Of a stretch of 64,000 bases of DNA, positions 1-64,000 are shown in pieces. Below the pieces are notes generated by a model. It was not told the DNA's origin, did not search any database, and saw nothing but the letters and a program-made list of their open reading frames with translations. Each line of letters starts with the position of its first letter. Within the stretch, counting starts at the first letter, position 1. The position numbers and the translations under genes are program-made. The DNA is from Burkholderiales bacterium (GTDB lineage: Bacteria > Pseudomonadota > Gammaproteobacteria > Burkholderiales > Burkholderiaceae_C), in NCBI GenBank assembly GCA_947453625.1, contig CANGHK010000009.1, positions 1 to 64,000 on the forward strand, read 5' to 3'.

Positions 1-2
1 AG

Positions 3-134
3 GCGATGGACGAAGTTGTCGCCTGGATGCTCTGGTACAACCGGACCCGACTGCACTCGACGCTGGCCTATGTCAGCCCGATGCAGTTCGAAGAAAACTG
101 GCTGGCCGATCAACCCCGGCAAGCCAGCGCGTAG
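3..134 (+). mobile_element. IS3-family transposase (OrfB), C-terminal fragment
   Basis: Open reading frame entering from the left edge and ending at a TAG. The 43 visible residues include YNRTRLHSTLAYVSPMQFE, the hallmark end of the IS3/IS150-group integrase core, where a tyrosine-asparagine-arginine motif lies after the last catalytic Glu of the DDE triad. The catalytic residues themselves lie outside the window. No clear terminal inverted repeat could be paired because the other end of the element is missing. The copy may be complete beyond the window edge; only the tail can be judged here. Confidence 0.85.
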
Positions 135-150
135 GCCAGCTATGGGATAA

Positions 151-351
151 GGAATCCAGGGGCAAGGTCAGTTGCTGGAATCAGTGCCCGTGGAGGAGCG
201 CCTGTTTGCGACCTGGTCCATGGGCTTTGCCGCGGCCGATGCCGATGGCCGCGAGGCATTCCTGCGCTTCTCAGGTGGCGACCGGTTTGAGCCTTCGAAA
301 ATGACCGCACGGGGCGCGCTCGGCCTGCTGTGTGTGCTGGCTTCGCGCTGA
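151..351 (+). pseudogene. C-terminal fragment of an unrecognised protein beside the IS end
   Basis: Reading frame open from the stop codon at 148 to a TGA at 349-351, about 66 codons, with no convincing start. The peptide (with stretches such as VEERLFATWSMGFAAADADG and RGALGLLCVLASR) has coding-like composition with helical hydrophobic segments. It begins within about 20 bases of the transposase stop. The simplest reading is the surviving tail of a gene interrupted by the IS3 insertion. The family was not recognised, and it could be chance openness in GC-rich DNA. Confidence 0.35.
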
Positions 352-639
352 ATCCACACCTGCCTGATCCCGTCGACGCCGACGGAACCATCGCCCCGGC
401 CGTCAATTGCGCCCTGCAAGCAGCCTGGGCGCCCAAGGGGAAGCGGCATGGCTCGCCTGTTCACGAGACGGCACGGCAGAGCTGGCGCGCTCCGATCCCA
501 ACCGGTTCAGGCCTGGCGCGCCGATGCAAGGGCGCTGCAGGCAGGCTTTCTCCCGGCCGCAGGCCGGTCGCGTCAACGCTGGCCTCCCGTCGCGTTTGAT
601 TGGCGCGAGTCGCTTGAATTCGGCGCCCGCGGCTGCCCC
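352..639. other. Intergenic stretch, no gene recognised
   Basis: Between the fragment above and the convergent end of lon. Several overlapping frames are open, as expected for GC-rich DNA, but none has a ribosome binding site or a recognisable domain. No terminator hairpin with a T-run was seen at the lon end. Confidence 0.4.
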
Positions 640-3012
640 TCAGACCAGTTCGAAGTTGCCGCCCGAGCGCCCCGCGCGCTGATCCAGCGCGGCTTCTATC
701 GCGTCGTCGGCGGCGTCAAGCCAGACGAAATTCAGCGCCTGCCGGGTCGCCTCGGGCACCTCGTCCAGGTCCTTGCGGTTGCGCGCCGGCAGCAGCACCC
801 GCTGCACGCCGGCGCGCTGCGCCGCCAGCACCTTGTCCTTGATGCCGCCCACCGGCAGCACCAGGCCGCGCAGGCTGATCTCGCCCGTCATCGCGACGTC
901 GGGCCGCACCGGCCGGTCGCAAAACAGCGAGGCCAGCGCGACGAACATCGCCACCCCTGCACTCGGCCCGTCTTTCGGAATCGCCCCGGCGGGCACGTGG
1001 ATATGCACGTCGACATGCTCGAACACCGCGGACGACAAGCCGAGCCTGGACGCCCTGCCCTTAACCAGCGTCAGCGCGGCCTGGGCGCTTTCCTTCATCA
1101 CGTCGCCAAGCTGGCCGGTCAGGATCAACCGGCCGCTGCCGGGCACCTGCGCGGCCTCGATGAACAGGATGTCACCGCCCGTGGGCGTCCAGGCCAGCCC
1201 GGTGGCCACGCCGGCCAGCCCGCTGCGCAGGGCGATATCGTGCTCCACCGTCGGCGGGCCCAGCAGCGCCGGCAAGTCGTCCTCCCTCACCTGCACCTGG
1301 CTGGCACTGCCCTCGGCCACCTGCAACGCGACGCGACGCATCACGCGGCCGATCTCGCGCTCGAACTGGCGCACGCCGGCCTCGCGGGTGTGGGTGGCGG
1401 CGATCGCGCGCAGCGCGCCCTCGCTGAACTCGCACTGGTCCTCGCGCAGGCCGCAGACCTCGCGCTGGCGCCGCACCAGGTAGCGGCGGGCGATCTGCAG
1501 CTTTTCCTCCAGCGTGTAGCCGGGCAGGTCGATCACCTCCATCCGGTCGCGCACCGGCGGCGGGATGTTGTCGATCACGTTGACGGTGGCGATGAAGACC
1601 ACCCGGCTCAAATCGAAGGCCAGGCCGAGGTAGTTGTCACGAAAGGTCGAGTTCTGCTCCGGGTCCAGCACCTCGAGCAGCGCGGCCGAGGGGTCGCCGT
1701 GGGCGCTGGCCGAGACCTTGTCGACCTCGTCGAGCATCATCACCGCGTCGCGCGCACCGGCCTTGCGCAGGCCCTGCACGATGTTGCCGGGCATCGCGCC
1801 GATGTAGGTGCGGCGGTGGCCCCGGATCTCAGCCTCGTCATGCACGCCGCCCAGCGACACCCGCACGAAGGGCCGGCCTATCGCGCGCGCCACGCTCTGG
1901 CCGAGCGAGGTCTTGCCCACGCCGGGCGGGCCGACGAAACACAGGATGGGCGCACGGCCCTGCGGGTTGAGCTTCTTGACGGCCAGGAACTCGACGATGC
2001 GGCGCTTGACGCGGGCTAGCCCGAAATGGTCGGCCTCCAGCGTGGCGCGCGCCTGCCCGATGTCGATATCGAGGTCGGCCGGCGTCGCCCAGGGCAACTC
2101 GGTCATCCAGTCCAGCCAGGTGCTGAGCATCGAGTATTCGCCCGAACCGTCCTGCATGCGCTCCAGCCGCTTGAGTTCCTTGCGCGCCGCGGCATCGACC
2201 TCGGGCGGCATGCGCGCGGCGCTGATGGCCGCGGCGATACGCTCGATCTCATGCGCGTTGCCACCGTTCTCGCCCAACTCCTTCTTGATCGTCTTGAGCT
2301 GCTCCTCGAGCAGGAAGCGGCGCTGCCGGTCGTCGATCTTCTCCTTGGTGCGCGCGCCGATCTCCTGCGACAGCCGCAGCACCTCGATGCGCTGGGTGAT
2401 GATCTGCAACACCTTGCTCAGCCGCGGCTCGGTCGGCAGCATCTCCAGCAGTGCCTGCTTCTCGGCCGGCTCGATGTCGAGCAGGCTGGCGGCCAGGTCG
2501 GCCAGCTGCGAGGGCGAGCGGGTCGACTGCAGCACATGCGCCAACTCGGCCGGCACGCCAGGCAGCATGGACAGGATCTCGATGCCGCGCTCGCGCAACT
2601 GCAGCGCCAGCGCCTGCGATTCGGTCGACGCGCCGCCCGGCTCGTCCAGGCGCTCGATGCGCGCGGCCAGAAAGCCGTGACCGTCGATCAACTCGATCAG
2701 GCGGATGCGTTGCAAACCCTGGCAGATGGCATGGATCTGCCCGTCCTCGCTGACCTTGTGCTGGACGATGGACGCCAGCGTGCCGACCGCGCACAACCCG
2801 TCCAGCCCGGGGTCGTCGTCCTGCGGCACCTTCTGCAGCGTGATCGCCAGCGCCGTTTTGCTGGACAGCGCCTGCTCGAAGGCCGCCACCGATTTCGGCC
2901 GGCCGACCGTGATCGGCATCAGCAGGTGCGGAAACAGCACCACGTTGCGCATAGGCACCAGCGCGACCACATCGTCGGGCAAGACGATCCTGGGGCTTGC
3001 ACGTTCATCCAT
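640..3012 (-). CDS. lon: ATP-dependent protease LonA (accessory, stress-cluster copy)
   Basis: Cytoplasmic ATP-dependent serine protease of 790 aa that degrades misfolded and regulatory proteins. Order of domains: N-terminal substrate-recognition domain (from about residue 10, VALVPMRNVVLFPH), coiled-coil linker (about 210-250), AAA+ module with Walker A GPPGVGKT at 361-368, and the C-terminal protease domain. The Ser-Lys dyad is visible as Ser684 in DGPSAG and Lys727 in GGIKDK, so the enzyme should be active. The start is set at the ATG at 3012, which has GAGGGG nine bases upstream; a TTG six codons earlier is possible but has no comparable site. It is not next to clpX/clpP, the usual setting of housekeeping lon. 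It sits with BON, Hsp20 and CBS genes, so a second, stress-related Lon is inferred. Confidence 0.95.
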   Translation of the reverse strand: MDERASPRIVLPDDVVALVPMRNVVLFPHLLMPITVGRPKSVAAFEQALSSKTALAITLQKVPQDDDPGLDGLCAVGTLASIVQHKVSEDGQIHAICQGLQRIRLIELIDGHGFLAARIERLDEPGGASTESQALALQLRERGIEILSMLPGVPAELAHVLQSTRSPSQLADLAASLLDIEPAEKQALLEMLPTEPRLSKVLQIITQRIEVLRLSQEIGARTKEKIDDRQRRFLLEEQLKTIKKELGENGGNAHEIERIAAAISAARMPPEVDAAARKELKRLERMQDGSGEYSMLSTWLDWMTELPWATPADLDIDIGQARATLEADHFGLARVKRRIVEFLAVKKLNPQGRAPILCFVGPPGVGKTSLGQSVARAIGRPFVRVSLGGVHDEAEIRGHRRTYIGAMPGNIVQGLRKAGARDAVMMLDEVDKVSASAHGDPSAALLEVLDPEQNSTFRDNYLGLAFDLSRVVFIATVNVIDNIPPPVRDRMEVIDLPGYTLEEKLQIARRYLVRRQREVCGLREDQCEFSEGALRAIAATHTREAGVRQFEREIGRVMRRVALQVAEGSASQVQVREDDLPALLGPPTVEHDIALRSGLAGVATGLAWTPTGGDILFIEAAQVPGSGRLILTGQLGDVMKESAQAALTLVKGRASRLGLSSAVFEHVDVHIHVPAGAIPKDGPSAGVAMFVALASLFCDRPVRPDVAMTGEISLRGLVLPVGGIKDKVLAAQRAGVQRVLLPARNRKDLDEVPEATRQALNFVWLDAADDAIEAALDQRAGRSGGNFELV

Positions 3013-3121
3013 CAGTTGTTCCCCTCGCAAGCAACCGGGTCATGCCAGCGGCGCCGGCGTTGACACGACGCCAGGCCGGCGCCCTGGGTCGACGCCATGG
3101 GCAGCAGGCCCATGACCCCGC

Positions 3122-3775
3122 TCAAGGACGCACGGTGATCTCGTCGACCACGCTGGCCACACCGGGCGCCGACCAGGCAGCGCCGAAAGCGGCATTGCGC
3201 TCGGCCATCGAATCGGCATGGCCGCGCAGGATCACGACACGGCCATCGACCTCGACTTCGATGTGCTTGGCGGCATGCTGGGCGTGACGTTCCAGCGCAC
3301 TGGCGATGCGCTCGGCGACGTCGCCTGGCGTCGTGCGGGCCTTCAGCTTGACCGCGTTGCTGACGCCGACGACGCCGGTCAAGGGGCGCACGGCGCGCTC
3401 TGCGCCCTGGCGCTGGTAGTCCCAGTCGACTTCGCCGTGCAGCGTGGCCCAGCCCTTTTCCACCTGAACCTGGATCCGGTCGGTGGGCACCAGCGCATGC
3501 CAGCGAAGGGCCAGTTCGGCCGCTTCAGCAATCTCGGTGTCGCTGCGCCGGTGCCCCGGATCGAGCTTGACATCGACTTCGACAGCCACCGCCCGCACCC
3601 CCCGGACGCGCTGGACGGCGCGCTCGATGGCATGCTTCTCGACAAAAGTTTCGAGGTGGCCGGTCAGCGTGACCACGCCATCGGCAACCGCCACCCCGAC
3701 ATGGCTGGCGTTGATCGAGGGATCCCATTCCAGTTCGGCGATCACGTCCTTCTTCAACTCTGCGTCTGTTTTCAT
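3122..3775 (-). CDS. Triple BON-domain protein (OsmY-like)
   Basis: 217 aa with three tandem BON domains (roughly residues 3-70, 75-140 and 150-217). Each carries the pattern of V-x-V-x-x-G-x-V-x-L-x-G-x-V followed by a helix and V-x-x-V-x-N/D, as in DGVVTLTGHLET, KGWATLHGEVDWD and DGRVVILRGHADS. BON domains bind phospholipid or matrix and are common in OsmY-type stress proteins. Unlike OsmY no signal peptide is visible (it begins MKTDAELKKD), so the protein is probably cytoplasmic or membrane-peripheral. It lies downstream on the same strand as, but upstream in transcription of, lon, and is divergent from hsp20, suggesting a shared stress promoter region between 3776 and 4062. Confidence 0.88.
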   Translation of the reverse strand: MKTDAELKKDVIAELEWDPSINASHVGVAVADGVVTLTGHLETFVEKHAIERAVQRVRGVRAVAVEVDVKLDPGHRRSDTEIAEAAELALRWHALVPTDRIQVQVEKGWATLHGEVDWDYQRQGAERAVRPLTGVVGVSNAVKLKARTTPGDVAERIASALERHAQHAAKHIEVEVDGRVVILRGHADSMAERNAAFGAAWSAPGVASVVDEITVRP

Positions 3776-4062
3776 GGTGCATCTTTCGATGGCGTGGCTG
3801 CGCTTTCGGGAACCGAAACCGCAGGGACAAGGCAGGCGTCCAGACGGCTCGATCTCGGATTCAAGTCGGGCAATCTAGGCCGCACGGCAGGCCGGCGATT
3901 GAGCAGACGCAACGGATCCAGCGCCAGACCGAGACAGCGCCGATCTCGACCGCTCGGCCGTTGCGCGACGTCAATCGGTCGCTGCGGGTGCTGCGCGAAA
4001 TTTCCGCAGCGGCGATCCGTTGATGGCCGCATCAGGCTTTGAATCAAACCCAGGAGATGGCA

Positions 4063-4488
4063 ATGAACGAGTTGCGGGTGAACGATCTTTTCGCAATGGA
4101 TCCGATGGACGAGATGTTTCGCGGCTTTCTGCGGCCTTGGCGTGCGGAGATGGGCAACGGTGCGCCCCGGATCAAGGTGGACCTGGCCGAGAGAGATGGC
4201 CAATATGTCCTGAAGGCCGATGTGCCCGGCGTGAAGAAGGAAGACATCGACGTTCGGATCGACGGCAACCAGGTGACGATCAGCGCCGAGGTCAAGAAGG
4301 AGAGCGAGGAGAAGAAGGACGGCCGGGTGCTGCGCTCCGAGCGCCACTACGGCTATGCCAGCCGCAGCGTCTGGCTGGACTGCCCGGTCGATGAGGCCAA
4401 GTCGGCGGCCAAGTACCAGGATGGTGTGCTGGAACTGAGCCTGCCGAAGAAGTCGGAAGCAGCCGCCAAGCGCTTGTCGATCGCCTGA
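4063..4488 (+). CDS. Small heat-shock protein Hsp20 (alpha-crystallin)
   Basis: ATP-independent holdase chaperone of 141 aa. The alpha-crystallin domain spans about residues 35-130, starting at PRIKVDLAERDGQYVLKADV and containing DGVLELSLPKK, which is the conserved beta8-beta9 region. The C-terminal I-x-I/V anchor is not obvious: the end reads AKRLSIA. The ATG at 4063 is preferred because AGGAG lies six bases before it. In-frame ATG (4057) and TTG (4039) codons upstream would leave the ribosome site badly placed. Divergent from the BON gene and followed 75 bases later by the CBS gene. Confidence 0.93.
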   Translation: MNELRVNDLFAMDPMDEMFRGFLRPWRAEMGNGAPRIKVDLAERDGQYVLKADVPGVKKEDIDVRIDGNQVTISAEVKKESEEKKDGRVLRSERHYGYASRSVWLDCPVDEAKSAAKYQDGVLELSLPKKSEAAAKRLSIA

Positions 4489-4563
4489 GGCCGCAGGCCA
4501 GCGCCAGACATCGACCTTGCACCTGAACAGGCTGGCGCAGTCTGCAACCAACAGGGAGGCCCG

Positions 4564-5025
4564 ATGGCCGAGCGATTGAGTGCTGGCGATGTCTGCACCC
4601 GCAGCGTCACGTTTGCCTACCCTTCGTTGTCGATTGCGGACGCGGCCCGCCTGATGCGAGAACACCATGTCGGCTCGCTGGTGGTGGTGGAGGAAACCCC
4701 CGCCGGGCGCCGGGTGGTGGGCATGCTGACCGACCGCGACATCGTCACCGGCGTCGTCGCCCAAGGCGTCGACCCGGCCTTGCTGAGGGTCGAGGACCTG
4801 GTGGCTGACGAACTGGTCAGCGCGCGCGAGGACGACTCGGTGATCGACCTGCTGGCGGTGATGCGCCACAAGGGTGTGCGGCGCATCCCGGTGGTCGACG
4901 GTCAAGACCTGCTGATAGGCCTGGCCGCATTGGACGACCTGCTCGAGATCATCGCCGAAGAACTCACCCTGGTGGCGCAGGCCATCGAGTGCGGACGCAA
5001 GCGCGAACCGAGGACCCGCCCATGA
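4564..5025 (+). CDS. Twin CBS-domain protein
   Basis: 153 aa composed of two CBS domains (about 8-70 and 78-140) that form one Bateman module, with signatures ARLMREHHVGSLVVVEE and MRHKGVRRIPVVDGQD and a T-D-R-D linker. Stand-alone CBS pairs sense adenine nucleotides and often accompany universal-stress or chaperone genes. No catalytic domain is attached. GGGAGGCCCG just before the ATG is a plausible ribosome site. The gene lies between hsp20 and the lipase on the same strand and likely belongs to one stress operon. Confidence 0.9.
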   Translation: MAERLSAGDVCTRSVTFAYPSLSIADAARLMREHHVGSLVVVEETPAGRRVVGMLTDRDIVTGVVAQGVDPALLRVEDLVADELVSAREDDSVIDLLAVMRHKGVRRIPVVDGQDLLIGLAALDDLLEIIAEELTLVAQAIECGRKREPRTRP

Positions 5026-5058
5026 AGTACAGGTCTTGGCGCTGCGCTGGCAAGCAGC

Positions 5059-6066
5059 ATGCCCGCCAGCACTGACGACAGCGCTGCGGCAGGCTCGCGG
5101 CCGCACCGGGCGCTGGCGCTGTCGGGCGGTGGGTTTCTGGGACTCTACACCGCAGTGGTGCTGGAGGGTCTGGAGGCCAGCGCCAGAATGCCGCTGGCGC
5201 GCAGCTTCGACCTGATCGCCGGCACCTCGATAGGCGCGGTGCTCGGACTGGCGCTGGCCTTCGAGGTGCCGATGGCCAGGATGACCCGGCTGTTCACCGA
5301 CAAGGGGCCCGAGGTTTTCTCGCACCGCGCGCTGCCGTCCGGGCCCGTCAGCCGGCTGCTCGACCTGACGCGCTCGGTGATGGGGCCGAAGTACAGCGGC
5401 CAGGCGCTGCGGGCCGCGCTGCAGGCCGAGTTCGGCGACCAGCGTCTGGGCGACGCGCTGCATCCGGTGGTGGTGCCGGCGGTGGATGTCGGCGCCTGCC
5501 GGACCAAGGTCTTCAAGACGCCGCATGCGCCGGCCTCGCGCGGCGACGCGGACTTGTCAGTGGTGGACGTGGCGATGGCCGCCTGCGCCGCGCCGGCGTA
5601 TTTCCCCGCAGTGCGGGTCGACGGTCGGCTCCACGCCGATGGCGGCCTGTTTGCGGTGGCGCCCGACCAAGTGTGCCTGCACGAACTCGAACAGTTTATG
5701 GGTGTCGACCTGGCACGGGTGACGATGCTGTCGGTCGGCACCGCCACCCAGCGTTACCAGCCGCGCGAGGGCGTGGACGACGAAAACGCCGGCGCGGTGG
5801 GCTGGTTGTCCGACGGCCGCTTGTTGCTGACGCTGATCTCGGTGCAGCAGCAGCATGTGCAGGCGATGGTAGAGGATCGCCTGGCCGACCGCTACCTGCG
5901 TCTGGACGCCAATTGGCCGCAGGCCGGTGGGCTGGGCATAGACGTGGCCACGCCGGAAGCCAGCGCCTTGCTGACCGGCTTGGCACGCGACACGCTGCGC
6001 AGCACGCCCGCCACTGCGCTCGAACGCTTCATCGGCACGCGGCGCGCGCCAGACGCCAGGCGCTGA
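5059..6066 (+). CDS. Patatin-like phospholipase
   Basis: 335 aa Ser-Asp acyl hydrolase. Visible active-site elements: oxyanion loop GGGFLG at 23-28, nucleophile elbow GTSIG at 55-59 (Ser57) and the D-G-G motif with Asp194 (ADGGLFAVAPD). This makes it a complete CapV/patatin-class enzyme that would cleave fatty acids from phospholipids. No signal peptide is present, so it is probably cytoplasmic. The start at 5059 lies 33 bases after the CBS stop. Some patatins act in anti-phage nucleotide-signalling systems (CBASS), but no cyclase is nearby, so a role in membrane-lipid turnover or stress is more likely. Confidence 0.88.
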   Translation: MPASTDDSAAAGSRPHRALALSGGGFLGLYTAVVLEGLEASARMPLARSFDLIAGTSIGAVLGLALAFEVPMARMTRLFTDKGPEVFSHRALPSGPVSRLLDLTRSVMGPKYSGQALRAALQAEFGDQRLGDALHPVVVPAVDVGACRTKVFKTPHAPASRGDADLSVVDVAMAACAAPAYFPAVRVDGRLHADGGLFAVAPDQVCLHELEQFMGVDLARVTMLSVGTATQRYQPREGVDDENAGAVGWLSDGRLLLTLISVQQQHVQAMVEDRLADRYLRLDANWPQAGGLGIDVATPEASALLTGLARDTLRSTPATALERFIGTRRAPDARR

Positions 6067-6166
6067 CGCTGGGGCGGCCCCACCGCGCCGGGCTTGAGTT
6101 CTTTCAACGCCGCGACGACCGCCTTGTTTAGCCTTCAAGCCCTATCGCCCTGAAGGCCTGCCCACC

Positions 6167-7878
6167 ATGAGCCCCGAAGCCCTGCCCCGGCTGTACGGCA
6201 GCGAAGACCGCATCCGCAAGCGCGTGGAGGACCTCGCCGTCCAACCCCATCTGCTGGACTGGGATACCGCCTGCCGCAATTTCGACTGGGCCCAGGCGCG
6301 CCGGGCGATGGCCGGCCTGCCCAGCGGCGCGCTGAACATCGCCCATGAGGCCGTGGTTCAGCATGCCGATGGGCCGCATGGCGACCGGGTCGCGATCCGC
6401 TGGCTGGGCGCCGACCGCCGCAGCCAGCGCATCAGCTACTGCGAGTTGAGCCAGCGTTGCAGGCGCATGGCCCATGTGCTGACGGACGCCGGCCTGCAGC
6501 GCGGCGACACGCTATTCATCATGGCGCCGCGCCTGCCCGAGCTGTATGTGGCCGTGCTGGGGGCGCTGATGGCCGGGCTGGTGGTCGCGCCGCTGTACCC
6601 GGCTTTCAGCCACGAGCCACCCGCATCACGCTCGGCGCCGGCCGCGCACTGGTCACCACCTTGCGCTGTACCGGCGCAAGGTGGCGCCGCTGCGGACCAG
6701 GCTGCCCACGCTCGAGCAGGTGTTCCTGGTGGGCGACGCCGACGACGAGGGCGTGCCCGAAGGCGCGCAAGACCTGGCGCCGCTGATGGCCGCGGCCGCG
6801 GCCGATTTCCAGACCGTGGCGACCCGGCCGGACGAGTTGGCGCTGCTGCACTTCACCAGCGGCACCACCGGCCGGCCCAAGGGCGCGATGCATGTGCACG
6901 AGGCGCTGCTGACGCATTGGATGACTTGCCGGGATGCGCTGGACCTGCGCGGCGGCGACGTGTTCTGGTGTACCGGCGACGCGGGCTGGGTCACCGGCAT
7001 GTCCTACGGCATCCTGGCGCCGCTACTGCAGGGCGTGACGATGGTGGTCGACGAGGCCGGACTCGACCCCGCGCGCTGGTACGACATCCTCGAACAAGAG
7101 GGCGTGACGGTCTGGTACGCCGCGCCCACCTCGGTCCGGATGCTGATGAAGGCCGACCCCACGCTGGTCGGCCGGCACCGCTTCCCACGGCTGCGTTTCA
7201 TCGCCAGCGTCGGCGAGCCGCTCAACCCGCAAGCGGTCTGGCGGGGCCAGGAGACGCTGGGGCTGCCGATCCACGACAACTGTTGGCAGACCGAGACCGG
7301 CGGCATCATGATCGCCAACACGCCCGCGCTCGACATCAAGCCCGGGGTCCATGGGCAAGCCGCTGCCGGGGGTGCAGGCTTTCGTGGTCGGCCGCCAGCC
7401 GGAAGACGGGGTGGCCGTGATCGGCACGCCCGAGGCCAGTGGTGAACTGGCGCTGCGCAGCGGCTGGCCGTCGATGTTCCGCGGCTACCTGGGCGAGGAG
7501 GCGCGCTACCGCAAATGCTTCGCCCAGACGCCCGAGGGCGAGCCCTACCTGACCGGTGACCTGGTGCGGCGCGAAGCCGAAGGCTATCTCTGGTTTGTCG
7601 GACGCGCCGACGACGTGATCAAGTCGACCGGCCACCTGATCGGCCCGTTCGAGGTCGAGACCGCCTTGATGGCCCACCCGGCGGTGGCCGAGGCCGCGGT
7701 GATCGGCATGCCCGACCCGGTGCTGGGCGAAACCGTCAAGGCTTTCGTCACGCTCAAGCCGGGCTTCGATCCGGGGGATGGATTGCGGCGCGAGTTGCTG
7801 GGCCATGCCCGCAGCCGGCTGGGACCGGCGGTGGCGCCGCGCGAGATCGCCTTCGCCTCGCAGCTGCCGCACACGCGC
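6167..7878 (+). pseudogene. Acetyl/acyl-CoA synthetase (AMP-forming ligase), frameshifted and C-terminally truncated
   Basis: The translation follows an ANL-superfamily acyl-CoA synthetase across three frame changes, near 6618, 6666 and 7345. Recognisable pieces are the N-terminal cap (from MSPEALPRLYG), the ATP P-loop LHFTSGTTGRPKG (about 6840-6880), NCWQTETGG, and the hinge region [20 protein letters not shown]. The first two changes look like losses of one base; the third is an extra G in a GGGG run. The gene stops resembling a synthetase after LPHTR, exactly where SGKIMRR with the catalytic A10 lysine should follow, and continues in frame into E1 alpha sequence. It therefore cannot encode an active enzyme. 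Confidence 0.88.
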
Positions 7879-8197
7879 ATCGACCTGACCACGCTGGCCG
7901 CCAGCCATGGCCTGGACAGCGGCCATTTCAACGGCATGAACGTGCTGGCGGTGCACGACGCCGCGCGCGCTGCGGTGGCCCAGGTGCGAGAGCAGCGCGC
8001 GCCCTTCTTCCTGGAACTGCACACCTACCGTTTTCGCGCGCACTCGATGTTCGGCCCCGAGCAGTACCGCGACAAGGCCGAAGTCGAGCGCTGGAAGTGG
8101 CACGACCCGATCGACGACCTGCGCACGCGCCTGCTCGACGCCGGGATGGCGGCGCAGGACGAATTGCAGGCACTGGACCAGGCGGCGTGGGACGAGG
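7879..8197 (+). pseudogene. 2-oxoacid/pyruvate dehydrogenase E1 alpha, C-terminal half fused to the synthetase remnant
   Basis: Continues the reading frame of the synthetase remnant without a start codon. The sequence ([27 protein letters not shown]-type motif as [34 protein letters not shown]) is the C-terminal half of a thiamine-diphosphate E1 alpha subunit. The cofactor-binding GDG...NN half is absent. It breaks off at about AAWDEVATS, where an E2 sequence begins in another frame. The whole E1 beta gene and most of E2 are missing, which implies at least two internal deletions in a former synthetase-E1alpha-E1beta-E2-ACP operon. Confidence 0.85.
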
Positions 8198-8393
8198 TGG
8201 CAACAAGCACTTACCGATCAGCCAGCGGGCCTGGGTCACGCCCGACGGGGTTCGCGCGCAGCCGGTCGTCACCGCCATGCTGTCGGCCGACCACCGCGCC
8301 AGCGACGGCCACCGCGGCGCGCTGCTGCTGGCCGAGATCCGCGACCTGCTGCAGGAACCGCAGGCACTGGACCTGGCGCAGGGGACGTCATGA
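8198..8393 (+). pseudogene. Dihydrolipoamide acyltransferase (E2), C-terminal remnant
   Basis: About 64 codons in a different frame from the E1 alpha remnant, ending at a TGA that overlaps the start of the acyl carrier protein gene (ATGA). The stretch from [16 protein letters not shown] to the end contains [11 protein letters not shown], the H-R-x-x-D-G catalytic motif of the 2-oxoacid dehydrogenase acyltransferase domain. The lipoyl and subunit-binding domains and most of the catalytic domain are gone. The exact junction is uncertain by a few codons. Confidence 0.8.
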
Positions 8394-8653
8394 ACCGCGC
8401 GCAGCTACGCGCCGCGCTGCTGCGAGCCTTGTCGGAAGTCGCGCCCGAGGTCGACGCGGCCCGCCTGGTCGACCACAAGCCGCTGCGCCGCCAGGTCGAC
8501 CTCGATTCGGTCGATTGGCTGAACTTCCTGGTCGCCGTGCACCAGACGCTGGGGCTGGACATCCCGGACGCCCAGGCCGCCCGGCTCGACACGCTGGACA
8601 AACTGGTCGACTGGTGCGCGGCCCAAGCGCCGACGAGCCCAGGCAGCGCCTGA
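8390..8653 (+). CDS. Acyl carrier protein (phosphopantetheine-binding)
   Basis: 87 aa four-helix carrier protein. The phosphopantetheine attachment serine is Ser40 in [12 protein letters not shown], close to the usual D-S-[LMV]-D pattern. The ATG overlaps the stop of the E2 remnant in an ATGA arrangement, showing it was the last gene of that operon. It is probably not the fatty-acid-synthesis ACP, which sits with fab genes, but a dedicated carrier for the acyl group made by the lost synthetase/dehydrogenase. With those partners broken its current role is unclear, though the reading frame is intact. Confidence 0.82.
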
Positions 8654-8660
8654 ACAGGGT

Positions 8661-9842
8661 TCAGAACGGCAATACCTTGAGGTTGAACAAGCGCTCGGCC
8701 AGCCAGACGGCAGCCACCGCGGCGATCAACAACGACCCCGCCACCAGCACCCCGCGCCGGTAGAACGCCGTGCGCCGCGCCGCGAAAGCCAGCGGCAGGA
8801 AGACCGCCACGATCGCCAACTGCCCGGCCTCGACCCCGAGGTTGAAGCCCACCAGCGCCAGCACCAGCGCCTCGCGCGGCAGGCCCAGGTCCTGCAACAC
8901 GCTGGCGAATCCGAAACCGTGGACCAGGCCGAAACAGAACGCCACCAGCCAGCGACGACCGTGGAACAGCGGCCAGACGTTGTTCAGCGCCGCCAGCACC
9001 ACCGACAGCGCGATGGTCGATTCCACCAGCCGCGACGAGGGCGCCAGCAGCCCGAGCGTGGCCAGCGAGAGCGTGATCGAATGCGCCACGGTGAACGCGG
9101 TGACGACCCGCAGCACGTCCAGGAAGGCCTGGCGGAAGCTGTCGGCCGGACGCCAGCCGGTGGCGCCCCACAGCAGCACCGCAGGCAGCAGCAGCGCGAG
9201 CAGGAACAGGATGTGGTCGTAGCCGACCCAGATGTGCTGCACGCCCTCCAGACCGTAGGCACGGAACTGGTCGAAGTGGCTCAGACTCGCCAACTCGAAA
9301 CGCTGGCTGGACGCCTGCGGGCCCAGCACCGCGCTCCGCGTCTGGCCCTGGAACTCGAGCCGCAGCAGCCCGCGGTGCTGCGGGTCGAGGTCGTTGAACA
9401 AGGTGTAGGCGATGGCCAGCGCCTTTGGGGGCTGCGGGCATTCGGCGCGGAACTCCAGCACCGTGTAGGCGCCGTCGGTGTGCCCGTCCACCAATTGCCG
9501 GCCGGCCGTCAGGCGGCAGGGCGCGGTGTCGGCCGCCAGTTGCAGCCGGGCCAGCGCGTAGGCAGCGATCTCGGCGTGGCGGGCGCGCAACTCGCCCCAG
9601 GTGATCGCGCCGTCGCCATCGGCGTCCAGACCGAGCGCGAAATCGAGGTCGCGCAGCGCGATGTCCCATTGCCCGACCACCACCGCGCCGTCGACCTTCA
9701 GCGCCAGGTAGCTGTCGGACGGCTTGTGCGCCTGCGCCGGCAGCAGCGCGAACAGCAGGGCGAGCCCCAGGGCCTGGCTTGCCGCGCGGCAGGCGGCCCC
9801 AATCCGCGCGAGAACCCTAGCCACAAGCCGCGGCGCGATCAC
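8661..9842 (-). CDS. HupE/UreJ-family membrane protein with periplasmic N-terminal domain
   Basis: 393 aa. A signal peptide (about 1-38, ending PAQAHK) is followed by a soluble domain of about 150 residues holding an EF-hand-like loop [12 protein letters not shown], then six or so hydrophobic helices. These carry His/Asp-rich motifs ([34 protein letters not shown]) typical of the HupE/UreJ_2 family, whose members are linked to nickel or other metal handling. The start codon overlaps the stop of the TPR gene upstream (ATGA), so the two are translationally coupled. No hydrogenase or urease genes are in the window, so the substrate is unknown. Confidence 0.82.
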
Positions 9843-11059
9843 GACCCGCTCCCGAGTTGCCGCGCCAGACGCGCCAGCGTCACGCTCTCCATGCCGCTGG
9901 ACTGCAGCCAGGCCCGCACCGGCTCGGCGGCGGCCGCCTGGCGCGCGGCCACGGCGGCTTCCAGCAGGATGCGGGCATCGGCCGGTTCGCGCTGCACCGC
10001 GTAGTTTTCGCGCGCCAGCGCCAGCGCACGCCCGGCGTCGCCCAGCAACTGCAGCGCGAAGCGCGACTCCTCCTTCTGGTGCACGGTGTCGCCGCGCAGC
10101 CGGGCGGCGTCGAAGCGTGCGCCCAGGTCGCGCTGCCAGTTGGCCAGTTGGGGGTTGGCGGTCGCCTTGGCCGCCAGCGCCAGCCGCAACAGCAGCAGGT
10201 CGCTGCGTTCGCGGCCGCTCAGCAGCGCCAGCACCTCGGGCGCGCGGCCCTGGTCGAGCAGGAAATCGCTGTAGGCAGCCAGCAGGTAGCCGTCGCTGAT
10301 GCCCAGCGCCAGCGCTTCGCGGTAGGCGGCTTCGGCGGCGGCGACCGCACCGCGCCGCTCCTCGATCTCGGCCAGCCGCGTCAGCGCCCAGAGCCGCTCA
10401 CCGGGATCGGCCGAACTGTCCTGGCGCAGCGCCTTGCGCAAGGCGGCCGCGGCGGCAGCGGCATGGCCGGTGCTGGCGTCGAGATGCGCCAGGCAACCGG
10501 CGGCCACCGCCGGCGTGGCCCGCAACGCGACGTTCTCGCAGGCTTGTCGGGCCAGCGGGTAATCGGCGCGCACCATGGCGATCGCCGCCAGCCACGACCA
10601 GGCCTCGCCGTCGGCCGGTTCGACCTGGACCGCCGCGCGCAAGTCGGCCACCGCGGCGTCGAACTGGTGGTTGAACTGCAGCAGGATGGCGCGCACCACG
10701 CGCACCGCGGCCGGCGGGTCGGGCAGGGTCCACCAGGGCGCCAGCGCCGCCTGGGCGTAGCCGATGTAGCGCGGGTCGCCCTCGGCGGCCACCTCGGCGT
10801 GGTAGCGGCGCGCCAGGCGCAGCGCGAGCGCCAGGTCATCCGGCCGCGCCGCCAGCGCGCGCCGCAGCGCACTCATCTCGCGCTGGCGCGGGTCGACGGC
10901 GCGCGCCGGCAGGCGCTCCAGCACCTCGGTGTCGGCGCCGGGCAGCCGGGGCGCTGCGGGCGCGGGACCGGACGCCAGCGTCAGCAGCAGGGGCAACAGG
11001 CGTAGCGGGGGCAACAGAGACCGTGGTCCCCAGGAAAACAAGGTCGGCAACGTCAGCAT
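9839..11059 (-). CDS. Secreted TPR-repeat protein
   Basis: 406 aa with a hydrophobic signal sequence (residues about 10-36, ending GPAPAAP) followed by repeated helix-turn-helix units with the TPR spacing of W/L-G/A-Y-A-F-P. Examples are LRAAVQVEPADGEAWSWLAAI and LALGISDGYLLAAYSDFLLDQG, giving roughly five to seven repeats. TPR proteins act as scaffolds, here probably in the periplasm. It is the first gene of a two-gene unit with the HupE-like protein, so it may assemble or regulate that membrane protein. No enzymatic motif is seen. Confidence 0.78.
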   Translation of the reverse strand: MLTLPTLFSWGPRSLLPPLRLLPLLLTLASGPAPAAPRLPGADTEVLERLPARAVDPRQREMSALRRALAARPDDLALALRLARRYHAEVAAEGDPRYIGYAQAALAPWWTLPDPPAAVRVVRAILLQFNHQFDAAVADLRAAVQVEPADGEAWSWLAAIAMVRADYPLARQACENVALRATPAVAAGCLAHLDASTGHAAAAAAALRKALRQDSSADPGERLWALTRLAEIEERRGAVAAAEAAYREALALGISDGYLLAAYSDFLLDQGRAPEVLALLSGRERSDLLLLRLALAAKATANPQLANWQRDLGARFDAARLRGDTVHQKEESRFALQLLGDAGRALALARENYAVQREPADARILLEAAVAARQAAAAEPVRAWLQSSGMESVTLARLARQLGSGS

Positions 11060-11292
11060 GGGGGCGCAAAGGGTTGGCGGAGTATCGCTGCGCTGCCAGG
11101 CAAGCAGGCCGACCGCGCCAAATTCATCGACAGCTTGTCAACCGAGCGCGGTTGGCGACGTTATGCACAGGTGTGAAGGGTTTACGCAATCGTTGCGGAG
11201 GACCCCGAAGACAAGTCATCCCCCCACAGACAGCGGCGCCCGCCACCACAACCCTGACGGCAAGGCGCCGCAGACACCCAAAGGAATATTCC

Positions 11293-11493
11293 ATGACCAA
11301 GATCATCTCCGCCCTGATCCTCACCGCTTTCGCCGCTGTTGCGTTCAACGCCAGCGCCGCTTCGCATGCTGGCGCCCCGATGAAGGCCGCCGACACCGCC
11401 AGCGCGCCGGCCGCCAAGGCCAGCGCCCCGAAGGCTGCCCACAAGAAGGAAGCCAAGGCCGCCAAGGCTGCCGCTTCGGCCGCCTCGAAGTAA
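11293..11493 (+). CDS. Small secreted Ala/Lys-rich protein
   Basis: 66 aa: a clean signal peptide (MTKIISALILTAFAAVAFNA, cleavage near ASA-AS) and a mature part made almost only of Ala, Lys, Ser and Pro (ASAPAAKASAPKAAHKKEAK), ending at TAA. AAGGAATATTCC precedes the ATG. Such low-complexity basic periplasmic proteins are common in Burkholderiales and have no assigned function; histone-H1-like composition is a coincidence of residue use. The frame stays open upstream to about 11023, but the signal peptide and ribosome site favour 11293. A strong terminator follows 18 bases after the stop. Confidence 0.75.
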   Translation: MTKIISALILTAFAAVAFNASAASHAGAPMKAADTASAPAAKASAPKAAHKKEAKAAKAAASAASK

Positions 11494-11511
11494 TCTTCGT
11501 CGCCGTCAGCG

Positions 11512-11543
11512 AAAAGGCGGGGGCCTGGCCCCCGCCTTTTTTT
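11512..11543 (+). terminator. Rho-independent terminator
   Basis: AAAAGGCGGGGG, a short CCTGG loop region, CCCCCGCC and a run of seven T. The GC stem is perfect and the A-run/T-run flanks make it potentially bidirectional. It ends the transcript of the small secreted protein. Confidence 0.92.
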
Positions 11544-11663
11544 CGTCCGGCGCGCTGGATGGTGGCATGAGTGTCACACCCGCAGCGCCGATGGCCATGC
11601 CATGGTTGGCTGGCACAGTCCTTCGCCCTGGGTCGGTGGCCTTCAGACCGGAGAGCGCCAGAC

Positions 11664-12068
11664 ATGCCTGACCCCGATGCCACCCCCAACACCGTCGAGG
11701 GCCTGGCGCTGTTGCTGTGGTCGGCCGACACCGACGCGCCGCATCGCCTGGCCACGCCTTTTTCCTACGCCGCGGCTGCGGCGGCGATGGATTTGCGCGT
11801 CGAAATCTATTTCACCGCGCGCAGCGTCGAACTGCTGTTGCCCGGCGTGGCGGCATCGCTGCGAGCCTCGCCACGGCACAGCAAGACCGTTCTCGACGCG
11901 ATGCGCGAATCCGTCGCGCAAGGCGCCGTGCTGTGGGCCTGCAGCGATGCGCTGGCAGCGCTAGTCACAGCCCCGCAAGTGCTTATCCCCGAATGCAGTG
12001 GACGCGGCGGTGCGGTGCAGTTCATCGCGCGCGCCGCCGACCTGCGCTGGCGCACCCTGGTCTTCTGA
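11664..12068 (+). CDS. DsrE/DsrF-like protein
   Basis: 134 aa alpha/beta protein of the DsrE/F/TusD type, which passes persulfide sulfur between carrier proteins or acts as a structural partner. Features: first strand GLALLLWSAD, helix with TPFSYAAAAAAMDL, strand-turn VEIYFTARSVELLLPG, and a cysteine at 93 in LWACSDAL at the position where active DsrE proteins carry theirs. A second cysteine is Cys111. The start is placed at 11664, where GGAG lies about 10 bases upstream; the frame is open further upstream without family resemblance. First gene of the sulfur-relay/ABC/methyltransferase locus. Confidence 0.7.
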   Translation: MPDPDATPNTVEGLALLLWSADTDAPHRLATPFSYAAAAAAMDLRVEIYFTARSVELLLPGVAASLRASPRHSKTVLDAMRESVAQGAVLWACSDALAALVTAPQVLIPECSGRGGAVQFIARAADLRWRTLVF

Positions 12069-12305
12069 ACACGATCCGCCGGAAGGTGAGCGCTGGCTAA
12101 CCACGTTCTCCCTCTTGCAGCCAGGCGTCTAAAATGGCGGGTTGGTGTGGCCTGGATTGCACCGGCGCCTGAATCCGGGTTCGCGGCAAGGCGAGGACGA
12201 TCCGGGCCGGTTGTTTCATCCCGCGCCGGCGTCAACGCCAGGACTGCGCCAGGCGGACAGCGCACCAACCCCCTCGACAACCGGTCGCGCCACCGCACAG
12301 ACGAC

Positions 12306-12527
12306 ATGAACATCGATGAAGACGACAGCTGGGACGCCGGCGACATGGGCTGCGGTGAACTCGTGATCGAGTTGCGCACACGCCTGCTGGCGATGCCTGG
12401 CAGGGTACTCAAGCTGATCGCCACCGATGCCGGCGCCCCGGAAGACATCCCCGCCTACTGCCGAATGACCCGCCACGAGTTGCTGCATGCGGCCGCTCCG
12501 GCGTACTGGATCCGTGCCCGATCCTGA
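12306..12527 (+). CDS. TusA-like sulfur carrier protein (divergent)
   Basis: 73 aa. It resembles the TusA fold: Cys at 16 after the first strand (DMGCGELVIELR), a long helix, strand VLKLIATD, then DIPAYCRMTRHELL, matching the D-x-P-x-[FW]-C...G-H-E region of TusA. The usual C-P-x-P motif is C-G-E-L here and a second cysteine (Cys52) is kept. The same two departures are present in the TusA-like domain fused to the methionine-synthase domain at 15467-16999, so they form a matched paralogous pair. The start at 12306 gives the normal TusA length. Confidence 0.72.
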   Translation: MNIDEDDSWDAGDMGCGELVIELRTRLLAMPGRVLKLIATDAGAPEDIPAYCRMTRHELLHAAAPAYWIRARS

Positions 12528-12576
12528 ATCCGCGCGTGACCCCACGCCATTTCATCCCCCTCTTTTGGAGAACTCC

Positions 12577-12939
12577 ATGTCCGGAAAATTCGTTGTCAGC
12601 CTGACCCATGCCAAGAACGACACCGACAAGGCCACCGTCGCCTTTGTCGTCGCCAACGCCGCAGTGGCGTCGGACAAGGATGCGATGGTCTTCCTGTCGA
12701 TCGAGGCCGTGCGCCTGGCCCAGCCCGGCTTTGCCGACGACATCCATGAAGAAGGCTTTCTGCCGCTGAAGGACTTGATCGCCAACTTCGTCGCCGCCGG
12801 CGGCAAGATCTACGTCTGCTCGCCCTGCTTCAAGAAGCGCAAGCTCGACGAGACCGCGCTGGTGCCCGGCGCGGTGATCGTTGGTGGCGCCAAGCTGGTC
12901 GAGTTCATGGGCGACGCCTGCCCCAGCATCAGCTACTGA
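12577..12939 (+). CDS. DsrE-family protein with CxxC
   Basis: 120 aa DsrE-like protein. Strand FVVSLTHAKND, helix TVAFVVANAAVAS, strand AMVFLSIEAVRL, helix PLKDLIANFVAAGG, then IYVCSPCFKKRKL with Cys81 and Cys84. A cysteine in this loop is the sulfur-binding residue of DsrE-type proteins, and the C-x-x-C pairing suggests redox or persulfide chemistry. Cys115 (GDACPS) is a third. TTTTGGAGAACTCC upstream of the ATG is a strong ribosome site and fixes the start. It follows the TusA-like gene closely and precedes the ABC binding protein. Confidence 0.82.
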   Translation: MSGKFVVSLTHAKNDTDKATVAFVVANAAVASDKDAMVFLSIEAVRLAQPGFADDIHEEGFLPLKDLIANFVAAGGKIYVCSPCFKKRKLDETALVPGAVIVGGAKLVEFMGDACPSISY

Positions 12940-12955
12940 GCCGCACAAGGTGACG

Positions 12956-13831
12956 ATGCAATCACAACGCCGCAAGCTCCTGATCGGCACGGCCGGCCTG
13001 CTCAGCGTGGCCGCGCTGCGCCCGGTGATGGCGCAGAGCAAGAAGCTGCGCTTCGGCGTGGGCCCGCTGCTGCCCAACCCCGAGGACACCAAGAAGGCCT
13101 ATATGCCGGTGTTCGCGCATCTGGCCAAGCAACTCGGTGCCGACTTCGAGCTCTTCGCCACCACCGACTGGGCCGGCATGGCCGTGGCGATGGCCTCAGG
13201 CAACCTGGACCTGGCGTGGATGGGTCCCTGGGGCTACATCATCGCCAACAACCAGACCGGCTGCCAGGCGGTGGCCACCGTCAAGTACGACGACAAGCCG
13301 ATCTACCACGCCATCGTCATCGCCAGGCCCGAGCTGAGGGTGGCCAAGTTCCCGGACGACACGCGCGGCATGAGCATGTCGTTTGCCGATGTCGGCTCGA
13401 CCTCGGGCTGGCTGATCCCCAGCTACTACGCCCGCGACACGTGGAAGATCGAGCCCAAGTCGTTCTGGAAGTACACCGAGGGCGCGACGCATGCGGCCAA
13501 CGAGATCGCCGTCAGCAACGGGCAAGTCGACCTGGCGACCGATTTCGACCGCAACCGCAACGCGATGATCGCCGCCGGCCGGGTCAAGGCCGACGCGAAC
13601 AAGATCGTCTGGCAATCGGCGCCTTTGCCCAACGACGCGATCGCGCTGCCAGCCGGCGCGCCGCGTGAGCGGGTGGCGCAGGTGCAGCAGGTGCTGACCG
13701 CGATCGACAACGAGGCCGCCAAGACCCTGCTGCCGGCGCGCTACACCGGCTTCGTCGCCGCCACGCATGCCAGCTACGCGGACATCGAGAAGGCCGGCAT
13801 CGCGGTCGGCAAGATCAAACCGCGCGCGTGA
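12956..13831 (+). CDS. PhnD-type ABC substrate-binding protein
   Basis: 291 aa periplasmic receptor. Signal peptide at 1-26 (ending PVMAQ), then the PhnD fold with FGVGPLLPNPEDTKKAYMPV, the L-A-W-M-G-P-W-G-Y loop, and FADVGSTSGWLIPSYY, typical of phosphate/phosphite/phosphonate receptors. Receptors of this family also bind other small anions or organosulfur compounds, and no phosphonate-lyase genes are present, so the ligand should not be assumed to contain phosphorus. Seventeen bases follow the DsrE stop; AAGGTG precedes the ATG. The neighbours point to a sulfur-containing or methylated ligand. Confidence 0.8.
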   Translation: MQSQRRKLLIGTAGLLSVAALRPVMAQSKKLRFGVGPLLPNPEDTKKAYMPVFAHLAKQLGADFELFATTDWAGMAVAMASGNLDLAWMGPWGYIIANNQTGCQAVATVKYDDKPIYHAIVIARPELRVAKFPDDTRGMSMSFADVGSTSGWLIPSYYARDTWKIEPKSFWKYTEGATHAANEIAVSNGQVDLATDFDRNRNAMIAAGRVKADANKIVWQSAPLPNDAIALPAGAPRERVAQVQQVLTAIDNEAAKTLLPARYTGFVAATHASYADIEKAGIAVGKIKPRA

Positions 13832-13898
13832 ACGCCCAGGCCTTGCCGCGCATGAACAGCCGCGGGGCGGGGCCGGCAGCGGGACGTGAGGCCCGGCG

Positions 13899-14702
13899 AT
13901 GAGCGCCATCGACCAGGCGCTGGCGGCGCTGGATCACCGGCCGCGCGGCCAGCGCTGGCGCCAGGCCGGCATCGCCCTGGTGCTGCTGGCGTTCTACGCG
14001 CTGTGCTGGCAGTTGGCCGACATCGACCTGGCGCGCCTGGCCAACGGCCTGCCGAAGATGGGCCGCTGGATCGCGTCGGCCTGGCCGCCGGTGTGGGCCG
14101 AGCTGCCGACATTCCTGCTGCGCACCGCCGAGACGGTGGCGATGGCCGCGCTCGGCACCACCGCCGCGGTGCTGCTGGCGCTGCCGATGGCGGTGCTGGC
14201 GGCGCGCAACGTCACGCCCTGGCCGCGCGCGGTGGGCCCGGCGCGGCTGCTGCTCAACGCGCTGCGCGGCATCGACGCCTTCGTCTTTGCGCTGCTGTTC
14301 GTCGCCGCGGTCGGGCTGGGGCCGTTTGCCGGCGTGCTGGGCATCGCGCTGCACACCTGGGGCAGCGCCGCGAAGAACTTTGCCGACGCGATCGAGAACG
14401 TCTCGCTCGAGCCCTTCGAGGCCGTGCGCAGCACCGGCGCGTCGCGCGGCACCGCGCTGGTCTATGCGGTGCTGCCCGACGTGCTGCCGGTGCTGCTGTC
14501 GACCGCGCTGTTCTGGTGGGAATTCAACGTCCGGGCCTCCACCGTGCTGGGCGTGGTCGGCGCCGGCGGCATCGGCCAGGAGCTCAAGAGCAGCATGGAC
14601 TTGCTGGACTTCCCCAGGCTGTTCACGATCATCGTCGTCATCGTCCTCGTCGTCACGCTGCTCGACCGCTTCTCGGGCTGGCTGCGCAGCCGCCTGACAT
14701 GA
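13899..14702 (+). CDS. PhnE-type ABC permease
   Basis: 267 aa inner-membrane permease with about six hydrophobic helices. The cytoplasmic coupling helix (EAA motif) reads FEAVRSTGASRGTALVYAVLPDV, followed by NVRASTVLGVVGAGGIGQEL, which is the PhnE signature. One permease subunit is present, so it presumably works as a homodimer with two copies of the ATPase. Its stop overlaps the ATPase start (ATGA), indicating coupled translation. Confidence 0.85.
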   Translation: MSAIDQALAALDHRPRGQRWRQAGIALVLLAFYALCWQLADIDLARLANGLPKMGRWIASAWPPVWAELPTFLLRTAETVAMAALGTTAAVLLALPMAVLAARNVTPWPRAVGPARLLLNALRGIDAFVFALLFVAAVGLGPFAGVLGIALHTWGSAAKNFADAIENVSLEPFEAVRSTGASRGTALVYAVLPDVLPVLLSTALFWWEFNVRASTVLGVVGAGGIGQELKSSMDLLDFPRLFTIIVVIVLVVTLLDRFSGWLRSRLT

Positions 14703-15457
14703 GCGCGCCGCTGCTGGAGGTGCGTGGCCTGGGCCATAGCCTGGGCGGCCGCATGGTGCTGGCCGGCGTCGACCTGTCGGTGCGGCGCGGCGAATTCGTC
14801 GCGCTGCTCGGCCCCAGCGGTGCCGGCAAGACGACGCTGATCAAGTGCATCACCGGCTTGATGCGGCCTGAACGCGGTGAGGTACGCATCGCCGGCGCCG
14901 AGTTGTCAACGCTGCAGGGCCGCGAACGCCGGCGTGTGGCGGTGGTCTTCCAGCAGTTCAACCTGGTGCGCCGCCTGTCGGCACTGGACAACGTGCTGGC
15001 CGGCCGACTCGGCCATGTGCCGGCCTGGCGCGGCTGGCTGCGCCAGTTCGAGCGCGCCGACCGCCGGCTGGCGCTGGCCTGCCTGGACCGGGTCGGGCTG
15101 CTGGCCCAGGCCGGCCAGCGTGCCGACACCCTCAGCGGCGGCCAGCAGCAGCGGGTGGCGATCGCCCGCGCGCTGGCCCAGCAACCCGAGCTGATCGTCG
15201 CCGACGAGCCGGTGGCCAGCCTGGACCCGAGCGCCAGCGCCGGCATCCTGGAACTGCTGCAAGCCATCTGCCGCGACGACGGCGTGGCGGTGGTCTGCAG
15301 CCTGCACCAGTTGGAACTGGCCCAGCAGTTTGCGCACAGGCTGGTGGGGCTGGCGGCGGGCCGCGTGCAATTCGACGCCGCATCCGCCAGCATCGCCGCC
15401 GACACCACGACCGCGCTATACCAATCCGTCCACCCGCGAGGCCTCGCGCCGACCTGA
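14699..15457 (+). CDS. PhnC-type ABC ATPase
   Basis: 252 aa nucleotide-binding subunit. Walker A GPSGAGKTT, Q-loop VVFQQFNLV, signature [15 protein letters not shown], Walker B LIVADEPVASLDP and an H-loop (CSLHQLEL) are all intact, and ADEPVASLDP is the wording typical of PhnC. The start is fixed by the ATGA overlap with the permease. It closes the PhnD-E-C-order importer; the fused TusA-MetE gene begins nine bases after its stop, so it is very probably in the same transcript. Confidence 0.87.
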   Translation: MSAPLLEVRGLGHSLGGRMVLAGVDLSVRRGEFVALLGPSGAGKTTLIKCITGLMRPERGEVRIAGAELSTLQGRERRRVAVVFQQFNLVRRLSALDNVLAGRLGHVPAWRGWLRQFERADRRLALACLDRVGLLAQAGQRADTLSGGQQQRVAIARALAQQPELIVADEPVASLDPSASAGILELLQAICRDDGVAVVCSLHQLELAQQFAHRLVGLAAGRVQFDAASASIAADTTTALYQSVHPRGLAPT

Positions 15458-15466
15458 AAGCACCCC

Positions 15467-16999
15467 ATGGAACCGACCTCCCACCACCTGCTGAGCCCGG
15501 ACACCGCCTTCGACGGTGGCGACCTCGACTGCGGCAACGGCCTGCTGCTGCTGATCCGCAAGCACATCGACCCTTTGCCGCAGGGCGGCCTGCTCGAACT
15601 GCGCTCGACCGAGATCTCGGTAGACGAGGACTTGCCGGCCTGGTGCCGGATGACCAAGAACGAGCTGGTGTCGTGGACCAAGGTCGGCAAGCAGCGCAGC
15701 TTCCTGATCAGCAAGGGCCCGCTGGCCGCACGCAGCGCAGCCAACGCGGCCAGCTTGCCCGCCACGCCGCGCGCCGCAGCGCCTGAAGCGGTCAGCGCGA
15801 CCGAGCCCGTGGCCTTGCCACGCCGCGAGCCGGTGGCCCCGCGCCCGGTGCCGGCGCTGACGGTCACCGGCATGGGCAGCTGGCCGCGCCCGCGCTGGCT
15901 GGTCGAGGCGATGCACGCCCATGTCCAGGGCCGGCTGGACGACACCGCCTTCCAGGAAACCGCCGACGATGCGGTGCGGCTGATCGCCGCCGCCCAGCAG
16001 CGCGCCGGCGCGACGCTCTACACCGACGGTGAACAGCGCCGCGACAGCTACGCCAGCTTCGTCGCCACCCGGCTCGACAACTGCCAGCTGGTGCCGCTGA
16101 TCGACCTGCTGCCGCTGGTCGAAGACCCGGTGGCCTTCGAGGCCGAGTTGCGCGCACTGGACGTGCCGGCGGGCGAGGTGCGCCACCCCGGCGTGTTCGG
16201 CCGCATCCGGCGCAGCCGGCCGATCGCGGTGCATGAATTCGACTTCCTGCGCAGTGTGACCGACGCGCCGATCAAGATCGCGTTACCCGGCCCCTATCTG
16301 CTGACGCGCACGATGTGGATGGACTGCATCGCCGACAACGTCTATGCCAACCGCGAACAGATCGCCGCCGACATCGTGCGCGTGCTGCGCGAGGAGGTGA
16401 TGGACTTGCTGGACGCCGGCGTGTCCATCGTGCAGCTCGACGAGCCCGTGCTGTCCGAGGTGGTGTTCAGCGGGCAGAAGAACAAGCGCAGCTTCATGTG
16501 CGGCGCGCTGTCCGAGTCCGAGGGGCCCGAGCATGAGCTGGGCTTCGCCAAGGAACTGGTCAACGCGGTGATCGCCGGCCTGCCGCGCGAGCGCATCGCG
16601 CTGCATGTCTGCCGTGGCAACTGGACACCCGACGAGTCGGTGGCGTTGTCGGGCAGCTACGCGCCGCTGATCCCGACGCTGGCGGGCATGAAGGTCGGCG
16701 CCTACCTGTTGGAGGCGTGCACGCCGCGCGCCGGCGACATGGAACTGCTGCGCGGCCTGCCGCAGGATGCGCGCATCGGCGTCGGCGTGGTCAACCAGAA
16801 GGACCAGGCTATCGAGCCCGATGACGAGATCGCCGGTCGCATAGCCCGGGCGATCTCGCTGTTCGGCGCCGATCGCGTGCTGCTCCACCCCGACTGCGGC
16901 TTCGCGACCTTCGCCGACAACCCGATCTGCTCGGCCACGATTGCCGAGGCCAAGCTGGCCGCGATCGCCAGGGCAGCACTGCGCTTCAGAAGCCCCTGA
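15467..16999 (+). CDS. Fusion: TusA-like sulfur carrier domain + cobalamin-independent methionine synthase (MetE C-terminal) domain
   Basis: 510 aa. Residues about 15-85 form a TusA-like domain with Cys22 in DLDCGNGLL and Cys60 in DLPAWCRMTKNEL, closely matching the stand-alone TusA-like protein at 12306. An Ala/Pro-rich linker (about 86-130) leads into a TIM-barrel methionine-synthase-II domain (131-510). Its zinc ligands are visible: His380 and Cys382 in HVCRGNW, a probable Glu416 in LLEAC, and Cys477 in HPDCGFAT. MetE-type zinc sites activate thiols for methyl or alkyl transfer. Full-length MetE has two barrels (over 750 aa); only the catalytic one is present. The fusion suggests that a carrier-bound persulfide or thiol is the acceptor or donor (inference). 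No strong ribosome site precedes the ATG; coupling to the ATPase is likely. Confidence 0.88.
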   Translation: MEPTSHHLLSPDTAFDGGDLDCGNGLLLLIRKHIDPLPQGGLLELRSTEISVDEDLPAWCRMTKNELVSWTKVGKQRSFLISKGPLAARSAANAASLPATPRAAAPEAVSATEPVALPRREPVAPRPVPALTVTGMGSWPRPRWLVEAMHAHVQGRLDDTAFQETADDAVRLIAAAQQRAGATLYTDGEQRRDSYASFVATRLDNCQLVPLIDLLPLVEDPVAFEAELRALDVPAGEVRHPGVFGRIRRSRPIAVHEFDFLRSVTDAPIKIALPGPYLLTRTMWMDCIADNVYANREQIAADIVRVLREEVMDLLDAGVSIVQLDEPVLSEVVFSGQKNKRSFMCGALSESEGPEHELGFAKELVNAVIAGLPRERIALHVCRGNWTPDESVALSGSYAPLIPTLAGMKVGAYLLEACTPRAGDMELLRGLPQDARIGVGVVNQKDQAIEPDDEIAGRIARAISLFGADRVLLHPDCGFATFADNPICSATIAEAKLAAIARAALRFRSP

Positions 17000-17243
17000 C
17001 AGACTGGAAGACCTTCTTTCGGGTGACCGAGGCCAGCGTGCTGGCTGCGGTGGTCAGCGTGCCATCAGGGTTATGCAAACAGAGGGAGAAGCGCGGTGAG
17101 GCCTTCGTCGAGGGCAGACGAGGCACCGGTTTGAACCGCGGCCGCAGCGCGCCGCCGGCCGCAAGCGCGATCGGCCTGCAACAAGTCCAGCAAGGCGTCG
17201 GCAACATCGGTCACATCGAGAGTCTCGCTCACGCGAGGTCTGC
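17000..17243. other. Intergenic stretch with a possible short minus-strand frame
   Basis: Between the fusion gene and the convergent flavoprotein gene. A minus-strand frame of about 50 codons (17071 to about 17230; ends LDEGLTALLPLFA) starts from a possible GTG and could be a leftover or a small gene, but no family is recognised. No terminator with a T-run was seen. Confidence 0.3.
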
Positions 17244-18452
17244 TCAAGTGGGGATCGCCACGCGCCTGGCCAACGCCTGCCGGCCGATCGCCTGCAGCGC
17301 CAGGTCGTCCTGCAGCGGCTGGTACAGGCCCCCGCGCGCATCGCGGAAATAGCGCTCCAGCGGCAGGTTTCGGGTCAGGCTGAAGCCGCCGGCGATGTCC
17401 AGCGCCTGGGCTGTCACCTCGCAGGCCGCATGGGTGACGTGGTACTTGGTGCTGGCGATCGCCGCACCCAGCGTCGCGCGCTGCGCAGGTTGCTGGGTCC
17501 AGCGCCTTGCGGTGTCGTAGAGCAGCGCGCGCGCCGCGTCCACCAGGGTCTGCAGGCGGCCAATCTTCTGCTGCACGCTGGCCTGGCTGGCCAGCGGCTG
17601 GCCCAGCACGCTGGGCACGCGGTGGTGGGCATGGTCGGCAGCGGCATAGACCGCCGCCTGCGCGCAGCCCAGGTAGACTGCGACCAGGCTGAGCCACCAG
17701 CCGTTGGGCGGCGGCGGCAGGTTGCGCTCGCCGACCACCTGGCGCTCGACGACCAGGTGGTCGGGCACGAACACGTCCTTGAAGAAGGCATCGTCGCTGC
17801 CGCCGCTGCGCTGGCTGAGCGCGTCGCCCCAGGTGGCCTCGAAACGCAGGCCCGGCGTGGGCGCCTCGACCAGCGCGCGCGCCAACTCGCCCTGCGGCGC
17901 GCCGTCGCGCGGCGGCAGGCGCACCGCGGTGACCAGCCAGCGCAGCGCCGGCGCGGCGGTGACGAAGATCTTGTGGCCGTCGATGCGCCAGCCGCCCGAC
18001 ACCGGCGTCGCGGTGGTCTCGGGCAGGCCGCCGCGGGAGATCGAGCCCAGCGCGGCTTCGGTGACCACCGAATTGACCAGTCCGCCGTCGCGCGCCAGCG
18101 ATTCCAGCACCCGCGCCACCACCTCGGCCGGCCAGACGCCGGGGTCCTCGACCAGGCGACCGATCAGGTTGAAACTCATCGCCGCCCCAATGCCCAGCGC
18201 CACGCTGGCGCGGCCCAGCTGCTCCTGCGCCAGCACCACCTCGAACAGGCTGGCGCCGTCGCCGCCATGGTCGATCGGGATCGCCTGGCGCAGGTAGCCG
18301 GCCTCGTGCAGGCGCTGGTAATGTTCAAGCGGAAATCGGCCTGCGCGGTCGAAGGCGTCGGTCAGCGGCGCCAGTTCGTCGGCCAGCACCGCGGCGCGCA
18401 AGGCGCTGTGGCGCTCGCGCTCGGTGGCGTCATGGGGCAGGTGCCAGGTCAT
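17244..18452 (-). CDS. Acyl-CoA-dehydrogenase-like flavoprotein (possible organosulfur monooxygenase class)
   Basis: 402 aa, the normal length of an acyl-CoA dehydrogenase fold protein: helical N-domain (EHYQRLHEAGYLRQAIPIDHGG), central beta domain (VSGGWRIDGHKIFVTAAP), C-terminal helical bundle ending LPLERYFRDARGGLYQPLQDDLALQAIG. Members next to sulfonate transporters and DszA-type enzymes (SfnB, DszC, SoxC types) are flavin monooxygenases rather than dehydrogenases. The nearby SsuA and DszA-like remnants favour that reading, but substrate cannot be read from sequence. The start at 18452 (MTWHLPHD) is chosen because upstream residues show no family similarity. It may be the only intact survivor of a decayed cluster. 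Confidence 0.75.
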   Translation of the reverse strand: MTWHLPHDATERERHSALRAAVLADELAPLTDAFDRAGRFPLEHYQRLHEAGYLRQAIPIDHGGDGASLFEVVLAQEQLGRASVALGIGAAMSFNLIGRLVEDPGVWPAEVVARVLESLARDGGLVNSVVTEAALGSISRGGLPETTATPVSGGWRIDGHKIFVTAAPALRWLVTAVRLPPRDGAPQGELARALVEAPTPGLRFEATWGDALSQRSGGSDDAFFKDVFVPDHLVVERQVVGERNLPPPPNGWWLSLVAVYLGCAQAAVYAAADHAHHRVPSVLGQPLASQASVQQKIGRLQTLVDAARALLYDTARRWTQQPAQRATLGAAIASTKYHVTHAACEVTAQALDIAGGFSLTRNLPLERYFRDARGGLYQPLQDDLALQAIGRQALARRVAIPT

Positions 18453-18546
18453 GACAGGCTGGCCTCGGCAGACCTGGCGCGGGCCAGATCGTGCACGCCG
18501 ATCACCACGGGGTCCAGGGGCAGGATCATCAGGGTCTCTCCAGGTT

Positions 18547-18781
18547 TCAGGCGGCGTGGCGTTCGCCGCCCAGGTAGGCATCGCGGATGCGCGGGTCGTC
18601 CAGCCGTTGCTGTCCAGCCGTTGCCGCAACTGGCCTGCAGCACCTGGGCGCGGTGGGCGACCTGCAACGCCAGGCTGGCATTCTGCTCGACCCTGGGCAC
18701 CGACCCGCCGGCCGGGTTGATGGCCTCGATCAGCGCCCGCACCGGGTCGACCGCGCGCAGCGACAGGCCAAGCGACCGCGA
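18547..18781 (-). pseudogene. livF-type ABC ATPase, decayed C-terminal remnant
   Basis: On the minus strand the frame from about 18781 reads SRSLGLSL...ALIEAINPAG..VEQNASLALQVAHRAQVLQ. This parallels the Walker B to H-loop end of LivF (DEPSLGLSP...VEQNA...VAHRAYVL) with damaged residues: the Walker B DEP is gone and LLVEQN has become PRVEQN. In another frame the piece DDPRIRDAYLGGERHAA, the classical LivF C-terminus, runs to the TGA at 18547. At least one frame change separates the pieces. No Walker A or signature remains. Confidence 0.72.
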
Positions 18782-18941
18782 AACGAACACCTCGCAGGCT
18801 GCGGGGGCGACATCGGCGAGAACACCGGCAGCTTGGGCGCGGAAGGACCCCGGCGTGCAGAGTGCGCAAGCCTCAAGCGCCGCGTCGACCTGGATGGAAA
18901 ACGGCAACAGACCGGCGTCGCACCGGGTTCTTACCGAAGGG

Positions 18942-19075
18942 TCAGGCCGGCCGCCAGACCGCCGAGTCGGCCACCACCACCTTGCGCGGGATGATGCCAG
19001 CGGCAGTGAATGCGTCGGCGATGCGCTGCTCGTCGGCCACCAGCTGCGGCCGCTGTTCGCGTTCTTCCGCGCCTT
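18942..19075 (-). pseudogene. ssuA-like (aliphatic sulfonate/taurine) binding protein, C-terminal tail only
   Basis: About 45 codons ending at TGA 18942-18944. The peptide reads EEREQRPQLVADEQRIAD followed by AFTAAGIIPRKVVVADSAVW, matching the end of SsuA-family receptors (q-r-I-A-D-a-F...G-L-I-P-...V...W). No upstream part is recognisable. It is evidence that an alkanesulfonate-type uptake gene once lay here. Confidence 0.65.
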
Positions 19076-19314
19076 GACCTTGCCGTCGGCGATGTACGCG
19101 GCCTGAGCCGATTTCGACGGCTACGCGCTGCGCGGCGATGCGCTGCGCAGCGCATCACCGAGGCCGCGGGCCAGGCCGCCGCGCTGCTGACCGCGCGCCT
19201 GCACGTCGCCACGGCGCTGCGCGCAGTGGCGTGAGCCGCAGCCACGCCGGATTGAGTGCAACGAACCAGGCGCGGCAACCCTGTTCCAAGACGCCGAAGC
19301 CGACCCTCGGTTGC
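19076..19314. other. Degenerate stretch, no intact gene
   Basis: A plus-strand frame ending at 19234 contains a helical peptide (ITEAAGQAAALLTARLHVATAL) that looks like coding sequence but lacks a start and a family match. It is probably more decayed sequence. Nothing else was identified. Confidence 0.3.
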
Positions 19315-20298
19315 TCAGCTGCCGAAGGTCTCGATCGCACAGAAGCCTGCGGCCACGGGTCTAAAACTTGGTTCTGAAAATCCCGCTGCACCGAGCAGGG
19401 CTGCAAACTCTCCCCGCGTCCGCTCACGACCACCCAGCCCGACCAGCATTTTCAAGTCGGAGCGCACAACCGCCTGGTGTGCCGCAGAGACGGCTATGCT
19501 GTCTGGCAATACCCGTTCCACCACCACCACCCGCGCATGCGGCGCCATCGCGCGTCGGACATTGGCCAGGATCACGCCACACTGCGCATCGTCCCAGTTG
19601 TGCAGCACGGCCTTGAGCAGATAGACATCCGCGCCGTCCGGGATGGCGACGAAGAAGTCGCCCTCTTGAGCGACGGCCCGGGCCGCCAGCCCGGCATCGT
19701 CCAGGTGTCGCTGGCCTCCCGGCAAGGCATGCGCGATCTCCAGCAAGGTGCCGCTGGCGTGCGGGTTGGCCGCGAGGCAGGCCACCAGCAGTTCACCATA
19801 GCCGCCGCCGACATCGACAAACCGACGCACCGCCGTGAAATCAAGGCTCGAGGCCACGGCCGCGGCCACCATGCGCGTCAGCTGCACCATGGCCAGGTTG
19901 AACACCCGGGCGGCTTCGGGGTCGCTGTCCAGGTGGGCGTAACCCTGCTGCCCCAGCCTGCGCTCGCGGCGGGTCAGGCCGGTTCGCACGCTGTCCACCA
20001 GTTCGCCCCACAACGGCCATGAGTAGCGGCCAAACCACAAGGCCTGGGCGCCCAGGCTGTCAGGCGTATCGCAGCGAAGTCGATGTCCCAGCGGGGCCAG
20101 CGTGTAGCCGTCATGGCCTTGCTCGGCCACGATGCCCAGGCTGGTCAAGCCGCGCAACAGTCGCCGCAAGGCGTCCGGGTTGCAGTGCAACGATGCGGCG
20201 AGCGCCGCCACGGACTGGCCGCCAGCGGCCAGCCGATCGGGCAGGCCCAGTTGGACCGCCGAGCACAGGGCCTGAGACATCCAGCCGCCGTGAATCAT
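19315..20298 (-). CDS. SAM-dependent O-methyltransferase (hydroxyneurosporene/ASMT type), with an amber codon just before its start
   Basis: 327 aa small-molecule O-methyltransferase. An N-terminal winged-helix dimerisation domain (GGWMSQALCSAVQLGLPDRLA...LLRGLTSLGIV) is followed by the SAM domain with motif I FVDVGGGYGELL and the catalytic-loop region YLLKAVLHNWDDAQC. The frame continues upstream for 18 more codons from an ATG at 20355 (MTAMTENLPRSDDAGRLL), broken only by a TAG at 20299-20301, where relatives often carry Gln or a similar residue before the equivalent of MIHGGW. The ATG directly after the TAG has no ribosome site, so expression would depend on reinitiation. Either a slightly shortened functional protein or an early pseudogene. 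Confidence 0.75.
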   Translation of the reverse strand: MIHGGWMSQALCSAVQLGLPDRLAAGGQSVAALAASLHCNPDALRRLLRGLTSLGIVAEQGHDGYTLAPLGHRLRCDTPDSLGAQALWFGRYSWPLWGELVDSVRTGLTRRERRLGQQGYAHLDSDPEAARVFNLAMVQLTRMVAAAVASSLDFTAVRRFVDVGGGYGELLVACLAANPHASGTLLEIAHALPGGQRHLDDAGLAARAVAQEGDFFVAIPDGADVYLLKAVLHNWDDAQCGVILANVRRAMAPHARVVVVERVLPDSIAVSAAHQAVVRSDLKMLVGLGGRERTRGEFAALLGAAGFSEPSFRPVAAGFCAIETFGS

Positions 20299-20351
20299 CT
20301 ACAACAGTCGGCCGGCATCGTCGGAGCGAGGCAAGTTTTCGGTCATGGCGG

Positions 20352-21311
20352 TCATTCCGGCGCGATACCCGCGTCGCGCACGAACTGCGCCCAGATCCGC
20401 TCGCCCTCGCGGATGGCTTCGGTGGCCTGCTCCGGCGTGAGGGTGTCGACCGGGATCAGGAGGCGGTCGAATTCCGACCGCAGCTCGGGCTCGCTGGCCG
20501 CGCGCCGGACCGCTGCCGAAAGGCGCGTCGCCAGGTCCGGTGGCAACTTGGCCGGCGCCAGCACCAGGTGATAGGGGCGCGAGCCCATGGCGGGCACGCC
20601 GGATTCGGCGAGTGTGGGCACCTCGGGCAGACCGGGCAGGCGCTGCGGCACGTTGCAGCCCAGCAATTTCAGACGCCCCGCCTTGGCATGCGCCGCGCCC
20701 GACCCGGCCGGCATGAAGCCGACCTGGACCCGACCCTCCATCAAGTCGGGCAGCATCGCCGCACTGCCTCGGTAGGGAATGCGCGCCATTTGGATACCCG
20801 TGACTTGCATCAGCTGTGCCGTGGCCAGGTACTCACCGAGCGAGCTGGTCCCGTAGCTCAGCTTGTTCGGATTGGCACTTGCATGCGCGACGAACTCCTG
20901 TGCTGTCTTGACCGGCAGGCCGGGGTAGACGAACAGGCAGATCTGGTTACCCCCGACTGCACCCAGCGGCACGAATTCAGTCAACGAGGCATAGGGTGGG
21001 CTTTTCATCAATACCGGCAAGCCGGCCATTCCGGAGGGTGCAAACAGCAGGGTGTGGCCGTCGGCAGGACTGGTGGCCACCGCCTGCGCACCCAGGGCGC
21101 CGTTGGCGCCAGGTTTGTTCTCCACGATGACGTCTTGCCCCAAGGTCTTGGCAAGCTGTTTGACCAGGAGCCGCGCGGCCTGGTCCGACGGTCCGCCTGC
21201 GGCCAATGGCACCAGGAGTCGGATCGGCGGCGGGGACGACTGCGCTGTCGTCGGGCCGGCAAGACCCACGAGGCCAGCCAATGCCCAGGTTGCGAGAAAT
21301 GCCTGCTTCAT
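20352..21311 (-). CDS. Bug/TctC-type tripartite tricarboxylate transporter receptor
   Basis: 319 aa periplasmic binding protein. Signal peptide about 1-23 (ending PTTAQ), then the Bug fold: IRLLVPLAAGGPSDQAARLLVKQL, DVIVENKPGANGALGAQAVA and FAPSGMAGLPVLMK. Bug receptors bind carboxylates or similar metabolites; orphan copies without TctA/TctB membrane partners, as here, are abundant in Burkholderiales. The start at 21311 gives the proper signal peptide. Its 3' end overlaps the ancestral N-terminus of the methyltransferase gene, so the two were cotranscribed. Confidence 0.88.
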   Translation of the reverse strand: MKQAFLATWALAGLVGLAGPTTAQSSPPPIRLLVPLAAGGPSDQAARLLVKQLAKTLGQDVIVENKPGANGALGAQAVATSPADGHTLLFAPSGMAGLPVLMKSPPYASLTEFVPLGAVGGNQICLFVYPGLPVKTAQEFVAHASANPNKLSYGTSSLGEYLATAQLMQVTGIQMARIPYRGSAAMLPDLMEGRVQVGFMPAGSGAAHAKAGRLKLLGCNVPQRLPGLPEVPTLAESGVPAMGSRPYHLVLAPAKLPPDLATRLSAAVRRAASEPELRSEFDRLLIPVDTLTPEQATEAIREGERIWAQFVRDAGIAPE

Positions 21312-22001
21312 GTGGATCTTCCTCGAATGGGGTTTCGTTGCGAACGGAATCGGCCTTGAACCTTGCTGGCCGCACCGACCGGCGGTCCATGCCGGTCTCG
21401 AAGTGAACTCTCGAAGCAAGGAATAGGCAGCTCGCACGCCATGCGCGTCCACTGAAAGTGCCAGGTCAGGCAGGTACCGAAGTCAGATGCGCGCGGCGAG
21501 CGCTCCGGCGGCATCGAGAACCGCAATCGACCCGGCCAAGACCCGCGCCCTGATGGTGGACGAGCCACAGAGTTTCTCCAAGGGCTCGCGAAGCTCCTCT
21601 GCGTGCCTGCCCCTAGGTTGCAGGTCGGTACCTGCGGCAATCCGGTGCTGGCGGTGGTCGGGTCACGCGGTCGACCTGTTACCTGGCGCTGATCGACCGG
21701 CATCTGGCCGAAAATAACGGATAAACGTTGCGGTCTCAAGGTCGCGACGCCGGCGGTCTTGCTGCGCCAGATCGCTTGGACGGCCGAGGGCGCGGAAAAG
21801 GGTGGCGAGGCGGAAGAGATCTTTGCACGCAGCGTCGATGCCAGTTTGAGGGTGCAGGGCTATCGCGCGCATTGACCGGGCGCATCTGGCAAACCCGAAC
21901 CGGCATCACGCCGAAAGCCGGGCGCGACTGAACGGCGCCGGCTTGCGGGCGCGAGAAAGTCACGGTGGTGCACAGTCATCGCGGCGCGGCCATCGGTGGC
22001 C
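21312..22001. other. 690-base region without an intact gene
   Basis: One plus-strand frame ending at TGA near 21872 contains a plausible C-terminal peptide (TPAVLLRQIAWTAEG, then EEIFARSVDASLRVQGYRAH) with no start and no confident family. The rest shows only overlapping GC-rich frames. It lies between the Bug gene promoter side and the tail of a mosaic pseudogene, and is probably remnant DNA. Confidence 0.35.
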
Positions 22002-22118
22002 TCAGAACTTGGGCAGGCCGGGCGGGTTGGTCTGCGACCGCGGCACCGCCTCGGCCTGCAGATTCCAGCGCGCCAGCGCCTGGGCGTACTTGCCGTTCTT
22101 GGTCAGCCCGTTGGTCGC
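22002..22118 (-). pseudogene. Amino-acid-type ABC substrate-binding protein, C-terminal tail fused to an ATPase remnant
   Basis: In frame with the preceding ATPase remnant, the last 38 residues ([18 protein letters not shown], then NLQAEAV and NPPGLPKF to the stop) are the end of a family-3 amino-acid receptor, whose C-terminus typically reads L-x-x-N-G-x-Y-x-x-I-L-x-K-W. The join is directly after the ABC signature helix (ARAL), so a deletion removed the ATPase C-terminus and most of the receptor gene. Confidence 0.75.
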
Positions 22119-22603
22119 GGCGGTCAGCGCACGGGCGATTGCCACCCGCTGCTGTTGGCCGCCCGAGAGCTGGCGCGGGTAGGCATCGGCCTTGTCGGAC
22201 AAGCCCACCCGGGCCAGCAGTTCACGCGCCAGCGCCTCGGCTTCGGACCGGCCCAGGCCGCGCACGGCGATCGGCGCCTCGACCAAGTTGCCCAGCACGG
22301 TGAGGTGCGGGAACAGGTTGAAGTTCTGGAACACCATGCCGACGTCGACCCGGCGCAGCAGGATGTCGCGCTCGCCCAGCTCGTAGAGCGTGTCGGCGTC
22401 CTGACGATAGCCGATCAGCTCGCCGTCGATCGCGATGAAGCCGCCGTCGACCGCTCCAGGTGGTTGATGCTGCGCAGCAAGGTGCTCTTGCCTGATCCCG
22501 ATTGGCCCAGAATCACGGTGACGCTGCCGGGCGTGACGGTCAGCGTCACGCCATCGAGCACCTCAAGCGTGCCGAAGCTCTTGGACACGCCGTGGACCGT
22601 GAC
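22119..22603 (-). pseudogene. Amino-acid-type ABC ATPase, frameshifted and truncated
   Basis: The N-terminal part ([21 protein letters not shown], Walker [10 protein letters not shown]) is in one frame to about 22457. There a lost G (expected CGG-GTC-GAC) shifts the frame, and the sequence continues as [38 protein letters not shown] and [15 protein letters not shown]. Walker B and the H-loop are deleted. It belonged to the HisP/GlnQ polar amino-acid family. It is fused upstream to a permease fragment and downstream to a receptor tail. Confidence 0.85.
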
Positions 22604-22943
22604 CTTGCCGCCTCGCTGGGCGCTGCCGGTCCAGCGCGGCACAGTGTCATTGGCCGTGGCGCTCACCGCCGACACCGGCGCGCCGACGGCAACGGCGGGC
22701 GCGGCCCGCAGCCACCACCGCCTCGCGATGGCCGTGAACAGCGAGGGCGGCGGGTTGCGCAGCGCGCCGCGCGAATAGTGGCGCTCGACCTGTCGCTGGA
22801 TCACCGACAGCACGCTCAGGATCACCAGGTACCAGACGGTGGCCACCATCAGCAGCGGGATCACTTCCAGGTTGCGGCGGTAGATGATCTGAATGGTGTA
22901 GAACAGGTCGGGCAGCGCCAGGATGTAGACCACCGACGTGCCC
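22604..22943 (-). pseudogene. Amino-acid-type ABC permease, C-terminal fragment
   Basis: The frame carries [20 protein letters not shown], then [31 protein letters not shown]. This is the last transmembrane helix and positively charged end of a HisM/GlnP-type permease. It is joined upstream, in frame, to a flavin monooxygenase fragment and downstream through a basic linker to the ATPase remnant. The EAA coupling loop is missing. Confidence 0.8.
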
Positions 22944-23134
22944 CTGGCCAGGCCGATACCGGCCTCCGACGAGCCGGCCTGGAAGATCACCGGCTGGCCT
23001 TGCGCCGAGCGGCCAATGTTCAGCGGCCCCGCCACCTGAAAGAACCTGCCCTTGTGGTCCAGCGTGTGCAGCTTGGCCGGGTCGAAGAACTGGCCGCTGT
23101 CGCGGTTGCACGGCAAAGCGGCGGCTGCCTGCAA
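22944..23134 (-). pseudogene. NtaA/SnaA/DszA-family FMN monooxygenase, internal fragment
   Basis: About 60 codons: [19 protein letters not shown], then [19 protein letters not shown] and [13 protein letters not shown]. This is the highly characteristic central region of the bacterial luciferase-like NtaA/DszA group (F-x-V-x-G-P-L-N-x-x-R-x-x-Q-G-x-P-V-x-x-Q-A-G). These enzymes oxidise sulfones, sulfonates or aminopolycarboxylates with a partner flavin reductase. Both ends are missing. Confidence 0.85.
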
Positions 23135-23215
23135 CGCATGAGCATCTGCCGAAACCGCGCTTGGCCAGCCGTCTGCCGGCTGCTACCCTGGCGGCCCCTG
23201 CCCCGCACCCCCCCC

Positions 23216-24364
23216 ATGCCCGATACGCCCCCCTCCCCCACACCGAACGCCGGTGCAGCCGCTCACCCGCTGCCCGTGCTCGACCTGCGCGACTTCACCC
23301 AAGGCGACAGCGCGCAGCGCGCGGCCTTCGTCGAGCAACTGCGCGACACCGCCCACCGCGTCGGCTTCTTCTACCTGCGGGGCTGGGTCGGCGATGCGGC
23401 GCAGCCTGAAGACAGGCTGGCCGACCAGGTGTTGCAGGCGGCGCGCGACTTCTTCGCACTGTCCCAGGCCGACAAGGACTCGGTGCGCATGGTCAACTCG
23501 GCGCAGTTCCGCGGCTACACCGCGGCCGGCGAGGAGATCACCCGCGGAGAACGCGACTGGCGCGAGCAGTTGGACCTAGGCGCCGAACGCGCGCTGATCC
23601 CGCCCAGCGCTGACCGCCCGGGCTGGGCACGTCTGCAAGGCCCCAACCAGTGGCCCGCGGCACTGCCCGCACTGCGGTCCGCGCTGCTGGCCTGGCAAGA
23701 CCTGCTGACCCATGCCGGCCTGCAGTTGCTGCGCGCATTGGCGCTGGCGCTCGGCCAGGCCGAAAACCGCTTCGACGCCGCCTTCGCCGGCACGCCGGTG
23801 CAGCACCTGAAGCTGATCCACTACCCCGGCCGCGGCGAAGGCCAGTCGCGCCAGGGCGTGGGCCCGCACAAGGACAGCGGCTGCCTGACCCTGCTGCTGC
23901 AGGACACGCAGGCGGGCCTGCAGGTGCTCGAGCGCGAGGCCGGCGAGCCGCACTGGATCGCCGTGCCGCCACTGCGCGGCGCGCTGGTGGTCAACCTGGG
24001 CGAGGTGCTGGAGATCGTCTCGAGCGGCTGGCTGCGCGCCACCGTGCACCGGGTGGTCAGCCCGGCACAGGACGGCCATCGCCAGTCGGTGGCCTTCTTC
24101 CTCAGCCCGCGGCTGGACGCGGCACTGGACGAACTGCGGCTGCCGCCCCAGCTCGCCGCACAGGCTCGCGGCATGGACCGCGACCCGATGAACCCGCTGA
24201 TCGCCCACACCGGCCGCAACCTGCTGAAGGGCAGGCTGCGCTCGCACCCGGACGTCTCAGCGCGCCACCATGCCGACCTGCTGGCGGCCGAGGGCATCGC
24301 GCCGGGCGCGCCAGCAGCGGGGACCGGCGGTCGAACTCAGCCAGGACCGCAAGTACCCGGTTGA
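23216..24364 (+). CDS. Isopenicillin-N-synthase-like 2-oxoglutarate/Fe(II) oxygenase
   Basis: 382 aa non-haem iron oxygenase. N-terminal DIOX_N domain (LPVLDLRDFTQGD...HRVGFFYLRGW) and a C-terminal double-stranded beta-helix core. The iron triad is His218 and Asp220 (GPHKDSG) plus His278 (ATVHRVV); the 2OG-binding R-x-S is Arg289-Ser291. Relatives are often annotated as oxidoreductases of the ISP7 or plant-ACO type with unknown substrates. The start at 23216 follows a CCCCCC run and gives the usual N-terminus; the much longer open frame upstream overlaps pseudogene sequence on the other strand. The final 20 or so residues are Gly/Pro-rich and may be extended by a mutation at the original stop. 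Confidence 0.85.
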   Translation: MPDTPPSPTPNAGAAAHPLPVLDLRDFTQGDSAQRAAFVEQLRDTAHRVGFFYLRGWVGDAAQPEDRLADQVLQAARDFFALSQADKDSVRMVNSAQFRGYTAAGEEITRGERDWREQLDLGAERALIPPSADRPGWARLQGPNQWPAALPALRSALLAWQDLLTHAGLQLLRALALALGQAENRFDAAFAGTPVQHLKLIHYPGRGEGQSRQGVGPHKDSGCLTLLLQDTQAGLQVLEREAGEPHWIAVPPLRGALVVNLGEVLEIVSSGWLRATVHRVVSPAQDGHRQSVAFFLSPRLDAALDELRLPPQLAAQARGMDRDPMNPLIAHTGRNLLKGRLRSHPDVSARHHADLLAAEGIAPGAPAAGTGGRTQPGPQVPG

Positions 24365-24493
24365 CGTTCACCGCTTCGCGGGTGCTGGGCTCGTCATGCG
24401 GGCCACTCGCGCGACAAGCTGCCTAGAGGCAATTGTGCTTGGCCGCCTGCGGCGCCCATCGGCAGTGATGGGCGGCGCTTGGCGCCCACCAAT

Positions 24494-25306
24494 TCAGGCC
24501 TTGACGTAGCGGTGAGTGAAGCGGTCGGACTCGCCGATCGCGACGAACCTGGCGCGATCGACCTCGCCGCCGCGCAGCGTGGGCGGCAGCGACCAGACGC
24601 CGTTCGGATGGTCCTTGGTGTCGAGCGGGTTGGCATTGACCTCGCTGCGCGCGTCGAGCTTGAAGCCGGCGGCCGTGGCACGCTCGATCAGCAGCGCCTC
24701 GGTGACATAGCCGTTCTTGACGATCCACTCGACCGGCTTGCCGGCCGGCGCCCGGTGTTCCTCGACGCCCAGCACCGCACCCGGCTTGAGCACCGCGTGG
24801 AAGGCGCGCAGGCTGGCGTCGAGATGCCCTGCCTCAAGCCAGTTGTGGACGTTGCGGAAGGTCAGCACCAGGTCGGCACCGCCGGGCGGCGCGATGTCGA
24901 CAAAGCGCGGTGTGCGCGGCAGCAGGCCGACGACGACGCGGTCGTAGAGCTCGGGGTTGCGCGCCAGCTTGTCGTCGAAGTTCTTGCGGCCGCGGCGCCG
25001 GTAATCGTCGGCGTCGTCTGCGGCCTCGCCCGCAGCGTAGAGCCGGCCCTGGTCGCGCAGATAGGGCGCCAGGATCTCGGTGTACCAGCCGCCACCGGGC
25101 GAGGCCTCGATCACCGTCTGCTTCGGCGTCAGGCCGAAAAAGTGCAAGGTCTCGTAGGGGTGTCGCGCGGCGTCGCGGGCTCGGTTGGCGGCGCTGCGAT
25201 GCGCGCCGGCAATGGCGGCCTGCAGACTGGCGTCGCCGTCCTGGGCCCAGGACGGCAGGCTGGCGGCGGCGAGCGCTGCGGCGAAGGTACGGCGTTGAAT
25301 CTTCAT
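24494..25306 (-). CDS. Secreted class I SAM-methyltransferase-like protein
   Basis: 270 aa. A signal-like N-terminus (MKIQRRTFAAALAAASLPSWAQ) precedes a predicted methyltransferase with motif I VIEASPGGGWYTEILAPYL, followed by DLVLTFRNVHNW and VLKPGAVLGVEEHRA. This family of exported methyltransferase-like proteins is widespread in Proteobacteria with no defined substrate. A periplasmic SAM-dependent activity is hard to explain, so the fold may serve another role. The R-R-x-F stretch in the signal could be a weak Tat motif. The start at 25306 is chosen from the signal peptide; the frame is open upstream. Confidence 0.8.
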   Translation of the reverse strand: MKIQRRTFAAALAAASLPSWAQDGDASLQAAIAGAHRSAANRARDAARHPYETLHFFGLTPKQTVIEASPGGGWYTEILAPYLRDQGRLYAAGEAADDADDYRRRGRKNFDDKLARNPELYDRVVVGLLPRTPRFVDIAPPGGADLVLTFRNVHNWLEAGHLDASLRAFHAVLKPGAVLGVEEHRAPAGKPVEWIVKNGYVTEALLIERATAAGFKLDARSEVNANPLDTKDHPNGVWSLPPTLRGGEVDRARFVAIGESDRFTHRYVKA

Positions 25307-25896
25307 GGTGGGCTCATCTCTCTTCGGTAGGGGATCACGCCGGGACTTCCGCCACCCGCGAGCAGGCATGGCGCCATGCAGCGCGGCAGTTCGCTGCATG
25401 CCGAGAAAGGACACCAGATCGGCGATCCCGGCAGCCTCGACGATACGGCCTATCGAATGACCCAGCGCGGCGCGGGATGCATGGGCTTATCCGCTGACCG
25501 AGCAACGCCGCGGCGGCGCCGCCAGCAAACCCTCATGTCCATCACCGCGGCCCGGCCGACAACAAGCCCGTTTGATAAAACCCGCTGCAGAGCAGACCGT
25601 TCAGATCGCTCCTACAATAAGTCAATTTCATATTTACTGTTTTAACTCTTATTAAATTTGCATTAAATACATCCCGACATCGGCGCCGATACGATCAAGG
25701 CCGCCCCGCTGAAATACAAGGTGGCGTTCACCATGATCGGTCGAAATGTGCCCCGCTGGCCTGGGTCTGGCTGGGCGAAGGCCGTGTCCTCGCAACTGGA
25801 CCGGCGACGTAGATGGTTTCGTTCACACCCTCCGAGGAAACCCCATGCCGTCGGGACGAAGCAGCGGCAGCGGACTGGGCCATCCGGGTGCTGAAT
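25307..25896. other. 590-base non-coding or decayed region with an AT-rich island
   Basis: No gene with a start and domain was found. From about 25612 to 25670 the base composition changes abruptly to strongly AT (TCAATTTCATATTTACTG, TTATTAAATTTGCATTAAAT), unlike the GC-rich surroundings. Just after it a short plus-strand frame reads DIGADTIKAAPLKYKVAFTM, which could be a fragment of a gene but is not assignable. Confidence 0.4.
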
Positions 25897-26448
25897 TCAG
25901 GTCGACAGCGGGGCGAGCCGCCTGCGGGAACGCTGGCTTGCAGAGCGCGCATGTTCTGACAGGCCGCCGACCTCGCGAAGAGTGCTCAGCAGTGCACCCT
26001 TGCCAGCGCCGAGAAGGCGCTCGAGCCTTGACTGGTGTCTCGCAAAACGGCGTTTGAGGTCGAGCAGCAGGTTCAATCCGTCTGCCGTGAGCACGATGCG
26101 GCGGTTTCGCCTGTCCAAGTCGCAGATCAGCCTCTTGGCGAGGCCTCTTGCTTCCAAGGCATTGACGATAGGGACGATCCTGGGCCGCTCGACGGCCAGC
26201 ACCTCGGCCAGTTCGGCCTGGGTGACCTGCGGGTTGTCGGCGGCCACGGCCATCACCGAGAACTGCGTCAATGTGATGCCCAGGTCGCCGAACTCACGGT
26301 AGATGTCCTCGAACACGGCCAGCTGCGCCCGGCGGATGGTGTAGCCGATCGTGGCTTCAAGATAGCCCATGTCGATGACTCGGCCACGCGCTGCGGACGG
26401 CGAACAGGCGGCAGTCTTGGCGGGCAAGTCGGGCGATGACGGAGCCAT
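25897..26448 (-). CDS. MarR-family transcriptional regulator
   Basis: 183 aa winged-helix regulator. N-terminal helix (TIGYTIRRAQLAVFEDIYREF), DNA-binding wing with ITLTQFSVMAVAADN, the recognition region QAELAEVLAVERPRIVPIVN, and the wing LICDLDRRNRRIVLTADG. The C-terminus (after about LLGAGKGALLSTL) is a basic tail of unusual length. Divergently oriented to the thiolase operon; the intergenic palindrome at 26514-26532 is the likely operator. Ligands of MarR proteins in this setting are typically aromatic or acyl-CoA compounds. The start at 26448 is one choice; Met at 26370 would give a more typical N-terminus. Confidence 0.85.
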   Translation of the reverse strand: MAPSSPDLPAKTAACSPSAARGRVIDMGYLEATIGYTIRRAQLAVFEDIYREFGDLGITLTQFSVMAVAADNPQVTQAELAEVLAVERPRIVPIVNALEARGLAKRLICDLDRRNRRIVLTADGLNLLLDLKRRFARHQSRLERLLGAGKGALLSTLREVGGLSEHARSASQRSRRRLAPLST

Positions 26449-26513
26449 GGGGGAAGTCTGTGGGCGCGGGTGATGACAGCAGCATCCGTTGCTACGTGTA
26501 AACCCCGTGCGAA

Positions 26514-26532
26514 TAGATAACGTCATTATCTA
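26514..26532. promoter_or_regulatory. Palindromic operator candidate for the MarR regulator
   Basis: TAGATAA-CGTCA-TTATCTA is a perfect 7-bp inverted repeat with a 5-bp spacer. Its total length (19 bp) and AT-rich arms are typical for MarR dimers. It lies between the divergent marR and thiolase genes in a locally AT-rich promoter stretch (TAATATAC follows directly). Confidence 0.75.
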
Positions 26533-26820
26533 ATATACGCCCTTCTGGCATACAACGTAAATGGCGTTCAAGGGGCAGTCGGCGGTGCCATCAAACTTGC
26601 GTATCGGGATACCGGGCGTCAGATCCAGGCGCTTTGGAGATGGCTTGGTGACGCCCTGCTTGCCTCGGGCAACGTGCCGCGGCCACGCGCCCGAGGCACG
26701 TGGTCCAACGCCCTGCGTCCGCACGACCGGGCCTGGCCAAGCCCGGCCTCGACACCAGGCGCCCGCCTGCTCGGTGGCGCGACGTCCAAGCCCGGCGCCA
26801 CTCCTCGAAAGCAGGCTCTC

Positions 26821-28008
26821 ATGACGCAAGATGTCTACATCCTCGGCGCCGCTCGCACGGCGATCGGAACATTCGGCGGCAGCCTCCGGGACTGGTCGCC
26901 AACACGCCTCGGCACGGTGGCTGTTGCAGCTGCAATAGGCCGCGCCGGCCTGACACCCGCCGATGTCGATCACTCGGTGTTCGGCAACGTCATTCCCACG
27001 GAAGCGGCCGATCTCTTCCTCGGTCGTACCGTCGCCATCGAAGCCGGCATGCCTGTCGAGTCGCTGGGGCTGACCGTCAACCGCCTGTGCGGCTCGGGCG
27101 CGCAGGCCATCATCAGCGCGTCGCAGATGATTCGGCTGGGCGAATCGAACGTGGCCGTCGCCGGCGGCGCCGAAGCCATGAGTCGCGCGCCGTTTTCGGT
27201 GCAGGGCCTGCGCTACGGCCAGCGCATGGGCGACGGCCTGGTCTACGACTGGCTGCACAACACGCTGGCCGATCCGTTTGGCCACGGCGCCATGGGCATG
27301 ACTGCAGAAAACGTGGCCATGAAGTACGGCATCGGTCGCGAGCGGCAGGATGCCCATGCCGTGGAAAGCCACAGGCGCGCCGCAGAGGCCATCGCGCAAG
27401 GGCGCTTCCAGTCGCAGATCGTCGGCATCGACCTCAAGACGCGCAAGGGAATACAGCGGTTCGACACCGACGAGCATGTGCGCGCGGGCGTCACGATGGC
27501 AGATCTGGTCAAGCTCAAGACGGTCTTCCGCGAAGGCGGCACGGTGACCGCGGGCAACGCCTCGGGCATCAACGACGGCGCTGCCGCGGTCGTTCTGGCC
27601 GGCGCCGAGGAGGTCGAGCGACGCCGGCTGGCGCCCATCGGGCGGGTCGTCGCCTGGGGGCTTGCCGGCGTGCCTCCCGAGATCATGGGCATAGGGCCGG
27701 TTCACGCCGTGCCCCTCGCACTCAAGCGTGCACGGCTGGCCCTTGCGGAGATCGACCTCATCGAATCGAACGAGGCCTTCTCGGTGCAGGCCCTGTCGGT
27801 CATCGACGCGCTGGGGCTGGACCCGACCAAGGTCAACCCCAACGGCGGCGCGGTTGCACTGGGCCACCCGCTGGGCGCCACAGGCGCCATCCTCACCGTC
27901 AAGGCCTTGTACGAGTTGCAGCGCATCGGCGGCCGCTACGCCGTGGTCACGATGTGCATCGGGGGCGGACAAGGCATCGCCTTGGTGCTGGAGAACCTGC
28001 GTCGATAG
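26821..28008 (+). CDS. Acetyl-CoA acetyltransferase / 3-ketoacyl-CoA thiolase
   Basis: 395 aa thiolase that condenses two acyl-CoA units or cleaves 3-ketoacyl-CoA. Nucleophile Cys90 in NRLCGSGAQA, general base His349 in GHPLGATGA and Cys379 in CIGGGQG are all present, and the length is normal. The start at 26821 follows immediately on CTC with the motif MTQDVYILGAARTAIG expected at a thiolase N-terminus. First gene of a MarR-linked operon with crotonase and SDR genes, which together resemble a beta-oxidation-like degradation module for an unidentified acyl or ring-derived acid. Confidence 0.93.
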   Translation: MTQDVYILGAARTAIGTFGGSLRDWSPTRLGTVAVAAAIGRAGLTPADVDHSVFGNVIPTEAADLFLGRTVAIEAGMPVESLGLTVNRLCGSGAQAIISASQMIRLGESNVAVAGGAEAMSRAPFSVQGLRYGQRMGDGLVYDWLHNTLADPFGHGAMGMTAENVAMKYGIGRERQDAHAVESHRRAAEAIAQGRFQSQIVGIDLKTRKGIQRFDTDEHVRAGVTMADLVKLKTVFREGGTVTAGNASGINDGAAAVVLAGAEEVERRRLAPIGRVVAWGLAGVPPEIMGIGPVHAVPLALKRARLALAEIDLIESNEAFSVQALSVIDALGLDPTKVNPNGGAVALGHPLGATGAILTVKALYELQRIGGRYAVVTMCIGGGQGIALVLENLRR

Positions 28009-28127
28009 GGCACACAGCGATCCTCATGCAGGGGCCGCAGCGCACCTGCACCCGGACCAGCAACTGGCCGGAACCCCGCCGGTCACCACACCAGCAACTC
28101 AACCCAGCGAAGACCAGGAGACACCGG

Positions 28128-29006
28128 ATGACCGCCACCACCACGGCCGACGAACTCGTTCTGTATGAATGCCCTGCGCCGCATGTCGCGCGCATCGTGC
28201 TGAATCGACCGAATGCACGCAATGCCCAGAACACCCAGCTGCTGTATGACCTGAATGCTGCCTTCGACCGCGCGGCGCAGGACGACGATATCAAGGTGGT
28301 GATCCTCGCGGCCAGCGGCAAGGACTTCTCCGCCGGCCACGATCTGCGCGAAGACCCGCAATCGCGCGACATGTCGAGGTACCGCACCGTCGGCACCTGG
28401 TGCGGCTTTGGTTGCGCAGGCTCCGAGGCGCAGATGGCACGCGAGAAGGAGGTCTACCTCGGCTTCAGCGAGCGTTGGCGCAATTTTGCCAAGCCGACCA
28501 TCGCCGCCGTGCAGGGCCGGTGCATCGCTGGCGGGCTGATGCTGGTGTGGCCCTGCGACATCATCATCGCGAGCGACGACGCGCAGTTCCTGGACAACAC
28601 GGTCAACATGGGCGTGCCCGGTGCGGAGTTCTTCCAGCACCCCTGGGAGTTGGGCATCCGCAAGGCCAAGGAGTTGCTGTTCACCGCCGGGTGGTGGTCT
28701 GCCGCTGAAGCCCATCGCATGGGCATGGTGAACCATGTCATTCCCGCGGCCGAGTTGGCGGAATTCACCCTGAACATGGCCAGGCGCATCGCCACCCAGC
28801 CACTCTTTGCACTGAAGCTGGCCAAGGAGGCGGTGAACACGGCGCAGGATTCCCAGGGTCGCGTCACCGCGATGCAGACGTCGTTTGCACTGCACCAGCT
28901 GGCGCATGCCCACAACATGCAGCTCTTCGGGATGTTGATCGATCCGTCATCCACCGCGGCCGGGCTGATGAAGCCGGCGAGCCATGCGAAGACTGCAGAG
29001 TCCTGA
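28128..29006 (+). CDS. Enoyl-CoA hydratase/isomerase family protein
   Basis: 292 aa crotonase. Substrate-binding strand VARIVLNRPNARNAQNTQ, first oxyanion loop SGKDFSAGHDL and second oxyanion loop GRCIAGGLMLVWPCD are intact. It is longer than typical (about 260 aa) because of an insert around residues 80-105 (SRYRTVGTWCGFGCAGSEAQ). The glutamates used by water-adding hydratases are not clearly conserved, so isomerase or hydrolase activity is possible. AGGAG lies eight bases before the ATG. Intact, unlike its neighbour. Confidence 0.88.
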   Translation: MTATTTADELVLYECPAPHVARIVLNRPNARNAQNTQLLYDLNAAFDRAAQDDDIKVVILAASGKDFSAGHDLREDPQSRDMSRYRTVGTWCGFGCAGSEAQMAREKEVYLGFSERWRNFAKPTIAAVQGRCIAGGLMLVWPCDIIIASDDAQFLDNTVNMGVPGAEFFQHPWELGIRKAKELLFTAGWWSAAEAHRMGMVNHVIPAAELAEFTLNMARRIATQPLFALKLAKEAVNTAQDSQGRVTAMQTSFALHQLAHAHNMQLFGMLIDPSSTAAGLMKPASHAKTAES

Positions 29007-29055
29007 GCGTCGAAGCGCGTCCGACACCACCGCTTCAAGCTCGATATCCATCCCC

Positions 29056-29436
29056 ATGACCACGGACTACAAGCGCGACGAATTCATCGAGGCCGAGCGG
29101 AGTGACAACGTCCTGACGCTCACGCTGAACCGGCCGGCGCAATACAACGCGATCCACCATGAACTGCATGAGGAGTTGGCCGACATCTTTGTCGATGCGG
29201 GCAAGAACGACGCGACCGACGTCGTCGTGCAGGCCATGGCCGAGCGCCTGGCCAACTGGCCGCGAGATGCGATCCGGTCCAGCAAGGTGACTGCAAAGAT
29301 CGGACTGCGCCAACTCGCCCACAGCACCCTCGACGGGTCGATGGCCTACGGGTTCGCCACCCTGCGCAGCCCGACCCACCAGGGGGCGATCGGCACATTC
29401 ACAGAAGGTCGGGCAGCGCGATTCCGCGGTCCCTGA
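29056..29436 (+). pseudogene. Enoyl-CoA hydratase with in-frame internal deletion
   Basis: 126 codons where about 260 are expected. The first 58 residues (DNVLTLTLNRPAQYNAIHHEL...) are a crotonase N-terminus. From about residue 59 the sequence (QAMAERLANWPRDAIRSSK, then EGRAARFRGP) corresponds to the C-terminal helices, including the F-x-E-G-R-x-A-x-F end. Both oxyanion loops and the active site are missing, so no catalysis is possible although the frame is open. The deletion point is near 29230. Confidence 0.82.
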
Positions 29437-29460
29437 CCCAGACCGACTTCGCACAGCACC

Positions 29461-30333
29461 ATGACAAACGTTCAAAGCCTGGCGCGGGCCGTGGTGGTGG
29501 TCACCGGCGGTGGCAGCGGGATCGGCCGCGCCCTGTGCCACCTGGCGGCACGACGAGGCGCGCGCGTCGTCGTGGCGGACCTGCTGCCCGACCGGTCCCA
29601 TGCGGTGGCCGCCGAGATCACCCGGTGGGGCGGCACCGCGTTGGCAAGGGTTTGCGACGTGGGCGACCTGACTTCGGTGCAGACACTGGCAGACGACACG
29701 ATCCAGCACTTCGGTACCGTCAACCTGGTATGCAACAACGCCGGTGTGTGCATGGGCGGCAGCGTCGAGGCCACCCGGCCCGACGATGCGCGGTGGATGT
29801 TCGAGGTCAATGTCTTCGGCGTGTACAACGGCATCCGCGTCTTTGCACCCTTGCTGCGCGCATCGGCCGGTCGGGGAGAGTTTGCCTGGCTGCTCAACAC
29901 AGGCTCCGAAAATTCGCTGGGCATACCGCCGGTGGGTGCGGTCGGCCTCTACAACGCCAGCAAGCATGCCGTGCTGGCATTGAGCGATAACGCCCGGCTT
30001 GACCTGGCTGGCAGCGGCGTGGGGGTATCGCTCCTTTGCCCAGCGCTGGTGCGCACCGACCTGCTCGACTGCCAGGCGCATAGACCCGATCGGCTGGGTG
30101 GGCCCCAATCGTTGTCCGATGCGGCGCGCGCACGCGTCACGGCACTGATGGATGCGAAAGGACATGACGCCGACGACACCGCTGCCATCGCGTTGAATGG
30201 TGTCGAAGCCGGAGAGTTCTTGATCGTGCCGCATGCTGAAGTGCGGCCGTTCGTTCAGGCACGGGTCGACATGGTGCTGGCGGCATTGGATGCAGCCGAT
30301 GCCCGCGATGCTTGGACGCCGATTTCTCGATGA
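29461..30333 (+). CDS. Short-chain dehydrogenase/reductase
   Basis: 290 aa NAD(P)-dependent oxidoreductase. Cofactor motif TGGGSGIG at 15-22, N-N-A-G at 92-95 and the catalytic Ser149 (NTGSEN), Tyr164 and Lys168 (YNASK) are complete. Asp40 after the second strand (VVVAD) suggests preference for NAD. Last intact gene of the thiolase operon; likely oxidises a 3-hydroxyacyl or alcohol intermediate. Confidence 0.9.
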   Translation: MTNVQSLARAVVVVTGGGSGIGRALCHLAARRGARVVVADLLPDRSHAVAAEITRWGGTALARVCDVGDLTSVQTLADDTIQHFGTVNLVCNNAGVCMGGSVEATRPDDARWMFEVNVFGVYNGIRVFAPLLRASAGRGEFAWLLNTGSENSLGIPPVGAVGLYNASKHAVLALSDNARLDLAGSGVGVSLLCPALVRTDLLDCQAHRPDRLGGPQSLSDAARARVTALMDAKGHDADDTAAIALNGVEAGEFLIVPHAEVRPFVQARVDMVLAALDAADARDAWTPISR

Positions 30334-30559
30334 CGGGTCCGCGTTGCTGCGGGTCGAAATTCGAACGGCGTGATCCGTTCAGGAACCGACATGTGCCGGC
30401 GCCAGATGCCGACATTCCGCGTCGACGGCAGGCCGCTGGCTTCGGTGGCGACAACAGGTATGCGGCGACGGCGGCGGACGCGCCGCCCCATGCCAAGATG
30501 CCTCGGCAGGTCTGGCGCCCGTCATTCACCTGCTGCGGCGCGGGCGAAGATGCTGCCCA
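30334..30559. other. Intergenic stretch, nothing identified
   Basis: Lies between the SDR gene and the ssu-like remnants. No motif, hairpin with T-run or coding signal was recognised. Confidence 0.3.
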
Positions 30560-30959
30560 TCAGCAATTCCGGTTGCTGTACCGGCCGGCCCATTCGTCAC
30601 AGCCCGAATCGCGCCGGTACTGGCCCAGCACGCCGGCGGCGACGACGGCCTGGGCGTCCACCGTCCAGCGGGCGGGCGGTGGCCCAGGCGCCTTCGGCGA
30701 CGAAAACGGCGTTGACCGCGCGCGACGTCGGGGTTGTCGATGGAGAACTTGCGCGTCTTCAACGAAGAGCTGCAGTCGATGCCGAAGTCCAGGTCGCGGC
30801 CTCTAAGAAGATGTCGTGCGCCTTGTATTCACTGCGCGCGATGCCCACGCCCGGGCTCCACATGGACCCGGCGTCGACCTTGCCCCGGGCGAATGCCGGC
30901 GCCACGTCGGGCGGGTTGAGGTGGACGAACCTGAGCTTGCTGCGGTCGAGCCGCGCCTA
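30560..30959 (-). pseudogene. ssuA-like sulfonate binding protein, multiply frameshifted remnant
   Basis: On the minus strand directly after a TAG (30957-30959): ARLDRSKLRFVHLNPPDVAP, AFARGKVDAGSMWSPGVGIA and HDIFLEAATW, which is the middle of an SsuA/TauA-type receptor (L-x-P-x-D-A-x-x-A-x-x-x-G-x-V-D-A). Further pieces in shifted frames are NPDVAR, VNAVFVAEGAWATARP and QAVVAAGVLGQYRR, matching the C-terminal helices of the family. At least three frame disruptions and a missing N-terminal third. Confidence 0.75.
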
Positions 30960-31135
30960 GGTCGGCCGCGAGAAGCCGACCAGCTTGCCCAGACCGAAGC
31001 CTATCGCCCCGCCGACGATGAAGCCGGTGGCCGCCCGCAGCAGGCTGATGCCCAGGTGGCTGAGCAGTCGGCCCTCGCGCGCCAGTTGACCGCTGTGCCC
31101 AGCAACTTGCTGGGCGCCGGCAACACCCGGGCCGA
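30960..31135 (-). pseudogene. ssuC-like ABC permease, N-terminal remnant joined to ssuA remnant
   Basis: LPAPSKLLGTAV in one frame and LLSHLGISLLRAATGFIVGG, AIGFGLGKLVGFSRP in another match the N-terminal part of SsuC/TauC permeases (L-P-x-P-x-x-V-L...L...H-x-x-x-S-L-x-R-x-x-x-G-F). It ends at FSRPT-TAG and the SsuA fragment starts at once, showing a deletion of the permease C-terminus and the receptor N-terminus. Confidence 0.75.
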
Positions 31136-31362
31136 CAACCCGCCCAGCCTGGCCACCGTTTCCCAGACCAGATGCGACGCAGGAATTCGCACAAGCCTAT
31201 GCGCTTGACGGCCTGCGTCCGGGCAGCGCCCACGGGTACGGCCGAGGCACAGAACATCGGTCCCGGCGCCACAATGCACGGCAAACGACAGGCGGACCGC
31301 CAGGCCCGCCACCCCTCCACCGACCTGGCGCGCCAGGTGACCGCCAGCCCCAAGGACCCGCC
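31136..31362. other. Intergenic stretch upstream of the VOC gene
   Basis: Holds the 5' side of the decayed permease and the presumed promoter of the VOC gene. No clear promoter elements were recognised. Confidence 0.3.
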
Positions 31363-32166
31363 ATGCCCCTCTTGCTCGACCATGCCGTCATCCTCGTGAA
31401 CGACCTCGACGCCGCGATCGCCGACTACAGCGCGCTAGGCTTCACCGTGCGGCGCGGCGGCACCCATGCCGACGGAGCCACCCACAACGCACTGGTCGGC
31501 TTTTCCGACGGCAGCTACCTCGAGCTGATCGCCTTCCTGCTGCACGACAGCGGCCACCGCTGGGACGCTGCGGCCGCGCGCGGCCGGGAGGGCTTCATCG
31601 ACTTCGCGCTGCTGCCGGACAGCGTGGCCGCGGTGGTCGAGGGCGCGCGCAGCCGCGGCCTGGCCTACCAGGGACCGATGGACGGCGGCCGGCTGCGGCC
31701 CGACGGCGAGCGCCTGCAGTGGCAGACCGGCACGCCGCCGACGCCCGACCTGCCGTTTCTGTGCGGCGACGTCACACCGCGTGCACTGAGGGTGCCCGAG
31801 GGCGATGTGCGGGTGCATGCCAACGGCGTGCTGGGCGTGGCGGCGATCACGCTGGCAGTGGCCGACCTGGCGGCCAGCCTGGCGCGCTGGCAGGCGCTGC
31901 TGGGGCCGCAGCTGATGGCCACCGAGCAGCCGCTGGCGCTGCCCGGACTGGGGCTGCAACAAGCGGTGCTGCCGCTGGGCAACACCCGGCTGGTGCTGGT
32001 CGCGCCCGGGCCCGATGCGGCCGACAGCGCCGCGCTGCGCGCGCATCTGGCCGGCCGCGGCGAGGGCCTGCTGGGCATGGCGCTGAGCGGCCCGTCTGAC
32101 GTGCCGGCGCAGGCGCTGCCGCGGCTGCAAAGCCATGGCGCGGCGTTCGAGATCGTGCCCGGCTGA
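31363..32166 (+). CDS. VOC-superfamily (glyoxalase-like) protein
   Basis: 267 aa with two beta-alpha-beta-beta-beta modules: LLLDHAVILVNDLDAAIADYSALGFTV at the start and, after about residue 150, a second LGVAAITLAVADLAASLARWQALLG. This matches the Glyoxalase_3-like group where the first half binds the ligand. A single His (LDHAV) and Glu (YLELIAF) at canonical metal positions are seen. The substrate is unknown. It converges on the livF gene, 40 bases separating the stops, and may be functionally unrelated. Confidence 0.85.
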   Translation: MPLLLDHAVILVNDLDAAIADYSALGFTVRRGGTHADGATHNALVGFSDGSYLELIAFLLHDSGHRWDAAAARGREGFIDFALLPDSVAAVVEGARSRGLAYQGPMDGGRLRPDGERLQWQTGTPPTPDLPFLCGDVTPRALRVPEGDVRVHANGVLGVAAITLAVADLAASLARWQALLGPQLMATEQPLALPGLGLQQAVLPLGNTRLVLVAPGPDAADSAALRAHLAGRGEGLLGMALSGPSDVPAQALPRLQSHGAAFEIVPG

Positions 32167-32205
32167 ACGCCGGCTGCGCGCGCGCAGGCGTTCAGCCGGC
32201 GCCGC

Positions 32206-32939
32206 TCAATGCCCGGCCGCGCCGCCCAGGTAGGCGTCGCGCACCCGCGGGTCGTCGCGCAGCTGCGCGGCGGTGCCCTCGAGCACGATGCGCCCGCCCT
32301 CCATCACATAGGCGTGGTCGGCCACCTTCAGCGCGGCGCGCACGTTCTGCTCGACCAGCAGGATGGCGGTGCCGCTGTCGCGGATGCTGGCCACCAGGTC
32401 GAAGATCTGCTTGACGATCTTGGGCGCCAGCCCCAGCGAGGGTTCGTCGAGCAGCAGCAGGCGCGGCCGGCTCATCAGCGCGCGGCCTATGCACAGCATC
32501 TGCTGCTCACCGCCTGACAGCGACCCGGCCAGTTGCGCCAGCCGCTCGCGCAGCAGCGGGAAGCGCTGCAGTACCTCATCGAAGGTGCGGTCGAACTCGC
32601 GTCCCGCCAGCGCGCCGGCGCCCAGCACCAAATTCTCGCGCACCGACATGCTGGAGAACACCTGCCGGCCCTCGGGCGCCTGCGCCAGGCCGCGGGCGAC
32701 GATGCGGTGCGGCGCCAGATGGGTGATGGCCTCGCCGGCGAAGGTGATGCTGCCACTGGCGGCAGAGTAGATGCCCGAGATCGCGCGCATCAGCGTGGTC
32801 TTGCCGACGCCGTTGGCGCCCAGCACGGTGACCACGCCGCGCGCGGGCACGCTCAGGCTGACCTCGTTCAGGATGGTCTGGCCACCCATACCGACGACCA
32901 GCCGGTCGACCTGCAGTGCGGGTCCTGCCCAGGTATCGC

Positions 32940-32943
<4 letters not shown>
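32206..32943 (-). CDS. livF: Branched-chain-amino-acid-type ABC ATPase LivF
   Basis: 245 aa. Walker A GANGVGKTT, signature LSGGEQQMLCIGRAL, Walker B LLLLDEPSLGLAP and the LivF-specific end LLVEQNVRAALKVADHAYV...DPRVRDAYLGG. Start codon overlaps the livG stop (ATGA). Last gene of a complete high-affinity importer operon (order ATC-hydrolase-like, livK, livH, livM, livG, livF). It provides an intact comparison for the decayed livF copy at 18.6 kb. Confidence 0.94.
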
Positions 32944-33700
<757 letters not shown>

Positions 33701-33707
<7 letters not shown>

Positions 33708-34669
33708 GATGCGCGGCGCCCGGTCGGATCGCGGCGGATCTGGCGGCGGAACAAGGCTATCGCCGAGACCTCACCGACCAACCCGCGCGGCAGGAACAGG
33801 ATGGAGGCGAACAGCACGCCACCCACCGCGATCATGCGGTAGCTGCCCAGGTCTCGCAGCAGTTCGGGCAGCACGGTCAGGATCACCGCACCGATCACCG
33901 AGCCGTACAGGCTGCCCAGTCCGCCGACCACCACCATGGACAGCACCAGTATCGATTCGCCGAAGCGAAAGCTCTCTGGGCTGATGAAGCCGGTGGTGTG
34001 GGCATAGAGCGCGCCGGCCACGCCAGCCAAGGCACAAGCCACGCCAAAGGTCTGCAGTTTGAGCCGGCCGACGTCTATGCCCATCGCGTCGGCGCAGGCG
34101 TCGTCCTCGCGCAGCGCGCGCAGCGCATTGCCGTAGTAGGAATGCGCCAGCCGGTGCACCACCCACAGCGCGCTCAGCATCACCGCGGCGGTGACGACCA
34201 GGCTGAAGGCGATGCCCTGCTGGCCGAACAGCGTGGCGGCGGGAATGCTGCGGATGCCCATGGGCCCGCGCGTCAGACCGACCCAGTTCAGCAGCGTGAC
34301 GTAGATCATCTCGCCTATGCCCAACGTGGCCACGGCAAAGTAGATGCTGGTCAGCCGCATCGTCGGCACCGCCACCAGCGCGCCCACCAGCGCCGCGACC
34401 GCGCCGGCGGCCGGCAGCGTCAGCCAGAACGGCCAGCCGAACCGGGTGGCCAGCAGCGCCGCCGCGTAGGCGCCGACGCCGAAGAAGGCGCCGTGGCCAA
34501 GACTCAGCAGCCCGGCCGAGCCGGTGATCAGGTTCAGGCTGGCACTGAGGATCACGAAGATCATCGTCGTGATCGCGATCTGGATGAAATAGCTCGACTT
34601 CAACGCGATCAGCCCGACCACCAGCGCCACCAGCCCCGCCACCAGCCAGGCGTTCAGGCGCGGCCTCAC
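33701..34669 (-). CDS. livM: Branched-chain-amino-acid-type ABC permease LivM
   Basis: 322 aa, eight or more hydrophobic helices, with the family motif ILSASLNLITGSAGLLSLGHGAFFG and the coupling stretch ALREDDACADAMGIDVGRLK. The start is a GTG at 34669 inside the last codons of livH (AAG-ATG-TGA), with AAGGAG just upstream within livH. This gives tight coupling. Not an ATG, so automated calls may miss it or extend the frame upstream. Confidence 0.9.
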
Positions 34670-35580
34670 ATCTTCTCCTTCTTGGCGCCGAAGATGCCCG
34701 ACGGGAAGAACCACAGCGTGGCCAGCAGAAAGGAGTAGGACACCAGCGCCTTCCAGCCATCGGAAAAATACTGCGTGGCCACCGATTCGGACACGCCCAG
34801 GATCAGCGCACAGACCACCGCGCCGGGGATGCTGGACAGCCCGCCCATCACCATCGCGACAAAGGCCTTGATGCCAGGCTCGAAGCCCATCTGCGGAAAG
34901 ATCGCGCCCTGGTAGAGGCCGACCATGATGCCGGCGATCGCCCCCAGCATCGAGCCGACGACAAAGGTGGCGACGATGGCGCGGTTGGTGTCGATGCCGA
35001 CGAACTGCGCACCCAGCACGTTGTTCGACACCGCGCGTATGCCCAAGCCGATGCGGGTGCGGTAGAGCACGAACTGCAGCGCTGCCAGCGAGGCCGCCGA
35101 CAGCCCGAAGATGATCAGGTTGCCGTCGGTGATGGTGATGGGGCCGAGCTGGATAGCCGTCTGCAGCAGATAGGACTGGGCGATGGTCTGCATCTCGCCC
35201 GAGAACTTCAGCTCGAGGGCCTCGCGCACGATGATCGACACCGCCAGCGACGACAGCAGCGTGGCCTCGCGCATCGCCTTGGATTTGATCGAGGCCTCGT
35301 CGCGGAAACGCCGGAAGGGCCGGAACGCGATGCGCTCGAGCAGCCAGCCGGCCAGCCCGCCCGAGGCCAGCACACCCACCAGCACCAGCCACAGCGGCGG
35401 CTGCAGCGCGGTGATCAGCAGCAGCCCGGCAAACGCGCCTAGGGTGTAGATCTCGCCATGGGCGAAGTTGACGACGTTGAGCACGCCGAAGATCAGCGTG
35501 AAACCTATCGCCATCAGCGCGTAGACGAGGCCGATCGACAGGCCGTTGACGACCTGTTGCAGCAGTACCGTGGGATCCAT
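34666..35580 (-). CDS. livH: Branched-chain-amino-acid-type ABC permease LivH
   Basis: 304 aa membrane permease. LQQVVNGLSIGLVYALMAIG followed by IFGVLNVVNFAHGEIYTLGAF is the canonical LivH N-terminus, and GIMVGLYQGAIFPQMGFEPG with GLSSIPGAVV is the coupling region. Located 22 bases after the livK stop. Confidence 0.94.
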   Translation of the reverse strand: MDPTVLLQQVVNGLSIGLVYALMAIGFTLIFGVLNVVNFAHGEIYTLGAFAGLLLITALQPPLWLVLVGVLASGGLAGWLLERIAFRPFRRFRDEASIKSKAMREATLLSSLAVSIIVREALELKFSGEMQTIAQSYLLQTAIQLGPITITDGNLIIFGLSAASLAALQFVLYRTRIGLGIRAVSNNVLGAQFVGIDTNRAIVATFVVGSMLGAIAGIMVGLYQGAIFPQMGFEPGIKAFVAMVMGGLSSIPGAVVCALILGVSESVATQYFSDGWKALVSYSFLLATLWFFPSGIFGAKKEKM

Positions 35581-35602
35581 CAGGCGGGCTGTCGGACTCG
35601 GC

Positions 35603-36715
35603 TTACTGCGCAGGGACGAACTTGCCGCCCTTGATCTGCAACTTGGCCAGCGTCTTGCCCGGCTCGCGCGTTGTCTTGTCGAAGGTGGTGACGCCGGTCA
35701 CTCCGGGGTAGTTGGCGGTGGCGGCGAGCGCGTCGCGCACCTGGGCCCGGGTGGCGGCCGGGCCGACCCGCTTGATCGCGTCGAGCAGGATGCCCACTGC
35801 GTCATAGGCCTGGGCGGCGAACTGGTTGGGCTCGCCGGTGTAGCGCTTCTTGTACTCGGCGACGAAGCCGGCGACCAGCGGCAGCGGGCTGTCGGCGACG
35901 AAGGTGGTCGACAGGTTCACACCCTCGGCCGCCGGGCCTGCCAGCTCGATCAGCTTGGGCGCGTAGAACGGCGAGGCCGAATACAGCTTGGCACTGACGT
36001 TGAGCTGCCTGGCCTGCTGCAGGATCAGCGCGCCCTCTTCGTAGAACATCGCGAAGTAGATCGCGTCGGGCTTGGCCTGCACCACCTTGGTCAGGATGGC
36101 CTTGAAGTCGCGCGCGCCGGGGTTGAACAGCTCGGTGCTGGTGACCTTGCCGCCCAGCGCCTCGAAGGCCTTGGCGAACTCGCCGGTGGCCGACAGCCCC
36201 CAGTCGTTCTGCAGGCCGATCACCGCCACCGTCTTGACGCCGCCCTCGCGCAGCCACTTGGCGTTGAACGGGCCTTCCTGGGCCTGGGTCGTGATGTTGC
36301 GGAACTGCCAGGTCGAGACCTTCAGGAAGTCGGGGTGCGAGGCGGTCTGCGACAGCTGCGGCAGCCCTTCCTTGCCGTAGACCTCGCCGGCAGCCATCGA
36401 CGGGCCGCTGGCAAAGTCACCCAGCACCGCGACGATGCGCTTGTCATCGACGAACTTGCGCGCGATGTTGACCGCCTCCTTGGCGTCGGACTTCGAGTCC
36501 TCGTAGACGATCTGCACCTTGTGGCCGGCCACGCCGCCGGCGGCGTTGAACTTCTCCAGCTGCAGCGTCGCGGCATTGCGGAACACCTCGCCGTACTGCG
36601 ACTGGGTGCCGGTCAGCGGCAGCTGGTAGCCGACGAAGATGTCCTGGGCATGGGCGACGCCGGCCAGTGCCAGCAGGGCGCCGGCGGCAACGAGGGAAGG
36701 GATGGTGAATTTCAA
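35603..36715 (-). CDS. livK: Branched-chain-amino-acid-type ABC substrate-binding protein LivK/BraC family
   Basis: 370 aa periplasmic receptor. Signal peptide 1-23 (LKFTIPSLVAAGALLALAGVAHAQ), then IFVGYQLPLTGTQSQYGEVF and the type-I periplasmic fold. The start is a TTG at 36715, supported by CAGGAGA six bases upstream and by the exact fit of the signal peptide; the frame stays open for 640 more codons upstream without meaning. The receptor family binds Leu/Ile/Val but also amides, urea, and aromatic or sulfur amino-acid-like ligands. The neighbouring ATC-hydrolase-like and FAD-oxidase genes argue for a ligand other than a plain branched amino acid. Confidence 0.9.
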   Translation of the reverse strand: MKFTIPSLVAAGALLALAGVAHAQDIFVGYQLPLTGTQSQYGEVFRNAATLQLEKFNAAGGVAGHKVQIVYEDSKSDAKEAVNIARKFVDDKRIVAVLGDFASGPSMAAGEVYGKEGLPQLSQTASHPDFLKVSTWQFRNITTQAQEGPFNAKWLREGGVKTVAVIGLQNDWGLSATGEFAKAFEALGGKVTSTELFNPGARDFKAILTKVVQAKPDAIYFAMFYEEGALILQQARQLNVSAKLYSASPFYAPKLIELAGPAAEGVNLSTTFVADSPLPLVAGFVAEYKKRYTGEPNQFAAQAYDAVGILLDAIKRVGPAATRAQVRDALAATANYPGVTGVTTFDKTTREPGKTLAKLQIKGGKFVPAQ

Positions 36716-36795
36716 GGCAATCTCCTGGGAAAGAATGGTGGCTGGGGATGTGAGCGACGCGCGACCAATGGACGGCCCCGGGCAGGTTCTGCGGT

Positions 36796-37293
36796 TCAGG
36801 CCGCCGGGCCGGGTGTGATGTGCAGTCGGCAACAGCCTTCGCGGCCGCTGCGCCAGGTCTCGGACCGGATGCTGAAACCGGCTTTCTCGAAAGTGCCGTA
36901 GTCGACCACGCCGCCGATGTCGCACAGGTTTTCCAGCGTCGCGCCCTCGTAACCGGCTTCCTGCCAGGCTTCCTTCAGCGGACAGCGGTGGAACTGGATC
37001 TCCAACTCCTGCGCATTGCACTGCACGACCTCGGGCGCAAACAGCTGCTCGCCCTGCGGGATGAAGTTCAGGAAGGTCTGCTTCAGTCCCGCCAGGTCGG
37101 CCGGCGCATGCGGGGCGAAGACGGCGGCGATGGCCTCGCCGCGCTTGTAGATCGCGCGCTTGCAGATCTCGCGCGCCTTGTCGGCGCCGAACTCGGCGGC
37201 GATCTCCTCGTACATCGCGGCGTAGACCAGCGCCCGACTCTTCAACGCGCCGCGCAGCTGTTCGATCAAGCGGGTTTCGTTTTCTGTCGACAT
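36796..37293 (-). CDS. L-2-amino-thiazoline-4-carboxylate hydrolase-like protein
   Basis: 165 aa. The sequence (YAAMYEEIAAEFGADKAREI, CPLKEAWQEAGYEGATLENLCDIGGVVDYGTF) resembles the ATC_hydrolase family, named for an enzyme of the thiazoline route to L-cysteine, and related ligand-binding proteins. Cysteines at QCNAQELEIQFHRCPLKEAW and ENLCDIGG are the conserved ones. It is first in the liv operon with a gap of 80 bases to livK. If the annotation is right, the importer may take up a cyclic or sulfur-containing amino acid. Family membership is moderately sure, activity is not. Confidence 0.6.
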   Translation of the reverse strand: MSTENETRLIEQLRGALKSRALVYAAMYEEIAAEFGADKAREICKRAIYKRGEAIAAVFAPHAPADLAGLKQTFLNFIPQGEQLFAPEVVQCNAQELEIQFHRCPLKEAWQEAGYEGATLENLCDIGGVVDYGTFEKAGFSIRSETWRSGREGCCRLHITPGPAA

Positions 37294-37387
37294 GGGTACA
37301 AGGCCGCAGCGTTGAGGTGGACAACAATATATCCTCGATGCCGATGTGCCCGCCGCGTTTTACTCGTTTTTTGAATAAGCAAATGAC
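37294..37387. promoter_or_regulatory. AT-rich divergent promoter region, liv operon / FAD oxidase
   Basis: The 94 bases between the divergent starts contain GGACAACAATATATCCTC and TTTTACTCGTTTTTTGAATAAGC, the only AT-rich sequence nearby. The ATATAT core read on the minus strand (GGATATATTG) could be a -10 element of the liv operon. No palindrome long enough to assign a regulator. Confidence 0.45.
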
Positions 37388-38710
37388 ATGAGCGACCCCA
37401 GCCTGGACCCGATACGCCTTCCGCCCTCGCTGTGGGCGGCCACGGCGCCCGAAGCGCCCGCCACCTCGCCGCTGCCCGCGGGCGAGCAGCGCGTGGACCT
37501 GGCGGTGGTCGGGGCCGGTGTCACCGGGCTGGCGGCGGCGCTGCGTGCCGCAGAGCGCGGCGCCAGCGTCACGGTGCTGGAAGCCGCCGAGATCGGCTGG
37601 GGCGCGTCGGGGCGCAACAACGGTCAGGTGATCCCGGCCATGACGCGCGCCGACCCCGACCTGCTGGTGGCCGCCTTCGGCGCCGAGCAGGGCGAGCGCT
37701 TGGTCGCGCTGCTGCGCGACTCGGCGAACACCCTGTTCGAACTGGTGCGCCGCCACGGCATAGCCTGCGAGGCGGTGCAGAACGGCTGGCTTCAGCCGGC
37801 GCACCGCGAGAGCCGGCTGGCTTTGTCGCGCTCGCGCTGCGCACAGTGGCAGCGCCGCGGCGCACCGGCGCAACTGCTGGACCGCGACCAGGTGGCGGTG
37901 CTCACCGGATCGCGCTTCTGGTGCGGCGGCTGGATGAACCCGACCGGCGGCCATGTCAACCCGCTGGCCTTCACCCGCGGCCTGGCGCGCGCGGCCATCG
38001 CCGCCGGCGCGGCGATCCACACCCACTCGGCGGTCAGCAGCCTGCAGCGGGTGGGCGATCGCTGGCGGCTGAACACCCGCGGCGGCAGCGTGCTGGCGCG
38101 CCGGGTGCTGCTGGCCAGCCACAGCTATAGCGGCTTTGCCACGCCTTCGCCCTGGCCCGGCCTGGCCAGATCCCTGGTGCCGGTGCGCTCCTACCAGATG
38201 GCCACCCAGCCGCTGCCGGCCGAACTGCGCGCCAGCATCCTGCCTGGCAACCACGCGCTGTCGGACACCCATGCCGACCTGCATTTCGCCCGGCTGGACA
38301 CGCAGGGCCGGCTGGTCACAGGCGGCGCGCTGGTGCTGGCCACCGGCTACGAACAGCGGCTGCGCCGGCGCATCGCCGAGCGGCTGCTGAAGATGTTTCC
38401 GCAACTGGCGGCGCTGGACGGGATAGGCTTCGACCACCTCTGGCACGGCGTGTTCGCGGCCACGCCCGACAAGCTGCCGCGCTTCTGGCGGCTGGACGAG
38501 GGCGTGCTGGGCTGGGTCGGCTGCAACGGCCGCGGCCTGGCCCTGGGCACCGCGCTGGGGCCGGTGCTGGCCGACGCGGCGCTCGACGGCGGGCCTGCCG
38601 CGGCGCGGCTGCCCTTCGAGGCGCTGCGGCAGATCCCCGGCCACGCCTTCGCGCCGCTGGGCGTCAAGGCGGCCAGCTTGTACTACCGCTGGCTGGACGG
38701 GCGTGACTGA
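37388..38710 (+). CDS. FAD-dependent oxidoreductase (DAO family, PuuB/OrdL-like)
   Basis: 440 aa. FAD-binding dinucleotide motif VVGAGVTG at about 40-47, then TVLEAAEIGWGASGRNNGQ at about 62-80, which is the hallmark of the gamma-glutamylputrescine/glycine oxidase branch, and a C-terminal GWVGCNGRGLALGTALGPVLAD. It oxidises an amine or amino acid to imine with release of peroxide. Divergent from the liv operon; the pair suggests uptake and oxidation of the same amino compound. Confidence 0.87.
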   Translation: MSDPSLDPIRLPPSLWAATAPEAPATSPLPAGEQRVDLAVVGAGVTGLAAALRAAERGASVTVLEAAEIGWGASGRNNGQVIPAMTRADPDLLVAAFGAEQGERLVALLRDSANTLFELVRRHGIACEAVQNGWLQPAHRESRLALSRSRCAQWQRRGAPAQLLDRDQVAVLTGSRFWCGGWMNPTGGHVNPLAFTRGLARAAIAAGAAIHTHSAVSSLQRVGDRWRLNTRGGSVLARRVLLASHSYSGFATPSPWPGLARSLVPVRSYQMATQPLPAELRASILPGNHALSDTHADLHFARLDTQGRLVTGGALVLATGYEQRLRRRIAERLLKMFPQLAALDGIGFDHLWHGVFAATPDKLPRFWRLDEGVLGWVGCNGRGLALGTALGPVLADAALDGGPAAARLPFEALRQIPGHAFAPLGVKAASLYYRWLDGRD

Positions 38711-38795
38711 CAGCGGGCCGCCAGCATGCCGTGGACGAAGGCTGCGCGCGCAAGAAGCAGGGGCGGGTTAGTGTCGAGGACGCGAGGCCGCCCTG

Positions 38796-40088
38796 TCAGC
38801 TCCGCGCCTTCCGCCAGGAGTCCTTGACCCGGATCTTCTGGCCGCTGAAGGTGAAGAGATCACAACCGTCGACTTCGATGCGCAATCCATCCGAGGCCCG
38901 GGTGCCGACGAAAGTCCATTCCGAGAGGCCACGCTGGCCGCAGACGACATGGCGCGCGCGTGTCCATTGCGCGTCCGGAAAGTCTGTCCACGCCTTGACG
39001 AAAGCGGCTCGAACCGCCGCCGGGCCGACATGGCGTGACCCGCATGACTCGATGCCGGCCGAGCCGTGGAACACACAGTCGTCGCTCATGAACGTCATCA
39101 AGCCCTCGATGTCATGCCGGTTCCAGGCCTGGGCAAAGGCCTCGAGCGTGCCCAGATCCACCGCCGCCGGCGCCAGCGACTGCTGCAGGAAATCCTCGAT
39201 GGCCGACTCGACCGTGCAGCGGGCAAGCCCGCCCGGCAGGCTCGACGCCTCGAGCACGACCTCGGTCCGCCGGTCGTAGAAATGGGGTTTGCCCGGCACG
39301 GCATAGCGCCGAACACCCAGGCCCAGGGTTTCGGCGCGATGGGCCAGTGCCAGCGTCCGTTCGCCAATCCCGGGCAGGTCGAATTCGCTGGAGAACAGCA
39401 GCACCGGCGGCTGGCCGCGCCCACCGTGCAGGTAGTGGTCGGCATCCTCGGGGTCCATCCCGCCCGACAGCGAGACGATCGCGGCGGCAGGCACCCCCAG
39501 CGCATAGGCGGCGTAGATGGACGAGAAAGCGCCTGCCGAGAACCCTCCCAGCGCGATCCGGGACGGGTCGACGTTCCAGCGCGAGGCCTGCACTTGGACG
39601 AAGCGAAATGCATCGGCCACGTCCGCAATCGCGCCTTCGACACCATTGAGCAATTCCTCGTCGGTGGCCAGCGGCAGACCGAGGAGTTCGCGCACATAGT
39701 CGATCCGCCCGCGGCTCACCGCCGCGCGGGAGCGCCTGATCGCTTGAGGCTGCGGCGCGGCAAGTTCCTGCGTCAGCCGATAGCCGACGCTGAAACAGAC
39801 GAATCCCTTGGCGGCGAAGCGCTCGCAGTATTCCGGGACTGGCGTGTTCCTGGAACCTTCCTGCTCGAACTCGTCGGTTTCCTTGCTGCCCCGGTGGTAG
39901 GCGCCGCCATGCGACAACACCAGTGCCGGCCTGGCCGACGCTGCGCCGGTCTCGGGCGGCAGGTAAACGTCCAGCGTCAACAGGCGGGTGCCCGGATGGT
40001 CGCTGCCATGGCCTGTCGAGGCCTCACCGAAGGGCACATCGCGCAGTACCGTGACGCTTGCGCCACCGTCGTTCGTCGCTGGGATCAT
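38796..40088 (-). CDS. Fusion: alpha/beta-hydrolase (esterase) + C-terminal SnoaL/NTF2-like domain
   Basis: 430 aa. Residues about 10-290 form a carboxylesterase-type alpha/beta hydrolase with oxyanion HGG at 60-62 and nucleophile elbow GGFSAG with Ser184; the C-terminal His is probably in GKPHFYD. Residues about 310-425 form a separate NTF2-like fold: LEAFAQAWNRHDIEGLMTFMSDDCVFHG, the SnoaL_2/limonene-epoxide-hydrolase-like signature, and WTFVGTRASDGLRIEVDGCDLFTFSGQKI. The two are continuous in one frame with no stop. Such a combination is uncommon; substrate unknown. It sits immediately downstream of the gar cluster but may not belong to it. Confidence 0.82.
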   Translation of the reverse strand: MIPATNDGGASVTVLRDVPFGEASTGHGSDHPGTRLLTLDVYLPPETGAASARPALVLSHGGAYHRGSKETDEFEQEGSRNTPVPEYCERFAAKGFVCFSVGYRLTQELAAPQPQAIRRSRAAVSRGRIDYVRELLGLPLATDEELLNGVEGAIADVADAFRFVQVQASRWNVDPSRIALGGFSAGAFSSIYAAYALGVPAAAIVSLSGGMDPEDADHYLHGGRGQPPVLLFSSEFDLPGIGERTLALAHRAETLGLGVRRYAVPGKPHFYDRRTEVVLEASSLPGGLARCTVESAIEDFLQQSLAPAAVDLGTLEAFAQAWNRHDIEGLMTFMSDDCVFHGSAGIESCGSRHVGPAAVRAAFVKAWTDFPDAQWTRARHVVCGQRGLSEWTFVGTRASDGLRIEVDGCDLFTFSGQKIRVKDSWRKARS

Positions 40089-40363
40089 GGTCTAGCCCCT
40101 CCATCGGGCGGTTGTTGGCCTGGATCGAGCCTGGCACTGGCTGCAGGCCAGGCGCGATGTCGCTGAGGGCAAGGCGCGCAGCCGCCGTCCGCGCAGTTGC
40201 GATCGCGCGCATGGGCCATGGCCGTAGCGGCCTTGCCGGCACCGACCACGACCGTCCGGCCTTTCGGCTGTGGTGGCAACTGCGGTGGCAGACACCCCGC
40301 AGGCTGTGCCGCCGCAACAGCTGCGTCAAACATCTGCCCAAGCAGCGCCTTGCGGTCGACCAT
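40085..40363 (-). pseudogene. Glycerate 2-kinase (TtuD/GckA, MOFRL family), 5' remnant
   Basis: The first 50 residues (MVDRKALLGQMFDAAVAAAQ, LPPQPKGRTVVVGAGKAATAMA) are a clear N-terminus of the DUF4147/MOFRL glycerate kinases. After GKAATAMA the similarity stops and the frame reads through unrelated sequence to a stop at 40085, whereas the full enzyme has more than 400 residues. It lies 35 bases after garR, the expected place for the last kinase of the galactarate route. The next gene (esterase fusion) starts right at its end, so the rest has been deleted. Confidence 0.78.
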
Positions 40364-40398
40364 GGCCGTCGCGTTCAGGCACGGACTCTTGCTCAGGC

Positions 40399-41292
40399 CT
40401 AGGCCACGTCGTGGTTGCCCAACAATTCCAGCGCCCTGACCAGCGCCGAGTGATCCAGATCAGCCATGCCGTTGGCGGCACAGGCCTGCATCAGTTGCGC
40501 CGCGCCGGCCGTCTGCGGCAGCGCCACGCCGAGTTCGCGCGCGCCCTGCAGCGCCAGGTTCAGGTCCTTCTGGTGCAGCCGGATGCGGAACCCTGGCGCG
40601 AAGGTACGCTTGATCATGCGCTCGCCATGCACCTCCAGGATGCGGCTGCTGGCAAAGCCGCCCATCAGCGCCTGGCGCACCTTGGCCGGGTCGGCGCCGG
40701 CTTTGCTGGCGAACAGCAGGGCCTCGCCCACCGCGGCGATGCTCAGCGCCACGATGATCTGGTTGGCCACCTTGGTGGTCTGGCCGTCGCCGTTGCCGCC
40801 CACCAGCGTGATGTTCTTGCCCATCTTCTCGAACAACGGGCGCACGGCCTCGAAGACGTTCTGGTCACCGCCGACCATGATGGTCAGCGACGCCGCCTTG
40901 GCACCCACCTCGCCGCCAGACACCGGCGCGTCCAGGTAGTCGGCGCCAATCGCATTGATCTTTGCGGCGAAGGCCTTGGTGGCCATCGGCGAGATCGAGC
41001 TCATGTCGACGATGACCTTGCGCGCCCCGTCGCTGGCACCCTGCAGCGCCTGGGCCACGCCATCGGCGCCGAACAGCACGGCCTCGACGTCGGGCGTGTC
41101 GGGCACCATGATGAACACCACGTCGGCCTGGCGGGTCACGTCGGCGGCGTTGGCGCAGGCCATGGCCGAAGACGTGGCCACCGAAGCCGGCACGGCGCCC
41201 CGGGTGTGGACAAACAGCAGGTGGCCGGCGTCGACCAGGTGCAGCGCCATCGGCGCGCCCATGATGCCCAGTCCGATGAATCCGATCTTCAT
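40399..41292 (-). CDS. garR: Tartronate semialdehyde reductase (2-hydroxy-3-oxopropionate reductase)
   Basis: 297 aa beta-hydroxyacid dehydrogenase. NAD-binding IGFIGLGIMGAPMALHL at 3-19, catalytic-region DAPVSGGEVGAKAASLTIMVGG, and the catalytic Lys in GGNGDGQTTKVANQIIVAL. This is the GarR/GlxR pattern that reduces tartronate semialdehyde to glycerate. Located between garL and the kinase remnant on the same strand, the usual order of the hexarate route. Confidence 0.9.
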   Translation of the reverse strand: MKIGFIGLGIMGAPMALHLVDAGHLLFVHTRGAVPASVATSSAMACANAADVTRQADVVFIMVPDTPDVEAVLFGADGVAQALQGASDGARKVIVDMSSISPMATKAFAAKINAIGADYLDAPVSGGEVGAKAASLTIMVGGDQNVFEAVRPLFEKMGKNITLVGGNGDGQTTKVANQIIVALSIAAVGEALLFASKAGADPAKVRQALMGGFASSRILEVHGERMIKRTFAPGFRIRLHQKDLNLALQGARELGVALPQTAGAAQLMQACAANGMADLDHSALVRALELLGNHDVA

Positions 41293-41304
41293 GTTGCGTC
41301 GCTT

Positions 41305-42093
41305 TCAGTAGGTGTTGGAGCCGGCGGGCGCCGTCGCGGTGCGCATCTGCGCGATGACCTGTTGGGCGCCGGCGGCCATCAGCCGGGCGTCGGAGCTGAC
41401 TGTCGTGAACCGGAATCCCTTGGCGATGCGCCGCAGGGCGGCCTCCGGCGCGCCGTTGTGGATGCCGGCAACCACCCCATGCGCCTGTGCACGCACCAGG
41501 ATATGGTCCACCGCTTCGGCCGCCTTCGGGTCCAGATCGTCGAAGGTGGGCTTGCAGCCCAGCGCCAGCGACAGGTCGGACGGGCCGATGTAGACCGCGT
41601 CCAGACCTTCGACCGACAGGATCGCGTCCAGGTTGTCCAGCGCGGCAGCCGTCTCGATCATCGCGAAGGTGACGATGGTGTCGTTCGCGTGGGTCGGATA
41701 GTCGGCGCCACCATAGAGCAGCGCGCGCACCGGCCCGAAGCTGCGCGTGCCGCGAGGCGCATAGTGCGTCCAGGCGACCAGCTTCTGGGCGTCTTCCCGC
41801 GTGTTGATCATCGGACAGATCACACCGTAGGCGCCGGCATCGAGCGCCTTCATCAGGATGCCGGGCTCCAGCCAGGGAACCCGCACCACCGGCACCGTCG
41901 GCGTGGTGGAGATCGCCTGCAGCATCGTGACCATCGCAGCGTAGTCGACCACGCCATGCTGCAGGTCGATGGTCAGCGAGTCCCAGCCCTGGTAGGCCAT
42001 GGTCTCGGCCGAAAAGCTGTTCGGGATCGCCAGCCAGCCATTGACGGCTGCCCGGTCCTGCTTCCACAGCGTACGCAAACGGTTCTCTCGCAT
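41305..42093 (-). CDS. garL: 2-keto-3-deoxy-glucarate aldolase (HpcH/HpaI family, GarL-like)
   Basis: 262 aa class II aldolase. LRTLWKQDRAAVNGWLAIPN, DSLTIDLQHGVVDYAAM (metal-binding region), VPVVRVPWLEPGILMKALDAGAYGVICPMI and FAMIETAAALDNLDAILSVEGLDAVYIGPSDLSLALG are the family landmarks. It would split 5-keto-4-deoxyglucarate into pyruvate and tartronate semialdehyde. ATG at 42093 with GAGGAA about 8 bases upstream; the frame runs further to 42132 without a ribosome site. Twelve bases separate it from garR. Confidence 0.87.
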   Translation of the reverse strand: MRENRLRTLWKQDRAAVNGWLAIPNSFSAETMAYQGWDSLTIDLQHGVVDYAAMVTMLQAISTTPTVPVVRVPWLEPGILMKALDAGAYGVICPMINTREDAQKLVAWTHYAPRGTRSFGPVRALLYGGADYPTHANDTIVTFAMIETAAALDNLDAILSVEGLDAVYIGPSDLSLALGCKPTFDDLDPKAAEAVDHILVRAQAHGVVAGIHNGAPEAALRRIAKGFRFTTVSSDARLMAAGAQQVIAQMRTATAPAGSNTY

Positions 42094-42293
42094 CGTCGTT
42101 TCCTCGGTTTGAAGGGTGATCACGCGCTGCACCCACGGCTGCCGCCACAGACTGCAGACCGGGCGCGGCTCTGGCGGCGACGCGGCTCGGGCGGCGTCTA
42201 GTTCTGACCCGCCCAGCCGCCCTGGAAGCTGAGCGCGATCGGCTCAAGCAGATTTGTCTGTTAATGCCTTACAACTACACTCTATTTGACCAA

Positions 42294-42306
42294 GTTGTCA
42301 TGCAAC
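42294..42306. promoter_or_regulatory. Operator candidate A for the FCD regulator
   Basis: GTTG-TCATG-CAAC inverted repeat preceded by TTGACCAA, in the divergent region between garL and the gntR-type gene. The same composite element (TTGACCAA, 0 or 2 bases, GTTGTCAnGCAAC) occurs on the opposite strand before garD at 43168-43190. Shared only by these two promoter regions as far as seen. Confidence 0.7.
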
Positions 42307-42419
42307 AATAGGGAAAATACTTAGGCCTACCTGGCAAGATCCGGCCTTCTACTACAAGACAAATTTCCCTGAAGGAGCGTGGCGGATGCCGCTCGCGCGG
42401 CACCGCGCACCGATAGCCG

Positions 42420-43142
42420 ATGAAGGATGAACAGTTGCAGTTGGAGCGGGCCGGCGCCGGCTCGCTGCCCGACCGGATCTATGCCCGCGTGGTCGAAGCG
42501 ATCCTGCGCGGCGACTTTGCGCAGGACGACAAACTGCCGCCGGAAGGCGAACTGGCCAGCCGGTTCGGCGTCTCGCGACCCACGGTTCGCGAGGCGCTGG
42601 CCCGCCTGCGATCGGACGGTGTGATCGAGTCGCGCCGCGGTTCCGGCAGCCACCTGGTACGCCGCCCGGGGGCACCGGCCACCGTGGCGACACCCGTCAG
42701 AAGCCTGGCCGACATCGAGCGCTACTACGCCTTCCGCCTCTGTGTGGAAGGTGGCGCGGCCGCGGCCGCGGCCGAGTTCCACGATGCCGATGACCTGGCG
42801 GCGATACGCGCCGAATTCGATGCGCTGAACGCATCGATGGAAAGCGGGCGGCCCGGCACCGACGAAGACGTGCGTTTCCACCTGGCGATCGCCCGCGCCT
42901 CTCACAACCCGTTCTTCGTCACCACCATCGAGACCACGGTAGCGCCGATCCGCCAGTTCATGGAACTGGCGCGCGGCGTGGCCGACAAGAAGAGCGCCGA
43001 ACGGGTGCGCACGACGCAGACCGAACACCAGGCCGTGGTCGACGCAATAGCCCGGCGCGCGCCGGTCGAGGCGGCAGCGGCGATCCGCACGCACGTGATC
43101 AACGCCAAGCGCCGCATCTTCGAGGGCGTGCTCCTGCCCTGA
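42420..43142 (+). CDS. GntR/FadR (FCD) family transcriptional regulator of the gar genes
   Basis: 240 aa. Winged helix-turn-helix with LPPEGELASRFGVSRPTVREALARLRSDGVIESRRGSG, then an all-helical FCD effector domain with metal-binding-type residues (EFDALNASMESG...DVRFHLAIARASHNPFF...EHQAVVDAI). FCD regulators near hexarate genes sense uronates or hexarates. Divergent from garL and directly upstream of garD; palindromes in both flanking gaps support local control. Confidence 0.9.
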   Translation: MKDEQLQLERAGAGSLPDRIYARVVEAILRGDFAQDDKLPPEGELASRFGVSRPTVREALARLRSDGVIESRRGSGSHLVRRPGAPATVATPVRSLADIERYYAFRLCVEGGAAAAAAEFHDADDLAAIRAEFDALNASMESGRPGTDEDVRFHLAIARASHNPFFVTTIETTVAPIRQFMELARGVADKKSAERVRTTQTEHQAVVDAIARRAPVEAAAAIRTHVINAKRRIFEGVLLP

Positions 43143-43167
43143 TGGGGCGGCTTGGCGGCGGCCACAA

Positions 43168-43190
43168 GTTGCTTGACAACTTTTGGTCAA
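43168..43190. promoter_or_regulatory. Operator candidate B and garD promoter
   Basis: On the plus strand GTTGCTTGACAAC (43168-43180) followed by TTTTGGTCAA; its reverse complement matches site A. Inside it TTGACA (43173-43178) forms a perfect -35 with GACAAT 16 bases later as a plausible -10. A regulator bound here would block RNA polymerase at garD. Confidence 0.7.
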
Positions 43191-43267
43191 TCAAGACAAT
43201 TCGATTCCAACGCGGCGCGACCGCTGCGTTGCCCACCTGGCCAAGCGGCCATGCAAGGAGTGCTTGA

Positions 43268-44875
43268 ATGTCCGATCCCGTGACCACAGCGTCGTCGGCT
43301 GCCCGCTCGCCAGCGGCGCCGCCCTTGACCCTGCGCATGCACGCGCTAGACAACGTGGCCATCGTCGCCAACGACGGCGGCCTGCCGGCGGGCACCGCCC
43401 TGCCCGGCGGCCCGGTGCTGCGGGATCGCGTTCCGCAAGGGCACAAGGTGGCCCTGGTCGACATCGCGGCGGGCGCGCCAGTGGTGCGCTACGGCATCCC
43501 CATAGGCTACGCGCTGAGGGACATCCCGGACGGCAGCTGGGTGCATGAACGGCTGCTCAGGATGCCCGAGGCGCGGGGACTCGACGGCCTGCCCAAGGCC
43601 ACCGTGCAGGCCGCGCCGCTGCCGCCGCTGGCAGGCTACACCTTCGAGGGCTACCGCAATGCCGATGGCTCGGTGGGCACGCGCAACATCCTGGCGCTCA
43701 CCCAGACCGTGCAGTGCGTGGCCGGCGTCACCGACTTCGCGGTCCGTCGCATCAAGACCGAGTTGCTGCCCCGGTTCCCGAATGTCGATGACGTGGTGGC
43801 GCTGGAGCACGACTACGGCTGCGGCGTGGCCATAGACGCGCCCGATGCCGTGGTGCCGATACGCACGCTGCGCAACATCAGCCTGAACCCGAATTTCGGC
43901 GGCGAGGTGATGGTGGTCAGCCTGGGCTGCGAGAAGCTGCAGCCCGAGCGGTTGCTGCCGCCGGGCAGCTTCGCCATCGCCGACGAGCGCCAGGCGGCCG
44001 GCGCGGAGGCTGCGCTGGACGTGGTGTGCCTGCAGGACGACGCCCATGTCGGCTTCATGTCCATGGTCGAGTCCATCATGCGGCAGGCCGAGGCCCACCT
44101 GGCAAGGCTGGATGCACGCCGGCGCGAGACCGTGCCCGCCAGCGAGCTGGTGGTGGGCGTGCAGTGCGGCGGCAGCGATGCTTTCTCCGGCGTCACCGCC
44201 AACCCGGCCGTCGGCTTCTGCACCGACCTGCTGGTGCGCGCCGGGGCCAGCGTGATGTTCTCCGAAGTGACCGAGGTGCGCGACGGCATCGACCAGCTGA
44301 CCGCGCGCGCCACCACCCCCGAAGTGGCCGAGGCCATGATCCGCGAGATGGCCTGGTACGACGCCTACCTGGGCCGGGGCCGGGTCGACCGCAGCGCCAA
44401 CACCACGCCGGGCAACAAGGCTGGCGGGCTGTCGAACATCGTCGAGAAGGCGATGGGCTCCATCGTCAAGTCAGGCTCGGCGCCGATCTCGAACGTGCTC
44501 GCCCCCGGCGAGAAGCTGCGCGCCAAGGGGCTGACCTACGCCGCCACGCCGGCCAGCGATTTCATCTGCGGCACGCTGCAACTGGCGGCCGGCATGAACC
44601 TGCATGTGTTCACCACCGGTCGCGGCACGCCGTATGGCCTGGCGGCGGTGCCGGTGATCAAGGTGGCGACCCGCACCGACCTGGCCCGCCGCTGGCATGA
44701 CCTGATGGACGTGAACGCCGGAACGATCGCCGACGGCGACACCACCGTCGAGGAGGTTGGCTGGCAGTTGTTCCGCCTGATGCTGGACGTGGCCAGCGGG
44801 CGCAAGAAGACCTGGGCCGAGCACTGGAAGCTGCACAACGCGCTGGTGCTGTTCAACCCCGCGCCGGTGACTTGA
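43268..44875 (+). CDS. garD: Galactarate dehydratase (UxaA/GarD family)
   Basis: 535 aa. N-terminal SAF-like domain ([20 protein letters not shown]) and the large C-terminal iron-dependent dehydratase domain with [60 protein letters not shown] and [20 protein letters not shown]. GarD converts galactarate to 5-keto-4-deoxyglucarate, feeding GarL. AAGGAG 8 bases before the ATG. Altronate dehydratase (UxaA) is the close alternative, but the GarL/GarR context supports galactarate. Confidence 0.9.
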
Positions 44876-44896
44876 GCGGCGACGGGCGCGCCGGCC

Positions 44897-45961
44897 TCAG
44901 CTGAACCGGTAGACGATCTCGCCGTGCCGGGTGGCACCCGGCGCCAGCCACGGATCGGGAAAGCCGGGCTGGTTGGGCGCATCGGGCCAGGACATCGGCT
45001 CCAGGCACAGGCCGTCGCCAGGCGCCCAGCGCCAGCCGCCGCGGCCCAGGTCGCGCGGCAGGTCGCCGGTGAGGCCATGTCCGGCATACAACTGCAGCCC
45101 TGGCTCGCTGCTGAAGACCGACAGGCTGTGGCCGTTCTGCGGGCAGATCAGGCGGGCCGCCGCCCATGGCGAGGGCTGCGCCGGGTCGGGCTCGTCGAGC
45201 AGCAGGTAGTGGTCCAGGCCCTTGGCGGCCTGCAGTTGCGGGTGCGCTGCGCGCTGCGCCGCGCGGGGTGTTCGTGGCGCCCGAAAGTCCAGCGGGCTGT
45301 CGTCCACGCTTGCAGTGCTGCCCAGCGGGCAGACGTCCACTGCGAGCGGCAGGTAGCGGCTCGCGGGGATCTGCAGCACATGGTCGAGCGCGCTGCCCTC
45401 GCCGGCCAGGTTGAAGAACGGATGGGCGGTGAACTGCGCCAGCGTGGGCGTCCCACCGGCCTCGGCGCGCCAGCTGATGCGCAGGGCGTTGTCGGGCAGG
45501 ACCTGGTAACCGACCCGCAGCCGCAGCACCCCTGGCACACCGTCGTCCTCGGGGCGAAAGACATGGCTGAGCTGCAGCGCATCGGCTTGCACGTCGTCCA
45601 GCTGGAAAGTCCTGAACCGGCTGCCACGCGGGCCACCGTGCACGGCATGGCTGCCGCTGTTGATCGGCAGTTGCACCACCGTGCCATCCGGCAGCGGCAG
45701 CCGACCCTGGCGCAGCCGGCCGGCCCACCGGCCGATGAAGGCCCCCATGGACAACTGGCCGTCCAGGTAGCCCGCCAGGCTGTCATAACCCAGGATCAGC
45801 CCGGTCCGGCTGCCCTGACCATCGGGCACCGCCACGCTGACCAGGCGGGCGCCGTGGTTGCAGATGGCCACTTCGATCCCGCCCGGCCCGCGCAGGGTGT
45901 GGAGATCGGTGCGGGCACCGTCCACCCAGGATTGAAAGTCTGAGCGCGCCAAGGCTTGCAC
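44897..45961 (-). CDS. galM: Aldose 1-epimerase (GalM-like mutarotase)
   Basis: 354 aa beta-sandwich mutarotase. Catalytic residues visible: His108 in HAVHGGPRGSRF, His180 in TAHPFFNL, and the Glu in GLCLEPMSWPD near residue 318. It interconverts alpha and beta anomers of sugars released from polymers. Last gene of the long minus-strand pectin operon, 21 bases after the lyase gene; also the 3' neighbour (convergent) of garD. Confidence 0.9.
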   Translation of the reverse strand: MQALARSDFQSWVDGARTDLHTLRGPGGIEVAICNHGARLVSVAVPDGQGSRTGLILGYDSLAGYLDGQLSMGAFIGRWAGRLRQGRLPLPDGTVVQLPINSGSHAVHGGPRGSRFRTFQLDDVQADALQLSHVFRPEDDGVPGVLRLRVGYQVLPDNALRISWRAEAGGTPTLAQFTAHPFFNLAGEGSALDHVLQIPASRYLPLAVDVCPLGSTASVDDSPLDFRAPRTPRAAQRAAHPQLQAAKGLDHYLLLDEPDPAQPSPWAAARLICPQNGHSLSVFSSEPGLQLYAGHGLTGDLPRDLGRGGWRWAPGDGLCLEPMSWPDAPNQPGFPDPWLAPGATRHGEIVYRFS

Positions 45962-45982
45962 GTTGTCCAGGCTCCGCTGCAG

Positions 45983-48019
45983 TCAGGGCCGTTGGGGTGA
46001 AGCGCCTGCGCCCAACAGGCTGGCCCAGCCCGCCTTGGGGCTCATGTCATCCAGGTGCCAGGCGTTGGCGTCGAAGCTTCGGCGCACCGGCGGCTGCACC
46101 GCCGGGTAGCCCAACAGGTTCTCGCGCTCGCTGTCGATGATGCGGCCCCGCCCGACCGCCATGTCGGTCAGCACCCGGCGGTCGAGCGCGTCACGGTCCC
46201 AGGGGCGGGCGCCGACGATGCCGCTCAACTCGTCCGCCAGGGTGGCGGCCGGCCGGATGCGCAGGCCCGGCGGCAGGTCGGGTTGCGCCAGCATCGTCCG
46301 CGTGGCCTGGCCGTCACCGGCGTCGCGCAAGGCGGCCACCGTGCGGCCGCTGCGGTCGGTGGCCAGGTTGTCGGCCAGGTACAGCGCCAGGTGGCCCGCG
46401 CCGCGCTGGGTGAAGAAGGCAGTATCGGGCTCGGTGCTGGGGCCGTGGCGCAGCTGGTTGCCCACCAGGCTGAGCCGACCGGTCTGCCAGGCCTTGCCTT
46501 CCCATTCCTTGGGCCACAGGTTGTAGTGCACTGCCAGCCGGCCGGGGTTGAAGATCAGGTTGTTGACCATCGCGCCGCGCGCGCCGCCCTTGAACAGCGC
46601 GTTGCGTTCGCGGTTGGAAATGTACACATTGCCGTACAGCAGCACATCGGTGGTGTTGTCGTGGATCAGGCTGCCCTTGGAATGCTCGCCCTTCTCGTGC
46701 ACCGAGTTCGACAGCCCTTCGTAGATCAGGTTGTGGCTGTAGGTGATGCGGTGCGAGGTGCCGCGCCGCCAGTCGTCGGGCGTGTCGCCCGCAAAGCGCG
46801 GACCCGAGGCCGACAGGTTCTCGTCGGTGCCCCAGCTGAAGCTGCAGTGGTCGACGATGACGTCGTGCGCGCCGCCCACGGTGGACAGGCCATCCTGGTC
46901 GCCGCCGGCCTTCTTGGGCCGGCCAAACTCACCCGGCCGGAAGCGCAGGTGCTGGACGATGACATCGTGGGTGCGGATGACCGTCTCGGCCTTGATCACC
47001 GTGATGCCGGAGCCGGGCGCGGTCTGCCCGGCGATGGTCAGGTGCGGGTGGCGAATGTCGAGCGAGCCGCCGTTCATGTCGATGACGCCGCCGACCTCGA
47101 ATACGACGTTGCGCGGGCCCGGTGTGTCGATGGCAGCTTTCAACGAGCCGGGACCATCGGCAGCCAGCGTCGTCACCTGCAGGATCTGGCCGCCGCTGCC
47201 ACCGCGGGTCGCGGTCCAGCCCGGGGTGTCGATGCCGCCGCTGCTGAAGCGCTGGGCCGGTGGCAGCAGCGTGTCGCAGACGGCCTGCGCGCGGCGCGGC
47301 GCGTCGAGTGCCGGCACCCGCCGCGCCAGTTCGTCCGACACGATCTGCGCAAACACGCAGGCGCCGCGCTCGCCCAGGTGCGTGCGGTCGAAGCGGCGCT
47401 GGCCGGGCGCGGTTTCGGCCAGATCGTCGGCCCCGGACTGGCCCAGAGTCTGCACAAGGGCCATGCTCAGCGCGTGCAGTTCGATCAGGGGCACGCTGCG
47501 CGAGGCCGCCACGCTCCGCATCGCATCGGCCCAGGGCTGCAGCTGGTCGTCGAGCCGGTCTCCCTGGAAGCTGCGCCGGGTCAAGGGCGTGACCAGCACC
47601 GGCACCGCACCGACCGCCCGCAACTCATCGACGAGGCGCTGCAGGTTGGCTGGGTACTCGGTGGCCAGGTCGGTGGACCGGCCCGGCTTGCCCGGCTGGT
47701 CGTTGTGGCCGAACTGGATCAGCACATGCGGCGGCTGCGCTGGCTGGCCCTGCGCCAACTCGGCCTTGAGGCGCTGCAGCAAGGCTTCCCACAGGTCTTC
47801 GGCGCGGTAGCTCAGCGTACTGCGCCCGCCACGGGCCAGGTTGACGCAAGCCCATTCGGGCCGCAGCCGGGCACACAGCGCATCGCCGTAGCCGGTGTGG
47901 GCTGCCATGGTGGAATCGCCCGCCAGGTACACCGTGCCACGCTCGGCGAGGGCGGCCAGCGGCAGGGTCAGCGCCAGGACCAGCGCAGCCAGCCACCGTG
48001 CAAGGGAACCTTGCCACAT
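45983..48019 (-). CDS. Bifunctional rhamnogalacturonan acetylesterase (CE12) - pectate lyase (PL1) fusion
   Basis: 678 aa secreted enzyme. Signal peptide 1-25 (LAALVLALTLPLAALA). Residues 26-245 form an SGNH/GDSL esterase of the CE12 type: Ser36 in AGDSTMAAH, Gly-His-Asn-Asp at 104-107 (QFGHNDQPG) and the Asp211/His214 pair in DRTHL. From about 262 to 660 follows a right-handed beta-helix of the pectate lyase family: GGSGGQILQVTTLAADGPGS, IDMNGGSL, then VIVDHCSFSWGTDENLS, a strongly conserved PL1-like segment, and DVLLYGNVYISNRERNALFKG. One protein thus deacetylates and cleaves pectic chains, probably in the periplasm or outside. Starts two bases after the preceding dehydratase stop. Confidence 0.88.
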   Translation of the reverse strand: MWQGSLARWLAALVLALTLPLAALAERGTVYLAGDSTMAAHTGYGDALCARLRPEWACVNLARGGRSTLSYRAEDLWEALLQRLKAELAQGQPAQPPHVLIQFGHNDQPGKPGRSTDLATEYPANLQRLVDELRAVGAVPVLVTPLTRRSFQGDRLDDQLQPWADAMRSVAASRSVPLIELHALSMALVQTLGQSGADDLAETAPGQRRFDRTHLGERGACVFAQIVSDELARRVPALDAPRRAQAVCDTLLPPAQRFSSGGIDTPGWTATRGGSGGQILQVTTLAADGPGSLKAAIDTPGPRNVVFEVGGVIDMNGGSLDIRHPHLTIAGQTAPGSGITVIKAETVIRTHDVIVQHLRFRPGEFGRPKKAGGDQDGLSTVGGAHDVIVDHCSFSWGTDENLSASGPRFAGDTPDDWRRGTSHRITYSHNLIYEGLSNSVHEKGEHSKGSLIHDNTTDVLLYGNVYISNRERNALFKGGARGAMVNNLIFNPGRLAVHYNLWPKEWEGKAWQTGRLSLVGNQLRHGPSTEPDTAFFTQRGAGHLALYLADNLATDRSGRTVAALRDAGDGQATRTMLAQPDLPPGLRIRPAATLADELSGIVGARPWDRDALDRRVLTDMAVGRGRIIDSERENLLGYPAVQPPVRRSFDANAWHLDDMSPKAGWASLLGAGASPQRP

Positions 48020-48021
48020 GG

Positions 48022-49131
48022 TCAACCCAGGCGGCGCTTCTGGCCCGGCTGGTTGGCCGGCTCGCGCATGATGGCTTCGACCGCGGCCCGGTCCACCCGC
48101 ACGCCGTGGCCCGGTGTTTGGCCCAGGCGCAGGCCGCCATCGGTCACCTCCTGGTCCAGGCTCAGGCCCTCGGGTTGCTGGGTAAGCTCCTTGATCTCGC
48201 ACAGCCCATGGTTGGCCACGGCGTTGGCCGCATGGGCCACGAGATTGCAGCGGTAGCTGACCAGGCTGATCGGCAGGTTGTGCAGATGGGCCGCCGCGGC
48301 CAGCCGCATGAAGTGGGTGACACCGTAGACCATCGAGGCCTGCACTACGTCCACCGCATCGGCCCGGAACAGCGGTGCGAACGACTCCAGGCCGGTGAGG
48401 TTCTCGCCGGTGGCCACGGCTGCCCGCACGCCGGCGCGCACCGTGGCCAGCCCCGGGACATCCCAGCGGCGCACCGGCTCCTCGATCCAGGTCAGGTCGA
48501 TCTCGCGCTCGATCAGGCCGACATGGCGCACCGCCTCCTTGGCGGTCAGCGCCTCGTTGACGTCGAGCATCAGCATGGGCTCGACGCCGGGCTGGGCGTA
48601 GATCTCGCGCAGCAGTTTCAGGCGGGCCAGATCCTTGCGGGCATCGGCACCGCCCTTGAGCTTGACTGCCCGAAAGCCCCGCGCCACATAGGCGCGGTGC
48701 ACCGCCACGAAGGTGGCGTCGTCCAGGTCGAAATCCAGTGCCGAGGCATAGCCCGGCACGAAGGGGTCGGCCGCGCCCAGGTGCTGCCACAGCGGCTCGC
48801 CGGCCAGTTGGGCCTTCAGGTCCCACAGGGCCAGGTCGACCGCACCGATGGCGCTGAACGTGCCGCCGCCATGGCCAGCCTTGAACACCCGGGTGATCAT
48901 GCGGTCGTACAGCGCGGTGACGGCCCGCGGGTCTTGCCCGTCGACCACAGGATACAAGCGCTCGACCCCCGCATGCGGCGCCAGGCCCACGCCGGTCAGG
49001 CCGTCATCGGTGTGCAGCAGCAGGATGTGCACCGGCGTCACGCCGTTGGCCGTGCTGCCGTGCACATCGCCGATGGGGCGGCCCCAGCGCTGGATGGTCT
49101 GCAGCGAGGTGTAGCCGATGATCTTGGACAT
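48022..49131 (-). CDS. Enolase-superfamily dehydratase/cycloisomerase (mandelate racemase-like), copy 2
   Basis: 369 aa. N-terminal capping domain and TIM barrel with K-x-K at 157-159 (AVKLKGG), metal ligands Asp190 (LMLDVNEA), Glu217 (WIEEPV) and Glu243 (ATGENL). Such enzymes dehydrate sugar acids or isomerise lactones; in a pectin/galactarate setting a galactarolactone cycloisomerase or acid-sugar dehydratase is plausible, but the specificity cannot be read. GGAAG 12 bases before the ATG. Forty-eight bases after oppF-like stop. Confidence 0.83.
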   Translation of the reverse strand: MSKIIGYTSLQTIQRWGRPIGDVHGSTANGVTPVHILLLHTDDGLTGVGLAPHAGVERLYPVVDGQDPRAVTALYDRMITRVFKAGHGGGTFSAIGAVDLALWDLKAQLAGEPLWQHLGAADPFVPGYASALDFDLDDATFVAVHRAYVARGFRAVKLKGGADARKDLARLKLLREIYAQPGVEPMLMLDVNEALTAKEAVRHVGLIEREIDLTWIEEPVRRWDVPGLATVRAGVRAAVATGENLTGLESFAPLFRADAVDVVQASMVYGVTHFMRLAAAAHLHNLPISLVSYRCNLVAHAANAVANHGLCEIKELTQQPEGLSLDQEVTDGGLRLGQTPGHGVRVDRAAVEAIMREPANQPGQKRRLG

Positions 49132-49179
49132 GCGGTGTGCTTCCGTTCGGTTCTGTTGGGGGCTGCAGGCTGGCCGCGC

Positions 49180-49968
49180 TCAGGCTTGGGCGCTGGCCAC
49201 CAGGGTGCGGGTGTAGGGATGCCGGGCCGCGCCTGCACACATCGCGTCCGAGCTCAGGGTTTCAACGATAGCGCCTTGCTGCATGACCGCCAGCCGGTCG
49301 CACAGGTGGGCCACCACGCCCAGGTCGTGACTGACCAGCAGGTAGGTCAGCCCGTGCCGCCGGCGCAGGTCGGACAGCAGGTTCAGCACCTCGGCCTGCA
49401 CCGAGACATCCAGTGCCGAGGTCGGTTCGTCCAGCAACAGCAGGCCGGGCTGCAGCACCAGCGCCCGGGCGATCGCCACACGCTGGCGCTGACCGCCCGA
49501 CAGCTGGTGCGGGTAGCGGTCGCGAAACGCGGGGGGAAGGCCCACTTGAACCAGCACCTGGTCGATGCGGTCGTCCACATCGACCAGCCGGTGTACGCGC
49601 AGGGGCTCGGCCAGCGCGGTGCCCACAGTGTGGCGCGGATGCAGCGAGGCGTACGGATCTTGAAAGACCATCTGCACGCGCCGCGCATGCGCCAGATCGG
49701 GGCGCGACCACCAGGCACCGGGGCGCGGGCCCTGGCCCGCCAGGTCCTGGCCGGCGATCTGCACCCGGCCCTGCCAATGCCGGTACTGCCCGGCCAGGCA
49801 ACGCAGCACGGTGGTCTTGCCCGAGCCCGATTCGCCCACCAGCCCGAAGGCCTGGCCCTGGATGACGTCCAGGTCCACGCCTTGCAGCACGGTGCGGCGC
49901 CTGTCGCCCTCGCCCAGGGCCAGGGTCAGGCCCCGCATCGACACGCAGAGGTCGTGCGGGGCGTTCAT
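49180..49968 (-). CDS. Opp/Dpp-type ABC ATPase (OppF-like)
   Basis: 262 aa. Walker [25 protein letters not shown], Walker B LLLLDEPTSALDVS, and the end YTRTLVASAQA typical of the family's C-terminus. It includes QDPYASLHPRHTVG after the Q-loop. Second ATPase of the heterodimeric pair; start overlaps the preceding ATPase stop (ATGA). Shares its transcript with pectin genes, so the importer probably moves oligosaccharides rather than peptides. Confidence 0.9.
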   Translation of the reverse strand: MNAPHDLCVSMRGLTLALGEGDRRRTVLQGVDLDVIQGQAFGLVGESGSGKTTVLRCLAGQYRHWQGRVQIAGQDLAGQGPRPGAWWSRPDLAHARRVQMVFQDPYASLHPRHTVGTALAEPLRVHRLVDVDDRIDQVLVQVGLPPAFRDRYPHQLSGGQRQRVAIARALVLQPGLLLLDEPTSALDVSVQAEVLNLLSDLRRRHGLTYLLVSHDLGVVAHLCDRLAVMQQGAIVETLSSDAMCAGAARHPYTRTLVASAQA

Positions 49969-50804
49969 GCAGCGCTCCAGGCCGGGTCGCGCTGCAGCAC
50001 CGGCAGCGTGGCGCGCCTGTGCTGCAGGCTGGGCGCGGCGCTGAGCAGGGCCTGGGTGTAGGGGTGCCGGGCCCGGGTCAGCTCGGACGCGGCCAAGGCC
50101 TCGACCACGCGGCCGGCATACATCACCAGCACCCGGTCGCAGAAGCGGCCCACCAGGTTCAGGTCGTGGGTGATGAACAACAGCGACAGCCCCTGCTCGG
50201 CCACCAGTTCGTCCAGCAGATCGAGCACCTCCTGGCGCACCGAGACATCCAGCGCCGAGGTAGGCTCGTCGGCGATCAGCAGGCGTGGCTTCTGCGCCAG
50301 CATCATCGCGATCATCACCCGCTGGCCCATGCCACCCGACAGTTGGTGCGGGTACTGCCGGGCCACGCGCCCAGGCTCACGGATGTGCACACGCGCCAGC
50401 AGTTGCTCCACCCGGTCGCGGCACTCGGCGCGGCCCACGGAGCCAGCGCGTTGCACCGCCTCGCCGATCTGGGCACCCACCGCCATCACCGGGTTGAGCG
50501 AATACTTCGGGTCTTGCATGATCATCGACAGACGCTGGCCCCGCAGCTGGCTCATCTGCGACTCACTGGCCGACAGCAGATCGACGCCGTCAAAGCGCAG
50601 GGTGCGCGCGCTGACCTGCGAATGGCGAGGCAGCAGGCGCAGCAGCGCACGGCCCACGGTCGTCTTGCCCGAGCCCGACTCGCCCACCACGGCCAGCTTT
50701 TCGCGGCCCAGGTCGAAGGACACGCCCTTGACCACCGGCACGGCGCCCACCGGACCGGGGTAGGCCACTTCCAGATGGTCGACTTCGAGGAGGGTACCGG
50801 TCAT
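49965..50804 (-). CDS. Opp/Dpp-type ABC ATPase (OppD-like)
   Basis: 279 aa. Walker A GESGSGKTTVGRALLR, Q-loop IMQDPKYSLNPVM, signature LSGGMGQRVMIAMMLA, Walker B LLIADEPTSALDVS, and the C-terminal regulatory tail RARHPYTQALLSAAPS. Start at 50804 overlaps the oppC-like stop. The frame is open much further upstream over oppC, but without meaning. Confidence 0.9.
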   Translation of the reverse strand: MTGTLLEVDHLEVAYPGPVGAVPVVKGVSFDLGREKLAVVGESGSGKTTVGRALLRLLPRHSQVSARTLRFDGVDLLSASESQMSQLRGQRLSMIMQDPKYSLNPVMAVGAQIGEAVQRAGSVGRAECRDRVEQLLARVHIREPGRVARQYPHQLSGGMGQRVMIAMMLAQKPRLLIADEPTSALDVSVRQEVLDLLDELVAEQGLSLLFITHDLNLVGRFCDRVLVMYAGRVVEALAASELTRARHPYTQALLSAAPSLQHRRATLPVLQRDPAWSAA

Positions 50805-51685
50805 GACGATTGGCGCGGGTCGAGGGCATCGTTGAGCCCGTCGCCCAGCAGGTTGAAGGCCATGCTCACGGCCAGGATGGCCGCGCCGGGCGCGGCCACC
50901 AGCCACCAGCTGTCGAGCATGTAGCGCCGGCCTTCGGAAATCATCGCGCCCCACTCGGGCAGCGGCGGCTGCGCGCCCAGGCCCAGAAAGCCCAGGCCGG
51001 CGGCCGTCAGCACCACCGAGGCCATGTTCATCGTCAGGCGCACCAGCACCGACGGCAGGCACAGCGGCACCAGGTGCCTGAACAGCACCCGCGCATTGGA
51101 CGCGCCCTGCAACTGGGCCACGACGATGAAGTCGGCCTGCCTCAGGGTCAGCGCCTCGGCGCGGGCCAGCCGGGCGATCGGCGGCCAGGCCGTCAGGGCG
51201 ATGGCCAGCACCGCATGGTCCAGCCCGGGCCCCAAGGCGGCCACGAAGGCCAGCGCCAGGATCAGGCTGGGAAACGACAGCACCATGTCGGTCAGGCGCA
51301 TCAGCACCGCATCCACGCGACCGCCAAAGTAGCCGGCCACCACGCCCACCGTCATGCCCAGCGGGCCGACCACCACCGTGACCAGCAGCACGATGAAGAG
51401 GGTGATGCGGGTGCCGCACAGCAGCCGGCTGAACACATCGCGGCCGAACTCGTCGGTGCCGAACCAGTGGCCCGGGCCGGGCGGCAACAGGGCATGGGCC
51501 AGGTCCTGCCGCAACGGATCGGCCGGCGCCAGCCACGGGGCCAGCAAGGCCAGCAGCACCAGCAGCCCGAAGATAGCCAGGCCCACGGCGGTCAGGCGGT
51601 TGCGCAGCAGCCTGCGGGCCAGGGCCAGCGCCTCGTCGGCAAATGTGTTGCAGGGTGCGGCGCCGTCGGTGATGGCGACCTTCAT
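50801..51685 (-). CDS. Opp/Dpp-type ABC permease (OppC-like)
   Basis: 294 aa. LLRNRLTAVGLAIFGLLVLLALLAPWLAPADPL is the classical OppC N-terminus, followed by HWFGTDEFGRDVFSRLLCGTRITL and the coupling EAA-type region ADFIVVAQLQGASNARVLFRHLVPL. Forms the channel with the OppB-like subunit; overlaps both flanking genes by 4 bases. Confidence 0.92.
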   Translation of the reverse strand: MKVAITDGAAPCNTFADEALALARRLLRNRLTAVGLAIFGLLVLLALLAPWLAPADPLRQDLAHALLPPGPGHWFGTDEFGRDVFSRLLCGTRITLFIVLLVTVVVGPLGMTVGVVAGYFGGRVDAVLMRLTDMVLSFPSLILALAFVAALGPGLDHAVLAIALTAWPPIARLARAEALTLRQADFIVVAQLQGASNARVLFRHLVPLCLPSVLVRLTMNMASVVLTAAGLGFLGLGAQPPLPEWGAMISEGRRYMLDSWWLVAAPGAAILAVSMAFNLLGDGLNDALDPRQSS

Positions 51686-52692
51686 GCGGCAGCCCTCGGG
51701 TCGAAGATGCGGTAGAGCGCGTCGGCCAGCAGGTTCAGGGACACGAACAACAAGCCGATCACCAGCACCGAGCCCATCACGGCGTTCATGTCGCCCAGTA
51801 ACAGGCTGCCGGTCAGGTAGCTGCCGAAGCCGGGCCAGCCAAAGACGGTTTCGGTCAGCACAGCGCCTTCGAGCAGACCGCCATAGGCCAGGGCCGCGAT
51901 GGTCAGCAGTTGCACGCGGATGTTGCGAAACGCATGGCCCCAGACCACCTGGCGCTCGGTCAGGCCCTTGATGCGCGCCGTGGTGACGTACTCCTGCGAC
52001 AACTGGGCCAGCATGAAGGTGCGCGTCATGCGGCTGAGGTAGGCCATCGAATGCAGGCCCAGCACGGCTGCCGGCAGCAAGAGGTGGCGCAGCGCACTGC
52101 GCCAGGCCGCCACGTCACCCGCCAGCGCGGCGTCCACCAACAGCAGGCCGGTGACGATGGGGACCTTGCCCTCGAAGGCCAGCCCGATGCGGCCTATGCC
52201 GCCCGCCCAGCCCAGCCAGGCGTAGAACACCAGCAGACCCATCATGCCGAACCAGAACACCGGCGTGGAATGGCCGAACAGGCCGAGCACGCGGGCCAGA
52301 TGGTCGGGCCAGCGGCCCTGGTGGGTGGCGGCCAGCACGCCCAGCGGAACGCCCAGCAATGCGCCGATCAGCATGGCCAGCGTGGCCAGCTCGGCCGTGG
52401 CCGGCAACACGCGGATCAGGTCACCCGACACCGGGTTGCCCGTGAGCAGTGCCTGGCCCAGGTCACCCTGGACCAGCGCCAGCAGATAGCGCCCGAACTG
52501 CATGACCAGCGGCTGGTCAAGTCCCAGCTGCCGGTACACCTGCTCGTAGGTGGAGCGGTCGGCATCGGGCCCCACGATGGCCAGCACCGGATCGAGCGGC
52601 ATCACCCGCCCGATCAGGAAGGTGAGCACCAGCAGCCCCAGCAATGAACTGGTGATGCCGGCTGCGCCGCGCAGCAGTTGTGTCGGCTTCAT
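51682..52692 (-). CDS. Opp/Dpp-type ABC permease (OppB-like)
   Basis: 336 aa. LLVLTFLIGRVMPLDPVLAIVGPDA and the coupling loop YVTTARIKGLTERQVVWGHAFRNI identify OppB. About six transmembrane helices. Start overlaps the stop of the substrate-binding protein gene. Confidence 0.92.
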   Translation of the reverse strand: MKPTQLLRGAAGITSSLLGLLVLTFLIGRVMPLDPVLAIVGPDADRSTYEQVYRQLGLDQPLVMQFGRYLLALVQGDLGQALLTGNPVSGDLIRVLPATAELATLAMLIGALLGVPLGVLAATHQGRWPDHLARVLGLFGHSTPVFWFGMMGLLVFYAWLGWAGGIGRIGLAFEGKVPIVTGLLLVDAALAGDVAAWRSALRHLLLPAAVLGLHSMAYLSRMTRTFMLAQLSQEYVTTARIKGLTERQVVWGHAFRNIRVQLLTIAALAYGGLLEGAVLTETVFGWPGFGSYLTGSLLLGDMNAVMGSVLVIGLLFVSLNLLADALYRIFDPRAAA

Positions 52693-54332
52693 GATTGCGC
52701 CACCTTGTAGACCTCGCGCAGCCGCGTGGCGCCGCTGGGGTGGCCCAGATAGCCCTTGACCACGCGCCGCATCACCTGGGTGTCGGTCACCGCGGCAATC
52801 GGCTGCATGGCGCCCACGGCTTGATCCACCCGCTGCTGCGCCTGCCGGTACAGGGCCACCTGGCGCTCGGCGTCGGGCTCGACCAGGGCCTGGTCGATCA
52901 GGGCATTGAGCATGGGATCGGCATATCCGGTGCGCCAGCCCTGGAAGTTGCTGAGCCTGGCCATATCGCGGTTGTCGGGGTTGTAGACCAGTGCCCGCAG
53001 GCTGGAGTGCGGATGGGCCTCGGCCCCACCGCCGCCGCGGCCCACGACGATCTCGAACTTGCGCTCGCGCATGGCGCCATAAACCTGGTTGCCCGTGCCG
53101 GGCTGGATGCGGGCGCGGATGCCCGCCTGCGCCAACGTGGCCTGCAGGCTGGTGGCGATGCCGGTGAAGGGCGATTCGGCCATCACGCGGATGTTGGTGT
53201 CGAAGCCATCGGCCAAGCCCGCTTCGGCCAGCAGCCGGCGCGCCTGGGCCACATCGAGCCGGTAACCCGGGCTGGGCAGCGAGGCCGGCAGCCCCGCGGG
53301 CACCGGGCGCTGGTGGATCTGGCCATACGAGCTGAGCACCGTGCCGGCCAGGCCGTCGAAATCGATCAGGTGGCGCAGCACCGCGCGGCGCACACGCTCG
53401 TCTGAAAACGGCGGCTGCCGGGCATTGACGGCCACGTAGTAGAGGTTGGCCCGGCGCACGGTTTCCACGTTCAGCTCGGGCCGATGCGACAAGGCCTTGA
53501 CGTCAGGTGCCGACAGGCCGCCGGCCACATCCAGATCGCCCCGCGACAGCATCAGGCGCAGGGTCTGTGATTCGGTCATGTGGCGCATCACCACGCGCTG
53601 CAACTTGGCCGCGCCGCGCCAATGGCCAGGCTGCCGACGCAGGATGAGCAACTCCTTGGGGCGCCAGGCCTGCAGCGCGAAGGCGCCCGAGCCGGCGGCG
53701 TGGGTGGTCAGCCAGGCAGCCCCCTGATCGCCCTTGACTTCGTGGGCCAGCACGGCGTCGCGGTCCAGCACCAGGGCGCTCATCGAGGTGGCCAGGGTCA
53801 TCAACACCAGGGTGGGGTCGGTAGGCTGGGGCAAGACGATCTGCAGCGTGTGCGGACCCGTCGCCTGCACCTGGCTGCCCAGGCCTGCCGCGCTGAAACC
53901 GTAGCTCTTCCACACCGAAGCCGGCGCCAGATTGAGCTTGAGAACCCGTTGCAGCGACCAGGCCGCATGCTCGGCCAGCACCGCTTGCCCGCTTGCAAAA
54001 CGTGCGTCCCGGCGCAACTGGAAAACCAGGCTACGCCCGCCCTGGCTGACCTGCCAGGCCTGGGCCAAGGCAGGCGCCAGGCGCGCCGCATCATGGGCGT
54101 CGGTCTCGAGCAGGCTGTCGTACAGGTTGCAGGCCACCGTCATCGCATCCAGCCCGGTGGCGGCGCCCGGGTCGAGCGACAGCAGGTTGTTCATGCTCAT
54201 GCCCACCAGCAGTTGGTCTGCCGGGGACTCGGCCACCGCCTGGGCCGATCCGGCGCACAGCGTTGCGCCCGCGGCACACAGCCACTGGCGCCGATCGACG
54301 CCGCCATCCCTGCCCAGACTCAGGGGCCGCAT
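52689..54332 (-). CDS. Family-5 ABC substrate-binding protein (extracellular solute receptor)
   Basis: 547 aa. A signal-like N-terminus with twin Arg (GGVDRRQWLCAAGATLCAGSAQA) suggests Tat export. The mature part shows the SBP_bac_5 fold: LDPGAATGLDAMTVACNLYDSLLE, LAPALAQAWQVSQGGRSLVFQLRRDARFASGQ, and near the end DPMLNALIDQALVEPDAERQVALYRQAQQRV. The start at 54332 is set by the signal. It is the receptor for the Opp-type system and probably binds pectic oligomers given the operon. Confidence 0.87.
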   Translation of the reverse strand: MRPLSLGRDGGVDRRQWLCAAGATLCAGSAQAVAESPADQLLVGMSMNNLLSLDPGAATGLDAMTVACNLYDSLLETDAHDAARLAPALAQAWQVSQGGRSLVFQLRRDARFASGQAVLAEHAAWSLQRVLKLNLAPASVWKSYGFSAAGLGSQVQATGPHTLQIVLPQPTDPTLVLMTLATSMSALVLDRDAVLAHEVKGDQGAAWLTTHAAGSGAFALQAWRPKELLILRRQPGHWRGAAKLQRVVMRHMTESQTLRLMLSRGDLDVAGGLSAPDVKALSHRPELNVETVRRANLYYVAVNARQPPFSDERVRRAVLRHLIDFDGLAGTVLSSYGQIHQRPVPAGLPASLPSPGYRLDVAQARRLLAEAGLADGFDTNIRVMAESPFTGIATSLQATLAQAGIRARIQPGTGNQVYGAMRERKFEIVVGRGGGGAEAHPHSSLRALVYNPDNRDMARLSNFQGWRTGYADPMLNALIDQALVEPDAERQVALYRQAQQRVDQAVGAMQPIAAVTDTQVMRRVVKGYLGHPSGATRLREVYKVAQS

Positions 54333-54354
54333 CACAAGCGCTGGCCCGGGTTCA

Positions 54355-55512
54355 TCAGTAGGTGACCTCGGTGTGGCGCGCGATGTAGTCGAAGTTGATC
54401 TGCTCACCCAGGCCAGGGCCGGTGGGCAGGTGCACCATGCCCTCGCTGTCCATCGGGTCGATGCTGGCGTGCAGGTAGACCGGCACCTCGTCGTAGTCCA
54501 GGAACGGGTGCAGCAGGCCGCGCTCGTACCAGCGCGAATTGCGGATGGCACCGCACACCGCCAGATTGGGCGCACCGTTACCGTGGATCTCGCAGTACAT
54601 GCCGAAGCTCTCGGCCAGGTGTGCCACCTTCATGGTCGGGCCGATGCCGCCGCAGCCGTTGACGCCGGCGCGCAGGATGTCGCTGGCGCCGGCCTTCACC
54701 CAGTCGGCCCGCGCATAGTGCTTGCCCGACAGGCTTTCGGGCCCCAGCAAGGGGATGCGCAGTTGCTGGGCCAGCCAGGTGTACGAGGCCGTGCTCTGCT
54801 CATTCATCATCTCCTCGTACCAGGTGAAGTCGAGTTCCTCCAGGGCCCGGCCGATGCGCAGCGCGTCGGTGCGGCTGTACTCGTGGTAGCCATCGAGCAT
54901 CAGGGCGATGTCCGGCCCCACGGCCTGGCGCACGGCGGTGCAGGCCTTGATGTCCATGCCCGGATCGGGCGCGAAGCGCACCGGCGGCATCCAGGTGTGG
55001 AGCTTGATGGCCCGGTAGCCTTTCTCGACCAGTTGCACCGCAAAGGCGGCGTATTCCTCGGTCGTCGAAAGCCCGCCCGCCAACTCGTCGCCACACATGG
55101 TGCTGCCGTAGGCCGGGATCCTGTCGCGGTAGCCGCCCAGCAACTGCCACACCGGCTGGTTCAGCGTGCGGCCGATCAGGTCGTGCAGGGCCGCATCGAC
55201 CGCGCCCAGGGCCCTGTCGGTCAGCTGGCCGGCACTGCCGCGCTGCCAGTGCTCCAGGTCAGCCCAGAGCTTCTCACGCTGCATCGCGTCACCCCCCACC
55301 AGCACACGGCGCACGAACTGGTTCAGCACATGCGGCCGCACCACCTGCGGCGGCGCAAAGCAATAGCCCTCCACACCATCGGTGCTGCGGATGGTGAGCA
55401 GGGCCTGCCGGCCCGTACCCGGTGGCCCGGGATGGGAGTGGCCTGCCGCGTCCACAGACCGCTTGGTGGGGTGGGTGAATTCGACGGCACTCACGCGCTC
55501 GATCTTGATCAT
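54355..55512 (-). CDS. Enolase-superfamily acid-sugar dehydratase (mandelate racemase-like), copy 1
   Basis: 385 aa. Barrel residues: K-x-H at 170-172 (AIKLHTW), metal ligands Asp207 (LMLDGYHEYS), Glu233 (WYEEMMNE) and Glu259 (GPESLSG), and MYCEIHGNGAPNLAVCG with a His likely on the opposite face. The K-x-H differs from the K-x-K of copy 2, so the two probably handle different substrates or stereochemistry. First gene of the minus-strand operon. The start codon is weakly supported by a ribosome site, but the N-terminus fits the family. Confidence 0.85.
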   Translation of the reverse strand: MIKIERVSAVEFTHPTKRSVDAAGHSHPGPPGTGRQALLTIRSTDGVEGYCFAPPQVVRPHVLNQFVRRVLVGGDAMQREKLWADLEHWQRGSAGQLTDRALGAVDAALHDLIGRTLNQPVWQLLGGYRDRIPAYGSTMCGDELAGGLSTTEEYAAFAVQLVEKGYRAIKLHTWMPPVRFAPDPGMDIKACTAVRQAVGPDIALMLDGYHEYSRTDALRIGRALEELDFTWYEEMMNEQSTASYTWLAQQLRIPLLGPESLSGKHYARADWVKAGASDILRAGVNGCGGIGPTMKVAHLAESFGMYCEIHGNGAPNLAVCGAIRNSRWYERGLLHPFLDYDEVPVYLHASIDPMDSEGMVHLPTGPGLGEQINFDYIARHTEVTY

Positions 55513-55526
55513 GGGCTTCAGCTATT

Positions 55527-55557
55527 CATCAGTCGTCTGATGATCAAGGAGTCTATC
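55527..55557 (-). promoter_or_regulatory. Minus-strand promoter and operator site 1 of the pectin operon
   Basis: CATCAG-TCGT-CTGATG (55527-55542) is a perfect 6-bp inverted repeat. On the minus strand TTGACG (55575-55580) and GATAGA (55552-55557) with 17 bases between are candidate -35/-10 elements, placing site 1 at the expected transcription start. The core AGTCGTCTGA recurs at site 2. Confidence 0.65.
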
Positions 55558-55644
55558 TCAAGCCCATCTACATCCGTCAATCCTAGTGGAAAACGATAGT
55601 GTTTAGTAGAGAAAACACCCTCGCACAGCCACGAATCGTGATCC

Positions 55645-55667
55645 TATACTGACGTTAGTCGTCTGAC
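55645..55667 (+). promoter_or_regulatory. gntR-type gene promoter and operator site 2
   Basis: TATACT (55645-55650) resembles a -10 element and is followed at once by GTTAG-TCGT-CTGAC (55654-55667), sharing AGTCGTCTGA with site 1. The -35 is poor. Placement suggests autoregulation of the FCD regulator. Confidence 0.65.
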
Positions 55668-55710
55668 CTCTCAAGTACTGCATCTTCAGTCCTTGCCACC
55701 AGGATCTGCC

Positions 55711-56466
55711 ATGCCGCAAGCCACTGACCCTTCCAGCATCCGCGCGCCCAGCCTGTCGCAGCGCGTGGTCGACGGCGTCACCCAGCACATCCGGGGCGGC
55801 GAACTCAAGCCCGGTCAGCGGGTGCCGCCCGAGCCGGCGTTGATGCGCGAGTTTGGCGTCAGCCGCAGCGTGGTGCGTGAAGCCGTCTCGCGCCTGCAGG
55901 CCAATGGTCTGGTGCGCACCCGGCACGGTGTGGGCAGTTTCGTGCTGGCGCCGCAGCCCGACGGGAGCCCGCTGAAGGCCCCCGATGCCGAGCTGAAGCT
56001 GCAGCAGAAACTGGCCATGCTGGAACTCCGTCTGAGCCTCGAATCCGATGCGGCGGGCCTGGCTGCGCAGCGCCGCACGGCCGAGCAACTGGCCGCCATG
56101 GAGGCGGCCCTGGACGACTTCAACCGGCAGCACACCACTGGCGAAGGCACGGTCGAGGCCGACTTCCGATTCCATGAACTCATCGCCCAGGCCACCGGCA
56201 ACGAGTACTTCGTGCATGTGTTGCGCTCCATGGGCACGGCCACCATCCCGCGTGGCAGCGCCCGCACCAGCCGTCCGGCGGCGCCCGTCAAATCGCCCCG
56301 CTTTGGTGAGCCCACGCCCCAACTGCGCTCGGGCAAGGAGATCACGGCACAGGAGCACCGCGCCGTTTTCGATGCCATCGCCCGCGGCGACTCGGCCATG
56401 GCCCGGGCCGCCATGTACATGCACCTGAACAACAGCCGTGAGCGCCTGAAGGCCACCAAACACTGA
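55711..56466 (+). CDS. GntR/FadR (FCD) family transcriptional regulator of the pectin locus
   Basis: 251 aa. HTH with LSQRVVDGVTQHIRGGELKPGQRVPPEPALMREFGVSRSVVREAVSRLQANGLV and an FCD effector domain (LELRLSLESDAAGLAAQRRTAEQL...EADFRFHELIAQATGNEYF...AQEHRAVFDAIARGD). The insertion ARTSRPAAPVKSPRFGEPTP between helices is longer than usual. Start at the ATG 55711 with AGGA 10 bases before; a TTG at 55693 is in frame but less likely. Divergent from the dehydratase operon and upstream of the TonB receptor, an apt position to govern both. Confidence 0.9.
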   Translation: MPQATDPSSIRAPSLSQRVVDGVTQHIRGGELKPGQRVPPEPALMREFGVSRSVVREAVSRLQANGLVRTRHGVGSFVLAPQPDGSPLKAPDAELKLQQKLAMLELRLSLESDAAGLAAQRRTAEQLAAMEAALDDFNRQHTTGEGTVEADFRFHELIAQATGNEYFVHVLRSMGTATIPRGSARTSRPAAPVKSPRFGEPTPQLRSGKEITAQEHRAVFDAIARGDSAMARAAMYMHLNNSRERLKATKH

Positions 56467-56668
56467 GAGGCTGAGAGCTTTTCGATCATGCCCGCTCACC
56501 ACGCCAAAACGCACCCGCTCGTCGTTGCAAATGTTCGCCATAGCCCGAGCTCTGTCTGCGCTTTGTCTGGATCGAGCACGTTTTCGCACGTTAGTCGGTC
56601 ACGCTCGAATCTCTCTCAGCCTCTGAGCCCTGCAAGCAACACACACCCCACAAACAGGAGACAAACCC
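56467..56668. promoter_or_regulatory. Upstream region of the TonB receptor with a possible third operator
   Basis: ACGTTAGTCGGTCAC near 56588-56602 resembles site 2 (ACGTTAGTCGTCTGAC) in its left half. A 15-base sequence CTGAGAGGCTGAGAG (56463-56477) has a reverse-complement partner with one mismatch at 56613-56627, which would bracket the region in a long stem-loop. ACAGGAGACAAACCC precedes the receptor ATG. Confidence 0.4.
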
Positions 56669-59506
56669 ATGCAGCCCCGCTTTACATCACTGACCGCGCA
56701 GCCCACCGCCATGGCGCTGGCCATCCTCAGCCTGGCCTCGGCACTGCCGTCGGCCATGGCCCAGAGCACCGACGATTCACAGCGCATCGAGATCACCGGG
56801 TCGATCATTCGCCGCAGCGCCAGCAACGAGGCCGCCCTGCCGGTAACCACGATCAAGGCATCCGACATGGATGCGCGGGTGAACACCGAGCTGAAAGACT
56901 TCATGCTGGAACTGCCCCAGGCCAACTCGCTGGGCAGCAACCAGGGCACCGCCGGGCCGATGACCAGTCTGCGCGGCTTCGGCCCCATGCGCACGCTGAC
57001 GCTGCTCAACGGCCGTCGCCTGGCCAAGGAGCCGCTGACCAACCAGTATGTCAGCGTGAACGTGATCCCGCGCATGGCCATGAGCCGCGTCGACATCCTG
57101 CGTGATGGCGCCTCCTCCAGCTATGGCTCGGACGCCATCGGCGGCGTCGAGGCGTTCTACACCCACAACCAGTACACCGGCGGAGGCATCAAGGCCGAAA
57201 TCCTGCAACCCCAGCGCTCGGGTGGTGGCGGCGCCAAGTCCCTGGGCCTGCTGGGCGGCATAGGCAACCTCGACACGCAAGGCTGGAACGTCTATGGCGC
57301 GGTCGACATTCAGCGCCGCGAGGTGCTGCCCCGCAGCGCCCGTCCGGAGCTGACCGACGGCGCGGCCTTGAAGCAGTTGGGCATCAACACCGATCCCGGC
57401 CTGGGCTCCAACGCCACCCCCGGCAACTTCACCGACCCGACGAATCCGACCAAGTCGCTGCAAACGGTTCGCTACAACCCGATGTATGCCAGCGGCTGCC
57501 TGGCGCCGTACTCGGTGCCCAGCACCTCGGGTGGACGACAGACCTGTTTCCTGGATGCCAACACCCAGTACACCACCTTCAACAACAAGAACGACATCCT
57601 GACCGCCTATGCCAAGGGTTCGCTCAAGCTGGGCAGCCACTTGCTGACGGCAGAGTTCAACCACAGCGCATTCAGCGTCGACCAGTACAACAACCCTGCT
57701 GCGCCCACGGTTCGCCTGACCAGCACCCATCCCTACTACCCGGGCAACGGCCTGGTGCCGGCGGTGGCGGGCCTGAACTTGGCCGGCCGCCCGATCGATG
57801 TGCTGTGGTCGGTGGCCGATGCCGGCCCCCGCATCCGCAACGACAACCACAGCAATGACCGCCTGGTGATCGGCCTGGAAGGCGCCGTGGCCGGCTGGGA
57901 TTACCGCAGCGGCCTGAACTTCGGCCGCTCCCAGCGCGAAACCAACGCTGGTTCGGGCTGGTTGAGCGTCACCGGCATCGCCAGCGTGCAAGGCACGGCC
58001 ACCACCCTCTTCCTCGACCCCAAGCTCAACCCCTTCGGCCTGCAGAACGCCGCCGGCCAGGCTCTGCTCGACGCCGCCAGCATCGACGGCCGCACGCTGC
58101 GCCTGCACAAGGCTGAAAACACCAGCGTCGACACCACCTTCACCCGTGAACTGATGAATCTCAGCGGTGGCGCGCTGTCGCTGGCCCTGGGCGGCGAAAT
58201 GCGCCGCGACACCTGGCAGGCCATCGGTCTGGCCAGCAACGACCTGTCGGCCGCACTGAACAAGCAGATCAACCTGCTGGGCGGCGACAGCCAGGCCTCG
58301 GGCGCCAACTCCAGCACCTCCACCAAGATCTCGCGCGACATCACCTCACTGTTCGCCGAAGTCGACGCGCCGGTGCTCAAGGACTTGACGCTCAATGCCT
58401 CGGTGCGTGCCGACAGGTACAGCGACCTGGGCGAATCCACCGTCAACCCCAAGCTCAGCCTGCGCTGGCAGCCGGTGAAGAACCTGGTGCTGCGCGGCTC
58501 GGCCAACACCGGCTACCGCGCGCCCGCCCTGCCCGAGATCTACACCAAGGAAACCGAGCACACGCTGATCCCCGTCTTCAACGATCCGCTGAACAGCACC
58601 ACGGCCAACGGCGTGTGCACGCCCAAGCCGGGCTTCACGGCCGAGCAGGTCTGCAGCCTGACCAATCATTACCAGATCACCAAGGTGCCCAACAACGCAG
58701 GCGTCAAGTCCGAGACCTCGAACAGCCTGACCTTCGGCTTCGCCTTCGAGCCCACCAAGGACGTGTCATTGACGGTGGACTACTGGAGCACCCAGATCAA
58801 CAACGTGATCGGCAACCGTGCCATCGATTTCATGTTGGCCAACCCGTCCATCTACCCGAACCTGTTCCAGCGCAACGCCGATGGCACGCTGGGCATCGTG
58901 AACGCCCTGGGCACCAAGGATGCGGTGATCAACACGCCATCGAACGTGGGGTCCATCCGCGGATCGGGCATCGACCTGAGCTTGAAGGGGGCTGCGCCCA
59001 AGCAAAGCTGGGGGCAACTGTCGGCGGGCATCGATGTGGCCTACCTCACCCGGTGGGACGCCCGGTCCGAGGGTGTGAACGGCGGCAACTGGGTCAGCGC
59101 GCTGGGCTACTTCAATGACGTGGTGCCGGTCAACCCGAACGCCGGACTGTCCAACGCCACGCGGGGCCTGAACAACCGCTGGCGGCACACGGCCCAGGTC
59201 ACCTGGCAGAACGCGGATTGGCTGGCCCAGTTGTCGCAGCGCTACCAGAGTGCCGTCCACGACCAGAACTTGCCCGCAACCACCGGCGCCGGCACCACCG
59301 GCCCGCGTGATGTGGCGGCCTATGCGCAATACAACCTGATGGTCAAGTACACGGGCATCAAGGGCCTGGGCCTGAGCCTGGGGGTGAGCAACCTGCTGGA
59401 CGCCCAGCCGCCGTTGACCAACCACAACGCCTACAAGGGCTACCTGACCAGCATTGCCGACGTGCTGGGTCGCGCGTACACGGTCACGGCCGAGTACAAG
59501 TTCTGA
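56669..59506 (+). CDS. TonB-dependent outer-membrane receptor
   Basis: 945 aa. Signal peptide (about 1-31, ending PSAMAQ), TonB-box-like IEITGS, plug domain with TELKDFMLELPQANS, MTSLRGFGPMRTLTLLNGRRLAKEP and MSRVDILRDGASSSYGSDAIGGV, then a 22-strand barrel closing with the aromatic end YTVTAEYKF. Long TonB receptors of this shape import carbohydrates. Followed 20 bases later by the Tog-like transporter, so it is likely the outer-membrane entry for pectic oligomers. The gene ends at a normal TGA. Confidence 0.92.
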   Translation: MQPRFTSLTAQPTAMALAILSLASALPSAMAQSTDDSQRIEITGSIIRRSASNEAALPVTTIKASDMDARVNTELKDFMLELPQANSLGSNQGTAGPMTSLRGFGPMRTLTLLNGRRLAKEPLTNQYVSVNVIPRMAMSRVDILRDGASSSYGSDAIGGVEAFYTHNQYTGGGIKAEILQPQRSGGGGAKSLGLLGGIGNLDTQGWNVYGAVDIQRREVLPRSARPELTDGAALKQLGINTDPGLGSNATPGNFTDPTNPTKSLQTVRYNPMYASGCLAPYSVPSTSGGRQTCFLDANTQYTTFNNKNDILTAYAKGSLKLGSHLLTAEFNHSAFSVDQYNNPAAPTVRLTSTHPYYPGNGLVPAVAGLNLAGRPIDVLWSVADAGPRIRNDNHSNDRLVIGLEGAVAGWDYRSGLNFGRSQRETNAGSGWLSVTGIASVQGTATTLFLDPKLNPFGLQNAAGQALLDAASIDGRTLRLHKAENTSVDTTFTRELMNLSGGALSLALGGEMRRDTWQAIGLASNDLSAALNKQINLLGGDSQASGANSSTSTKISRDITSLFAEVDAPVLKDLTLNASVRADRYSDLGESTVNPKLSLRWQPVKNLVLRGSANTGYRAPALPEIYTKETEHTLIPVFNDPLNSTTANGVCTPKPGFTAEQVCSLTNHYQITKVPNNAGVKSETSNSLTFGFAFEPTKDVSLTVDYWSTQINNVIGNRAIDFMLANPSIYPNLFQRNADGTLGIVNALGTKDAVINTPSNVGSIRGSGIDLSLKGAAPKQSWGQLSAGIDVAYLTRWDARSEGVNGGNWVSALGYFNDVVPVNPNAGLSNATRGLNNRWRHTAQVTWQNADWLAQLSQRYQSAVHDQNLPATTGAGTTGPRDVAAYAQYNLMVKYTGIKGLGLSLGVSNLLDAQPPLTNHNAYKGYLTSIADVLGRAYTVTAEYKF

Positions 59507-59526
59507 CCTGAGGCCAGCAATACCCC

Positions 59527-60414
59527 ATGTACGACGACAAGAGGCTCGGATTCCTGTTCGTGCTGCCCTTCGTGCTGGGGGTGTTGCTGTTCAAGCTGTT
59601 TCCGTTCGTGACCAGCTTCGCGCTGAGCTTCACCCAGTACGACATCATCGATCCACCGCAATGGATAGGCCTGCAGAACTACCAGGAGTTGTTCGGCGAC
59701 GACCCGCTGTTTCGCAAAAGCCTGGGGGTGACACTGCTGTTTGCGGCCTTGGCCGTGCCGCTGCGCGTGGGCTTTGCGTTGCTCATCGCCCATGTGCTCA
59801 ACTACAAGCTGCGCGGCATCCACTTCTTTCGCTCGGCCTTCTACCTGCCCTCCATCCTGGGCGGCAGCATAGCGGTGGCGGTGCTGTGGCGCTTCATCTT
59901 CAGCAAGTACGGGCTGGTCAATCTGGTGCTGGTCAAGCTGGGGCTGGAGCCTATCGCCTGGCTGGCCGACGAGCATTACGCGATGTGGACCATCGTGCTG
60001 CTGTTCACCTGGCAGTTCGGCTCGGCCATGGTGATCTTTCTGGCGGCGCTGCAGAACGTGCCGGTCTCGCTGTACGAGGCGGCCGAGTGCGACGGCGCCT
60101 CGCGCTCGCAGCAGTTCTGGCGCATCACCGTGCCGCTGATCACGCCGGTCATCTTCTTCAACCTGATCATGCAGATGGTGCATGCCTTCCAGGAGTTCAA
60201 CGGCCCCTACCTGATCACCGAAGGCGGCCCGCTCAACAGCACCTATGTGCTGGCCCTGTACATCTATGAGCAGAGCTTCCGCTTCTTCAACCTGGGCTAT
60301 GGCGCGGCGCTGAGCTGGGTGTTGCTGGCCTTGGTCGCCGCGCTGAGCGGCATCAGTTTCTGGAGCAGCCGTTACTGGGTGTTCTACGCCGGCGAGAAAG
60401 ACGCGCCCAAGTGA
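59527..60414 (+). CDS. togM: Carbohydrate ABC permease, TogM-like (MalF type)
   Basis: 295 aa, six transmembrane helices. LGFLFVLPFVLGVLLFKLFPFVTSFALSFTQYD is the MalF-like N-terminus and VSLYEAAECDGASRSQQFWRITVPL the EAA coupling loop. Order permease, permease, ATPase, receptor equals TogMNAB of pectin degraders. The symbol rests on this order and the TogB resemblance of the receptor. Confidence 0.85.
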   Translation: MYDDKRLGFLFVLPFVLGVLLFKLFPFVTSFALSFTQYDIIDPPQWIGLQNYQELFGDDPLFRKSLGVTLLFAALAVPLRVGFALLIAHVLNYKLRGIHFFRSAFYLPSILGGSIAVAVLWRFIFSKYGLVNLVLVKLGLEPIAWLADEHYAMWTIVLLFTWQFGSAMVIFLAALQNVPVSLYEAAECDGASRSQQFWRITVPLITPVIFFNLIMQMVHAFQEFNGPYLITEGGPLNSTYVLALYIYEQSFRFFNLGYGAALSWVLLALVAALSGISFWSSRYWVFYAGEKDAPK

Positions 60415-61283
60415 CCCAAGCCTCCGAATCCAGCGGCCTGGTCGATCAGGCCAGTCGCGGCCAGACCTTGCTGCGCACCACAGTGCTGCTGTCATTGGCG
60501 GTGCTGATGCTCTACCCGCTGCTGTGGCTGGTGGGCGCATCGTTCAAGAGCAATGCGCAGATCTTCAGCGATGTGGGGTTCTGGCCCCAGTCGTTCGACT
60601 TCAGCGCCTATGTCAAGGGCTGGAAGACCAGCACCGAATACACCTTTGCCACCTACTTTGCCAACAGCTTCCTGATCACCGTGCCGCGCATCGCGGTGAC
60701 GGTGGTGTCGTGCGTGCTGGTGGCCTATGGCTTCGCGCGCTTCGAGTTCAGGGGCAAGAAGCTGCTGTTCGGGATCATGATCGGCACCATGATGCTGCCG
60801 CTGATCGTGCTGCGTCTGCCCCAGTACCTGATGTTCAAGGAACTGGGCTGGCTCGACACCTACCTGCCGCTGATCCTGCCCTCTGCCTTTGCCACCGACA
60901 CCTTCTTCGTGTTCATGCTGGTGCAGTTTCTGCGGGGCATCCCGCGCGACATGGAAGAGGCCGCGGTGATCGACGGCTGCAACGCGCTGCAACTGCTCTG
61001 GCACATCATCGTGCCCCTGCTCAAGCCGGCCATCATCTCGGTGATCGTGTTCCAGTTCATCTGGACGATGAACGACTTCATGGGGCCGCTGGTCTACCTG
61101 GCGTCGGTCGAGAAATACCCGGTGTCGCTGGCCCTGAAGATGAGCATCGGCGCCACCGAAGAAGTGGAGTGGGCCAACGTGATCGCCATCTCGGTGGTGG
61201 CGCTGATTCCCAGCGTGGCGGTCTTCTTCCTGGCCCAGCGTCATTTCATCGAGGGTGCATCCTCGTCAGGCATCAAGGGCTGA
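60411..61283 (+). CDS. togN: Carbohydrate ABC permease, TogN-like (MalG type)
   Basis: 290 aa. Starts with a GTG overlapping the stop of the first permease (AAGTGA), so coupled translation. YPLLWLVGASFKSNAQIF, LVAYGFARFEFRGKKLLFGIMIGTMMLPLIV and the coupling loop MEEAAVIDGCNALQLLWHIIVPLL are MalG landmarks. Confidence 0.87.
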   Translation: MTQASESSGLVDQASRGQTLLRTTVLLSLAVLMLYPLLWLVGASFKSNAQIFSDVGFWPQSFDFSAYVKGWKTSTEYTFATYFANSFLITVPRIAVTVVSCVLVAYGFARFEFRGKKLLFGIMIGTMMLPLIVLRLPQYLMFKELGWLDTYLPLILPSAFATDTFFVFMLVQFLRGIPRDMEEAAVIDGCNALQLLWHIIVPLLKPAIISVIVFQFIWTMNDFMGPLVYLASVEKYPVSLALKMSIGATEEVEWANVIAISVVALIPSVAVFFLAQRHFIEGASSSGIKG

Positions 61284-61339
61284 ACATGGCCCACTCCCGA
61301 AGCGCCTTCGGCGCCTCCCCATCACGCGGGCCGAGCCCG

Positions 61340-61370
61340 GGCATTCCAGGTCCGGTGGACCTGGAATGCC
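61340..61370 (+). repeat. Perfect 14-bp stem hairpin between togN and togA
   Basis: GGCATTCCAGGTCC, GGT loop, GGACCTGGAATGCC. Not followed by a T-run, so not a standard terminator. It sits in a 184-base gap inside an operon otherwise spaced by overlaps, and may stabilise the upstream mRNA or lower expression of downstream genes. Confidence 0.8.
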
Positions 61371-61467
61371 TGGCGAGGAGCCGGGCCGACAGGTACGGCG
61401 CGGCCTGCAAGGCACGCCAGCAGCCCGGCAAAGCCGGCTCTGCGGCGTTCACTTGGAAAGACAGCCT

Positions 61468-62616
61468 ATGGCCGCAGTGAGCCTGCACCGCATCGAGAAG
61501 GTCTACCCCAACGGTTTCAAGGCCGTGAACGGGGTCGACCTGGACATCCGCGACGGTGAGTTCATGGTCTTCGTCGGACCCAGCGGCTGCGCCAAGAGCA
61601 CGCTGCTGCGCATGATCGCGGGGCTCGAGCGCATCAGCGGCGGGCAGTTGCAGATCGGCGGGAAGACCGTGAACGAACTGCCGCCCAAGCAACGCGGCAT
61701 CGCCATGGTGTTCCAGAACTACGCGCTCTATCCGCACATGAAGGTCTACGACAACCTGGCCTTCGGCCTGAAGCTGTCGGGCCTGCCCAAGGCCGAGGTC
61801 GACCAGCGGGTGCGCCACGCCGCCAAGCTGCTGGAGATGGAAGCGCTGCTCGACCGCTACCCCAAGCAACTGTCGGGCGGCCAGGCCCAGCGCGTCGCGG
61901 TCGGGCGCGCCATCGTCAAGAAGCCCGAGGTGTTCCTGTTCGACGAGCCCTTGTCCAACCTGGACGCCAAGCTGCGCGCCAGCATGCGGGTGCGCCTGAC
62001 CGACCTGCACCGCAGCTTGCGCGAGCAGGGCCAGCCCGCCACGGTCATCTACGTCACCCATGACCAGGTCGAGGCCATGACCATGGGCGAGCGCATCTGC
62101 GTGCTCAAGGAGGGCGTGATACAGCAGGTGGACACCCCCACCGCGCTGTACGAGCGCCCGGCCAACGCCTTCGTGGCCAGCTTCATCGGCAGCCCGGAGA
62201 TGAACATTCAGCCTGCTGAGCGCCAGGACGAAGGCGGCCTGCCCGGCCTGCGCCTGCTGTGCGAAGGCGGCCGGGCCAGCCCCTGGCTGGCGCTGCCGGC
62301 CGAGCGGGCCCAGGCGCTGGATCGCAACCAGACCGGGCCACGCCTCCAATTCGGTATCCGGCCCGAGCATATCGGCCTGCAGCCACGGCCCGGCGGTCGC
62401 AGCCTGGCCGTGGCGGCCAGGCTGCGCTCGGTCGAGCACATGGGCAACGAGGTGTTTGCGCATGTCAGCCTGGGCGACGTGCCGGCCACGGCCCGCGCCC
62501 CGGCCGAGGACCTGGTCGCGCTGCAGGGCGTGGCGCGCGGTGCAGCCTGCACCGTTCACCTGCAGATGTCGGCCGCGCACCTGTTTGACGCTGCCAGCGG
62601 CGCACGCCTGTGCTGA
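61468..62616 (+). CDS. togA: Carbohydrate ABC ATPase, TogA/UgpC/MalK-like
   Basis: 382 aa. Walker A at 37-45 reads GPSGCAKST, with Ala where most MalK-type ATPases have Gly (GCGKST). Q-loop VFQNYALYPHM, signature LSGGQAQRVAVGRAI, Walker B VFLFDEPLSNLD and the H-loop THDQVEAMTM are normal. The C-terminal OB-fold regulatory domain (FGIRPEHIGLQPR...HMGNEVFAHVSL) is complete. Start at 61468 with GGAAAG about 10 bases before. Confidence 0.88.
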   Translation: MAAVSLHRIEKVYPNGFKAVNGVDLDIRDGEFMVFVGPSGCAKSTLLRMIAGLERISGGQLQIGGKTVNELPPKQRGIAMVFQNYALYPHMKVYDNLAFGLKLSGLPKAEVDQRVRHAAKLLEMEALLDRYPKQLSGGQAQRVAVGRAIVKKPEVFLFDEPLSNLDAKLRASMRVRLTDLHRSLREQGQPATVIYVTHDQVEAMTMGERICVLKEGVIQQVDTPTALYERPANAFVASFIGSPEMNIQPAERQDEGGLPGLRLLCEGGRASPWLALPAERAQALDRNQTGPRLQFGIRPEHIGLQPRPGGRSLAVAARLRSVEHMGNEVFAHVSLGDVPATARAPAEDLVALQGVARGAACTVHLQMSAAHLFDAASGARLC

Positions 62617-63902
62617 CGCGCCGCCAATGGCTGGCCGCCACACCCGTGGTGGCAGCGCCCTGGGTGCACGCCCAAGCGCAGCGCGTGCTGCGCATGTCGT
62701 GGTGGGGCGGTGCGGCGCGCCATGCCGCCACGCTCAAGGCATTGGCCTTGTTCGAGCAGAGCCACCCGGGCGTGAAGGTCAAGGCCGAGTACATGGGTTT
62801 CAATGGCTATCTGGAGCGGCTGACCGCGCAGGTGGCTGGCGGCTCCGAGCCCGACCTGATGCAGATCAACTGGGCCTGGCTGGCGATGTTCAGCAAGCGC
62901 GGCACCGGCTTCACCGATCTGCACGCCCATGCCAAGGTGCTGCCGATGGACCAGTACAGCGCGGGCGACCTGGCCATGGGCGAGGTCGCCGGCAAGCTCA
63001 ACGGCATCCCGGTGTCCTACAGCGCCCGCATCCTGCTGTGGAACGCCAGCACCTTTGCGAAGGCGGACCTGGCCCTGCCCCGCAGCTGGGACGAGTTGTT
63101 TGCCAGCGGCGCGCTGCTGCGCAGCCGCCTGGGTGAGCGCTACTTTGCGCTCGATGGCGAGCTCTACGACATGATGCTGCTGGCACAAAGCCATGTGCAG
63201 CAGCGCCATGGCACGCCCTATGTGCACCCCAAGGAGCCGCGCGTGGCGATGAGCGAGGCCGCCGCCGTGTTGTGGGTGCAGACCTACCGCAAGCTGATCG
63301 ACGGCCATGTGGCCACGCCACTGCCGCTGCGCGCCAGCCTGGGCGGGGCAGAGAAACCCACTGAACAGCAGCCCGACTGGACCGCTGGCCACTGGGCAGG
63401 CAACTACACCTGGGATTCGGTGATCGGCCTGCGCGGCTCGACCATTCCGAAGGACCAGAAGCTGGCCATCGGCGACTTCCCCACCCTGGATGGCGCGGTC
63501 GACAGCGGCATGTTCGGCCGCCCGTCGCTGATGTTTGCCGTAGGCCGCAACTGCAAGCAGCCCGCCCTGGCCGCCGAGCTGATGGCGCATCTGCTGGCCG
63601 ACCCGCAGGCCACCCAGGTGCTGGGCCGCACCCGTGGCGTGCCTGCCGCGCGCGACGCCTTCGAGACCCTGGTGCGCAACAAGGCCCTGCCGCCGCTGGA
63701 ACTGCAGGCCCACGCGCAGATCCAGCGCCAGCGCACCAGCCCCATCGGCATCACCCTGCCCAACCCGCTGTTCGAGCATGCCCGTCTGCACCGCTTCATG
63801 CGCGAGGTGTTCGAGACCGTGGCCTATGGCAAGACCAGCGATGCGCAGGCTGCCCGCCGCCTGATCGACGAAGGCAACGCGATGCTGCGCCGCATCCACT
63901 GA
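62610..63902 (+). CDS. togB: Oligogalacturonide ABC substrate-binding protein, TogB-like
   Basis: 430 aa. Start is a GTG inside the ATPase end (LCxx-TGA overlap of 7 bases). N-terminus LTRRQWLAATPVVAAPWVHAQA is a signal with twin Arg, then LRMSWWGGAARHAATLKALA, VKVKAEYMGFNGYLERLTAQ, VAGGSEPDLMQINWAWLAMF, which parallels TogB of pectinolytic enterobacteria (WWGG...RH..TL, Q.AG..EPD.MQ.NW.WL). C-terminal part with VPAARDAFETL and NPLFEHARLHRFMRE is complete. Likely binds oligogalacturonides. Confidence 0.85.
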   Translation: MLTRRQWLAATPVVAAPWVHAQAQRVLRMSWWGGAARHAATLKALALFEQSHPGVKVKAEYMGFNGYLERLTAQVAGGSEPDLMQINWAWLAMFSKRGTGFTDLHAHAKVLPMDQYSAGDLAMGEVAGKLNGIPVSYSARILLWNASTFAKADLALPRSWDELFASGALLRSRLGERYFALDGELYDMMLLAQSHVQQRHGTPYVHPKEPRVAMSEAAAVLWVQTYRKLIDGHVATPLPLRASLGGAEKPTEQQPDWTAGHWAGNYTWDSVIGLRGSTIPKDQKLAIGDFPTLDGAVDSGMFGRPSLMFAVGRNCKQPALAAELMAHLLADPQATQVLGRTRGVPAARDAFETLVRNKALPPLELQAHAQIQRQRTSPIGITLPNPLFEHARLHRFMREVFETVAYGKTSDAQAARRLIDEGNAMLRRIH

Positions 63903-63950
63903 GCACTGCGCACCCCCCATGGCCAAGCACGCCCTGCGGCAACTGAAATC

Positions 63951-64000
63951 ATGATGCGCTGCACCCGTCTTGGGCTGGCCGCCCTGGCCTGCGCCTTCAC
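63951..64000 (+). CDS. Start of a secreted protein, cut by the window edge
   Basis: ATGATGCGCTGCACC begins a frame MMRCTRLGLAALACAFT, a hydrophobic signal sequence running off the end. Either of the two ATG codons may be used. It follows the receptor gene by 48 bases on the same strand, so it is probably another exported pectin-degrading enzyme, but nothing further can be said. Confidence 0.5.
   Translation, partial: MMRCTRLGLAALACAF

Follow-up and report, generated by a model that had tools for sequence, protein, structure and literature searches.

Sulfur is the usual cargo of TusA and DsrE proteins, and CPxP is the sulfur-carrier motif of TusA. A link of TusA- and DsrE-type domains to selenium genes has been described for YedF, a TusA-DsrE fusion, and its linked membrane protein YedE (PMC5322559). 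There, CPxP is named as the motif of SirA-like domains, and YedF combines CPxP and CGxC in one protein that has no MetE barrel. Zinc-barrel methyltransferases have likewise been tied to Sec synthesis. These methyl-selenide methyltransferases (SdmABC and the type I mlp clusters) are reported to belong to the UroD superfamily, to display a His-Cys-Cys site and to be accompanied by a corrinoid protein. The type I mlp clusters have been proposed to act on methyl-selenium, and Sec genes are present in 87% of the species concerned. For Methanococcus maripaludis, it is reported that selenium starvation raises tusA/tusD and an operon with a UroD-type methyl-selenide methyltransferase. A TusA-DsrE carrier pair is also found in the DsrE3A-DsrE2B-TusA thiosulfate carriers of Metallosphaera, which reportedly flank a heterodisulfide-reductase-like complex. 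As regards uptake, two papers state that no selenium-specific transporter has been identified so far.

Two further systems are relevant. The core methionine synthases MesA-MesD consist of a MetE barrel without the folate domain. The HtxB-like 'hybrid' receptors (Adams 2019; PMC6629693) have a pocket that was modelled as larger than that of HtxB, with an extra hydrogen-bonding His. Phosphite was predicted as their ligand by their describers, and they have been discussed for phosphite biocontainment.

A seven-gene locus with a TusA-MetE fusion

The window, i.e. the whole analysed stretch of 64,000 nucleotides, contains seven consecutive plus-strand genes, all of which are in frame with checked start and stop codons, as the sequence-only reading had it. 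They encode a DsrE-like protein, DsrEa (11664..12068; Pfam DsrE 25.1 bits, cut-off 22.7), a stand-alone TusA-like carrier (12306..12527; Pfam TusA 31.3 bits, thereby passing the gathering score of 28.6) and a second DsrE-like protein with a VCSPC motif, DsrEb (12577..12939; Pfam DsrE 51.6 bits). These are followed by a periplasmic anion-binding protein of the HtxB-like 'hybrid' subfamily (12956..13831; Pfam Phosphonate-bd 161.7 bits), a PhnE-type permease (13899..14702; TIGR01097 269.5 bits, cut-off 216.7; Pfam BPD_transp_1 50.5), a PhnC-type ATPase (14699..15457; TIGR02315 281.9 bits, cut-off 266.1; Pfam ABC_tran 122.1) and the TusA + MetE-barrel fusion (15467..16999; Pfam Meth_synt_2 83.7 bits, cut-off 21). 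A close-packed run of genes does exist, but it comprises the last six genes and not five as originally described, since the gaps from TusA onward measure 49, 16, 67, -4 and 9 bp between ORF ends; DsrEa precedes TusA by 237 bp. Both DsrE-like proteins pass the Pfam model and were rightly recognized. DsrEb belongs to the core, but DsrEa is peripheral (matched in 12 of the 91 listed loci, window and one duplicate counted).

In neither TusA-like domain was the CPxP motif found; the cysteine is invariant but stands in CGxL in the stand-alone protein and in CGxG in the fusion. The stand-alone TusA contains a second Cys within D-(I/L)-P-A-aromatic-C, and both cysteines are invariant among 24 aligned sequences. 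The same holds for the CSPC of DsrEb (22 aligned). The module thus differs from YedF, as CGxL/CGxG and CSPC are on separate proteins, a TusA-MetE fusion is present and an ABC importer often accompanies it.

The fusion is composed of a TusA-like domain (~1-84), a low-confidence linker (~85-130) and a MetE-type zinc barrel (~131-510). Its TusA domain scores below the Pfam cut-off (22.3 vs 28.6 bits, E 1e-4). The joining of the two domains, already recognized from the sequence, is upheld by the Meth_synt_2 match and by the invariance of the key residues in 68 aligned sequences. These include the carrier cysteine Cys22 (codon 15530..15532, plus strand), the homocysteine residues S138, E189 and D325, and the zinc ligands His380 and Cys382 (16604..16612, plus strand), Glu416 (16712-16714) and Cys477 (16895-16897); the zinc ligands were paired by eye with MetE and 3RPD in alignments. 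The relatives share 60-84% identity with the window fusion (66-68 aligned sequences). None of the NCBIfam methionine synthase equivalogs reaches its cut-off on the fusion (best: PRK04326, 163.5 vs 406 bits); with its TusA-like N-terminus, it obtains 68.1 bits against 929.95 for the two-domain MetE model TIGR01371. MetH is separate. The lack of a folate domain, the retained zinc and homocysteine residues and the 3RPD match are shared with MesA-MesD, from which the fusion differs by its TusA arm and its operon partners. Compared to SdmABC and the mlp proteins, the fusion has a MetE-family barrel with His-Cys-Glu-Cys and is fused to TusA, and no corrinoid protein occurs among the genes identified. 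Nor do the seven genes include a heterodisulfide-reductase-like complex of the kind flanked by the Metallosphaera carriers.

The best PDB match of the receptor is HtxB (5me4, E 7e-77). Its predicted pocket is formed by W73, S149, H180, F198, R200 and D228 (numbering of ORF 12953-13828), which are invariant in 15 aligned sequences. The HtxB set W52, N128, F158, M176 is not reproduced: the W52 cap is kept, while the exchanges N128S, F158H and M176F (S149, H180 and F198 in the window) correspond to the 'hybrid' set. Judged by these residues, the pocket would suit a pyramidal XO3 anion, e.g. selenite or phosphite, which agrees with the earlier proposal of an importer for a small anion. Phosphite is the ligand predicted by others for this subfamily; the context of the window receptor suggests selenium. 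The similarity to the 'selenate' receptor model TIGR04553 (78.1 bits, cut-off 250) was dropped as proof of a selenium ligand, as the scores were no different for two receptors located elsewhere than in the module.

Conservation of the module and its variable importer

A genome scan confirmed 373 relatives of the fusion, so that a protein unique to this genome, which would have spoken against a joint pathway, is excluded. The best 80 of the 373 were retained; many are from MAGs and the lineages are not independent. Together, 87 distinct loci were compared (91 listed including the window and one duplicate). TusA stands beside the fusion in 80 of these 87, DsrEb in 81 and TusA together with DsrE in 80, and the order TusA-DsrEb-(importer)-fusion is kept in 78. 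The gene set that had been proposed for a search in other genomes is thus one conserved module, and it is widespread, mostly in proteobacteria. No described pathway with this exact set was found in the literature, as had been stated before.

The importer is more variable. The PhnDEC-type genes, taken by the sequence-only reading as a part of the locus, are indeed present in 28/87 loci but are not essential: an uncharacterised membrane/periplasmic pair occurs in another set of 28 loci and replaces the ABC genes in 27 of them, one locus (L081) being the only one of the 87 to carry both types, and 32 loci have neither. With the other pair or neither in 59/87 loci, the importer was dropped as a module-defining part. 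For the two proteins of the pair (H168 and H522) in L034, no Pfam or NCBIfam family was matched, and at E <= 1 no family was common to more than two of the 25 H168 members compared. The AlphaFold model of H522 from L064 (pLDDT 75) gave no convincing fold (best: S-layer DUF1608, TM 0.22). An assignment to TctAB transporters proved wrong. We had presumed H168 to be MerT-like from its C-x-x-C-x-A-P motif, which no family search supports. Among neighbouring genes, a cystathionine beta-synthase gene was seen only at L047/L127 (one genome) and L049, all of one genus.

Association with selenium genes

SelA exceeds its cut-off in 58 of the 74 fusion genomes reached via the scan loci (42/49 + 16/25). 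In the 16 others it is missing over cut-off, two of them having fragments (G204, G243). In a Rhizobiales-type order, SelA is found in 12/15 genomes with the fusion vs 10/198 without (Fisher p 2e-11). The 15 are scan genomes placed in this order by name, and the control is the order of a Xanthobacteraceae MAG (G203), with SelA in 11/199 genomes and the fusion (E <= 1e-60) in 1/199, G203 itself. SelU was detected in 14/16 fusion genomes tested, in 10/12 SelA-less fusion genomes tested and in 5 of the 7 tested among the 16 SelA-less scan genomes. SelD is over cut-off in 19 of 23 fusion genomes tested. Among all fusion genomes searched for it, G002, G126, G240 and G248 gave no SelD over cut-off. 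One genome, G220, has neither SelA nor SelU, and its only SelD match over cut-off is part of a frame of 1,027 aa.

The order to which the window belongs shows no enrichment of SelA (4/9 fusion genomes vs 52/191 others, p 0.22); the corresponding figures for SelU are 9/9 vs 131/191 (p 0.04). SelD is uninformative there and was discarded as evidence (7/9 vs a base of 143/200). The genome of the window itself has SelA, SelD and SelU and, close to selA, a UGSC protein in which the codon of the U is TGA.

Physical linkage was also observed. The flanks of 7/87 loci, from four lineages, contain selA, selB or selD: selA and trxB in four Paracoccus loci (L034, L035, L091, L104; selB in two), selD, selB and selA in L061 (Bradyrhizobiaceae), selB in L059 and selD in L049. 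By a rough estimate 0.4-0.6 would be expected by chance, with P(>=4) of 0.0007-0.003. The stored flanks of the remaining 80 loci, including the window, are free of all three genes. Hitch-hiking is not the cause of the co-occurrence, because SelA lies in the flanks of only 5/91 listed loci and is ~161 kb away in G203; a common lifestyle could explain it.

Internal stops that might encode Sec in the TusA, DsrEb or fusion of relatives were seen only in two fusions, one with a single stop that is not at a Cys (L122) and one that is a broken copy (L053). The remaining stops are at or near match ends (TusA of L118, fusions of L074 and L035, H168 of L083, SelA of L091).

Proposed selenium route and rival readings

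From these associations we infer a selenium role: the locus is probably a form of a selenium acquisition and delivery module, with selenium carried on the cysteines of TusA and DsrE. A small anion of selenium, with selenite and methylseleninate as the likeliest candidates, would bind to the HtxB-like receptor and be imported by the ABC transporter; other genomes would use the unrelated membrane/periplasmic pair or neither. After reduction in the cytoplasm, TusA, the DsrE with CxxC and the TusA-like part of the fusion would hold the selenium on their cysteines as a selenyl sulfide, separate from bulk sulfur. In the most speculative step, based on residue conservation and analogy, the zinc/homocysteine barrel possibly demethylates methylated selenium present on or passed to the TusA arm, with homocysteine as acceptor, which would yield methionine and free selenium for SelD. 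The output would thus enter the SelD/SelA/SelU machinery. A more demanding version, a dedicated high-affinity selenium system in which a selenite/methylseleninate ABC importer, carriers and a corrinoid-free demethylating zinc enzyme feed SelD, is put forward tentatively and is rather doubtful. The module provides named, testable genes for selenium import and carriage, bears on how bacteria import scarce selenium and separate it from abundant sulfur upstream of SelD, and offers an alternative reading for the 'hybrid' receptors.

An organosulfur pathway, as first proposed, would import a small methylated sulfur anion, load it on TusA/DsrE and methylate homocysteine with it, in the service of sulfur or carbon utilisation. 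Sulfur is the normal cargo of such carriers, the Zn/homocysteine barrel is intact, SelA is missing from some fusion genomes, and the flank survey covered a chosen list of partner genes, leaving room for recurring sulfur genes farther away. The element is nevertheless probably wrong, and this pathway is unlikely, because of the 58/74 genomes with SelA, the sel flanks in four lineages and the SelU in most SelA-less genomes tested; the 12/15 vs 10/198 contrast points the same way.

Less likely still, the module would only recycle or detoxify accidentally methylated selenium (methylselenol from selenide and SAM), with an optional importer and no acquisition. The 32 loci without either importer type fit this role, which has been proposed for the type I mlp clusters, but the ABC genes adjoining the fusion in 28 loci and the two importer types of L081 argue for uptake. 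The chance placement of a phosphite/phosphonate cassette among sulfur-carrier genes is very improbable: the ABC genes accompany the module repeatedly and are exchanged for another pair, the receptor misses the PhnD equivalog (159.9 vs 261.1 bits), and no C-P lyase or other phosphonate-processing gene is found among the seven by Pfam/NCBIfam profiles, in line with the initial description. In its favour, PhnE and PhnC reach the phosphonate cut-offs, the 'hybrid' receptors are predicted phosphite binders (PMC6629693), and a receptor copy exists apart from the module, a point that also counts against the selenium reading. On a plasmid of Ciceribacter selenitireducens, with no TusA, DsrE or fusion annotated within the 25 kb shown, a 72.5% identical receptor with the same pocket stands with PhnE/PhnC and a PhyH-type dioxygenase.

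Architecture of the fusion protein and its carriers

The seven plus-strand genes that the sequence-only reading had described at 11664-16999 were all recovered by the ORF check, and profile searches found the claimed domains in them. From TusA to the fusion, the intergenic gaps measure 49, 16, 67, -4 and 9 bp. The fusion gene (15467-16999, plus strand) encodes a product of 510 aa. Its N-terminal domain resembles TusA (22.3 bits, E 1e-4, under the Pfam cut-off); a linker joins it to a C-terminal barrel of MetE type (83.7 bits versus a Pfam cut-off of 21). In the AlphaFold model (mean pLDDT 84.7, pTM 0.77) both of these domains are folded, and the linker between them, around residues 99-110, is of low confidence. 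The solved structures that match best are those of Thermotoga MetE and of MesD (3RPD).

The carrier cysteines are strongly conserved. Both Cys of the stand-alone TusA are invariant in the 24 sequences aligned (77 usable), as is the CSPC motif of DsrEb, the core DsrE protein, in 22 (85 usable). In the fusion, C22 is invariant in 68 aligned sequences (85 usable), while C60 is kept in at least 90%. The zinc ligands of the barrel (H380, C382, E416 and C477) are invariant among the 68 as well. The same holds for S138, E189 and D325, which we matched to the published homocysteine contacts Ser433, Glu484 and Asp599 (Price 2021, PMC7857596). Because these ligand and contact residues are invariant, the barrel is probably still able to bind zinc as well as homocysteine or a similar amino thiol. 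The window genome also encodes MetH and two further MetE-type barrels, so that housekeeping methionine synthesis need not rely on the fusion.

Conservation of the module and its importers

Recurrence of the locus in other genomes, proposed earlier as a check, is borne out. A scan of genome contigs confirmed 373 relatives of the fusion. The best 80 of the 373 were retained. By label these are mostly alpha- and betaproteobacteria; a small number of MAGs carry the names Planctomycetota, Acidobacteria, Rokuibacteriota, Eisenbacteria and Deltaproteobacteria. Relatives on Paracoccus plasmids show 70-71% identity. Among 200 genomes of the window's order (its own genome counted), nine hold a match of the fusion type with an identity of roughly 50% or higher. 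Within these nine, the copies of G193 (L051 9608-10732) and G026 (L053 3980-4597) are missing the central part of the barrel, the latter being additionally broken by a stop, and the copy of G029 extends past the contig end.

Once four duplicates had been dropped, 87 distinct loci remained. TusA is present in 80, always together with DsrEb, which occurs in 81. The genes follow the order TusA-DsrEb-(importer)-fusion in 78; TusA is divergently oriented in L084 and L096. One betaproteobacterial MAG carries two TusA-DsrEb-fusion sets (L073 and L059, a single genome according to their labels).

The importer is variable. PhnE/PhnC-type genes adjoin the fusion in 27 of the 87 loci, and the H168/H522 pair does so in another 27; L081 (Xanthobacter tagetidis) alone has both types, and 32 loci have neither. 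The usual position is between DsrEb and the fusion, the exceptions being the ABC genes of L119 and the pair of L096, which lie farther upstream. A receptor match is listed in 26 of 91 loci, duplicates included. H168/H522, at L034 11862-13946 and in 27 further distinct loci, is a conserved pair of no known family. H168 has four predicted membrane spans and a C-x-x-C-x-A-P motif; H522 is beta-rich, with a signal-like N-terminal stretch and a C-terminal anchor.

Association with selenium genes

In Paracoccus ferrooxidans a divergent cysteine desulfurase is followed by TusA, DsrE, H168, H522, the fusion, selA and trxB; selB lies some 8 kb upstream of tusA. In a Bradyrhizobiaceae MAG (L061) selD, selB and selA lie downstream, and the flanks of L059 and L049 contain selB and selD, respectively. 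Four lineages with sel genes in the flanks were observed versus 0.4-0.6 expected by chance, a rough Poisson estimate assuming 2-3 selenium loci per 5 Mb. Elsewhere in the window's genome, near selA, a UGSC-family gene (L054 8878-9432, G000:C5) is split by a TGA in frame, at the very codon for the U of UGSC; its product is likely a selenoprotein.

The 80 scan loci stand for 79 genomes, with that of L114 outside the counts. SelA exceeds its cut-off in 42 of 49 and 16 of 25 genomes reached through these loci. The genomes of L109, L127, L131 and L135 belong to the order sample (G002 with SelA; G126, G118 and G157 without), and their inclusion gives 59 of 78. As a control, the order of G203, a Xanthobacteraceae MAG that we take to be Rhizobiales, serves best: there, SelA occurs in 11 of 199 genomes and the fusion (E <= 1e-60) in G203 only. 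Among 15 fusion genomes placed in this order by our own attribution from record titles, 12 have SelA (p 2e-11), the others being L063 (a SelA fragment), L075 and L084. Against the selenium reading, no SelA enrichment was found in the window's own order (4/9 fusion genomes versus 52/191 others, p 0.22). SelU is present there in 9/9 versus 131/191 (p 0.04).

SelA over cut-off is absent from 16 of 74 scan genomes, with fragments in G204 and G243. SelU was found in five of the seven tested among these 16, and in 10 of 12 SelA-less fusion genomes tested when the order sample is included. The SelU search gave no match in G204 and G220; in G220 the only marker left is SelD, matched at 298 bits within a frame of 1,027 aa. 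SelD over cut-off was not found in G002, G126, G240 (an Acidobacteria MAG) and G248 (a Planctomycetota MAG), the last two having SelA. All of this is co-occurrence, part of which could be accounted for by a shared lifestyle.

Proposed scheme and receptor pocket

The locus had previously been read as an organosulfur pathway; we favour selenium uptake and carriage, and consider a selenium role of the module rather probable. Precedents are available. In selenium-starved Methanococcus maripaludis, tusA/tusD transcripts rise by 4.5-4.6 log2 and a UroD-type operon, probably a methyl-selenide methyltransferase system, by 5.6-7.8 log2, together with putative transporters (PMC11097638). For type I mlp clusters, zinc methyltransferases have been proposed to act on methyl-selenium, and Sec synthesis co-occurs in 87% of species (PMC10418091, preprint). 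The present module likewise combines an importer, TusA/DsrE carriers and a zinc methyltransferase-like barrel, but differs in that the carrier is fused to the barrel and that no corrinoid protein is found among the identified genes. Given the same three kinds of parts, a scheme is proposed in which a selenium species would be imported, reduced and placed on the carrier cysteines, possibly demethylated (the methyl group passing to homocysteine) and handed to SelD. The entire scheme, demethylation included, is tentative and rather unlikely to hold in full.

The nearest described idea is YedF, a TusA-DsrE fusion linked to selenium (PMC5322559). 'Methionine synthase' is absent from the text of that paper and of the 2022 and 2026 reviews (PMC9312934, PMC13188914), as is PhnD from that of PMC5322559, the one paper checked for it. 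No account of the gene set was found among the open-access matches listed; it may be described elsewhere.

HtxB is the nearest solved relative of the window receptor (E 7e-77). Its W52 and F158 contribute to specificity for the two-oxygen hypophosphite (Bisson 2017, PMC5700983). The 'HtxB-like' group carries N128S, F158H and M176Y/F; its modelled pocket exceeds that of HtxB by about 20 cubic angstrom, and phosphite is the predicted ligand (Adams 2019, PMC6629693). Mapped through the HtxB alignment, the window pocket comprises W73, S149, H180, F198 and the pair R200/D228, all six invariant among 15 aligned receptors (16 usable; the duplicate L109 excluded). Phosphite and selenite are both pyramidal XO3 three-oxygen anions. 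Because of this shared shape selenite might also fit the pocket, which is no proof.

A plasmid of Ciceribacter selenitireducens encodes a receptor of the HtxB-like hybrid kind, accompanied by PhnE/PhnC and by a dioxygenase of PhyH type (L140 10839-14662). This receptor is 72.5% identical to that of the window, with identical pocket residues. No module genes are annotated nearby, so the receptor group is not bound to the module; the species name gives a hint for selenium, nothing beyond. On a Roseomonas haemaphysalidis plasmid (L141 4043-11003), a receptor 52% identical to the window's has as neighbours a metallophosphoesterase, radical SAM proteins and a glycosyltransferase of arsenosugar type; this cluster may serve a sugar of arsenic or selenium.
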